DNA of 34,977 bases. Source: Lactobacillus ultunensis DSM 16047. GTDB taxonomy: Bacteria; Bacillota; Bacilli; Lactobacillales; Lactobacillaceae. A model generated the notes under the pieces. It saw nothing but the letters and a program-made list of their open reading frames with translations, ran no database searches and was not told the DNA's origin. This document shows, one piece after another, positions 1 through 34,977 of this stretch. The stretch's first letter is position 1. Each line of letters starts with the position of its first letter. Where the stretch lies: contig NZ_AZFO01000025.1 in assembly GCF_001436305.1 (NCBI RefSeq), positions 1-34,977 on the forward strand, read 5' to 3'. Made by a program: the position numbers and the translations under genes.

Positions 1-1
1 T

Positions 2-742
2 TTAACTAGCACCACGCGTATTACTGTAGATAATTTGATAGACTTGCTTCATTACAATAATATTCCTATTTGGGAATTTTTTAGTCGTCTCAATCAAACT
101 GATGAAATGAAAAGACAAGAAATAGAAAACTTTGAAAATACTATGCTAGATGCTTTCTATGATAATGACAAAGAAAAAATAAAAAAACTAAAGCCATTAA
201 TAGAAGAAAGCAATTTATCTAACAAAAATAAAGAAGATGAGATTTTACAATTAGAAGCATGGTTAGAATCTATGAAAAAACCTGATGAAAAGCCTAATAT
301 TGAGTTAAGAAATAAAATAAAGGATAAAATATTTAGTATTCCTAATTTCAATAAAACGAAAGTAACATTATTTTGTAATTTCATTCAATTTTATGATTTT
401 GAAACCGATAAAATTATTGGAAAGAAAATAGTTGAACAATATATAAATACAACCAATACCAAAATGCAAATAGCACTTCTAGCTATAATAGATAATATAT
501 TAGCTTATGCACTTAATGATAAAAAGGAAAATTCAGTAAATTATTTTATAGAAAATGGAGAAAAAATCAAAAGTAAACCTGAACTAGTCTTTTATAAATC
601 TGTTTTTTATTTTTTTAAAAATGTAATTAATTATCGATTAACCAATAATAAGGAAAGCTATATAAATGGTAAACGTACTATAAGTTTCTTAATTGATGTA
701 GGTATGAATACATATGGTCATTCTCTAGAAAAACTTCTTTAG
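2..742 (+). CDS. Rgg/GadR/MutR-type transcriptional regulator, 5' end outside window
   Basis: The frame is open from base 2, so the gene starts before the window; a TTG at 35 is only an internal codon. The first visible residues (through LIDLLHYNNI and WEFF) match the end of an Rgg-type helix-turn-helix, where the last DNA-binding helices lead into a line of the form 'L..LN.I...EF'. The remaining ~220 residues are Lys/Glu/Asn-rich and helical, as expected for the TPR-like peptide-sensing domain of Rgg proteins. The visible 246 codons plus a missing ~40-residue N-terminus would give the usual ~285 residues. Rgg proteins are cytoplasmic regulators that often respond to imported short peptides. 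The next gene on the same strand is a small membrane protein 49 bp downstream. No cognate peptide gene is visible here; it could lie upstream of the window. The family call is from pattern; the target is unknown. Confidence 0.7.
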   Translation, partial: LTSTTRITVDNLIDLLHYNNIPIWEFFSRLNQTDEMKRQEIENFENTMLDAFYDNDKEKIKKLKPLIEESNLSNKNKEDEILQLEAWLESMKKPDEKPNIELRNKIKDKIFSIPNFNKTKVTLFCNFIQFYDFETDKIIGKKIVEQYINTTNTKMQIALLAIIDNILAYALNDKKENSVNYFIENGEKIKSKPELVFYKSVFYFFKNVINYRLTNNKESYINGKRTISFLIDVGMNTYGHSLEKLL

Positions 743-791
743 ATAGGTATGATATACTTCTAAAATAATTTTATATAGGAGTAAATAATAT

Positions 792-1010
792 ATGAAGAAC
801 GAAAAAAGTTATCGCGAACTAAAAAATGAGTTATATAGTGGCTACTTCGTTTGTCTTTTCTTTTTATGTGGAGTAATTTTACGTAATAAAATTCCATGGG
901 AGTGGCTACGAGTAGGAATTATATGTGGATTCATAATAATATTACTCGAACTGATATCTTTACAATATAAGTTTTTTAAGTTTAAAAAAACTCCATCCAA
1001 AAAAAGATGA
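792..1010 (+). CDS. small two-helix membrane protein, unknown function
   Basis: This 72-residue protein has an ATG preceded by a good ribosome binding site (TAGGAG, about 9 nt upstream). The charged N-terminus (MKNEKSYRELKNEL) is followed by two hydrophobic segments, about residues 16-33 and 39-58, separated by a short polar loop. The C-terminus is strongly basic (KFFKFKKTPSKKR). It lies 49 bp behind the Rgg-type regulator on the same strand, so it may be cotranscribed with or controlled by it. Size and topology would fit a bacteriocin-immunity or small accessory membrane protein, but nothing in the sequence proves that. A weak AACT/AGTT hairpin at the very end of the reading frame is the only terminator-like structure seen. 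I do not recognise the family. Confidence 0.6.
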   Translation: MKNEKSYRELKNELYSGYFVCLFFLCGVILRNKIPWEWLRVGIICGFIIILLELISLQYKFFKFKKTPSKKR

Positions 1011-1138
1011 AGTTAAGTAAGATAATCGACGAATAGGTCACAATCTTTTCCATACGCATGATTTTATTTTAGTTTTTTCCTTCGAAAGTCAATAGCTGCA
1101 CTAAAACGAATATATTTTTATAAAACTCTATTAACTCT

Positions 1139-1168
1139 AAACATACCTCAACAAGCGAACATGAAAAA
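1139..1168. repeat. 30-bp direct repeat, copy 1
   Basis: The sequence beginning AAACATACCTCAACAAGC recurs at 4839-4868 in the same orientation, with 29 of 30 bases identical (the difference is at 1162/4862). The copies are exactly 3,700 bp apart and bracket the recombinase remnant, the ABC/DUF1430 pair and the bacteriocin remnant. In both places a CTAG-cored hairpin follows. Here it is loose, with arms near 1176-1185 and 1210-1219; at copy 2 it is tight. The arm CTAGGCT is shared, so homology extends beyond the 30 bp. No transposase terminal repeat is recognised. Confidence 0.85.
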
Positions 1169-1240
1169 GTGTGTCTAGGAAAAAGTCGAATTTTAGTTAA
1201 TTTTGAGTTTTTTCTAGGCTCTTTTTCATTGTATTCATAA

Positions 1241-1543
1241 GTTTTAAATATTGGAACAATTGATAATTCACCAAGTGGACGTTTAATCTTCACCGTCTTC
1301 AGTGCATTTGCGGAGTTTAAGCGAGATTTAATTGTTAGCAGAACTCAGGAAGGAAAAGCTTGGGCAAAAGCTAACAATCCTAATTTTCATGATGGCATGC
1401 CAAGGAAATACGATAAGGAACAAATAGATTTTGCTTGGAAACTTCATACTCAAAATCATATGAGTTACTCTGAAATCAGCAAGAAATTAGGTATCTCCAA
1501 AGCTACAATTTATCGACGGTTTAGGGAACTACGAAATGAATAG
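1241..1543 (+). pseudogene. serine recombinase (resolvase/invertase), 3' remnant
   Basis: The open frame runs from just after a stop at 1238 to TAG at 1541, about 100 codons without a plausible start. It reads through SPSGRLIFTVFSAFAEFKRD, the E-helix signature of small serine recombinases (usually 'PxGrlvf...la.FEr.li..Rt..G'). It continues with SRTQEGKAWAKAN and ends in a resolvase helix-turn-helix (SEISKKLGISKATIYRRF). The N-terminal catalytic domain, with its active-site serine, is missing. The break lies around 1240, about 75 bp from the 30-bp direct repeat. The remnant suggests that the neighbouring bacteriocin module arrived with, or was rearranged by, a mobile element. It has no function as it stands. 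Confidence 0.8.
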
Positions 1544-1601
1544 GATTAATTTATTATTCAGTTAATTCTAGTAATTGAAACTTAAAGTATCATTTTATCA
1601 A

Positions 1602-2243
1602 TTATTCTTTATTACTTAGTACAACAACTCTAGGACACTTTTGAGCTAACTCAATATCGTGGGTTACGATAACTATCGTTTTTCCTTTATTATTTAATTT
1701 AACTAATAATTTAAAAATTTCATTTCTATTTTTAATATCTAATGATCCTGTTGGTTCGTCGGCTAATACAATTTTACTTGGCTTAATTATGGCACGAGCG
1801 ACTGCAACTCTTTGTTGTTGACCACCAGATAATTCGAAAATTTTACTATTTAAATAATCTTGAAGTCCTACATCAGTCAGGGCTTTTTTTATTAGTTTAA
1901 CTTTTTCTTCTTTCTTCTGGTGAACATATTTTAAAGCTAATAAAAGATTTGACAGTACAGATTGGTCTTCAATTAATGCAAAATTTTGAAAAAGATAACT
2001 AATATCATTTCTAATAATTTTCTGAGCCAGCGAACTATTAGGTTTTACATTTTTATAGCCCATACAAGTGTATTCACCACTATTAAAGGATTCAATTAAA
2101 ACAATGATATTAAGTAATGTGCTTTTACCTGAGCCACTAGGACCGATAATTGCAATCATTTCTCCTTCTTTTACTTTTAAATTAAAATTTTGAAAAATTA
2201 CTTTTTTACCATATTTTTTGGTAATATCTTTTAATTCAATCAT
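1602..2243 (-). CDS. ABC transporter ATP-binding protein, lactococcin-972-type module
   Basis: This is a 213-residue nucleotide-binding subunit, near the usual size of stand-alone bacteriocin-immunity ATPases. Walker A is GPSGSGKST (about residues 33-41). There is a Q-loop (YLFQNFAL), the signature LSGGQQQR, Walker B (KIVLADEP), a D-loop (SLD) and the switch histidine in IVTHD. The ATG overlaps the TGA of the upstream permease by 4 bp (ATGA, 2240-2243), so the two are translationally coupled and should form one complex at the membrane. Pairs of this ATPase type with a DUF1430 permease are known from lactococcin 972 clusters, where they are proposed to export the peptide or protect the producer. 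The bacteriocin gene of this cluster is degenerate, so today the pair could act as an orphan immunity or stress pump. No clear terminator is seen after the stop. Confidence 0.85.
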   Translation of the reverse strand: MIELKDITKKYGKKVIFQNFNLKVKEGEMIAIIGPSGSGKSTLLNIIVLIESFNSGEYTCMGYKNVKPNSSLAQKIIRNDISYLFQNFALIEDQSVLSNLLLALKYVHQKKEEKVKLIKKALTDVGLQDYLNSKIFELSGGQQQRVAVARAIIKPSKIVLADEPTGSLDIKNRNEIFKLLVKLNNKGKTIVIVTHDIELAQKCPRVVVLSNKE

Positions 2244-4327
2244 TGCAGTCCACCCTTTAATAAAAATGACAATTTTTTACTTTCCAAAAAACCAGCAATT
2301 AAATAGAAAATCAACATATCTAATACGGTAATAAGCAGCATTACAGTAATAACTATGTAATTAGCTTTCAAAATAATTAAGGTAATAGTTTCAATTATTC
2401 CTAAGAATAATAAGAATAGAAATTCATATTTATAACAATCAATGCGCTTATAACCTAATAACCTTTTTACAGCTAATTCTTTTTGCTTATCTGATACAAT
2501 ACAAAAGATTAAAAATGTCGTAGTAAAAATATTTAAGATAATTACTAATATCAATACAATAGAAAATGCATGTAAACCATTCTGTATATCTTCTACACTT
2601 GCAGCAAGCAAAGAATTTAAAGTAGTAAATTTAGGATTCAAATTCTTTACTTTGGGATCTTGGTTTAAAGCCTTCAATAATTTTTTAGTGTTAATATTAT
2701 TTTCTATTTTAATAGAGCTGTTTTTACCTGTGTTCATTAACATCATTATTTCTAGCTGTGTCATTTTTTTAGTTTTAATAATTTCAAAGATGGGATTATG
2801 AAAAACTTTTTTTACGCTTGGATTATAAGTAATAGGAGTTATTTTTCGAGAATAATATTTTATTTTAATAGGTATTGATTGTGGTTTAATTTTTTTCTGC
2901 TTTTGATCAGATAATTCATTGTATTTTATACACTGCAAAACATATTTTATCTTTTTATTATGCAACTTTATTGGAACAAGAAAATCAGCATCACCTTTAT
3001 CTAATCCCGGATATTTTTCTTCTAGGAAATTATTATTAACCATCATTATGTCAATTTTCTCTTGTTCGAAATCACTAATTATTGAATTTTTTAGGGGTAA
3101 GACGTCTCTTACAGTGTAAGTATTACTATTAATATAATAAACGCCCTTATTTTTATTTAATCGTTTATACCACTGATATATGGTCTTTTCAGCTTCACTT
3201 TCATTACTATTAACAGAAGAACTAATAGAATTAAGCGTTAAAATGCTTCCTTCTTTATTCCATTCAGCTTGGATATTCTTTTCTTTAAGTAAACTATTAA
3301 GACCATTAGAAATTGTAAAAAGTAAAATTGTAGTAGTTCCGGCCATTAATATTTTTAGAAAATATGTAACAACTACACCTAAGTTAAAGTGATACCGTTC
3401 ATGCAATAGATCAGCAATCGACATTTTCCTAATTAATAAGTAAGTAAAAGTATTAGAAAGATAAAATAGCACTAAAATTGCAAATTGCGTGAGCACACAG
3501 CTTAAAATAAATCCTTGTGGCTGATAAGGAAAAATAATAAAGGATAATACATCCAAAATTATGGAAGTTGTAAGAATAGTGATAGCCCCTAACTTGGTGA
3601 GTCCATTAAAGACAGTTATATTACTCCAACCATTTAATTTTTGGATACCAATAACATTAATCTGTGACATTGGCAAATAGATATTTACCAATATAAAAAC
3701 TAAAACACAGACAATAGCAATCAAAATTAAACCATATAAGTTATTGTTGGCATATTCAACATAGAAATTTTTAGTGGGGGTCAGCAATTTGTTTGTAGAT
3801 TGATTAAGATTAATGGACAAATCTTTTAAAAGTCTGGATTTATTGTGTTGCGATACTAAAACCGTATAGACCCCATCAATATTCTTTTTGCCATTTCGAT
3901 AATATCTAGGTAGGGTTTCTAAGAGAACTTTACTTCTAGAAAAGAAAGTAGGTATTGTATCTAATTGATTTTTATCTTTTGTTTGATAACTAGCGTAAAA
4001 ATTATTTTGATTATTAAACTTTACTTTTTTCAAACGAAATAATTTTGCAGGAAAGTTTTTGCCAGCTATGACAGATTTTTCAATAATTCCATTCTGACCA
4101 GTAGTAGTCAAAATAAATGAAGCATCATATTTATGAGATAAATGCTTAAATAGACTAATTTCCTCATTTGGTGTCATATCACTATTTTGAATATAAAAAT
4201 TGAATGAATTATTAGTTTGTCCCATTTTCATGACTTGTTCATAATCTTTTGATTGATAAAGATTTATGGTAACAAGGAAACTTAATATAGTTACAATAAA
4301 AAGACAAATCGAAGCCATTTTTTTCAT
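2240..4327 (-). CDS. DUF1430 / 'bacteriocin-associated integral membrane' permease
   Basis: The start is placed at the ATG at 4327 because GGAG lies 7 nt before it. An in-frame ATG at 4360 lies inside a terminator stem and has no binding site. The 695-residue protein opens with a membrane anchor (about residues 6-22) and a ~180-residue extracellular region. Then come four membrane segments, a second long extracellular region (about residues 350-570) and a C-terminal FtsX-like bundle with the cytoplasmic sequence VSDKQKELAVKRLLGYKR. This topology is that of the 7-TM bacteriocin-associated family found with lactococcin-972-like peptides. It is coupled to the ATPase gene by a 4-bp overlap. Upstream on the same strand lie the remnant of the presumed bacteriocin precursor and a hairpin that would limit read-through. 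Being one of the longest intact genes in a decayed cluster suggests that the pump is still selected. Confidence 0.8.
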   Translation of the reverse strand: MKKMASICLFIVTILSFLVTINLYQSKDYEQVMKMGQTNNSFNFYIQNSDMTPNEEISLFKHLSHKYDASFILTTTGQNGIIEKSVIAGKNFPAKLFRLKKVKFNNQNNFYASYQTKDKNQLDTIPTFFSRSKVLLETLPRYYRNGKKNIDGVYTVLVSQHNKSRLLKDLSINLNQSTNKLLTPTKNFYVEYANNNLYGLILIAIVCVLVFILVNIYLPMSQINVIGIQKLNGWSNITVFNGLTKLGAITILTTSIILDVLSFIIFPYQPQGFILSCVLTQFAILVLFYLSNTFTYLLIRKMSIADLLHERYHFNLGVVVTYFLKILMAGTTTILLFTISNGLNSLLKEKNIQAEWNKEGSILTLNSISSSVNSNESEAEKTIYQWYKRLNKNKGVYYINSNTYTVRDVLPLKNSIISDFEQEKIDIMMVNNNFLEEKYPGLDKGDADFLVPIKLHNKKIKYVLQCIKYNELSDQKQKKIKPQSIPIKIKYYSRKITPITYNPSVKKVFHNPIFEIIKTKKMTQLEIMMLMNTGKNSSIKIENNINTKKLLKALNQDPKVKNLNPKFTTLNSLLAASVEDIQNGLHAFSIVLILVIILNIFTTTFLIFCIVSDKQKELAVKRLLGYKRIDCYKYEFLFLLFLGIIETITLIILKANYIVITVMLLITVLDMLIFYLIAGFLESKKLSFLLKGGLQ

Positions 4328-4346
4328 AGTTATTCTCCAAAAAAAT

Positions 4347-4377
4347 AAGCATAGATCCATTGCTAGATACTATGCTT
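4347..4377 (-). terminator. intergenic terminator/attenuator between bacteriocin remnant and permease
   Basis: An 8-bp stem, AAGCATAG with CTATGCTT, is followed on the minus strand by a run of seven T. It sits between the lactococcin-972-like remnant and the permease gene. Such a site lets a bacteriocin precursor be transcribed more than its transport genes. Confidence 0.7.
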
Positions 4378-4517
4378 AATTAGAAGCGAATATTAAATTA
4401 TTAATATACGTTCCACCAATATTTTCAGCTAGCAGGACTAACAGCTAATAATGAAGCAGAGACCATCGCAATATTAAATACTTTAGTAAAATGGTTTTTT
4501 AATCCCCTGAAAAACAT
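4376..4517 (-). pseudogene. lactococcin-972-like bacteriocin precursor, frameshifted and truncated
   Basis: An ATG at 4517 opens a 30-codon frame ending in TGA at 4425. It has a basic N-terminus, a hydrophobic core (NIAMVSASLLAVSPAS) and an alanine-type signal-peptidase region. The next few codons make sense only in another frame: A-E-N-I-G-G-T-Y... to a TAA at 4376. A signal peptide followed by a 'GGtw/GGty' start is typical of lactococcin 972 family precursors, and the two genes just downstream are the known partners of that family. The mature part (normally about 65 residues) is nearly all gone, and the ATG has no ribosome binding site (an AGGGG lies just inside the frame instead). The promoter region upstream still looks intact. 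The assignment rests mainly on the signal peptide and the neighbours. Confidence 0.6.
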
Positions 4518-4553
4518 CAAATTATGACAATACTACAATAAACTCTTAACTTT

Positions 4554-4562
4554 ATCATAGCA
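4554..4562 (-). promoter_or_regulatory. extended -10 promoter of the bacteriocin remnant operon
   Basis: The minus strand reads TGCTATGAT, an extended -10 element, about 37 nt before the ATG of the bacteriocin remnant. The -35 region is poor (TCTCAC at 17-bp spacing) and overlaps the cre-like site. The promoter would serve the remnant and, past the hairpin, the permease and ATPase genes. Confidence 0.45.
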
Positions 4563-4577
4563 TAATCGTTCTACTTG

Positions 4578-4591
4578 TGAGAGCGCTTTCT
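4578..4591. promoter_or_regulatory. cre: cre-like site (CcpA) over the -35 region
   Basis: TGAGAGCGCTTTCT matches the catabolite-responsive consensus TGWAARCGYTWNCW at all but one position. It overlaps the -35 position of the bacteriocin remnant promoter, where CcpA would repress. This is inferred from sequence alone. Confidence 0.5.
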
Positions 4592-4632
4592 AAAACCTGA
4601 CAAGTAGAAAAATTGTCATTCCATATTTATAA

Positions 4633-4677
4633 AAAAGACATACATAATGGTTTTCATTTCCATTAAGTATGTCTTTT
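4633..4677. terminator. long bidirectional hairpin
   Basis: The 18-bp arms at 4633-4650 and 4660-4677 pair with a single mismatch around a 9-nt loop. A-rich and T-rich flanks make it a credible intrinsic terminator in both directions. No intact gene ends directly at it, so it probably belonged to a lost neighbour. Confidence 0.65.
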
Positions 4678-4698
4678 AATTTGAAGTTAAACATTAGA

Positions 4699-4827
4699 CT
4701 ACTCATTAACTACGGCAGCTAGTTTAACTTTCTCTTTATTTACTTTATTCTTCACACTCAACTTAACAACTACGAATAAAATAATTATTTCAACTGCTAA
4801 GAGTACAAGCAATACTTGTAACTGCAG
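4699..4827 (-). pseudogene. possible remnant of a small membrane protein
   Basis: A 42-codon open frame ends at TAG (4699) with a hydrophobic stretch (VLLVLLAVEIIILFVVV) followed by a Lys/Val-rich basic tail. The frame is closed upstream by a stop at 4828, has no ATG and no ribosome binding site. It could be the tail of a lost membrane protein cut at the 30-bp repeat, or chance. Beyond this and the listed sites I see nothing else in 4592-4900. Confidence 0.2.
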
Positions 4828-4838
4828 CTAATAACTTC

Positions 4839-4868
4839 AAACATACCTCAACAAGCGAACACGAAAAA
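4839..4868. repeat. 30-bp direct repeat, copy 2
   Basis: This is the same orientation and 29/30 bases of the element at 1139-1168. It runs directly into the terminator hairpin of the antiporter gene (4867-4898). It marks the right-hand edge of the accessory bacteriocin/recombinase segment. Confidence 0.85.
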
Positions 4869-4898
4869 ATAGCCTAGCGAAAATTTGCTAGGCTATTT
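4867..4898 (-). terminator. terminator of the antiporter gene
   Basis: The arms TAGCCTAGC (4870-4878) and GCTAGGCTA (4887-4895) pair perfectly, extended by three A-T pairs. On the minus strand a run of T follows, just after the antiporter stop codon. Confidence 0.85.
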
Positions 4899-4900
4899 CT

Positions 4901-6070
4901 CTACATAAATTTAGTATCTTTTTGATCTTTTTTAATAAAGTAATTCAAAATAAATGGTGAAAGCACAGTCGTTACGATGATAACTAAAATTAGACTGGAG
5001 TAAATGTCTTCGGGGAATAGATGGTGTGTAATCCCGATTTGTGCCACAATCAACGCAACTTCACCACGTGAAACCATCCCAGCTCCGACAATATTACCTT
5101 CATTTTTGGTAAAGCCAAAGAACTCACTAGAGTATTTTCCAGCCCAGAACTTGGATAAAACGGCTAAGACGGTCATTACAACGATAAACCAAAGGTCCTT
5201 AAAGAAACTAGTAAACGTCATTGAAAGACCGATATCTGCGAAAAAGACAGGAATAAAGATTGAATAACCGATTACGGAAACAGAGGAGTGCACTTCTTTA
5301 TATTGTGGTGTCTGTCTAATAGCTAAGCCACCGAAGAACGCACCTACAACGGCAGAAAGACCAACAAAGTCAGCAGCCCAAGCCATTGTTAAAGCCAAAA
5401 CAAGGGAACCGATAACTACGGAGTAATCGACACTAATCTTTTCAGAAGCCTTCATGAAATATGGCGCAACGAACTTAAAGATCAGCCAAACGGCTACAAA
5501 GTAGACAGCTTCGATTACAATATTGACGAAAAAGTTATTGGTTAAACCACTTTTACCGCCTTCGTGACTGAAAGTAGTGAATAAACTCAATACTACAACA
5601 GCTAAAATGTCGTCGACCACAGCAGCACCCAGGATTGCGGTACCGGCACGCGTATGTAATTGACGTGCTTCTTGCAATACCACAACGGAGATCGATACAC
5701 TCGTTGCAGCAAAAACAATACCGATGAAGAGTGCCTCAAGCGGTTTCATGCCAAAGAAGTAGCTGGCTAAGCCCATAAATACTACTGGTAGAATTACACC
5801 GATGCTGGCTACTGTGAAGCTTAGCTTAAAGTATTTCTTGAGCAGATCTAGGTCACTTTCTAGACCGGCTAGGAACATTAATAGAATTACCCCAAATTCA
5901 GAGAATAAACTGACAATATCATTTGGTTTGACCAAATTTAAGATAGCAGGTCCTAATAAAATACCTGATAGTAGTTGCCCAATAACTGCTGGCATGTTAA
6001 AACGAGCAAATAATTGCCCAAGCAATACCGTAGTTAATAGGATTAAAATTAATTCCCCTAAAAAATGCAT
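4901..6070 (-). CDS. NapA-type Na+/H+ antiporter (CPA2 family)
   Basis: The start is taken at the ATG at 6070, which has GAGGAAG about 5 nt upstream. The in-frame ATG at 6088 has none. The 389-residue protein is almost entirely membrane-embedded, with about 12-13 helices, and lacks a C-terminal regulatory (TrkA-N) domain. The conserved N-terminus PAVIGQLLSGILLGP, the AGLESDLDLL segment, and the paired aspartates D153-D154 in AVVDDILAV identify the CPA2 exchanger core; the Asp-Asp pair binds cation and protons. It should expel Na+ (or Li+/K+) in exchange for H+ across the cytoplasmic membrane and so take part in pH and salt homeostasis. The gene stands alone, with a strong terminator behind it. 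It has an unusual 5' leader that carries a terminator hairpin and a competing hairpin (see the regulatory entry), which implies conditional expression. The exact cation cannot be read from the sequence. Confidence 0.88.
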   Translation of the reverse strand: MHFLGELILILLTTVLLGQLFARFNMPAVIGQLLSGILLGPAILNLVKPNDIVSLFSEFGVILLMFLAGLESDLDLLKKYFKLSFTVASIGVILPVVFMGLASYFFGMKPLEALFIGIVFAATSVSISVVVLQEARQLHTRAGTAILGAAVVDDILAVVVLSLFTTFSHEGGKSGLTNNFFVNIVIEAVYFVAVWLIFKFVAPYFMKASEKISVDYSVVIGSLVLALTMAWAADFVGLSAVVGAFFGGLAIRQTPQYKEVHSSVSVIGYSIFIPVFFADIGLSMTFTSFFKDLWFIVVMTVLAVLSKFWAGKYSSEFFGFTKNEGNIVGAGMVSRGEVALIVAQIGITHHLFPEDIYSSLILVIIVTTVLSPFILNYFIKKDQKDTKFM

Positions 6071-6096
6071 GTCTTCCTCGCTTTCCATTAAAAAGC

Positions 6097-6162
6097 AAAA
6101 AAACTTTCAAGCGCTTCTTGACCCAAAGGAGCAAATCTTGAAAGTTTTTATTTAATAAAAAC
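6097..6162 (-). promoter_or_regulatory. attenuator-like leader with mutually exclusive hairpins
   Basis: On the minus strand the antiporter leader can form a 13-bp terminator stem (AAAAACTTTCAAG, 6149-6137, with CTTGAAAGTTTTT, 6111-6099). It carries an inner helix and is followed by seven T, about 30 nt before the start codon. The 5' arm overlaps a second, perfect hairpin (GTTTTTATT at 6162-6154 with AATAAAAAC at 6152-6144), so only one can form at a time. This is the layout of a transcription attenuator or riboswitch expression platform. A -10-like TATACT lies upstream at 6196-6191. No known aptamer is recognised, and the leader is short (about 90-100 nt). Confidence 0.55.
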
Positions 6163-6265
6163 CCAACCACCAAATAAATGTATTTAGTTGAGTATAATTT
6201 TAATATTTTTTTAAAGTAGATGCAAATTACTTTCTCAATGAATTCATTTTTAAATACACCTAAAA

Positions 6266-6301
6266 AAAGACTCTAGGACAACAATTAGTCCTAGAGTCTT
6301 T
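6266..6301. terminator. terminator of the metal ATPase gene
   Basis: Perfect 14-bp arms (AAAGACTCTAGGAC and its complement, 6266-6279 and 6288-6301) enclose an 8-nt loop. On the minus strand seven T follow. It lies 18 bp beyond the stop of the P-type ATPase. Confidence 0.9.
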
Positions 6302-6319
6302 CATCTCAAATTAAATTAT

Positions 6320-8176
6320 TTACTCTTCGAGTCCAAATTGTTTTTTACTTGGAGTAGTCTTTGCAAGAAGTCCTAAACTGATCGTAATCATATCAACGAC
6401 TTCCTGTAAAATAGCACCCCAGAATGCTGGAATTACACCAGTGAAGGCGATCAATTCGATGATAATTACTACGCCAATAGCAGTCAAAACATCGATATTA
6501 GCAACCTTCATTGTGTGCTTAGAAATTGCAACGGCATCGTTGATCTTAGACAAATCGTTAACCATGATAACCGCATCAGCACTTTCACTGGCTGCCGTAG
6601 CACCCTTGGCACCCATTGCGATACCAACATCAGCAGCAGTCAAACTTGGAGCATCGTTAACACCATCACCCGTCATAACGACAGGACGCAAATCTTTAGG
6701 TACTTCTCTGATTGCCTTAATCTTTTCTGCTGGCAATAAGTCTGCACGGATATCAGTGATACCAGCCTTGCCACCAACTTTTTCGGCAACTGCCTTGTGG
6801 TCACCAGTAAGCATCATAATGTCTTGTGCACCTTGACGCTTCAGCTTAGCAATCGTATCAGGAGTTTCTGGACGCATTTCATCCATTAAGGTAATATAAC
6901 CAGCAAACTTATTATCGATTGATACGAAGACAGCAGTAGAGTTAACATCGATCTTTTCATGATCAGGTGCGACAAACTTTAATTTACCGACCTTGACATG
7001 TTTACCATCAACGTCGCCTTCAACACCTTGTGCTGTTGTTTCTTTCAAGTTAGTAACTGGTTTAATCAGATTCTTATTAGTTGCCTTAACTAATGAACTG
7101 GCAATAACGTGACTTGATTGTTGTTCAACACTGGCAGCTAAACCTTGTAATTCGTTCTGAGAGATCGTAGCATCTGCAGGAACGATTTGATCAACTACCA
7201 ATTGGTTTTCAGTTAAAGTACCGGTTTTATCAAAAGCAAATGTCTTAGCACGTGCTAATTTTTCCAAAGTTGGACCAGACTTAACAATAATATGGTGAGC
7301 TGACATTGAACTCATCCCACTGACTAATGCAACAGGTGCAGCAATTAGAAGAGGACAAGGACTAGCAACAACCATAACTTCCGCAAATCTAGTTGGATCT
7401 TTTGAAACGGCCCATGCAACGCCACCGATAATTAAGGAGATAATGGTGAACGGAACGGCGTAACGGTCAGCCATCTTAACGAATTTAGCAGGTTGAGCCT
7501 GTGATGATTTAACCAAAGCAACGATTGACTGATATTCAGAGTCCTTCGCAGCCTTAGTAACCTTCATTTGTACTGCGGCATCCCCGTTAACAGATCCTGA
7601 CATTAAATTATCGCCAGGCTTCTTAGCTACAGGAACGGATTCACCAGTAAGTGATGATTGGTCAAAACTAGAATCACCTTTGACAATCTCACCGTCAACA
7701 GGAACTTGTTGACCTGGCTTGATTAAAACGATATCACCAATATTCAGTTCATCAACCTTAACCTCTGTAATCGTGCCATTCACTAATTTATTAGCAATAC
7801 GTGGCGTATTGTTTAAAAGTGAACGCAGTTCCTTGCTGGCTTGACCTGTAGCGTAATCTTCTAGTGTTTCACCACCAGTGGACATTACCAAGATCATCCA
7901 TTCTGCCCAATAATTGTTAATTAAAATGGTAGAAACAATGGCAATAACAGCAAGAATGTCAACACCGTAACGTCCGGATTTCCAATCCTCAAATATTTCC
8001 ATCAATAACAAAATGGAAATCCAGATACCCAGAATGTCGATAATAATTGCTTGTGGGTTCATTTCTAATTTTAGAAGTGGCGTTGTAAATAAAGTAGACG
8101 TATGTAAGCCAAACTCCAAAATTAAACTTATTACCCCGGCAATTAAAACGACAACAAATTTCCATTGACGTTTCAT
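6320..8176 (-). CDS. P1B-type heavy-metal-transporting ATPase with SPC motif
   Basis: The ATG at 8176 follows GGGAGG at 7-nt spacing. A TTG 15 nt further upstream overlaps that site and is unlikely. The 618-residue protein has no N-terminal metal-binding (HMA) domain. Order: two hydrophobic N-terminal regions, actuator domain with TGES (177-180), membrane motif S-P-C (272-274) followed by PLLIAAPVALVSG, phosphorylation site D316 in DKTGTLT, then the ATP-binding domain with MLTGDH and GDGVNDAP, then two C-terminal helices. The serine in place of the first cysteine of the usual CPC is what defines the P1B-4 group, whose studied members export Fe2+ or Co2+. Zn/Cd export remains possible. It acts in the cytoplasmic membrane, expelling metal at the cost of ATP. 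It is a single-gene unit ending in a strong terminator. No metal-responsive operator was recognised upstream. Confidence 0.9.
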   Translation of the reverse strand: MKRQWKFVVVLIAGVISLILEFGLHTSTLFTTPLLKLEMNPQAIIIDILGIWISILLLMEIFEDWKSGRYGVDILAVIAIVSTILINNYWAEWMILVMSTGGETLEDYATGQASKELRSLLNNTPRIANKLVNGTITEVKVDELNIGDIVLIKPGQQVPVDGEIVKGDSSFDQSSLTGESVPVAKKPGDNLMSGSVNGDAAVQMKVTKAAKDSEYQSIVALVKSSQAQPAKFVKMADRYAVPFTIISLIIGGVAWAVSKDPTRFAEVMVVASPCPLLIAAPVALVSGMSSMSAHHIIVKSGPTLEKLARAKTFAFDKTGTLTENQLVVDQIVPADATISQNELQGLAASVEQQSSHVIASSLVKATNKNLIKPVTNLKETTAQGVEGDVDGKHVKVGKLKFVAPDHEKIDVNSTAVFVSIDNKFAGYITLMDEMRPETPDTIAKLKRQGAQDIMMLTGDHKAVAEKVGGKAGITDIRADLLPAEKIKAIREVPKDLRPVVMTGDGVNDAPSLTAADVGIAMGAKGATAASESADAVIMVNDLSKINDAVAISKHTMKVANIDVLTAIGVVIIIELIAFTGVIPAFWGAILQEVVDMITISLGLLAKTTPSKKQFGLEE

Positions 8177-8277
8177 AATTTTGCCTCCCAAAAGTATATG
8201 TATATTACTTACTCACCACATTCTAACATTCTTTAATCAGTTAAATATGCAAAGAGAATTATTATTTAAAGATAATA

Positions 8278-8313
8278 AAAAGCAATTTGAAAATACCACT
8301 TCAAATTGCTTTT
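8278..8313 (-). terminator. terminator of the CBS-domain gene
   Basis: The arms AAAAGCAATTTGA (8278-8290) and TCAAATTGCTTTT (8301-8313) are perfectly complementary, with a T-rich run on the minus strand. It directly follows the stop of the CBS protein. Confidence 0.85.
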
Positions 8314-8316
8314 CGG

Positions 8317-8787
8317 TTATTTTATTCTTTTAGATTCGTAGTGCTTGTCGTAAGTGTGCACGACGTAGTTGAAAGCCTTGATCCATTCACGTCTTGTAAG
8401 CAAGCCTTGAAAGACGCCGCGATCATCAACTACCGGTAAGAAAGCATTATTAATCAGTAAATGCAGTTGTGTTTCCAAAGTAGTTTGGACGAAATTTATT
8501 TTATCAAATTTTGTCTGCATTACGTCTTTTACTTTTAATTCATCTAAAGGGGCGGTCGTAATTGCCTCATTAGTGAGCATTTTATCCGTAATCATGGCTA
8601 GACTTAATAATCCAACAACTTTTCTATCTTTGTCTAATACAGGAATCTTAGAATATTTAACTTTGGTCAAAATTAAAAATGCGTGGTAGAGAGGATTGTC
8701 CGCTTCTACGAAGGCAATCCGACTGGCTGGAATTAAAAATGAACCTGATTTTTCTTGAATTAAATGCTTAATCGATGGCGAAAACAT
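8317..8787 (-). CDS. CBS-pair protein, CbpB/DarB (YkuL)-like
   Basis: The start is the ATG at 8787 behind GGGAGG (spacing about 8). An earlier ATG at 8829 has no site. The 156-residue cytoplasmic protein consists of two CBS domains (about residues 18-75 and 85-140). The first carries KYSKIPVLDKDRKVVGLL and the second NAFLPVVDDRGVFQGLLTR. A short N-terminal helix and a basic C-terminus frame them. Length and pattern fit the CbpB/DarB group, which binds cyclic-di-AMP and, in Bacillus and Listeria, signals its level to Rel and pyruvate carboxylase. Whether this one binds c-di-AMP cannot be read directly. A TATAAT box lies on the minus strand at 8818-8813, giving a very short leader. It is a monocistronic gene with its own terminator. 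Confidence 0.75.
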   Translation of the reverse strand: MFSPSIKHLIQEKSGSFLIPASRIAFVEADNPLYHAFLILTKVKYSKIPVLDKDRKVVGLLSLAMITDKMLTNEAITTAPLDELKVKDVMQTKFDKINFVQTTLETQLHLLINNAFLPVVDDRGVFQGLLTRREWIKAFNYVVHTYDKHYESKRIK

Positions 8788-8828
8788 GTAAGCGCCTCCC
8801 TTTCTACCTATAATTATACAGGAAAACA

Positions 8829-8944
8829 AAAGGAAAAGGCCCGCAAGTTTTTGCGGACCTTATTAGTTTCATCTACTTTGGAGGAGTAAGAATGAATGAA
8901 ATAAAAAAGTGGGAGTATGTAGCAAGTTTCTACCGCCTTGCTAC
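8829..8944 (-). ncRNA. csRNA-like small RNA candidate A
   Basis: On the minus strand a TATATA box (8954-8949) precedes a 5' hairpin (GTAGCAAG with CTTGCTAC, 8944-8919). An unpaired pyrimidine-rich stretch follows. It is complementary to a Shine-Dalgarno, spacer and AUG (CATTC..ACTCCTCC, 8894-8880) and also carries ACTCCCAC. The RNA ends in a 10-of-11-bp GC-rich hairpin (8861-8836) with a T-rich tail. A second copy of the same architecture lies at 9041-9208. The order 5' hairpin, anti-SD/anti-AUG linker, terminator is that of the CiaR-controlled csRNAs of streptococci, which block translation of mRNAs. The plus-strand frame here (ATG at 8892, 34 codons) is probably the mirror image of the anti-SD stretch, since the second copy closes after 9 codons. 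Ends are estimated. Confidence 0.55.
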
Positions 8945-9040
8945 GATTTATATACTACAGAGTAAATGTGAATTAAAAATGTACAGATTATTATGAAAAG
9001 GTAAAGATTTGTTTGAGAAGTACTTAAGGAGAATTTTGAG

Positions 9041-9208
9041 CAAAAGAAAAGCTCACGCAACGCACGTGAGCCGAAAGGGATAGATATGAAATTGACTAAT
9101 TGGAGTAAGTCAATTCTTTTTATTTTCATTATTTACTTGGAGGAGTATGAATGAAAAACAAAAAAGTTGAGTTGCAGTAAGTAGAAATCACTTTCCGACT
9201 TACTACAT
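9041..9208 (-). ncRNA. csRNA-like small RNA candidate B
   Basis: This is a tandem relative of candidate A. The minus strand has TATACA (9220-9215), a 5' hairpin (AGTAAGT with ACTTACT, 9204-9176, plus GAAA/TTTC), a T-run and the linker CATTCATACTCCTCC (9153-9139). Then come a second hairpin (AATTGACT with AGTCAATT, 9115-9090) whose loop again shows ACTCC, and a strong terminator (GCTCACG with CGTGAGC, 9071-9051) followed by TTTTCTTTTG. The linker is perfectly complementary to GGAGGAG plus a correctly spaced ATG. Both copies share a TTCACA box upstream (9235-9230 and 8972-8967) and similar -10 regions. In copy B it belongs to two 11-bp-spaced TCACA-like repeats, suggesting a response-regulator site. 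Direct experimental support is lacking. Confidence 0.55.
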
Positions 9209-9333
9209 CATCTATGTATAACCTGAAATTGTGAAAAAAGTGTGACGAAATGCACTTTTCTTTTAAAAAAACTATATTTTGTTGAAAATAGTCCATTCTG
9301 AGTGCGTTAAACGAAAACATAATCTTTTTTGGT

Positions 9334-9339
9334 TATAAT
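9334..9339 (+). promoter_or_regulatory. -10 box upstream of the propeller protein gene
   Basis: TATAAT lies 43 nt before the TTG start of the following gene, with no close -35 match at 16-18 bp. It is the only obvious promoter for the two genes at 9382-10830. Confidence 0.5.
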
Positions 9340-9381
9340 GAAAGACATGGTTATCAACCAAAAATGGAAAGGAGCATTTTC

Positions 9382-10518
9382 TTGAAAAAAATAGGCAAAA
9401 AGATCTTGCATCTGCTGTTGGCACTGCTGATAATTTCAGGAGTAGGAGCAGGTGGTTATTTTGGCTATCAATGGTGGCAAAAACAAGAGATGCTGCAGCA
9501 ACGTCCTAAAGTGCAAAAAGCTAAGGATGGAACCAGCGTTAGTGCCGCCTGGCATAATTTTGACAATTATCAAAAGACCCTGAGAGAAAATTATTCTTTC
9601 ATTAACAAAGTTTCGAATTATGTTCCTCCAAGGACATGGGATGGAAAAGATTTTGTTATACCTGGTTTAATTTCAACTAAAAGCTATGATTTTTCTGCAA
9701 AAAAATGCAATACTGCAACAGCGATGACTCCTCAGGGAATAGCTGTCGCCAACAAGTATATTTTGTTAACGGCATATGATGGCGAACACAAGCATGCTTC
9801 CGTGATATATGTGCTTAATAAGAAAACGGGCAAATATATAAAGACGATCCAAGTTCCTGGTAGACCGCATTTAGGTGGAATTGCTTATGATCCGGTGGCA
9901 AAAAATATCTGGATCACTGGGAGCATGGGCAAGTCATCTGCACTTGCTTCATTTTCACTTAAGACTATGAAAGACTATAAGGTAGGTTCGCATACGCCAA
10001 TTGAATACAATCACCAAATTGCTATTCCTGCGGTAGAAAAAGCTTCTACTGTTACCTATTATGATGGTCAACTATTTGTAGGCTTCTTCAACATGTATGG
10101 TCGAGGCAAAGTTGCAGCTTATACCATTGCCCGCAGTGGAAAAAATAAGGGTTCTATTACTAATAATGAAATTAAATCTGTTACTGGAACCTTGCAATGG
10201 TCAGACCCAACAGGAGAAACTTCAATGGACAAGCAGATTCAAGGAATAGCGATTTATCAAGATAAAATATTCCTTAGTCAGTCCTATGGTAGTGGAAATT
10301 CCAAGCTGTATGTTTTTCCTACTACAGCTTTAAATGCATTGGACGAAAAAAATGCGGAGCTAGTAATAGAGATGCCACCATATTTGGAACAAATTACGGC
10401 TTATAAAGGACAGCTTCTTTGCGTATTTGAATCTGCTTCTAGCATTTATGCGCGTCCTGGAATTACAGTAATGGATCGAATTTTATCGATGAACATTAAT
10501 GCCTTGTTTGGTAATTAA
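9382..10518 (+). CDS. membrane-anchored propeller-like extracellular protein, unknown function
   Basis: I place the start at TTG 9382 because AAGGAG ends 8 nt before it. The in-frame ATG at 9364 lies upstream of that site. The 378-residue protein starts with lysines and one hydrophobic helix (about residues 8-28, LHLLLALLIISGVGAGGYFG) that reads as a signal anchor. The rest is rich in short beta-strand-like repeats: PQGIAVANKYILLTAYD, HLGGIAYDPVAKNIWITG, VTYYDGQLFVGFFN, IQGIAIYQDKIFLSQSYG and LEQITAYKGQLLCVFES. Each alternates 'location-value' strands as in WD- or YVTN-like beta-propellers, giving about five or six blades. No catalytic motif is recognised. It lies just upstream of the dlt operon in the same orientation, which would suit a cell-envelope role. 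The link is only positional. Confidence 0.6.
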   Translation: MKKIGKKILHLLLALLIISGVGAGGYFGYQWWQKQEMLQQRPKVQKAKDGTSVSAAWHNFDNYQKTLRENYSFINKVSNYVPPRTWDGKDFVIPGLISTKSYDFSAKKCNTATAMTPQGIAVANKYILLTAYDGEHKHASVIYVLNKKTGKYIKTIQVPGRPHLGGIAYDPVAKNIWITGSMGKSSALASFSLKTMKDYKVGSHTPIEYNHQIAIPAVEKASTVTYYDGQLFVGFFNMYGRGKVAAYTIARSGKNKGSITNNEIKSVTGTLQWSDPTGETSMDKQIQGIAIYQDKIFLSQSYGSGNSKLYVFPTTALNALDEKNAELVIEMPPYLEQITAYKGQLLCVFESASSIYARPGITVMDRILSMNINALFGN

Positions 10519-10533
10519 TGAAAGGAAAAGAAA

Positions 10534-10830
10534 ATGAATATTAATTATCGCAAAAGAGAAATCTTCCTTTTACGTTTCTCAGGCTGGTTTTGCTTATTTC
10601 CAGCAACAGTTTATTTATATCTTTATCAAATGACACATTCGCTATTTTGCGTTGGTGAATTAGTTGTCATTGTCCTTTTTGCAGCATATTTGTTGACGAC
10701 TGCTAAGAGCGAGCGCTGGACTAAGCCGCAAAATATGATGCGATTAATGATTTTTGCCCTAATTTTTGTGGCATTTATAATTTCTGTACCTTTATATTTT
10801 GCCTACCGTGATTGCAAGAGAATACAATAA
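10534..10830 (+). CDS. small membrane protein, unknown function
   Basis: The 98-residue protein starts at an ATG with AAAGGAAAAG just upstream, 15 bp after the stop of the propeller protein, so the two are probably cotranscribed. It has three hydrophobic segments, about residues 12-30, 38-54 and 68-89, joined by short basic loops (TAKSERWTK). The C-terminal Tyr-Arg-Asp-Cys-Lys-Arg tail should be cytoplasmic. No family motif is recognised. A cre-like AGAAAGCGCT begins at the stop codon and lies ahead of the dlt promoter. Confidence 0.6.
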   Translation: MNINYRKREIFLLRFSGWFCLFPATVYLYLYQMTHSLFCVGELVVIVLFAAYLLTTAKSERWTKPQNMMRLMIFALIFVAFIISVPLYFAYRDCKRIQ

Positions 10831-10897
10831 AGAAAGCGCTTTTTAAATTTCTTTCAAAAAAACTTTGATTTAAGAAAAAGTTTAAATTTGTTAAAAT
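10831..10897 (+). promoter_or_regulatory. dlt operon promoter region with cre-like palindrome
   Basis: TAAAAT at 10892-10897 is the best -10 box before dltX. The -35 at 17 bp (TTTAAG) is weak. The transcript would have a leader of about 75 nt. Upstream, AGAAAGCGCTTTTT (10831-10844) shows the core of a CcpA site but departs from consensus at its ends. Assignment of the promoter is moderate and of the cre low. Confidence 0.35.
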
Positions 10898-10977
10898 GTA
10901 TGTCGATAGTGCGTCTAGCGTCGCTATTTGTAGTAAGATAAGGCGAAGTAAGAATAAAGTTACTTGAGGGAGAGAAA

Positions 10978-11130
10978 ATGGATAAGAAAACCAAGATTGA
11001 CTCTCGAGGCAAACGCATCGGTATGTTTGTCTTAAAGACAATTGTTTATTTCGGAATCCTGATGGCCCTGATTTATTTGTATGAATATAGTGGACTTACG
11101 TCAGTTCATTTCATTTACAACGAATTTTAA
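10978..11130 (+). CDS. dltX: DltX, small membrane protein of the D-alanylation operon
   Basis: This 50-codon gene has a strong ribosome binding site (GAGGGAGAG, then ATG). The protein has a charged start (MDKKTKIDSRGKR), one transmembrane helix (about residues 15-35) and the conserved C-terminus SVHFIYNEF that marks DltX. DltX is required for D-alanine transfer to teichoic acids. In the studied systems its C-terminal motif works with DltB and DltD outside the membrane, where it may carry the D-alanyl intermediate. It is the first gene of the operon, 15 bp before dltA. Confidence 0.93.
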   Translation: MDKKTKIDSRGKRIGMFVLKTIVYFGILMALIYLYEYSGLTSVHFIYNEF

Positions 11131-11145
11131 GGTAGGTGCTGTCAG

Positions 11146-12663
11146 ATGATTCAAGACGTTATTAAAAAAATAGACGAGATAGCTGAAAAAGAACCAAACC
11201 GGGTTGTTTATGACTATCTTGGTAAAACCAATACATACGGTGACCTTCAAAAGCGCTCAAATGCTTGGGCACACAAGATTGCTAGCATGGATATCCCTGA
11301 TCATGATCCAATTATGATCTGGGGTGGTCAAACGTTCGAAATGATTGCTAGTTTCCTTGGCTGTGTTAAATCAGGTCACGCTTATATTCCAATTGCTAGC
11401 TACTCAAACGCTGAACGATTGACAATGATTCAAGATGTTTCAAAATCACAATTGGTTTTGGAAATTGACCCATTGCCAGACGTTGATTTAGATGGTGTAA
11501 AGGTACTTAAGGCTAGTGAAGTTGAAGATGGCGACTTTACAGTTGATGAAAACAACTTCGTTGAAGGTGATGACAATTACTACATCATCTTTACCTCAGG
11601 TACTACTGGTAAACCTAAAGGTGTGCAAATTAGTCATGACAATTTGCTTAGCTTCGTAAACTGGGAACTGTCAGATTTCAATTTGCCAGAAAATCCAAGT
11701 TTCTTAGCTCAAGCTCCTTACTCATTTGACTTATCTGTAATGAGTCTTTATCCAGCTCTTGTTTCAGCTGGTAAGTTAGTGGTATTGCCACACGATGTTA
11801 CTCAAAACTTTGGTCAATTATTCCAAACTTTGCCAAAGATGCAATTTAATGTATGGGTATCTACACCATCATTTGCACAAATGTGCTTCTTGGATAAGAC
11901 TTTTGATAGTGAACATCATCCAGATTTGAGTCACTTCTTATTCTGTGGCGAGGAATTACCACATAGCGAAGCAGATATGCTTAAGAAGAGATTCCCAGAT
12001 AGTCACATTTTCAACACTTATGGCCCAACTGAAACAACAGTTGCTGTAACGCAAGTTGAAATTACTGATGAGATTCTTAAGAAGTACGATCGTTTACCAA
12101 TTGGTAAAGTTAAGGAAGATACTAAGATTACCATTGATACTTCTAAGGGCGATAAGCCTGGTGAAGGTGAACTTATTATCAGTGGTCCTAGCGTTTCTAA
12201 GGGTTATATGAATAACCCAGAAAAGACAGAAGCTGCTTTCTTCCGTAACGATGGTGATAAGTATCGTAGCTATCGTAGTGGGGATGCCGGCTTCTTCGAT
12301 GACGGCGATATGCTCTTCTACCGCGGTAGAATTGACTTCCAGATCAAGTTCAATGGTTACAGAATCGAACTTGAAGAAATCAACTTCTACTTGAGCAAGA
12401 ACAAATACGTTCGTTATGGCGTTGCAGCACCTAAATATAATAAAGATCATACTGTTAAGCAAATCGTTGCAGAGATCGAATTGAAGCACGGTGTAGCACG
12501 TCAACACTCAGAAGCCGCATTGACTAAGGAAATTCGTGAAGACTTGGCTAAAAACGTTATGCCATACATGCTTCCACAACGTTTTGTTTACCAAGACAAA
12601 TTGCCTATTTCACAAAATGGCAAGGTAGATATCAAGGCGGTAATTAAGGAGGTTAATAAGTAG
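11146..12663 (+). CDS. dltA: D-alanine--D-alanyl carrier protein ligase DltA
   Basis: The 505-residue cytoplasmic adenylating enzyme is of the usual family length (about 500-510). The AMP-binding signature FTSGTTGKPKG begins at residue 149, followed by the adenine-binding region FNTYGPTETT and the hinge/lid sequence YRSGDAGFFDDG with GRIDFQIKFNGYRIELEEI. The catalytic C-terminal lysine lies in the motif SQNGKVDIK. It activates D-alanine with ATP and loads it on the phosphopantetheine arm of DltC. An AGGTAGGTG site precedes the ATG. The stop TAG shares its last base with the GTG start of dltB, so the two are coupled. Codon use is of the highly expressed type (TTG, AAG, GAA), unlike the AT-rich accessory genes. 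Confidence 0.97.
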   Translation: MIQDVIKKIDEIAEKEPNRVVYDYLGKTNTYGDLQKRSNAWAHKIASMDIPDHDPIMIWGGQTFEMIASFLGCVKSGHAYIPIASYSNAERLTMIQDVSKSQLVLEIDPLPDVDLDGVKVLKASEVEDGDFTVDENNFVEGDDNYYIIFTSGTTGKPKGVQISHDNLLSFVNWELSDFNLPENPSFLAQAPYSFDLSVMSLYPALVSAGKLVVLPHDVTQNFGQLFQTLPKMQFNVWVSTPSFAQMCFLDKTFDSEHHPDLSHFLFCGEELPHSEADMLKKRFPDSHIFNTYGPTETTVAVTQVEITDEILKKYDRLPIGKVKEDTKITIDTSKGDKPGEGELIISGPSVSKGYMNNPEKTEAAFFRNDGDKYRSYRSGDAGFFDDGDMLFYRGRIDFQIKFNGYRIELEEINFYLSKNKYVRYGVAAPKYNKDHTVKQIVAEIELKHGVARQHSEAALTKEIREDLAKNVMPYMLPQRFVYQDKLPISQNGKVDIKAVIKEVNK

Positions 12664-13901
12664 TGAATTTTAATTTCATTAACTTACAACCTTACTCAAA
12701 TCCGCAATATTTCGTATACTTGATGATCGCTTTAATTCCAATTATTCTTGGACTTTATTTCGGTCATCGTTTCAAGACTTATGAAGCAATTTTCTCACTT
12801 GTCTTCTTGTTCTTGATTTTTGATGGTGATCACTGGGAACAAGGGGTTAACTTGTTAATCTGGTTGGTTTATGAGTTTGCTTTAACCTTTGCTTATCAGT
12901 ATTACCGCCATCATGGCAAAAATAAGACTTGGGTATTCAGCTTAGCTGTAATTTTGGCAATTATCCCATTAGCTGCAGTTAAGTATTTGATCGCATTTCC
13001 TGATAATTCCATTGGCTTTGTAATTGGTTTCTTAGGTATTTCATATGTAACCTTCAAGACCGTTCAAGTTATTATGGAAATGCGTGATGGGGCAATTAAG
13101 CAAGTAGATCCTGTAACTTATATAAGATTCTTGCTTTTCTTCCCAACTATTTCATCAGGTCCTATTGATAGATATCGCAGATTTAAGAAAGATTATGAAA
13201 AAGTACCTACGCGTGATGCTTACATTACTGATTTGCAATACGCTGTAAGATACTTGTTCCAAGGTTTTTTATATAAATTCGTAATTGGTTGGTTCTTTGG
13301 TACTTATTGGTTACCAAAGATCAGCGCAGCAGCACTTGCTGTTGGTAACGCTAATGGTGGTTTGAAACTATCATGGTGGTTGCTTGCTTACATGTATTGT
13401 TACAGTATGTACCTGTTCTTTGACTTTGCGGGTTATTCATTATTTGCTGTATCAATTTCATACTTCATGGGCATCCACACCCCAATGAACTTCAATAAGC
13501 CATTCATTTCCAAGAATATTAAAGATTTCTGGAATCGTTGGCACATGACGTTGTCATTCTGGTTCCGTGATTATATCTACATGAGATTCACTTTCTTCGC
13601 AATGAAGAAGAAGTTGTTTAAGAATCGCATTAGATTATCTCAAGTTTCTTACTTCCTGTTATTCCTGATCATGGGTTTCTGGCACGGTTTAACATGGTAC
13701 TATATCGTTTATGGTATCTTCCATGCCAGTGCTATCTGTATCAATGATATGTGGCTCAGATTCAAGAGAAAACATAAGAAGCAAATTCCACATAATAAGT
13801 TCACTAAGTGGTTCGCTATTTTCTTGACTTTCAATGTAGTTTGCTTTAGTTTCTTGATTTTCTCAGGATTTCTTAGTCAACTATGGTTTGGTTGGCGATA
13901 A
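12663..13901 (+). CDS. dltB: DltB, MBOAT-family D-alanyl transfer membrane protein
   Basis: The gene starts at GTG 12663, overlapping the dltA stop by one base, with GGAGG about 10 nt upstream. The 412-residue polytopic protein carries the MBOAT signatures. NRWHMTLSFWFRDY contains the conserved His294, and MGFWHG contains the catalytic-type His341. DltB moves D-alanyl groups from cytoplasmic DltC across the membrane to DltX/DltD for transfer to teichoic acid. The conserved FPTISSGPIDRY motif is also present. The next gene, dltC, follows after a 55-bp gap. Confidence 0.97.
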   Translation: MNFNFINLQPYSNPQYFVYLMIALIPIILGLYFGHRFKTYEAIFSLVFLFLIFDGDHWEQGVNLLIWLVYEFALTFAYQYYRHHGKNKTWVFSLAVILAIIPLAAVKYLIAFPDNSIGFVIGFLGISYVTFKTVQVIMEMRDGAIKQVDPVTYIRFLLFFPTISSGPIDRYRRFKKDYEKVPTRDAYITDLQYAVRYLFQGFLYKFVIGWFFGTYWLPKISAAALAVGNANGGLKLSWWLLAYMYCYSMYLFFDFAGYSLFAVSISYFMGIHTPMNFNKPFISKNIKDFWNRWHMTLSFWFRDYIYMRFTFFAMKKKLFKNRIRLSQVSYFLLFLIMGFWHGLTWYYIVYGIFHASAICINDMWLRFKRKHKKQIPHNKFTKWFAIFLTFNVVCFSFLIFSGFLSQLWFGWR

Positions 13902-13956
13902 GCTATATAATAGTGATAAGAAATTTTAGTATTTGTTAAAGATAGAGGTATTATTT

Positions 13957-14196
13957 ATGGACACTAAACAAGGCGTATTAGACATTTTGAACGATTTAAC
14001 TGGTGAAGACTTATCAGACCAAATGGATGAAAACATCTTTGACAATGGTTTGATGGACTCAATGGCAAGTGTACAAATGCTTTTGAGCTTACAAGAAAAG
14101 TTTAATATCGATGTTCCTGTTTCAGAATTCAACCGTGCTGAATGGGACACTCCTAACAAGATTGTTGCAAAGGTGGAAAGCTTAGAAAATGAGTAA
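13957..14196 (+). CDS. dltC: D-alanyl carrier protein DltC
   Basis: The start is the ATG at 13957 (GAGG 8-9 nt upstream); a TTG further upstream at 13933 is rejected. The 79-residue acidic acyl-carrier-like protein has the phosphopantetheine attachment serine at residue 35 in GLMDSM. Four helices can be followed. The arm receives D-alanine from DltA and presents it to DltB at the inner face of the membrane. The last 8 bp overlap the start of dltD, a sign of coupled translation. Confidence 0.97.
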   Translation: MDTKQGVLDILNDLTGEDLSDQMDENIFDNGLMDSMASVQMLLSLQEKFNIDVPVSEFNRAEWDTPNKIVAKVESLENE

Positions 14197-15475
14197 TAAA
14201 CGCCGGCTGTGGCAAATCTTTGGCCCAGTTCTTTGCGCTTTTATCCTTCTATTAGTTGTATTTCTAATTCCTTGGGAAAGAACTTTTTCTAAGCAAACAA
14301 TCTATGAAGCTGCTGCTTCACAAAACACTACTGTCTTTAAGGGCAGCACAATGAAGCAAGAAGCTTTTGAAAATGGTTATGTGCCATTCTATGGTTCAAG
14401 TGAATTATCAAGATTTGATCCATTGCACCCTAGTGTGATTGCAGAAAAGTATCATAGAAACTACCGTCCATTCTTATTGGGTGGACCAGGAAGTCAATCT
14501 TTGTCACAATTCTTGGGGATGCAAGGTACAGCTAAACAGCTTAAAAACAAAAAGGCTGTTGTGATTATTTCACCACAATGGTTTACCAAGAAGGGCCAAG
14601 ATCCTAATGCTTTTGCTCTGTATTATTCACCATTGCAAGCATGCAACTTCTTGTTGAGTGCTAAGAATAATAAGACCGATCGTTATGCTGCTAAGCGTTT
14701 CCTTGAAATGCCTGATGTTAAGGGCGAAATCAAGAATGGCTTTAAGCAGATTGCGGCTGGTAAGAAGTTAACTGGTTTCCAAAAGTTCTATTTGGAAAAT
14801 CGTCGCAGAATGTTGCGTAACGAAGATAACTTCTTCAGCTCATTCCAATTACGCGATCGTGTGAATAAGATTCACCAAAAAGCTAAGATTTTGCCAAGTG
14901 CTTATTCTGTAAAGGCCTTGAATAAGGTTGCTAAAGAACAAGCCGCTATGCATACTAATTCAAACAACTTAGGTATCGATAATACTTTCTATAGAACTCG
15001 TTTACCTAAGAAGGTTTTGAAGCGTTTGAAGGGTAGTCAACGTAACTTCGACTACGTTAAGTCTGTTGAATACGGTGACTTCCAATTGATGCTGGAACAA
15101 TTTGCTAAGCAACACACTAACGTATTATTCATCATTCCACCAATTAACGGTAAATGGATGAAGTACACTGGTTTATCTGAAAAGATGTACCAAGAATCAG
15201 TTGCTAAGATTGAACATCAATTAACGAATCAAGGCTTTGAAAACATCGCTGATCTTTCTAAGCGAGGCAATGAAAAGTACTTCATGGAAGATACTATTCA
15301 CCTTGGCTGGAGAGGTTGGGTTGCAGTTGACCAAGTTGTTAAACCATTTATGGAACTTCCTAACGGTCGCTACAACTATGATATGTCTAATTACTACTTC
15401 TCTAAGAAGTGGCAAAATAAAGACGATGTTAAGCACATTAATGTGAATAACAAAGATCGTTTAAAAGCGAAGTAG
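14189..15475 (+). CDS. dltD: DltD, D-alanine transfer protein
   Basis: The 428-residue protein has one N-terminal signal anchor (about residues 9-27) and a large extracellular SGNH-like domain. The nucleophile region is FYGSSELSRFDP (S70/S71), and the partner residues D368 and H371 lie in DTIHLGW. GGPGSQS provides a further conserved block. It passes D-alanine to lipoteichoic acid outside the cell. It overlaps dltC by 8 bp, and its stop shares one base with the GTG of the next gene, so all cistrons form one translational chain. Length and motifs are normal. Confidence 0.96.
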   Translation: MSNKRRLWQIFGPVLCAFILLLVVFLIPWERTFSKQTIYEAAASQNTTVFKGSTMKQEAFENGYVPFYGSSELSRFDPLHPSVIAEKYHRNYRPFLLGGPGSQSLSQFLGMQGTAKQLKNKKAVVIISPQWFTKKGQDPNAFALYYSPLQACNFLLSAKNNKTDRYAAKRFLEMPDVKGEIKNGFKQIAAGKKLTGFQKFYLENRRRMLRNEDNFFSSFQLRDRVNKIHQKAKILPSAYSVKALNKVAKEQAAMHTNSNNLGIDNTFYRTRLPKKVLKRLKGSQRNFDYVKSVEYGDFQLMLEQFAKQHTNVLFIIPPINGKWMKYTGLSEKMYQESVAKIEHQLTNQGFENIADLSKRGNEKYFMEDTIHLGWRGWVAVDQVVKPFMELPNGRYNYDMSNYYFSKKWQNKDDVKHINVNNKDRLKAK

Positions 15476-16419
15476 TGCGCCGGGCTATTAGCCATTTAGG
15501 TATTAAAGGCACTGTCTTAGTAACTAGTGATAGAAAGCCAATACTTAACTATGCGACGGAGAATAGTACCGACACTAGTTATCTGATTAACTCAGTTCAG
15601 AAATCAATGACAGCCGCTATGGTGATGCGTGAAGTTGAGAAAGGAAAGTTGAGCTTAGATGATCCGCTTTCCAAGTATTATCCAAACGTGCAAGGAGCTG
15701 ATTCTGTTAAAATTAGCAACTTGTTGAATATGACTTCCGGACTTGATTTACAACGAGGCAAGCAATTAGGCACGCCAGAGTTTATTTCTGACGAAGCTAA
15801 TATTAAGCATGATGAAAAATATACCTTGTTTGACGGTAGAAAGTTAGGCAAGTGGCATTATACTTCGGTGAACTACATCTACCTTTGTGGTATTTTAGCT
15901 AAGCTTGAGCACAAGTCTTATGAGCAAATGTTCCGTCAGACTTATATCAAGCCGTTGAAATTAAAGCAAACCGAATTCTTATGGTCAAGCCAAGCTAAGT
16001 TGCGTGCAGCTAACTGGGTTCCTGGCTATGAGAAACAAAATGGTCAGTATGTGAAAGTTAACTATGCTGATGCAGTAAAAGATGCACATAACGAATTAGG
16101 TGCTGGCTCAATCGTAATGTCTAACAACGATTTGGCTAAAACAATTGAATATATTCTGCATGGTGACTTATTAACTAAGCAGAGTAGAAAGATCTTGTTT
16201 ACAGGCAAGGCACCAACTTACTACAATGGTGGCTTTTACAACTACAGTAAATATAAATCTGCTAATGGTGCGGGTGAAGGTTATTACACCTTTATGCGTG
16301 CTACCAAGCATGGTAAGGATATGATTATTATTCAGGATAATCATACGACTGCTGGTCATTTTGGTAAGATTAGAAGAAAAGTAAATCACATCATGTCGAT
16401 GATGTTGCATTTTAACTAG
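15475..16419 (+). CDS. serine hydrolase (class C beta-lactamase/DltE-like fold) closing the dlt operon
   Basis: The frame begins at GTG 15475 inside the dltD stop (1-bp overlap), and a stop 27 bp upstream rules out a longer version. The 314-residue protein has the S40-V-Q-K43 motif of penicillin-recognising serine hydrolases, LLNMTSGLD, a Y129-T-S-V-N133 element in the place of the Y-x-N motif, and a late HTTAGHFG block like the third (H/K-T-G) motif. Lactiplantibacillus plantarum has a related-fold enzyme, DltE (formerly PbpX2), in its dlt operon that removes D-alanine from lipoteichoic acid. The position here suggests a similar editing role, but at the 3' end of the operon. Oddly, no signal peptide or anchor is visible, so a substrate outside the cell would be out of reach unless export is non-classical. 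Carboxypeptidase or esterase activity cannot be told apart. Confidence 0.8.
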   Translation: MRRAISHLGIKGTVLVTSDRKPILNYATENSTDTSYLINSVQKSMTAAMVMREVEKGKLSLDDPLSKYYPNVQGADSVKISNLLNMTSGLDLQRGKQLGTPEFISDEANIKHDEKYTLFDGRKLGKWHYTSVNYIYLCGILAKLEHKSYEQMFRQTYIKPLKLKQTEFLWSSQAKLRAANWVPGYEKQNGQYVKVNYADAVKDAHNELGAGSIVMSNNDLAKTIEYILHGDLLTKQSRKILFTGKAPTYYNGGFYNYSKYKSANGAGEGYYTFMRATKHGKDMIIIQDNHTTAGHFGKIRRKVNHIMSMMLHFN

Positions 16420-16426
16420 ATATGGA

Positions 16427-16451
16427 AAAACGAGGCGTTATGCCTCGTTTT
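16427..16451 (+). terminator. dlt operon terminator
   Basis: AAAACGAGGC (16427-16436) pairs with GCCTCGTTTT (16442-16451) around a 5-nt loop, with a run of eight T. It lies 8 bp after the serine hydrolase stop and only 3 bp before the convergent regulator's end, so it can serve both strands. Confidence 0.92.
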
Positions 16452-16453
16452 TT

Positions 16454-17310
16454 TTATCCATAAATTTGTTTTACTTGTCTAAATCCTGTTATAAATCCAT
16501 CTTTAAGATCAGGTAAATCTAATAATTCAGTAATTTGAATAATTGATTGAAAGTGTGTATCATTCTTGGTTTCGATATAGTCAATATATGACTGAAAGGC
16601 TTTAATGTAAATTTTCTCAAATGCGTATCGATCTGATAAAGGTAATTGTTTGAATTGATAGAGTAGTTTTTTAGCTAGATTGTAGTCTTTTCTTGTAAGA
16701 ACAGAGATAGCATTTAATAGGGCATCAAGGACATCATCATACCATCTTTTAGTGTTTAGATTTGCTTTAATAGCATGTGAGATTATAAATCCCGATTTTT
16801 GATAAATCTCTTTTTTAGGCAATAGACCAAGTGTATTGCCAAAGAAAAATATATCTTCATACTGCCAATCTGAAACGCGATTTAAAATAAGAGATAATCT
16901 TTTTTGATCACTTTTTGTAAAAATAATATTTTGACTTAAATCTTGGTAAAAATTACAAGCACAGCAATACTCTAAAAATATAGTTTTATCTTGAGGATTA
17001 TTCATAGTCTCTTTTTGCTTTTCAAGGACATACTTTTCTAAAGCAATAATATCATTATTAATATATAGTGTATTAATTTTATGTGTGATTGTTAGCAATT
17101 CAGATAAAATTGGATTTTCGATGAATTCGATTGTTTGTATATGGTTATTGTCTAAAAGAGTTAAAACTTGGGTAAATGATAGATTGTCATTACCTTTTCC
17201 CATAGAGATAGAGAAGACTTTGAAGTTATTCCTTTTGCAGCTTTTACTAGTGTTATATCTTTGTTTTTCCTAAGTATTCGAAACTTTGGTCCGTATATTT
17301 CATCTTTCAT
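16454..17310 (-). pseudogene. Rgg-type regulator of the peptide locus, single-base frameshift
   Basis: The N-terminal half of the helix-turn-helix starts at ATG 17310 (GAGG 8 nt upstream): MKDEIYGPKFRILRKNKDI, then LVKAAKGITSKSSLSLWEK. The frame then drifts and stops. The next frame opens with G-N-D-N-L-S-F and runs 249 codons to 16454. Joined, the line reads SLWEKGNDNLSFTQVLTLL, exactly the end of an Rgg DNA-binding domain, with the helical TPR-like peptide-sensor behind it (about 285 residues in all). The break is at GGGAAAAGG (about 17193-17201), as if one G had been lost. It could be a true inactivating mutation, a sequencing error at a homopolymer, or slippage. The gene diverges from the small-peptide genes and its TATGAT box overlaps the 26-bp palindrome, suggesting autoregulation. 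Confidence 0.8.
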
Positions 17311-17328
17311 TTCCATTTCCTCTTCCAA

Positions 17329-17354
17329 TAAAATTCCTAATATTAGGAATTTTA
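17329..17354. promoter_or_regulatory. perfect 26-bp palindrome, candidate Rgg operator
   Basis: TAAAATTCCTAAT (17329-17341) is followed by its exact reverse complement (17342-17354). It lies between the divergent Rgg gene and the 33-residue peptide gene. Its right edge abuts the -35 position of the peptide promoter, and it covers the likely start of rgg transcription. Activation of the peptide operon and autorepression of the regulator would both be possible. Confidence 0.7.
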
Positions 17355-17377
17355 TCATATTAAAGATGATATGGGTG

Positions 17378-17383
17378 TAAAAT
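17378..17383 (+). promoter_or_regulatory. -10 box of the peptide operon
   Basis: TAAAAT with a TG just before it is the best -10. The -35 at 17 bp (TCATAT) is poor, as expected for a promoter needing an activator bound at the adjacent palindrome. The leader to the first peptide would be about 28 nt. Confidence 0.45.
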
Positions 17384-17417
17384 TTTCATGAAGTTTGCGA
17401 AAGAGGAATTATTAATA

Positions 17418-17519
17418 ATGAAAAGATATGCTTTATTTTTAACTAAATTCGTTTGGAACGGTGCTTTAATTGCAGTAGGTGCAAAGTATTTAGCTGTTTT
17501 AGCACAAATAATGAAATAA
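17418..17519 (+). CDS. 33-residue hydrophobic peptide, SHP-like signal or small bacteriocin component
   Basis: The ATG at 17418 has AGAGGA about 11 nt upstream. An in-frame ATG at 17388 would add ten residues but has no site. The peptide begins MKRYALFLTKFVW, has a hydrophobic centre (GALIAVGAKYLAVLAQI) and ends in MK. A short, basic-then-hydrophobic peptide divergent from an Rgg gene is the classic position of an SHP pheromone precursor, which is cut from the C-terminal part and re-imported by oligopeptide permease. It lacks a double-glycine leader, unlike the two peptides that follow. It could instead be a leaderless bacteriocin or a membrane-active helper. It is probably the first gene of the peptide operon. 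Confidence 0.55.
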   Translation: MKRYALFLTKFVWNGALIAVGAKYLAVLAQIMK

Positions 17520-17603
17520 AAATCCTTGGGTTTAACTTTTCCGGAAAGATCAATCTTAAACCTATTATTAGTAGTCTTTGAAGTGGTTAGGAGATATATT
17601 AAA

Positions 17604-17780
17604 GTGCAAAAGCTTGATAGATTTGTATCTGTTTCTAATAGTGAATTAACTCAAGTAGTTGGTGGAGACAATGCAGACTACAACATGGGTTATGAAACTG
17701 GAAGAGATATGCGTAGAACAGTGAATCACATTGTAAGATGGTGGAATCAACACTTTTTTACGAGAAGAGAGATGAATTAG
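17604..17780 (+). CDS. double-glycine-leader peptide 1 (class IIb-like bacteriocin candidate)
   Basis: The start is GTG 17604, chosen because TTAGGAG lies 10 nt upstream. A TTG at 17526 opens a longer frame with no support. The 58-residue precursor has a 21-residue leader, with LDRFVSVSNSELTQVVGG ending in the Gly-Gly processing site of C39 transporters. The 37-residue mature part starts DNADYNMGYETG, carries a GxxxG motif (GYETG), then a Trp/Arg-rich helix (HIVRWWNQHFF) and a basic end. GxxxG motifs mediate helix pairing in two-peptide class IIb bacteriocins, and the next gene encodes a similar peptide one base downstream. Activity and partner are inferred; no close known bacteriocin is recognised. 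Confidence 0.7.
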   Translation: MQKLDRFVSVSNSELTQVVGGDNADYNMGYETGRDMRRTVNHIVRWWNQHFFTRREMN

Positions 17781-17781
17781 A

Positions 17782-17964
17782 ATGACTAAGAAGTTTGATA
17801 AGTTAAGTAGTTATCAAGACCTGAGTTGTGATAATTTAAGGAAAACTGTTGGTGGATCAGATTTAGGTGATCTATGGACAGGTGCCAGAGATTGGCTTTG
17901 GGGCTTTAAAAACGGATTTGAAGGTAGAGCCCGTCATCACCGTTCATGGAGAGATCGTGATTAA
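17782..17964 (+). CDS. double-glycine-leader peptide 2 (class IIb-like bacteriocin candidate)
   Basis: The ATG lies one base after the stop of peptide 1, with AGAGAG in the end of that gene as its ribosome binding site. The 60-residue precursor has a 25-residue leader (MTKKFDKLSSYQDL to LRKTVGG). The 35-residue mature part begins SDLGDLWTGARDWLWG and contains a GxxxG (GFKNG), several tryptophans, and a very basic tail rich in Arg and His. Tight coupling and matching size point to a two-component peptide pair acting together, as in lactacin F-type systems. A terminator follows 7 bp later, so the pair can be transcribed apart from the downstream genes. Confidence 0.7.
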   Translation: MTKKFDKLSSYQDLSCDNLRKTVGGSDLGDLWTGARDWLWGFKNGFEGRARHHRSWRDRD

Positions 17965-17971
17965 TTGATTG

Positions 17972-18004
17972 AAAAGGGTGAAAGATAGTATCTTCCATCC
18001 TTTT
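17972..18004 (+). terminator. terminator after the two peptide genes
   Basis: Two 16-nt arms (17972-17987 and 17989-18004) pair at 15 of 16 positions including one G-T, followed by a T-rich stretch. It separates peptide genes from the immunity and transport genes, allowing partial read-through. Confidence 0.8.
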
Positions 18005-18036
18005 TATTTTGTTTTTCGATGAAAGAAAAGAAATTT

Positions 18037-18735
18037 ATGAAAGTATTTAAAAACATGTTTAAGGAAATTGGAATAGCAATATGGCTATTTCTTATTTTTG
18101 CATTTATGCAAGTGCCATTGGTGGAAAGTACACCAGTTTATTCAATAGATAATCAACGACAATTCATTGAAGCTTTTAAACAAGTTAATTTAACACATAA
18201 TGTATTTATGATGATTATTTTTACGATAGTCACATTTGTAATGGAATGGTTTGTTTGCTTCTGGCTAAAAAATAAACTTTTTTTTTCAAAAAGAATAACG
18301 CAAAGATCCGTAATTTTAGCTTTAGCAGCAGGCTTATTTAGTTTTATTTTTGAAATACTAACAATGTTTTCTGCTTTTACTAACAATTTCAAGCCTAGCG
18401 TGTTTATTTCAACATTAAGAACTTGGATGGCTGTACCGTTAATTATATCTTTGGTTTTAATTACACCGACTTTAGAAGAATTATTATTTCAAGCTGGTAT
18501 TCAAAAAGGAGTATTTAGGAAACTAAATCCATGGCTTGCTATTGTTCTAACATCAATAATTTTTGCAGCTGCACATGATATAACCTTGAATGTTGCTTTT
18601 CTTCATAGGGTCTTGGCAGGAATTGCTTTTGGCTATGTTTATCAAAAAACAGATGATATAAAAATGGCAATACTAGGTCATAGTATATCTAACCTCTTAC
18701 CATTGATAATATGTTGTGCTCAAGCTTGGAGTTAA
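18037..18735 (+). CDS. CPBP-family intramembrane protein, likely immunity protein of the peptide pair
   Basis: The ATG at 18037 (MKVFKNMFKE) is preferred over an ATG 18 nt earlier; both have only weak A/G-rich sites. The 232-residue protein has about six to seven membrane helices. CPBP motifs are present: motif 1 is TPTLEELLFQ (the Glu-Glu pair is there, but the usual Arg three residues on is replaced), motif 2 is FAAAHD, and motif 3 is LGHSISN. CPBP (Abi) proteins are intramembrane metalloprotease relatives that often protect producers of double-glycine bacteriocins. Placement straight after the peptide genes supports that. The changed Arg makes full protease activity uncertain. The last 25 bp approach the C39 gene, whose ribosome binding site lies in this gene's end. 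Confidence 0.75.
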   Translation: MKVFKNMFKEIGIAIWLFLIFAFMQVPLVESTPVYSIDNQRQFIEAFKQVNLTHNVFMMIIFTIVTFVMEWFVCFWLKNKLFFSKRITQRSVILALAAGLFSFIFEILTMFSAFTNNFKPSVFISTLRTWMAVPLIISLVLITPTLEELLFQAGIQKGVFRKLNPWLAIVLTSIIFAAAHDITLNVAFLHRVLAGIAFGYVYQKTDDIKMAILGHSISNLLPLIICCAQAWS

Positions 18736-18740
18736 AGAAA

Positions 18741-19490
18741 ATGATAAGCAAAGATTATATCCCTCAAGTGGATGAAAATGATTGCGGCGCTGCTTGCCTT
18801 GCTATGATTCTGAAGCACTATAAATCTAATGTTTCAATTGCATATATCCGCAATTTAGCACGAACAGATAATAAAGGAACAACGGCTCTTGGTTTAGTAA
18901 AAACGGCACAAAAGCTTAATTTTGAAACTAAAGCTATTAAGGCGGATATGAGTTTATTTGATACAGCAGATCTGCCGTTACCGTGCATTGTTCACGTAGT
19001 AAAAGAAAATTTACTACATTATTATGTCGTTTTAAAAGTTAAAAAGGATGCTTTAATGATTGCTGATCCTAATCCTGATATTGGTGTAGTAAAAATGCAT
19101 AAAGATAAGTTCGCTAAACAATGGAGTGGGATTGCTATTTTTATGGTACCTAAACCAGACTACAAACCTATTAAGCAAACTAGACATACTTTATTATCAT
19201 TTTTACCTAAGCTATTAAAGCAACGAAAACTTGTAATTAATATTATCTTAGCAGCACTATTAATAACGGTTATTAGTATTGCAGGTTCATATTTTTTACA
19301 AACTATTATTGATACGTATATTCCCAATAATATGCACAATACTTTAATTATTATTGCCATGGGATTATTTGTATTTTATATTTTTCAATCAATATTTACG
19401 TATGCACAGAATTTTTTATTAACAATATTTGGACAACGTTTTTCTATTGATATTATCTTAGGTTATATTCATCATAATATTCTAGATTAA
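18741..19490 (+). pseudogene. C39-peptidase bacteriocin ABC exporter, truncated after the peptidase and two helices
   Basis: The ATG at 18741 follows GGAG at 10-nt spacing. The intact N-terminal C39 domain has Gln9, Cys15 (IPQVDENDCGAAC), the histidine in LLHYYVVLKV and the aspartate in IADPNPD. Two transmembrane segments follow (about 160-185 and 195-225). The frame stops at TAA 19488, where the family continues for ~460 more residues of membrane and ATPase domains; none are present. Such exporters cut the double-glycine leader and pump the peptide out. This version could still cleave but not transport. A deletion has joined it to the tail of another gene. Cys, His and Asp being intact suggests recent loss. 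Confidence 0.85.
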
Positions 19491-19753
19491 AGTTGGAAAT
19501 TAGAGATGCTGAGGATGAATATTTTTTTGGACAAGAACTGCAAAGATTGCAATTTATGAATAGAAATCCTGAGTTAGTTCACGAAGAATCTCAAGGAACA
19601 GAAGATGCTATGGATTTAATAATGGTTAGATTACTTATGAATATGAGACAATATGATAAAGCAAGGCAATTATTATCTCATATAACTAATCCTCTTGATG
19701 TAGAGGAATTACAACCAGAATTGAATTTATTTAAAATCAAGAGGACAAAATAA
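19478..19753 (+). pseudogene. 3' remnant of an unrecognised gene fused behind the C39 gene
   Basis: An open frame from just after a stop at 19475 runs to TAA at 19751-19753, about 90 codons. A TTG at 19493 is the first possible start but lacks a ribosome binding site. The sequence is acidic and helical (EDEYFFGQELQRLQFMNRN) with a TPR-like stretch (RLLMNMRQYDKARQLLSHI). It is not part of an ABC exporter. The overlap of its last base with the ATG of the next gene shows that it was once upstream in the same operon. I do not recognise the family. Confidence 0.5.
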
Positions 19754-20943
19754 TGAAACTTAACTATAAGCAATGGAAAAGTTTACTTCTATTAGAGCTG
19801 GGATTATGTATCTTATATTCAATAATTAAGATAATTATTAATAAAGACGTTAATGCAATAAATGTAGGAGTGAGCTTATTCTTAGTAATATATGTTATTT
19901 TTATTTGGTCAATAAAAGAAAAAGAGCTAAGATCTAAAGTTCAAATTGTACTAAGATGGGTTGGTATTTTGAGCTTACCTTGGATTCTTGAAATAATATG
20001 GCTAAATTTATTTAGCTCATGGGTTGGCTTAACAGCTAAAATTAAATGGTTAAGTGGTTTAGTTTGTTTAATAGGTGTAATTATATATTTTTTGATGTTT
20101 ATACCTATTGTTAGAGTATTGTTTAGTAAAGTAAGTTATCCATGGATGCAAATGATTGCTTGGTTAAGCTTAATTCCTGTAGTATATGATGGCTTGTCTA
20201 AATGGAATGTAGTAAGCCATCCGTATTTGACGATGATTATAAATACAGGAGCATTGGGAGCTATTACCTTCATATTTATTGTGCGTAACTTGAGTGATGG
20301 ATGGGGATATGGATCAAATTTGAATCTAAAGTTCAATCATTCGCAATATTTCTCGCAACTAATCATATGGATGTTAATTGGGTATGCTTTGATTAATATT
20401 ATTTGGATGAATTTAAGTAACTCACCGTTTATATTTATGCTTTACAATGCAACTAAATCGTTGAGTTTTAATTTTAGAGCAATATGTCAGGCAACAGAAG
20501 CAGGAGTGTTGGAAGAACTTTGTAGATACTTGACAATCATTATTTTATTTAAATGGTATAACAAAAAAAAATCCAAACTATGTTGGATCATAGTTTGGAG
20601 TGCACTTATTTTTTCTTTACAACATATTGTTAATTTACAGTCACAAACATTATGGATTACTGTTGAGCAAATGATAGTGGTTTTGGGATATGGATTGTTC
20701 TATGCAGATTTATTCTTATATACAGGTAAATTATGGCTATCTATGTTATTACACGGACTATTAGATTATAGTGTATTTATTAATACTCAAGATTCAATTT
20801 TTCAAAATATTAATCCAGTCTTAGAACAAACAATAGTATTAAGTCTGGGATTAATTATACCAATGCTATTAACTATATGGTTGCTAACAGGAAAAAGAAA
20901 AATAGTAATGCAAAATAATTTACTTCGTTTAGTTGAGGAATGA
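19753..20943 (+). CDS. CPBP-family intramembrane metalloprotease homologue
   Basis: The ATG overlaps the previous stop by one base and has GAGG 8 nt upstream. The 396-residue protein has about ten membrane helices. The CPBP core is C-terminal: motif 1 EAGVLEELCRY (Glu-Glu-x-x-Arg present), motif 2 LIFSLQHIVN, motif 3 LLHGLLDYS. All predicted metal ligands are therefore kept, unlike in the first CPBP protein. The N-terminal 200 residues are an extra helical region not shared with the shorter protein. It could be an immunity factor or a CAAX-protease-like processing enzyme of the peptide locus. A gap of 190 bp follows that holds only a doubtful 11-codon frame. Confidence 0.75.
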   Translation: MKLNYKQWKSLLLLELGLCILYSIIKIIINKDVNAINVGVSLFLVIYVIFIWSIKEKELRSKVQIVLRWVGILSLPWILEIIWLNLFSSWVGLTAKIKWLSGLVCLIGVIIYFLMFIPIVRVLFSKVSYPWMQMIAWLSLIPVVYDGLSKWNVVSHPYLTMIINTGALGAITFIFIVRNLSDGWGYGSNLNLKFNHSQYFSQLIIWMLIGYALINIIWMNLSNSPFIFMLYNATKSLSFNFRAICQATEAGVLEELCRYLTIIILFKWYNKKKSKLCWIIVWSALIFSLQHIVNLQSQTLWITVEQMIVVLGYGLFYADLFLYTGKLWLSMLLHGLLDYSVFINTQDSIFQNINPVLEQTIVLSLGLIIPMLLTIWLLTGKRKIVMQNNLLRLVEE

Positions 20944-21133
20944 TTTAAGACTATTCAGGTATATTTGTTCACTGCAAGTTTACTCAAATAGTAATTAGTT
21001 GGTTGTCTAAAGAATTAAGAAGATTATCTCTGTAGTGTTGAGGAAAAGTTATGTTTAAAAAATTGCATGCTTTTAAAAGGAAATAAGAAACAAGATATTT
21101 AATTGTAGATTATAAAAGGGGAGTGTGATAAAA

Positions 21134-21532
21134 ATGGATATAGTTGGAATTCTGATAGGCGTAATATTAATGGCTTTAGGTGCATTGCAATTATTTTTGA
21201 CATATCGTTATTGTAAGAATGTCCGGAAGATTAAGAATCATGTGTTAACGGCTCCCTTTGCTATCTGGAGCAGTGTAGTTTTGGGCATTGGTTTAATTAT
21301 TATTCCGTTAATGGTATTTGCAGGCCATGCTTCAGATATTAATCGTGGCTTTTCTATCTTTAGCGCTGTTTTATTTTGGGTCGCTGCCGTTATTGCATTA
21401 ATCAAAGCTAACCAAATAAGAAAAGGTCTAAAATCAACAAATGATGAAACGGCAGTTAGTTCGTGGCAAGTTATAGCGGTCTATGTAATCGTTGTTGTGG
21501 CCGTAATTTCAGGTCTGATTGCGATTCTTTAG
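21134..21532 (+). CDS. small membrane protein with four helices, unknown function
   Basis: The start is the ATG at 21134 behind AGGGGAG (spacing 10). GTG 21125 in the same frame is too close to that site. The 132-residue protein shows four hydrophobic segments (about 5-22, 42-60, 70-90 and 112-131) with basic loops (YCKNVRKIKNH, KANQIRKGLKS). A decayed relative of the same layout lies directly downstream (21603-22030). No domain is recognised. Confidence 0.65.
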   Translation: MDIVGILIGVILMALGALQLFLTYRYCKNVRKIKNHVLTAPFAIWSSVVLGIGLIIIPLMVFAGHASDINRGFSIFSAVLFWVAAVIALIKANQIRKGLKSTNDETAVSSWQVIAVYVIVVVAVISGLIAIL

Positions 21533-21563
21533 AATAATCGTAAATACATAGTTGAATATGCTT

Positions 21564-21590
21564 TTTTGCTTGTTTTTTATATTTTTGAAT
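21564..21590. repeat. 27-bp direct repeat, copy 1
   Basis: This T-rich element (TTTTGCTTGTTTTTTAT...GAAT) recurs at 22065-22091 with one mismatch. Each copy follows one of the two related membrane-protein genes, which fits a tandem duplication of gene plus downstream flank. In copy 2 its TTGTTT serves as a -35 box. Confidence 0.75.
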
Positions 21591-21602
21591 TTGTTTAAAT
21601 AG

Positions 21603-22030
21603 ATTTTAGAAATTGCGAATATTATAGCAACTTTAGTTACATATGGTGTATTTGTTTTCATTGCAATAATGGGTATTGTTCAAATTCTGGTAAGTAATTC
21701 CGTCATGAAGCAAACTGCTGGTAATAAAGGATATAATGTTGCCAACGTTGGACGCAATAGTAGAAGAATCGGTTATGTTTTAATTATCATAGGTGTCGGT
21801 CTGATTATCTTATGATCTGCTGGCAATGCAAATAACGGTGCTATCTATAAGTGGACTGCAATTGTTGCAGGAATTTTCGTAACAATTATCGGAATTTACA
21901 ACGCTTGGCAAGTTCACAAATCTGTAAATGCTGAGCATCCCCTCAAAGAAGGCAAAAACGCAGGTCATCTTGCAATAGCAGTATTTTACAAATTATCTTT
22001 GGCATTATCGCAATTATTTGCGGATTGTAA
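21603..22030 (+). pseudogene. decayed tandem paralogue of the preceding membrane protein
   Basis: The frame reads LEIANIIATLVTYGVFVFIA..., then YVLIIIGVGLIIL before an in-frame TGA at 21813. It continues with SAGNANNGAIYKW and IVAGIFVTIIGIYNAW. Near 21985 an extra base shifts the frame; the expected end (LQIIFGIIAIICGL, stop at 22028) is in another frame. No start codon with a binding site is visible. Helix spacing matches the intact gene at 21134. It is non-functional. Confidence 0.75.
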
Positions 22031-22064
22031 TTATCAAAATAACAATCTGTATTAATCCGTTTCA

Positions 22065-22091
22065 TTTTGCTTGTTTTTTATTTTTTTGAAT
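22065..22091. repeat. 27-bp direct repeat, copy 2
   Basis: This matches 21564-21590 at 26 of 27 positions. It supplies the -35 region of the promoter of the RNA candidate that follows. Confidence 0.75.
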
Positions 22092-22099
22092 GCTAAAAT
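22071..22099 (+). promoter_or_regulatory. promoter of the 22.1-kb RNA candidate
   Basis: TTGTTT (22071-22076), a 17-bp spacer and TAAAAT (22094-22099) with a TG at the extended -10 position give one of the best promoters in the window. Transcription should begin near 22106. Confidence 0.65.
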
Positions 22100-22105
22100 C
22101 TTCAT

Positions 22106-22227
22106 GTACCACCACTAGTAGTAGTCATTTTCTCCGGTAGCGAAAATGTTATCTTCTATATGTGGTCAGAGTGGCGGTCAACACTGTGTGAGCCTAGTTC
22201 CGTTGTTGGTGGAATTATGCTTTTTTT
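22106..22227 (+). ncRNA. structured small RNA candidate
   Basis: About 120 nt between a good promoter and a run of seven T contain no open frame. The ends pair: CCACCA (22109-22114) with TGGTGG (22207-22212), and CTAG with CTAG inside that. Within is a 7-bp hairpin, CATTTTC (22126-22132) with GAAAATG (22142-22148). A GC-richer section follows (GTGGTCAGAGTGGCGGTCAA, then CACTGTGTGAGCC). It is visibly more GC-rich than its surroundings. A long closing stem with an internal bubble recalls 6S-like RNAs, but I cannot match it to a named family. SRP RNA is excluded because its conserved loop is absent. Confidence 0.5.
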
Positions 22228-22303
22228 GATGCTAAAAATATCTGTTGCTAATTAATATAAATTAGGTGAAAATATTCTGTGTGAATGAAAGTGGGGAAAT
22301 TAA

Positions 22304-22984
22304 ATGAAAGTTACTAGAAAAGAAATGAAAAGAGATGCCAAACAAACCCTTCGTGGCAACTGGGGTTGGGCTGTTTTGCTTACCTTAATTGACATCGCTA
22401 TTGTTTACGCTTTATCCGGTAGTGGTCACAGTATTGACCAAAGTTATATTAACTATGATGGTACTAACGTATTTATGCAGTTGTTCAGCCCAACAGGTAG
22501 TATTTTGATTTGGGTAGCTGACTTTATCGCTTTAAGCATGAGCATCTCATTCTTGCATTTGATTGATAATAGAAATCTTCCTGAGAATGAAAAAGCATAT
22601 AGAGCAGCCTTCTCAGTTTTCACTGAAAACCGTTTTGGTCCTGAATGTATTACATTCATTTTAACTTCGATCTTTACATTCTTATGGAGTCTACTCTTAA
22701 TCATCCCTGGAATCATCAAGAGTTATTCATACTCAATGTCAGCATATATTGTTAATGATATGGTAGCTAGTGGTAAGCAAGTTGGTGCTACTGACGGAAT
22801 CAGAGCTAGCAGGGAATTAATGGATGGTCATAAGATGGATTTATTTATCTTTTTAAGTTTCCTTGGTTGGTTTATTCTTGCAGGTATTAGTTGTGGTATC
22901 GGCTACTTATGGGTAGGTCCATATTACTTATCTGCTAAGGCGAAGTTCTACCGTAATATTGCCGGCGATAAGTTCTTAAAATAA
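22304..22984 (+). CDS. DUF975 family membrane protein
   Basis: The ATG is preceded by GGGG at a suitable distance. The 226-residue protein starts with the DUF975 signature (RKEMKRDAKQTLRGNWGWAV). It has about five membrane helices, including the segment SLLLIIPGIIKSYSYSMSAY that is conserved in the family, and the block GIRASRELMDGHKMDLF. The family is common in lactobacilli and of unknown function. The gene is monocistronic, with a strong terminator behind it. Confidence 0.85.
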   Translation: MKVTRKEMKRDAKQTLRGNWGWAVLLTLIDIAIVYALSGSGHSIDQSYINYDGTNVFMQLFSPTGSILIWVADFIALSMSISFLHLIDNRNLPENEKAYRAAFSVFTENRFGPECITFILTSIFTFLWSLLLIIPGIIKSYSYSMSAYIVNDMVASGKQVGATDGIRASRELMDGHKMDLFIFLSFLGWFILAGISCGIGYLWVGPYYLSAKAKFYRNIAGDKFLK

Positions 22985-22997
22985 TTTTGAACAAAAT

Positions 22998-23033
22998 AAA
23001 AGACATCAGATGAGGTTTCATCTGGTGTCTTTT
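22998..23033. terminator. bidirectional terminator between DUF975 and lysozyme genes
   Basis: Sixteen-nt arms (AAAAGACATCAGATGA and its near-complement, one G-T pair) enclose a 4-nt loop, with T runs on both strands. It serves the two convergent genes. Confidence 0.92.
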
Positions 23034-23055
23034 TTAGTAGCTAATTTAATTATGG

Positions 23056-24024
23056 TTAAAAGATGTTAGCAGCCTTAACGTACTTGTTAGTACCGATGCG
23101 GTAGTATTTCTTACCGTGAATAGTCTTCTTCTTACCGTAAACAGTAACTGAAGAATTCATCTTTAAAGCCTTGTGGTGCTTACGCTTACCATGCTTGTCG
23201 TAAACGTAAGAGGTACGCTTCAATAAATGAGCTTTACCCTTGTTCTTCTTAGGAGCTTGAGAAACAGCACCTTCTGATGATGATAGTGGCAAAACATTGA
23301 TGTTACCGTCAACGTTAAGACCACGCCAGTTATCAGTAAATTGCCAAATTGAAATACCCTTCATTGATGGGAAGTAACTGAAATTAGGTTTGTCAATACG
23401 GCCTGATACAGCGTATGAAGCAACCCATAAGCAGTTAGGGAATTGGTTTACAACAGCATTAGTGTTAATGTTGTTTCTTAAAACTGATGAACTAGCGTAT
23501 AACAGTGGCTTGTAACCAGCATCCTTAACTTGCTTCAAGAAAGCAATGATGGCATTGGCAGTGGCGCCTTTACCCATACCGATGTTGTTACCGTCGCCTG
23601 ATTCGTAGTCACAAGCAAGGTATGAACCTGGTGCAAGACCAACAGCCTTAGCTGAGGCTACAGCATAATTAGCTTCACGCTTAGCAGCACCACTGTTGGC
23701 ACTGAAAGTAGCGAAGTGGTAACCCATAGGCATCATATTTTGTGAACGTGCACTAGCGATTTGGCTACTTGCCTTAGGGTTTCTGTAACTTGTACCTTCA
23801 CTGATCTTAACAACAGCGAACTTAGCGCCTGATCTAGCATGAGCTGATAAGTCAGCGCTTTGGTAACTGGCAACGTCAATTCCAAGTGAACGTGCAGCAA
23901 CTGAAGTAGTTGAAGCTTGAACAGTTTTAGTTTGAGTATGTAAATTATTAACTGCAACAACACTAGTAGTTGAAAGTGCGGCAACGAGTGCTAATTTTGT
24001 AATAAGTCTCTTTTTTAATGACAA
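23056..24024 (-). CDS. secreted GH25 lysozyme (muramidase) with SLAP-type wall-binding end
   Basis: The start is TTG 24024 with GGGGGA 6-7 nt upstream. The 322-residue protein has a signal peptide (MSLKKRLITKLALVAALSTT to about residue 37, cleavage after TVQA). A GH25 domain follows (about 45-240), beginning GIDVASYQ and containing the catalytic Asp/Glu pair in ACDYESGDGN. A low-complexity link precedes a basic C-terminal region (about 258-322: SYVYDKHGKR, SSVTVYGKKKTIHGKKYYRI, KYVKAANIF) that is typical of SLAP domains binding the wall of S-layer lactobacilli. It hydrolyses peptidoglycan between MurNAc and GlcNAc and probably works in autolysis or cell separation. The promoter is TTGACC-N17-TATTCT on the same strand. 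The codon bias is that of a well-expressed gene. Confidence 0.93.
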   Translation of the reverse strand: MSLKKRLITKLALVAALSTTSVVAVNNLHTQTKTVQASTTSVAARSLGIDVASYQSADLSAHARSGAKFAVVKISEGTSYRNPKASSQIASARSQNMMPMGYHFATFSANSGAAKREANYAVASAKAVGLAPGSYLACDYESGDGNNIGMGKGATANAIIAFLKQVKDAGYKPLLYASSSVLRNNINTNAVVNQFPNCLWVASYAVSGRIDKPNFSYFPSMKGISIWQFTDNWRGLNVDGNINVLPLSSSEGAVSQAPKKNKGKAHLLKRTSYVYDKHGKRKHHKALKMNSSVTVYGKKKTIHGKKYYRIGTNKYVKAANIF

Positions 24025-24088
24025 CTTGAATCCCCCGAATATTTATAAATTTTCCAAATTAATAGCTAACCTTTATAGAAACATTTAA

Positions 24089-24117
24089 AGAATAATAATT
24101 ATTAGCACTACGGTCAA
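24089..24117 (-). promoter_or_regulatory. lysozyme gene promoter
   Basis: TTGACC (24117-24112), a 17-bp spacer and TATTCT (24094-24089) on the minus strand precede the TTG start, leaving a leader of about 60 nt. Apart from this and the flippase -10 box, I see nothing in 24025-24310. Confidence 0.6.
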
Positions 24118-24262
24118 GAGTACTAACGGGAAATTAAACTAGTGGTAACACTATAGTAAAGAATGTAACGGAATTGTATTATTCAAAGTCAAAATTAAGC
24201 TAAATTTTTCTAAAAAAGTAGTGCTTTTGCTGACTTTATTCCCAAAAATGAAAAAATCCACG

Positions 24263-24268
24263 TATAAT
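24263..24268 (+). promoter_or_regulatory. -10 box of the flippase gene
   Basis: TATAAT lies 43 nt before the TTG start. No good -35 is seen at the standard spacing. Confidence 0.5.
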
Positions 24269-24310
24269 AAGAAGGCAATGAGAAACTAACGTAGATTTGA
24301 GGCTTTTCTG

Positions 24311-25927
24311 TTGAATAAAAAAATTTTATCCGGCTCTTTTTGGCTATCATTCGGTAGTATCGTATCTAGAATTCTAGGGGTCGTTTACTTAATTCCATGG
24401 CTGATCATGTTGGGAAGCTATCACAACCAATTGAATGCTCAGGCGCTGTTTAATTCATCATATACGCCATATGCACTTTTCTTATCAATTGGTACCGCGG
24501 GTCTTCCATCAGTTATTGCCCGGGAAGTATCACAATTAAATTCTCAAAATAGATATAAAGACAGCCTATATATTACAAAACTAGGCTTAATTATCATGCT
24601 CGTGATGGGTTTGGCTTGTGGTGTTTTGCTTTACGTTACTGCTCCACTAATTGCCAAGAATAGCCCTGTAGATTCTGTTGCCAGCGCAACTATCTCTATT
24701 CGGGTGTTGGTACCAGCCGTTGTAATTTTGCCATCAATGAGTATGGTAAGAGGGTGGTTCCAAGGTAACAATGATATGAAACCATATGGAATTTCCCAAT
24801 TATGGGAACAATTTGCCCGTATTCTCTTTATTCTTTTATCTACGCTATTAGTAATTGAAGTTTTTCATCATAATTACGTTACTGCTGTGTACTTTAGCGT
24901 CTTCGGCGCCTGTGTTGGCGCTGTGGCCAGTTATTTGTACCTATTTGGCTACATGCGTAAGCAATGGGGTCACTATAGAGGCCTTATTGAAAAAAGCAAG
25001 CCACGAACGTTAAACAACGTTTCAAGAAGTTTGCTTAATTTATGGTATGCCTCAATTCCATTTGTTTTGCTTGGCTCATTTATCACCGTTACGCAATTGG
25101 TTGATCAATTATTGTTCAAGCAAATCTTGATTAGCTTCAATCATATGAGTAAAACCTATGTTAGTTACTTATATACAATTTTTTCAGCCAATCCAAGCAA
25201 GATTACCACGGTAATTATTTCGCTCGCTACGGCTGTTTCTGAAACGAGTCTGCCACTTTTAGCAGGGCTTAGGTATAAGTCTAGGGATAGCGTGGAAAGC
25301 ATCAGAAAGCTGCTTTTAGAGAACTATCGCTTGCTTTTATTTGTTTTGCTACCAGTTGTTTCGTTAGGTGCTTTTGCTTCATCGCCCGTATACACCGTAC
25401 TTTTCTCGCACGATAGTCTCGGTGCTTATTATCTAGTTGAAAACATCGTGCAAAGTCTATTAGCCGGTTTAGTCATGAATTCATTAACATTGCTGTTAGC
25501 CTTGAATATGAACAAACTAGCTGTAATCTACATGATCTGGGGCGTCGTAGTTAAGCTCATCTTGCAGGTCCCAATGACTTTCTTGATGAGTGCTGATGGT
25601 GCGATCCTTTCTACTGATATCTCATTTTTAGTAGTTATCTTGCTTAGTTATCATAAGTTGGACAAGACCTATGATGTTAAATTGGGTAGTTTGTTACCGA
25701 TTATTGTTTCTAATGAAATTTATATTATCTTGCTGTTTATCTACCAGATATTTGTGGGTCAACGCTTTGATAATTTAGGTCGTTTCGGTAGTTTTATTTA
25801 TCTGGCAATTTTCGGCTTAATTTTCTTAGGTATCTATGTTTTGATTGCTAACCTAATGGGAACATCTGAGACCATTTTTGGTAAAAAGATAGGCTATCGC
25901 TATTACCGTTACAAACATTATGAATAA
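24311..25927 (+). CDS. MOP-family lipid flippase, MurJ/YtgP-like
   Basis: The start is TTG 24311 with GAGG about 8 nt upstream. The 538-residue protein is entirely membrane-spanning (about 14 helices). It starts LSGSFWLSFGSIVSRILGVVYLIPW, the typical MurJ/SpoVB/YtgP first helix. A conserved Arg-containing block follows (GLPSVIAREVSQLNSQNRY), and MSMVRGWFQGNNDMKPYGIS matches the family. It flips undecaprenyl-linked precursors, most likely lipid II, from the inner to the outer face of the membrane. A polysaccharide-unit flippase is the alternative, but there are no glycosyltransferases nearby and the length (YtgP is 544 residues) fits MurJ. A terminator follows 3 bp after the stop. Confidence 0.8.
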   Translation: MNKKILSGSFWLSFGSIVSRILGVVYLIPWLIMLGSYHNQLNAQALFNSSYTPYALFLSIGTAGLPSVIAREVSQLNSQNRYKDSLYITKLGLIIMLVMGLACGVLLYVTAPLIAKNSPVDSVASATISIRVLVPAVVILPSMSMVRGWFQGNNDMKPYGISQLWEQFARILFILLSTLLVIEVFHHNYVTAVYFSVFGACVGAVASYLYLFGYMRKQWGHYRGLIEKSKPRTLNNVSRSLLNLWYASIPFVLLGSFITVTQLVDQLLFKQILISFNHMSKTYVSYLYTIFSANPSKITTVIISLATAVSETSLPLLAGLRYKSRDSVESIRKLLLENYRLLLFVLLPVVSLGAFASSPVYTVLFSHDSLGAYYLVENIVQSLLAGLVMNSLTLLLALNMNKLAVIYMIWGVVVKLILQVPMTFLMSADGAILSTDISFLVVILLSYHKLDKTYDVKLGSLLPIIVSNEIYIILLFIYQIFVGQRFDNLGRFGSFIYLAIFGLIFLGIYVLIANLMGTSETIFGKKIGYRYYRYKHYE

Positions 25928-25930
25928 CAA

Positions 25931-25959
25931 AAAAACCGGCAAGTTGAACTTGCTGGTTT
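25931..25959. terminator. bidirectional terminator after the flippase gene
   Basis: AAAACCGGCAAGTT (25931-25944) pairs with AACTTGCTGGTTTT (25946-25959) with one G-T pair. A and T runs flank it. It serves the flippase and the convergent 78-residue gene. Confidence 0.85.
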
Positions 25960-25973
25960 TCTTATACCCAATT

Positions 25974-26210
25974 TTAATAATTACGATTGATGTCGCCCAT
26001 GCTTGAACGAAGTGTTTCGTCAACGTATTTTGAAGCTTCATTGTCGGTTTCATTTAGAGCATCTTTGACATCTTTATAGTTCATTTTGTTAATAAGGTAG
26101 AATTTTAAAGCCTTATTGACTAATTCATTGAAATTAACATCGTTAATTTCATCATATTTATCGATTAATTTACTAACGTCGCTGTTTAATTCAAAGTGTT
26201 TTCTTGGCAT
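25974..26210 (-). CDS. small acidic helical protein, possibly ribbon-helix-helix-like
   Basis: The start is ATG 26210 (GGAG 7 nt upstream). A longer frame to 26282 has no site and overlaps the permease. The 78-residue protein begins MPRKHFELNSDVSKLIDKYD, followed by a helical NFNELVNKALKFYLINKM and an acidic tail (DNEASKYVDETLRSS). The start, with one short strand and two helices, would suit a ribbon-helix-helix DNA-binding fold, but the match is weak. No toxin partner is adjacent. It lies 46 bp behind the FtsX-type permease on the same strand. Confidence 0.6.
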   Translation of the reverse strand: MPRKHFELNSDVSKLIDKYDEINDVNFNELVNKALKFYLINKMNYKDVKDALNETDNEASKYVDETLRSSMGDINRNY

Positions 26211-26256
26211 TCTTTTCTCCACCTTTTCTATAGGTGTCATTATAGCATAATGACTG

Positions 26257-28797
26257 TTAATCAATAGACGACAACGCATCAAGCATGTTAATTCGTTTGA
26301 TCTTATGATGAACTACGATTGCTAGAACGGCAGTAATTATTGCCGGAATTAATGCAGAGCAAACGAAGTTCAATGGGTACATGTTTGGATCAAACATTGC
26401 CACATCTGGTGGCAGACTGGTGATAATGAAATGATGCAGCCACCAACCAAAACCGAAGCCAACAATAATTCCTAATATCGACAAGATGATGGTTTCACGG
26501 TAAATATACATCGTAGTTTCATTATCGTAAAAGCCTAATACTTTAATTGTAGAAAGTTCTCTAATTCTCTCAGCTACGTTAATGTTGGTTAAGTTGTAAA
26601 TTACAACTACGGCTAGCATCCCTGAAATAAGAATTAGAATAAAAATCACTTCGTTTAAACTACCAGTAAAGCTGCCAAGCAAACTTCGATTAGATGAATT
26701 AGAAACTACAGTTTCAATAGCCGCAGTTTTGACCAATTTTTGACTAACCTTATTTACAAAAGCTGGATCATGTTTCTTCATCGTAACTAGATAAGCATTT
26801 GCTGCGTATTTTTTACCCATTGTTTTTTCGTATTCACGAGGGCTCATGAAGATATAATGCCCTAAATACATTTCACAAATCCCATTTACTTTGAAACGAT
26901 AAGTCTTGCCATTGCTGTTTTTAAGAGAAATGGATGAACCGCGTTTTGCATGAAGAATGGTAGCTAATTTTTCTGAAATGATTACGCCATTATCTGACAA
27001 GATCAACTTTTTCTTGTCTTGTCGTTGCCGTAAGTTGATTGACTTCCTAAAAGTTGTTGTATTTTGCGGTGCTATTAACATTATATTTTCGATTGAACCG
27101 TTACTTTTAAGAAGTTTGGTCAACTGTTGGTATTGCACAGCATTGGTTTGAGTAAATGCCTTTTCTTTAAACAGATCATCTAATTCCTTTTGGGCATTTT
27201 TAGAAACGTCCTTGCTTTTGAGCGCAATTACGTCATTTTTTTGGAGATCGTTGTATTGAATGTTGCCAATGCCTTGTAAGGAATCACGGATACCAAAGCC
27301 CATAACCAGTAAGCCTGTACAACCAGCAACGCCTAGAATAGTCATTAACATTCGACTCTTATAACGGAAAATATTGCGAGCTGTGACTTTAGCAAAGAAG
27401 CTCATGTGGCGCCATAACCAAGGGATGCGTTCTAGCAATATTCTGGAACCATTCTTTGGAGGCTTAGGCAACAGTAAAGCTGCAGGCTGTTCACGCAGTG
27501 TCTGCCATAGAGTAAACATTGAAACAACCGTAGTTGAGAGCAAAGCAACGACAAGTGAAATTAATAATGGCATCCAAGCAAAATTCAACTGATAACCTGT
27601 GCCTAAAGTTGAGGAAGCGAGATAAGCCTTGATTATTAAATCTGGCAAGAAGGTATAACCTAAAATTGAACCACCGATAACGCCTAGGATTGCTGCAGAA
27701 GTACTGTAAAGCAAAAACTTGATGGCTATCGCACCGTTACTATAACCTAGTGCTTTTAAGGTACCAATATTAGTCCGTTCTTCTTCAACGAAGCGCATCA
27801 TCGTCGTTAAACTGACCAAAGCGGCTACGGCAAAGAGAAAGACCGGAAAGACATTAGCTAACACTTCAACTCTTTCTGAGTCAGCCCGATATGATGAATA
27901 ACCTTGACTTTCTTCTCGACCGCTAATCGTGTAGCTAGGGTAGGGAATTTTGATTTTATTTTTCGGTACTTTAATTTGGTTAGGATTAATAGGAATACCG
28001 CGTTTTAGTAATTGCTGGGCTGCTTTCTTTCTGTATTCTGTCTTGTACATTAAGACATATTTGTCGTACTTATCTTTACGATTTTCATTTAAAGCATCTT
28101 GCAGCTTCTGTTGATCACGATAAACACGATTGCGGTAAGTTACACTAAATGGACTTAAGTTGGCTGTATTTTTAAACGTTACACGTGAAACTTGATATAC
28201 AGGTGAAGCAAATGCGTTATGGGATGTAATTGCAATTCCTGTTAGGCGGCCATCACCGATACTGGTTTGACCAATCTGGTTTTTGTCTAAAAACTCGCTG
28301 GATTTAACAAAGCCCACGATTTTGTAAGTGTGATTTTTGAGAATGCCTGGCTTAGCAAAACTAATTTTTTGTCCTAGTCGATATTTTTTCTTTAATAAAT
28401 AGCTGAGTGCAATTTCATGTTTATTATCTGGAAAATGCCCCTTCATTAACTGATAGCTAGAAATATTATTGGACTGGGAGAAAACGCGCAGAGTATCGCT
28501 GCTGTTTTTGATTTTTACATCCTGAAAATAACCGAATGCTGTTTCTTTTACTTCTGGTAGATTTTGAATCGTCACTCGATCAGTCGAATTAATACCATAA
28601 TTTGACATGACGGTTACGTCTGCAAGATTATGTTTGGCAAAAAAGTCAGCACCTGTGGCTCGCATGTCTGGACCGGCCATTTTTAAGCCAACGAAAGCAA
28701 AAGTACCTAGGCCGATCAACAAGATAATAGCAATATAACGCCCAAGTGAGTGGGTAATTGCTTGCAACGCATCTTTCCAAAGAATAGTTTTGCGCAT
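26257..28797 (-). CDS. FtsX-domain ABC transporter permease (two-domain)
   Basis: The ATG at 28797 follows TAGGTG by 6 nt. A GTG 9 nt upstream lies in that site. The 846-residue protein has an N-terminal helix (about 20-37), a first extracellular domain (about 40-315), a three-helix FtsX bundle (about 315-435), a fourth helix leading to a second extracellular domain (about 500-710), and a second FtsX bundle to the end. Conserved cytoplasmic lines RTNIGTLKALGYSNGAIAIK and RIRELSTIKVLGFYDNE mark the two bundles. This is the layout of MacB/LolE-like mechanotransmission exporters that use one fused permease with a separate ATPase. The gene starts 9 bp after the ATPase gene (28807-29508). The substrate is unknown; antimicrobial-peptide resistance, lipoprotein handling or peptide export are typical of the family. 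Confidence 0.88.
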   Translation of the reverse strand: MRKTILWKDALQAITHSLGRYIAIILLIGLGTFAFVGLKMAGPDMRATGADFFAKHNLADVTVMSNYGINSTDRVTIQNLPEVKETAFGYFQDVKIKNSSDTLRVFSQSNNISSYQLMKGHFPDNKHEIALSYLLKKKYRLGQKISFAKPGILKNHTYKIVGFVKSSEFLDKNQIGQTSIGDGRLTGIAITSHNAFASPVYQVSRVTFKNTANLSPFSVTYRNRVYRDQQKLQDALNENRKDKYDKYVLMYKTEYRKKAAQQLLKRGIPINPNQIKVPKNKIKIPYPSYTISGREESQGYSSYRADSERVEVLANVFPVFLFAVAALVSLTTMMRFVEEERTNIGTLKALGYSNGAIAIKFLLYSTSAAILGVIGGSILGYTFLPDLIIKAYLASSTLGTGYQLNFAWMPLLISLVVALLSTTVVSMFTLWQTLREQPAALLLPKPPKNGSRILLERIPWLWRHMSFFAKVTARNIFRYKSRMLMTILGVAGCTGLLVMGFGIRDSLQGIGNIQYNDLQKNDVIALKSKDVSKNAQKELDDLFKEKAFTQTNAVQYQQLTKLLKSNGSIENIMLIAPQNTTTFRKSINLRQRQDKKKLILSDNGVIISEKLATILHAKRGSSISLKNSNGKTYRFKVNGICEMYLGHYIFMSPREYEKTMGKKYAANAYLVTMKKHDPAFVNKVSQKLVKTAAIETVVSNSSNRSLLGSFTGSLNEVIFILILISGMLAVVVIYNLTNINVAERIRELSTIKVLGFYDNETTMYIYRETIILSILGIIVGFGFGWWLHHFIITSLPPDVAMFDPNMYPLNFVCSALIPAIITAVLAIVVHHKIKRINMLDALSSID

Positions 28798-28806
28798 AAT
28801 TAACAC

Positions 28807-29508
28807 CTACCATTCAATTGTGCTGATATCAGCGGGATGCTGATTAATTTCGATATTTTGAATGCTGCCATCGTGAATGTGAATAACTTTGTCAGCAATC
28901 GGTGCAATAGCAGCGTTATGCGTTACGATCAGCACAGTAGAACCGTTCTGTCGACTCATATTCTGCAGTATCTTTAAGATCCGCTTGCCAGTTTTGTAGT
29001 CCAATGCCCCTGTAGGTTCATCGCATAAAAGCAATTCGGGCTTCTTAGCAATTGCACGTGCGATTGCTACACGCTGCTGTTCACCACCTGATAATTGGGC
29101 TGGAAAGTTGTTCTCCCTGTCGGATAAATCTACTCGTTTTAAAGCTTCATCAGCGTCCATAGCATCAGGTACGATTTGCGCAGCTAATTCTACGTTTTCT
29201 TTAGCTGTTAGGTTGGGGATCAAGTTATAAAACTGAAAAACGAAGCCGACATCATTACGTCGATATGTGGTTAGTTCTTTTGCATTATATTTGGCAATAT
29301 TTTTGCCAGCTACGATTACATCGCCACTTGTATTAGGTTCCATTCCGCCAAGAATATTTAATAAAGTTGATTTGCCAGCACCAGAAGATCCCAAGATGAT
29401 TACTAGTTCTCCTTGATTAACGGAAAAAGTAATATCTTTGTTGGCATAGATAGTAGTATCGCCAGAAGGATAAGTTTTGGTATTGTTTTTTAATTCAATG
29501 TAAGCCAT
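28807..29508 (-). CDS. ABC transporter ATPase, partner of the FtsX-type permease
   Basis: The start is ATG 29508 with AGGAAG 9 nt upstream. A TTG at 29517 adjoins that site. The 233-residue subunit has Walker [11 protein letters not shown]-loop FVFQFYNL, signature LSGGEQQR, Walker [13 protein letters not shown] and switch histidine IVTHN. It belongs to the LolD/MacB/SalX group of ATPases. It is followed closely by the permease gene on the same strand. A TATA-rich box near 29534-29539 sits in the divergent region shared with the EIIC gene. No two-component sensor or regulator is adjacent, unlike bacitracin-type systems. Confidence 0.9.
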
Positions 29509-29596
29509 AATGACCAACTTCCTAGCATAAATGTATAATAGATCTAACTAATTTAATTCAATCATATTTATTGAAGCTAGGTAAAGGGAAAAGACT

Positions 29597-30904
29597 ATGG
29601 GAGATAAAGCAGTAAATTTCATTCTGCGGGTAAGAAGACTATCGATCTTTAGAATATTTCAGCGAACCTTGTTAATGTTGATGCCAATTGCAATAGTTGG
29701 TTCATACTTTCAAATTATGCAAGATGTAGTTTTTTCACCTGACAGTTTTATCTATAATATTTTGAATTTTGATGAAACAATGTCAGATCATATCTGGTAT
29801 GCGGGAGCTTTTATTAGTAAGGGCTTTGTCCGGGTTACTTTTGGCTTGTTTGGTCTGTATGCCGCATATTTTGCTGCTCGTTATACAGCCCGGTTGTATA
29901 AAAGGGATTCGACTTTAGCAGGAATGACGGCAGTGATCGTTGTAATGTTCTGTGCATATGCCAATAATGTGGGCAATAGCGCGGGCGATCGTTCTCCGTT
30001 TTCTTCAAGTATCCTTAAGGTTAATGCTTTACTCTTAGCATTGTTGATAGGTTATGGCGTAGGACAAATCTTTCACTGGTTGGGAAAAGAACATCATTCT
30101 GTAACTTATGAACATGCCAGACACATTCAACAGAGAGCATGGAATGCGCTTTTGCCTTTAGCAGTGTCTGTTCTATGTGGGATGATTTTAGGAATTGTCA
30201 TCTACGAATTACAGATTAAGATCCTGAATTCTGATACTTTTAAAACTTTGGTGGCCCAAATTCAGGGATCTAATAATTTATGGGAAATTCTTCCTTTATT
30301 ATTACTAGTAATGATGCTTAGTTGGATTGGAATTGGCTATCCTTTGTCTTCATTGACTAATGCAGCTACTAGTACAGCGGCGACCGCTAATTTGAATTAT
30401 GCATTAAAACACGGGAGTGCTTGGAATGTACCTTATAAGTTCTTAGGTAGTTCATTAGTTTATCCTTACGGTGCAATGGGTGGTGCCACCATTATTTTGG
30501 CGTTGATTGTGATCATTTTGCTTGTACGGAAGAATAAACAAAATGAAAATGTAGCTAAAGCTAATCTATTGCCAGCAGTTTTCAATGCTAACTGGGGATT
30601 TATGGTAGGGATGCCGATTATTTTGAATCCTGTACTTTTTCTACCATTTGTAATTATTCCTTTGATCAATGTAGTGATAGCAGCTGCGGCAATATATTGT
30701 CATCTTATTCCTCCGTGTGTTTACCCTGTATTAAAAGGAACTCCAGGAATACTAATTGCCTTTTTTGGTTCAAATGGTAATTGGATAAATTTGATCTTTT
30801 CAATTTGTTTGTTTATTTTGGACGTTGTTTTATTTATTCCAATTACTTTATGGGGTCAAAAAATCGAGAAGAGACTGAGAGAATATGAGCAAAAAGCAAA
30901 TTAA
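29597..30904 (+). CDS. orphan PTS EIIC-type sugar permease (lactose/cellobiose family)
   Basis: The ATG is preceded by GGGAAAAG. The 435-residue protein has about ten helices and the EIIC landmark block: NWGFMVGMPIILNPVLFLPF, followed later by LIPPCVYPVLKGTPGIL. Together they match the lactose/cellobiose EIIC family. No EIIA, EIIB or glycosidase gene is nearby, so phosphorylating partners would have to come from elsewhere. It overlaps the following hydrolase gene by 20 bp, suggesting one transcript. The substrate is unknown. Confidence 0.8.
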   Translation: MGDKAVNFILRVRRLSIFRIFQRTLLMLMPIAIVGSYFQIMQDVVFSPDSFIYNILNFDETMSDHIWYAGAFISKGFVRVTFGLFGLYAAYFAARYTARLYKRDSTLAGMTAVIVVMFCAYANNVGNSAGDRSPFSSSILKVNALLLALLIGYGVGQIFHWLGKEHHSVTYEHARHIQQRAWNALLPLAVSVLCGMILGIVIYELQIKILNSDTFKTLVAQIQGSNNLWEILPLLLLVMMLSWIGIGYPLSSLTNAATSTAATANLNYALKHGSAWNVPYKFLGSSLVYPYGAMGGATIILALIVIILLVRKNKQNENVAKANLLPAVFNANWGFMVGMPIILNPVLFLPFVIIPLINVVIAAAAIYCHLIPPCVYPVLKGTPGILIAFFGSNGNWINLIFSICLFILDVVLFIPITLWGQKIEKRLREYEQKAN

Positions 30905-31841
30905 TTTAAAAAAGAATCCTAATTTAAAATGGTTAGTTTTAGTTGCGCTTATAGTGATGGTCTTAGCTATACCTGGGTATAACTGGATGAAAGGGAACAA
31001 CAAGGCACGTGCTCAACGACAAAAATCAATTTTGTCACCAGTAATTATGGTCCCGGGATCGAGTGCCACAACTGAGCGTTTTAATCAACTGGTTAATCAA
31101 TTGAATCGCGATACGCCAGTTAAACACAGTGTTTTGAAAATTAATGTATCGACTAAAGGTGTTTTATCTTATTCTGGAACTATTAATAAGAATGACCATG
31201 AACCGTTCATTATCATTGGTTTTCAAAATAATAAAGATGGCTATAGCAACATTAAGAAGCAGGCTGGTTGGCTAGATCAAGCTTTTTATGCTATTTCGCA
31301 GAATTATAAATTTAACAATTTTAAGGCGTTTGGCCACTCTAATGGTGGTTTGATCTGGACGTATTGGCTGGAACATTATTATTCTACTTATTCAGATGAA
31401 ATCACGATGAAGAGATTGATGATGCTGGGTACGCCATATAATTTTAGTGAAAGCAATATTAATCATAGAACTCAGATGCTAGAAGATCTGATTAAAGATA
31501 AGAAGAAAATTCCACAAAATTTAGTAGTTTATTCATTATCTGGTGGTAAAAACTATGAGTCGGATGGAATTGTACCAGAAGCCAGCGTAGCAGCAGGCAA
31601 GTACATTTTTCAAAATCAAGTTAAGAACTATACTGCCATGACTGTTACAGGTGAAGAAGCAGACCACTCTGACTTGCCGCAGAACCAACAGGTAGTCCAA
31701 GTGATAGAGCAATATTTGCTTGAACCGGTTAAGAATAAGAATAATCAAGGTCCTGCTACTAGACAAAGTAGCAGTAAAGACAAGAGCAATGGTAGAAATG
31801 AGCAAAATCAATTTAAATCTGTGGAAAACTTTGATATTTAG
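30885..31841 (+). CDS. DUF915 alpha/beta-hydrolase, membrane-anchored
   Basis: The start (ATG 30885) lies within the end of the EIIC gene. The 318-residue protein has a basic start, one hydrophobic segment (about 15-32) acting as signal anchor, and an alpha/beta-hydrolase domain. PVIMVPGSSAT is the oxyanion strand, the nucleophile elbow is GHSNGG, ESDGIVP gives the acid, and DHSDLP near the end gives the histidine. The C-terminal 45 residues are polar and Asn/Gln-rich, as in a wall- or surface-exposed tail. DUF915 hydrolases are frequent in lactobacilli; the ester substrate is not known. Confidence 0.85.
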   Translation: MSKKQINLKKNPNLKWLVLVALIVMVLAIPGYNWMKGNNKARAQRQKSILSPVIMVPGSSATTERFNQLVNQLNRDTPVKHSVLKINVSTKGVLSYSGTINKNDHEPFIIIGFQNNKDGYSNIKKQAGWLDQAFYAISQNYKFNNFKAFGHSNGGLIWTYWLEHYYSTYSDEITMKRLMMLGTPYNFSESNINHRTQMLEDLIKDKKKIPQNLVVYSLSGGKNYESDGIVPEASVAAGKYIFQNQVKNYTAMTVTGEEADHSDLPQNQQVVQVIEQYLLEPVKNKNNQGPATRQSSSKDKSNGRNEQNQFKSVENFDI

Positions 31842-31866
31842 GCCAAAAAAATAAGGTATTTTGGCC
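31841..31866 (+). terminator. weak terminator after the hydrolase gene
   Basis: GGCCAAAA (31841-31848) and TTTTGGCC (31859-31866) form an 8-bp stem starting in the stop codon, followed by TTATCTT. It is weaker than the hairpin 30 bp further on. Confidence 0.5.
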
Positions 31867-31895
31867 TTATCTTAAGAAAATCTTTATAATTTGTG

Positions 31896-31935
31896 AAGCA
31901 CTATAAATGCTGATATATAAGCATTTGTAGTGCTT
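31896..31935 (+). terminator. strong terminator of the EIIC/hydrolase operon
   Basis: AAGCACTATAAATGCT (31896-31911) and AGCATTTGTAGTGCTT (31920-31935) form a 16-bp stem with one T-G pair around an 8-nt loop, followed by TTTATTTT. Confidence 0.9.
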
Positions 31936-31990
31936 TTTATTTTAAAATCACAAATTATCGCAAAAATGTGGAAAACTTTTGATATTTCAC

Positions 31991-32018
31991 TTGCATTATG
32001 TGGATAACCTGCTATACT
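31991..32018 (+). promoter_or_regulatory. clpE promoter
   Basis: TTGCAT, 16-bp spacer, and TGCTATACT (an extended -10, box at 32013-32018). Transcription would start about 8-10 nt before the CIRCE element, so HrcA bound there blocks the start. Confidence 0.75.
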
Positions 32019-32033
32019 AATAAATGTAAAGAG

Positions 32034-32060
32034 TTAGCACTCAACGAGTGAGAGTGCTAA
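32034..32060 (+). promoter_or_regulatory. CIRCE operator (HrcA)
   Basis: TTAGCACTC-N9-GAGTGCTAA is a perfect CIRCE inverted repeat, the operator of the heat-shock repressor HrcA. It lies in the leader of clpE, 34 nt before the start codon. No CtsR heptad repeat (GGTCAAA type) is seen, so control of this clp gene appears to be by HrcA. Confidence 0.97.
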
Positions 32061-32094
32061 AGGCTTAAATTTATTTTTAGGGAGTGTTGCATAT

Positions 32095-34221
32095 ATGGCA
32101 TACTTTGACAACGATTTTGACAACTTATTTAACGAATTAAACAACTCATTCTTTAACGACGACTTTGGTAATAGAAGAAACAACAATGGTACTTCAGGTT
32201 CTATTCCAATTCATTACTCAAGCAATATGGGAGCAACCCCACAAACTATTCAACAAAACCCACAACAACCTAATGAAAAACCAATTGGCGTGGATTTAGT
32301 TGAAGAAGCAAAGAACAATAAGTTCGATCCAGTAATTGGTCGTGATGAACAGATTGACAACGTAATTGAGATTTTATCAAGACGTAAGAAGAACAATCCT
32401 GTTTTAATCGGACCTGCTGGTGTTGGTAAGACTTCTATTGTAGAAGGTCTTGCTGAAAGAATTGCTTCAGGCAATGTTCCAGCTAAGATGGTTAACATGC
32501 ACATTATTTCTGTAAATATTAATGACATGGTTGCTGGTTCTAGCCTTCGTGGTAGCTTTGAAGAGAGATTAAAGAAAGTCATCGACAAAGCTAAGAGCGA
32601 TCCTAACATTGTTTTATTCATTGATGAATTGCACAACATTGTAGGTGCAGGTTCTACTGATTCTGAAAACAACAATGGTGATGCAGCCAACATCTTAAAG
32701 CCAGCTCTTGCAAGTGGTGACTTGAAGTTGATCGGTGCTACTACTACCAGTGAATATCAAAGAATTGAAAAGGATCCAGCTCTTTCACGTAGATTCCAAC
32801 CAGTTCAAGTTCCAGAACCAACTACTGATGTAGCTGTTAAGATTTTGGAAGGCTTGAAGAAGAAATACGAAGACTACCACCACGTAAAGTACAGTGACGC
32901 TAGTCTTAAGTTGGCTGTTGAATTATCAGAAAGATATATTCAAGGTCGTTACTTACCAGATAAGGCAATTGACTTGATGGATGAGGCAGGTGCTAAGAAG
33001 GCTTTGTTCGTTCAACCAACTGATGAAAAGAGTTTAAAGAACCAAATTCATGCCCTTGAAACTAAGAAATCAGAAGCTGCTAAGGCTGAAGATTATGACA
33101 AGGCTGCAGACATGAAGAAGAAGATTGCGGAACTTCAAGAACAACTCAAGAATGTAGATACCAAGAATACTCCAGAAGTAACTGAAAAGGATATCTACTC
33201 AATTATTGAGGAAAAGACCAAGATTCCTATGAGTGAACTCCACGCTGACGAAGCTCAAAAGAATATTGATTTAGCTAAGAAATTGAAGAAGAACGTAATT
33301 GACCAAGATAAGGCAATTGACGTAATTACGGACGCTATTGCTCGTAAGCAAGTCTTCAAGGACAATGATCGTCCAACTGGATCATTCTTGCTCACAGGTC
33401 CAACTGGTGTTGGTAAGACTGAACTTGCTAAACAATTAGCAATTCAATTATTTGGTAACAAAGATCACTTTATCCGTTTGGATATGAGTGAATACCAAGA
33501 TGAAATGGCTGTTAACAAGTTGATTGGTTCTGCACCAGGTTATGTAGGCTATGGTGAAGGCGGTCAATTAACTGAAAAAGTTCGTCACCAACCATACTCA
33601 TTAATCTTGTTTGACGAAATTGAAAAGGCTAACCCACAAGTCTTCAACGCACTTCTTCAAATTATGGATGACGGTCGTTTGACAGACGCACAAGGTAGAA
33701 CAGTTTCATTCAAAGATACTATCTTGATTATGACTTCAAACGCTGGTTTCTCTGACAAGTTGCTTAAGGACGGCAAGGTTGACCAAGACAAGTTAATCTC
33801 AGCTCTTGAAAATTACTTCAGACCTGAATTCTTGAACCGTTTGGACGCAATTGTTCCATTCAACTCCTTAACTGAACAAGACATGGGCAAGATTATCGAT
33901 ATTTACTTAAAGAAGATGGCTCATGTACTTGCTAAGAAGGGTGTTAAGGTTGAAGTTTCTGACGAAGCTAAGGCATTCTTAGCAGAAAAAGGTTATGACA
34001 AGAAGTTCGGTGCTCGTCCATTGAGAAGAGTTGTTGAACAAAACCTTGAAACTCCAGCTGCTAAGTTAATCTTGAGAAAACCTGACACTAAGAAGATTGA
34101 ATTCACTGCTGACGACAAGCATTTGTACTTAAACGGTGAAGCAATCTACGACATTTCTCCAAAGATTGAAGAAAAGGTTAAGAAAGACGAAGCTAAAGCT
34201 GACGACAAGAAAGAAGACTAA
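32095..34221 (+). CDS. clpE: ClpE-type AAA+ chaperone ATPase, without N-terminal zinc finger
   Basis: The ATG follows AGGGAG at 9-10 nt. The 708-residue protein has a short Asn/Phe-rich N-terminus (about 1-60) with no CxxC zinc motif. D1 AAA has Walker A GPAGVGKT (106-113) and Walker B IVLFIDELH. A UVR-like coiled middle region lies at about 320-355. D2 has Walker A GPTGVGKT (435-442) and Walker B LILFDEIEK, with the arginine finger in EFLNRLDA. The lines RRFQPV and RYLPDKAIDLMDEAG are those of ClpE rather than ClpL. The region after MTSNAG, where ClpP-binding ATPases have an [LIV]-G-[FL] loop, lacks it (FSDKLLKDGKVDQDK). It unfolds or disaggregates proteins in the cytoplasm after heat shock. 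Single gene, CIRCE-controlled, with a strong terminator. Confidence 0.88.
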   Translation: MAYFDNDFDNLFNELNNSFFNDDFGNRRNNNGTSGSIPIHYSSNMGATPQTIQQNPQQPNEKPIGVDLVEEAKNNKFDPVIGRDEQIDNVIEILSRRKKNNPVLIGPAGVGKTSIVEGLAERIASGNVPAKMVNMHIISVNINDMVAGSSLRGSFEERLKKVIDKAKSDPNIVLFIDELHNIVGAGSTDSENNNGDAANILKPALASGDLKLIGATTTSEYQRIEKDPALSRRFQPVQVPEPTTDVAVKILEGLKKKYEDYHHVKYSDASLKLAVELSERYIQGRYLPDKAIDLMDEAGAKKALFVQPTDEKSLKNQIHALETKKSEAAKAEDYDKAADMKKKIAELQEQLKNVDTKNTPEVTEKDIYSIIEEKTKIPMSELHADEAQKNIDLAKKLKKNVIDQDKAIDVITDAIARKQVFKDNDRPTGSFLLTGPTGVGKTELAKQLAIQLFGNKDHFIRLDMSEYQDEMAVNKLIGSAPGYVGYGEGGQLTEKVRHQPYSLILFDEIEKANPQVFNALLQIMDDGRLTDAQGRTVSFKDTILIMTSNAGFSDKLLKDGKVDQDKLISALENYFRPEFLNRLDAIVPFNSLTEQDMGKIIDIYLKKMAHVLAKKGVKVEVSDEAKAFLAEKGYDKKFGARPLRRVVEQNLETPAAKLILRKPDTKKIEFTADDKHLYLNGEAIYDISPKIEEKVKKDEAKADDKKED

Positions 34222-34240
34222 TTTGAGTTAGTCTAATATT

Positions 34241-34272
34241 AAAAAGGATATTCCCTCGGGAATATCCTTTTT
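34241..34272. terminator. clpE terminator
   Basis: AAAAAGGATATTCCC and its exact complement (34241-34255, 34258-34272) form a perfect stem around CTCG, with T runs on both strands. Confidence 0.92.
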
Positions 34273-34331
34273 TAGTTTTGCTAATTTTTTAGATTAGCGG
34301 TATTCTAGGTAAAAAATATTGAGGAATTTTT

Positions 34332-34977
34332 ATGTCTGAACAAAAAGAAGATAAAGAATCATGGGGTAAATTTGTCCTAGACGTTGCAATTATTTGGACT
34401 GTTTTAATGGGAATCTTTTTCTTACTCTTTCACTTTGTATTGAGTAATGATACTGTATCAGGTTCGTCAATGCAGCCTAATTTTGAAAATGGTCAGCACT
34501 TGATCTCTGTTCGTCACGCTGAAATTAAGCGAGGCGAGGTAGTCATTGTTAAAGCACCCGATGAACCTGGTGCTTTGTATATTAAGCGAGTTATCGGATT
34601 ACCAGGTGAAAAGATTGTCAGCAAGAACAACCAGATTTATATCAATGGTAAAAGACTAGCCCAACCATGGTTAACTAAAGGAAGAAAAATGACGGATATG
34701 GGTAGTGATACTGATTTTTCAGCTACTCAGAATTTCACCATGGTTTCTCTTGCACGTTCACGTCAGTTTCAACAATATTACACTCAATCACAGCTAAGTT
34801 ACATTAATAAATATAATCGCATTCCTAAAGGAACATATTTTGTGATGGGTGATCATCGCAGTATCTCTAAAGATAGTCGCTATATTGGAACAATTAAACG
34901 TAAAAATATTATTGGCGTAGTTAAATTAAGATATTGGCCGTTTAATGAAATGAAAATACGCGTGGTGCTAGTTAAAT
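34332..34977 (+). CDS. lepB: signal peptidase I, cut by the window edge
   Basis: The ATG at 34332 has GAGGAA 6-7 nt upstream. 215 codons are visible with no stop. The last base (T after VLVK) could be the first base of a stop codon, so little is missing. There is one N-terminal membrane anchor (about 14-38), then the catalytic serine in VSGSSMQPNF and the catalytic lysine in YIKRVIGLPGE, the region GTYFVMGDHR with the conserved GDxR/N motif (MGDHRSISKDSR), and the end IIGVVKLRYWPF. It cleaves signal peptides, such as that of the lysozyme above, on the outer face of the membrane. An insertion of about 30 residues (MTDMGSDTDFSATQNFTM...) between the two catalytic blocks and the GD motif is normal for lactobacilli. 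Confidence 0.93.
   Translation, partial: MSEQKEDKESWGKFVLDVAIIWTVLMGIFFLLFHFVLSNDTVSGSSMQPNFENGQHLISVRHAEIKRGEVVIVKAPDEPGALYIKRVIGLPGEKIVSKNNQIYINGKRLAQPWLTKGRKMTDMGSDTDFSATQNFTMVSLARSRQFQQYYTQSQLSYINKYNRIPKGTYFVMGDHRSISKDSRYIGTIKRKNIIGVVKLRYWPFNEMKIRVVLVK

Follow-up and report, generated by a model that had tools for sequence, protein, structure and literature searches.

In the window, by which we mean the whole 34,977-nucleotide stretch of Lactobacillus ultunensis DNA analysed here, the minus strand holds two similar stretches in tandem, and they raise the question of whether they encode regulatory RNAs and, if so, of which kind. A sequence-only reading of the same DNA had taken them for csRNA-like small RNAs under the control of a response regulator, and this is still the best reading, supported in part by the comparative analysis presented below. 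Read directly from the window, the locus holds the gene of RNA B (approximately 9206-9042), followed by that of RNA A (approximately 8944-8829), and it probably specifies two trans-acting small RNAs, each with a separate promoter and a separate terminator. The −10 box, 5′ hairpin, linker of the form CATTC(T/A)TACTCCTCC and terminator previously claimed for the two minus-strand copies were all present in both, and a T-run followed each terminator. The arms of the 5′ hairpin are GTAGCAAG and CTTGCTAC in A and GTAGTAAGT.../...ACTTACTGC in B; the latter consist of other letters and still pair. The parts of A are ordered as 5′ hairpin, AUACUCCCAC, core hairpin and terminator, and those of B as 5′ hairpin, linker, core hairpin, middle hairpin, UUUCAUAUCUAUCCCUUUCG and terminator. 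The features absent from the earlier reading included UUUCAUAUCUAUCCCUUUCG as a second invariant anti-start stretch of B, the additional hairpin in B, ACUCCCAC in A and the fact that the loop of a weak, conserved hairpin holds CCUCC.

Table 1. Features of the small RNA locus in the window (RNA starts were placed from the −10 box and RNA ends from the T-run)
Feature	Position	Strand	Remarks
Promoter of sRNA B	9215..9246	-	Direct repeat GTCACA-N5-TTCACA, 9 bases, −10 TATACA
sRNA B	9042..9206	-	About 165 nt; putative ends
5′ hairpin of B	9174..9206	-	Strong covariation; double changes in 8/8 pairs
Core hairpin of B	9125..9155	-	Loop with CCUCC; anti-SD ACUCCUCC at 9146-9139; 5′ arm with anti-AUG CAUUCAU
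Middle hairpin of B	9092..9116	-	Double changes in 3/6 pairs
Second anti-start stretch of B, UUUCAUAUCUAUCCCUUUCG	9072..9091	-	Almost invariant
Terminator of B	9042..9073	-	Double changes in 3/9 pairs
Promoter of sRNA A	8952..8972	-	TTCACA, 9 bases, −10 TAGTAT; first half-site degenerate
sRNA A	8829..8944	-	About 116 nt; putative ends; model R1, 127.7 bits (window sequence itself in the model)
5′ hairpin of A	8919..8944	-	Covarying; double changes in 3/8 pairs
AUACUCCCAC of A	8909..8918	-	Invariant; possible second anti-SD stretch
Anti-AUG/anti-SD stretch of A, CAUUCAUUCUUACUCCUCC	8898-8880	-	Overlaps the core hairpin
Core hairpin of A	8868..8896	-	CCUCC in the loop
Terminator of A	8829..8860	-	Just upstream of the CBS-domain gene; double changes in 6/8 pairs
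CBS-domain protein gene	8317..8787	-	Downstream of the sRNA locus; ATG at 8787

The minus-strand sequences folded with z-scores of −5.7 (A) and −6.9 (B), values that none of 200 shuffles equalled in either case. In the alignment of A (48 rows, 42 of them distinct), nine pairs were changed on both sides, corresponding to 51 cells, with 98.3% of the cells paired; in that of B (35 rows), the respective values were 14 pairs, 89 cells and 94.8%. For both RNAs, 0 of 500 shuffles reached the observed covariation, and the signal was lost when the pairing partners were slid by 1-3 columns. One of the five measures, the number of further pair types, did not rise above the shuffles for A (119 of 500). 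These compensatory changes, spread over the whole genus, bear out the previous claim that stem arms of different sequence still pair as expected of RNA. The core hairpin of A is invariant, with 97.9% of its cells paired and zero double changes; thus, its support comes from this invariance, from the fold and from its recurrence across subtypes with different spacers. The core hairpin of B was present in the minimum-energy fold and lay outside the structure counted for covariation. In the same fold, the U-rich linker of B was paired with A-rich sequence 3′ of the core hairpin, and the linker therefore need not be open. The strand followed from the wobble pairs, as G-U cells exceeded A-C cells in A (85 versus 4, with 39 of the 85 derived from one core pair) and in B (101 versus 20), which identifies the minus strand as the RNA. 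The plus strand of the copies offers a good Shine-Dalgarno sequence and ATG, from which short peptides (MNEIKKWEY..., MNEKQK...) could be read. That these are genuine peptide genes is hardly credible, since the frames following the SD-like site scatter from 2 to 37 codons among 51 A copies, a T-run differing by one base among species shifts the frame, third-position variation is almost nil in the conserved part, and the promoters, the terminators and the G-U pairs all fit the minus strand; on these sequence grounds, the peptide explanation appears mostly refuted already. The earlier argument that disagreeing plus-strand frames make coding unlikely was correct, apart from the length of nine codons given for B, which depends on the ATG chosen (the first ATG gives seven).

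A DNA search detected a relative of the element in 55 of the 61 genomes of the genus, including all 49 with a completeness of 90% or more and a contamination not above 5%; the listed completeness of the six genomes without a match was 57-87%. The distinct copies collected from the loci comprised 51 of the A type, 39 of the B type and 27 of a third subtype, C, which occurs in other species, in a section of the genus that yielded neither A nor B. As the collection was restricted to TTCATTC[TA]TACTCCT[CT]C spellings, some B-like copies (e.g., in L027, L037, L039 and L040) are missing from these counts; a match at the edge of L094 and one in L061, corresponding to the start region of a gene for a secreted protein, were left out. 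In A, invariant columns made up 16 of 21 in the linker and 17 of 19 in the core 5′ arm and loop, while the variable parts retained 5 of 26 (5′ hairpin), 2 of 10 (core 3′ arm) and 1 of 23 (terminator). Almost invariant linkers and variable stems characterized the alignments of both A and B. The B copy of the window was matched by the A model at 34.2 bits, making it paralogous to A; instead of two copies of a single RNA, A and B are paralogous subtypes with separately conserved linkers. Some genomes (L029, L039, L051 and L056) carry three or four copies. In the C-type loci L044-L047, L049 and L057, a distance of approximately 0.9-6 kb separates the two C copies, only one of which has the TTCACA box. 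A record titled Faecalicatena absiana (L102, JAEDAG010000010.1) contains an A/B pair and a CBS gene that closely resemble the delbrueckii-type locus, and it is probably contaminated or mislabelled.

The CBS-domain gene (the query sequences for which began two codons early, at 8793) adjoins the small RNA locus in the genus loci examined and in L147, a locus of another genus. The end of A lies approximately 41 bases before the ATG of this gene on the same strand. Such an arrangement, retained in the genus, would be expected if the hairpins were cis-acting leaders or attenuators of the CBS-domain gene instead of free RNAs. We consider this highly improbable, since a promoter and a strong terminator belong to each copy individually, the copy number varies from one to four, distances between copies reach 6 kb in some C-type species, copies adjoin other genes in genus g38 (L148), and a separate TATAAT is present 3′ of the A terminator. 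On the other side of the locus, a divergent gene (9364-10518, plus strand) encodes a protein of 384 amino acids without a Pfam family; beyond it lie an AMP-binding and then an MBOAT gene, which we take to resemble dltA and dltB. Elsewhere in the window, a Na+ riboswitch aptamer (RF03071, 53.5 bits; 6113-6168, minus strand) immediately precedes a Na+/H+ exchanger gene (4901-6088).

Model R1, built from A, matched 8 of 301 family genomes, belonging to 3 of 40 genera: six of the own genus, G123, in which the element adjoins the same CBS gene as in the window, and G347, where two copies stand in tandem next to different genes. The model had no match in nine listed own-genus genomes, several of which carry C-type copies. 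A search of 395 genomes of the order, from 80 genera, with a pattern of the core hairpin gave 17 matching genomes in 7 genera; after reading, 13 of the 17 were judged to be sRNA-like, namely five of the own genus, G062, four of genus g38 and three of one genus in a second family. The remaining four matches (L152, L153, L154 and L164) represented coding or other sequence and were dropped. As R1 misses the nine own-genus genomes and the core pattern misses the C-type copies, both understate the distribution. The same core hairpin with CCUCC in its loop is present in three further genera and in the second family, and an additional ACUCCUUUU stands 5′ of the terminator in several of the g38 and second-family copies. 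No family of Rfam 15 was matched by A or B at its cut-off; the sub-threshold matches to ar14, Phe_leader, MicC and GcvB were taken as chance products of CU-rich sequence.

The TTCACA boxes noted earlier upstream of both copies were then resolved by subtype. The 11-bp repeat of B is GTCACA-N5-TTCACA, and A clearly keeps only the second TTCACA; the B-type promoters as a group follow the pattern KTCACA-N5-TTCACA-N9-TANNNT. Promoters were scored at the 15 positions of TTCACA-N5-TTCACA-N9-TANNNT, where approximately 1% of shuffled upstream regions reach 12. All 39 B copies scored 13 or more. A score of 12 was reached by 20 of the 27 C promoters (7 below), by 12 of the 20 promoters from other genera and the second family (8 below) and by 15 of the 51 A promoters, the other 36 mostly lacking the first half-site. 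The full box is thus carried by B and most C promoters, and mostly its proximal half by A. The lack of a box in some copies of tandem sets suggests that the paralogues may be expressed under different conditions. A conserved TTCTTTACC-TTTTCATAA is located upstream of the A promoter (window approximately 8991-9008, minus strand), approximately 50-65 bases before the A start, and is possibly a distal regulator site.

When the own genome was searched with the full promoter pattern, allowing up to two mismatches, 19 matches were obtained versus 15 in the control; such matches alone are therefore no evidence, a genome-wide regulon could not be called from them, and only htrA was followed. One match is located directly before this gene. 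An htrA gene was found in 16 of the 21 stretches searched (the other five showed none), and 13 of the 16 carry the box at 12 or more of 14 positions, usually as TTCATA-N5-TTCAAA-N9-TATGAT; the promoters of L347-L349 among these 13 are identical, and L342, L343 and L346 are without the box. The occurrence of close variants of one box at htrA and at the B promoters points to one OmpR-type regulator. Further pattern matches, upstream of an Spx-like gene (L180, G000:C51:20554) and of a secreted transglycosylase-like gene (L192, G000:C45:7215), both named by eye, are candidates for the same regulon. The consensus forms TTHACA of PhoP and, on the other strand, TGTNAN of WalR also fit the TTCACA repeats, and it is possible, though we do not favour it, that the same small RNAs are governed by PhoP or WalR instead of a CiaR/LisR-like regulator. 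This is opposed by the fact that CiaR and, according to some of the evidence, LisRK have htrA among their outputs, as stated in the accessible part of PMC12826053. CiaR itself is unlikely to be the regulator, judging from the different box and from a 2010 paper, which reports no CiaH homologue in Lactobacillus in the portion available (PMC3091779). The literature searched, accessible in part, contained no LisR consensus with TTCACA.

Target prediction against start regions, also suggested previously, gave one leading candidate. The own-genome ranking covered 399 kb of stretches together with the window, in which 410 genes were crudely called, and used the linkers only; a full-length duplex ranking was noisy, because the stems pair too, and was replaced. 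The start region of a gene encoding a 308-amino-acid protein with two DUF805 domains ranked 1/410 for A (−30.5 kcal/mol; mean −14.8, s.d. 4.1) and 2/410 for B, with 19 of 20 bases complementary to A. Extended complementarity to the linker is uncommon among mRNAs: matches to the long form TTGGAGGAGTN{1,8}ATGA in the 61 genomes fell mostly in the RNA genes themselves and in 13 other places, and the only other place in the own genome was again this gene. The DUF805 gene was matched in 16 of 61 genomes at 1e-25, and the start was examined in 15 (only the second domain was matched in G056; the G059 gene is broken into two frames, yet the pairing is strong). Taking the better of A and B, 10 of the 15 orthologues had no more than 5 of 625 background genes pairing as well. 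The better partner was A in G000, G053, G007, G042, G058 and G027 (AUGAAUGA or AUGAAUAA) and B in G047, G021, G025 and G059 (AUGAAAAACAAAG in G025); the pairing was weak in G026, G008, G014, G060 and G028. The own-genome gene had been picked as the best, which does not apply to the remaining 14 species, 9 of which pass; the species are related, and the counts are therefore not independent. Controls in which the ACUCCUCCAA core was kept and the linker flanks were shuffled, evaluated on 300 of the background genes, placed a mean of 2.6 and a maximum of 7 of the 15 in the top 2%, and 0 of 58 reached the observed 10. This result constitutes the strongest evidence for the predicted pairing with start regions, and the mRNA of the double-DUF805 membrane protein is the best predicted target. 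Since the gene was matched in only 16 of 61 genomes, it cannot explain the genus-wide conservation; with 45 genomes lacking a match at the cut-off and the RNAs nearly universal, other targets must exist.

A weaker candidate is the mRNA of a cardiolipin synthase-like (cls) gene, which ranked 4/410 for A; TTGGAGGA occurred in 15 of the 30 cls orthologues examined (59 genomes matched) versus 4 of 410 genes, cls and DUF805 being among the four. Among start regions named by eye, an nrdR-like one (L249:12146, G000:C1) ranked 1/410 for the second anti-start stretch of B, and that of a brnQ look-alike ranked 4/410 for B; brnQ is a likely Ccn target according to the accessible part of PMC11478796. GGAGGAG start regions were found in 14 places in the own genome and in 136 places in eight relatives, versus 37 for the reversed pattern. 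Of the places in the relatives, at most 50 were read (30 loci and 20 stretches, overlapping), and the list, again named by eye, was mixed (oppC-like in at least four of nine genomes, rpsG-like, secreted proteins and transporters). It was rejected as a target signature and kept as leads only. The invariant linker is longer than one target needs, and UCCUCC resembles the 16S rRNA tail, as would be expected if the CU-rich linkers bound a protein, another small RNA or ribosomes as a sponge; the specific DUF805 pairing, which extends beyond the Shine-Dalgarno sequence, and the partner switching between A and B make this unlikely and favour mRNA start regions as the sites of action.

Streptococcal csRNAs are multicopy RNAs in which two stem-loops flank a linker complementary to the Shine-Dalgarno sequence and AUG, and they are defined by the promoter NTTAAG-N5-TTTAAG approximately 10 bp before the −10 and by the conserved stretch [A/C]UCCUAAA[A/C] (PMC3091779); CiaR activates both htrA and the csRNAs (PMC3091779, PMC12826053; all in the parts of these papers available). 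A and B share with csRNAs (Ccn RNAs) the multiple copies and the two stem-loops around an anti-SD/AUG linker, which lies partly in a weak hairpin in A and B, and B additionally shares the 11-bp direct repeat before the −10. The regulator of the csRNAs also drives htrA, and the common box suggests the same here. The earlier csRNA-like, response-regulator reading is accordingly sustained with regard to structure, covariation, anti-start stretches, an OmpR-type direct repeat and the box common with htrA. The likeness does not extend to the CiaR box TTTAAG-N5-TTTAAG with its N10 spacing, in place of which the B promoters carry KTCACA-N5-TTCACA-N9-TANNNT and A carries TTCACA alone, also with N9. 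Neither RNA contains [A/C]UCCUAAA[A/C], and the lack of a CiaH homologue in Lactobacillus, reported in the accessible text of PMC3091779, points the same way. Unlike csRNAs, A and B hold CCUCC in a conserved hairpin loop, and B is further distinguished by extra hairpins and by its two anti-start stretches.

Listeria LhrC1-5, also multicopy, need LisR, respond to cell-envelope stress and regulate a surface adhesin (PMC4132741), and LisRK has been linked to htrA (PMC12826053), as stated in the available parts of both sources; the link to htrA is a further likeness to A and B. The LisR-responsive element of LhrC was mapped upstream of −53 and not at −35 (PMC4132741, accessible part), whereas the A/B box takes the place of the −35. 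The LhrC family (RF00616, cut-off 110 bits) had no listed match in the window, and L166 and L158, two of the copies from genus g38 and the second family, scored 23.7 and 24.1 bits. The best weak matches included Ref84 (RF02846), an Enterococcus small RNA, matched over its full model each time with 23.4 (A), 28.3 (L158) and 38.8 bits (L166), all below its cut-off of 52 bits, and a distant kinship is possible. Ref84 has the U-rich UUUUUUAUUU in common with A and L166, and ACUCCUUUU before the terminator in common with L158 and L166; unlike that of the A/B core hairpin, its hairpin loop is not CCUCC. The open-licence papers on small RNAs of lactobacilli, in the parts available, contained no description of A or B, in agreement with the earlier statement that no counterpart in lactobacilli had been described. 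That statement is qualified by two small RNAs of L. casei BL23 similar to unnamed Enterococcus families (PMC8220740, accessible part), which might be members of the A/B family. By the features tested, A and B are neither csRNAs nor LhrC RNAs and form a new csRNA-like family conserved throughout the genus.

The structure, strand, conservation, common promoter sequence and pairing potential were obtained by computation, and we infer expression, the type of regulator, the order of pairing and repression. An OmpR-type response regulator would bind KTCACA-N5-TTCACA in place of the −35, clearly at B and through one clear half-site at A, and would also drive htrA, for which reason we propose to place the RNAs in a response to envelope or secretion stress. 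In each RNA, CCUCC would be exposed in the loop of the weak conserved hairpin and would pair first with the Shine-Dalgarno sequence of the mRNA (UUGGAGGA). The 5′ arm would then open and pair with the start codon region (AUGAAUGA...), and the resulting duplex would block ribosome entry. The new elements here are the B-type promoter box apparently common with htrA and DUF805 as a predicted target with partner switching between species. It is also conceivable, although we regard it as doubtful, that A, B, C, the elements of the other genera and the second family, Enterococcus Ref84 and possibly also the csRNAs and LhrC represent one old Lactobacillales small-RNA superfamily, born as the RNA arm of the envelope-stress regulator that controls htrA. 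In such a superfamily, the CCUCC anti-start core would be constant, the stems, the regulator box and the targets would change over time, and paralogues would exchange targets from one species to another. If the proposed working is correct, lactobacilli would have a conserved RNA branch in their control of envelope stress, one that is absent from Rfam 15, and envelope-related proteins may be switched off under stress by A and B. It would then be possible to test directly whether regulation of the csRNA type had a single origin or several origins alongside the control of htrA, and to study how duplicated small RNAs divide and exchange their targets.
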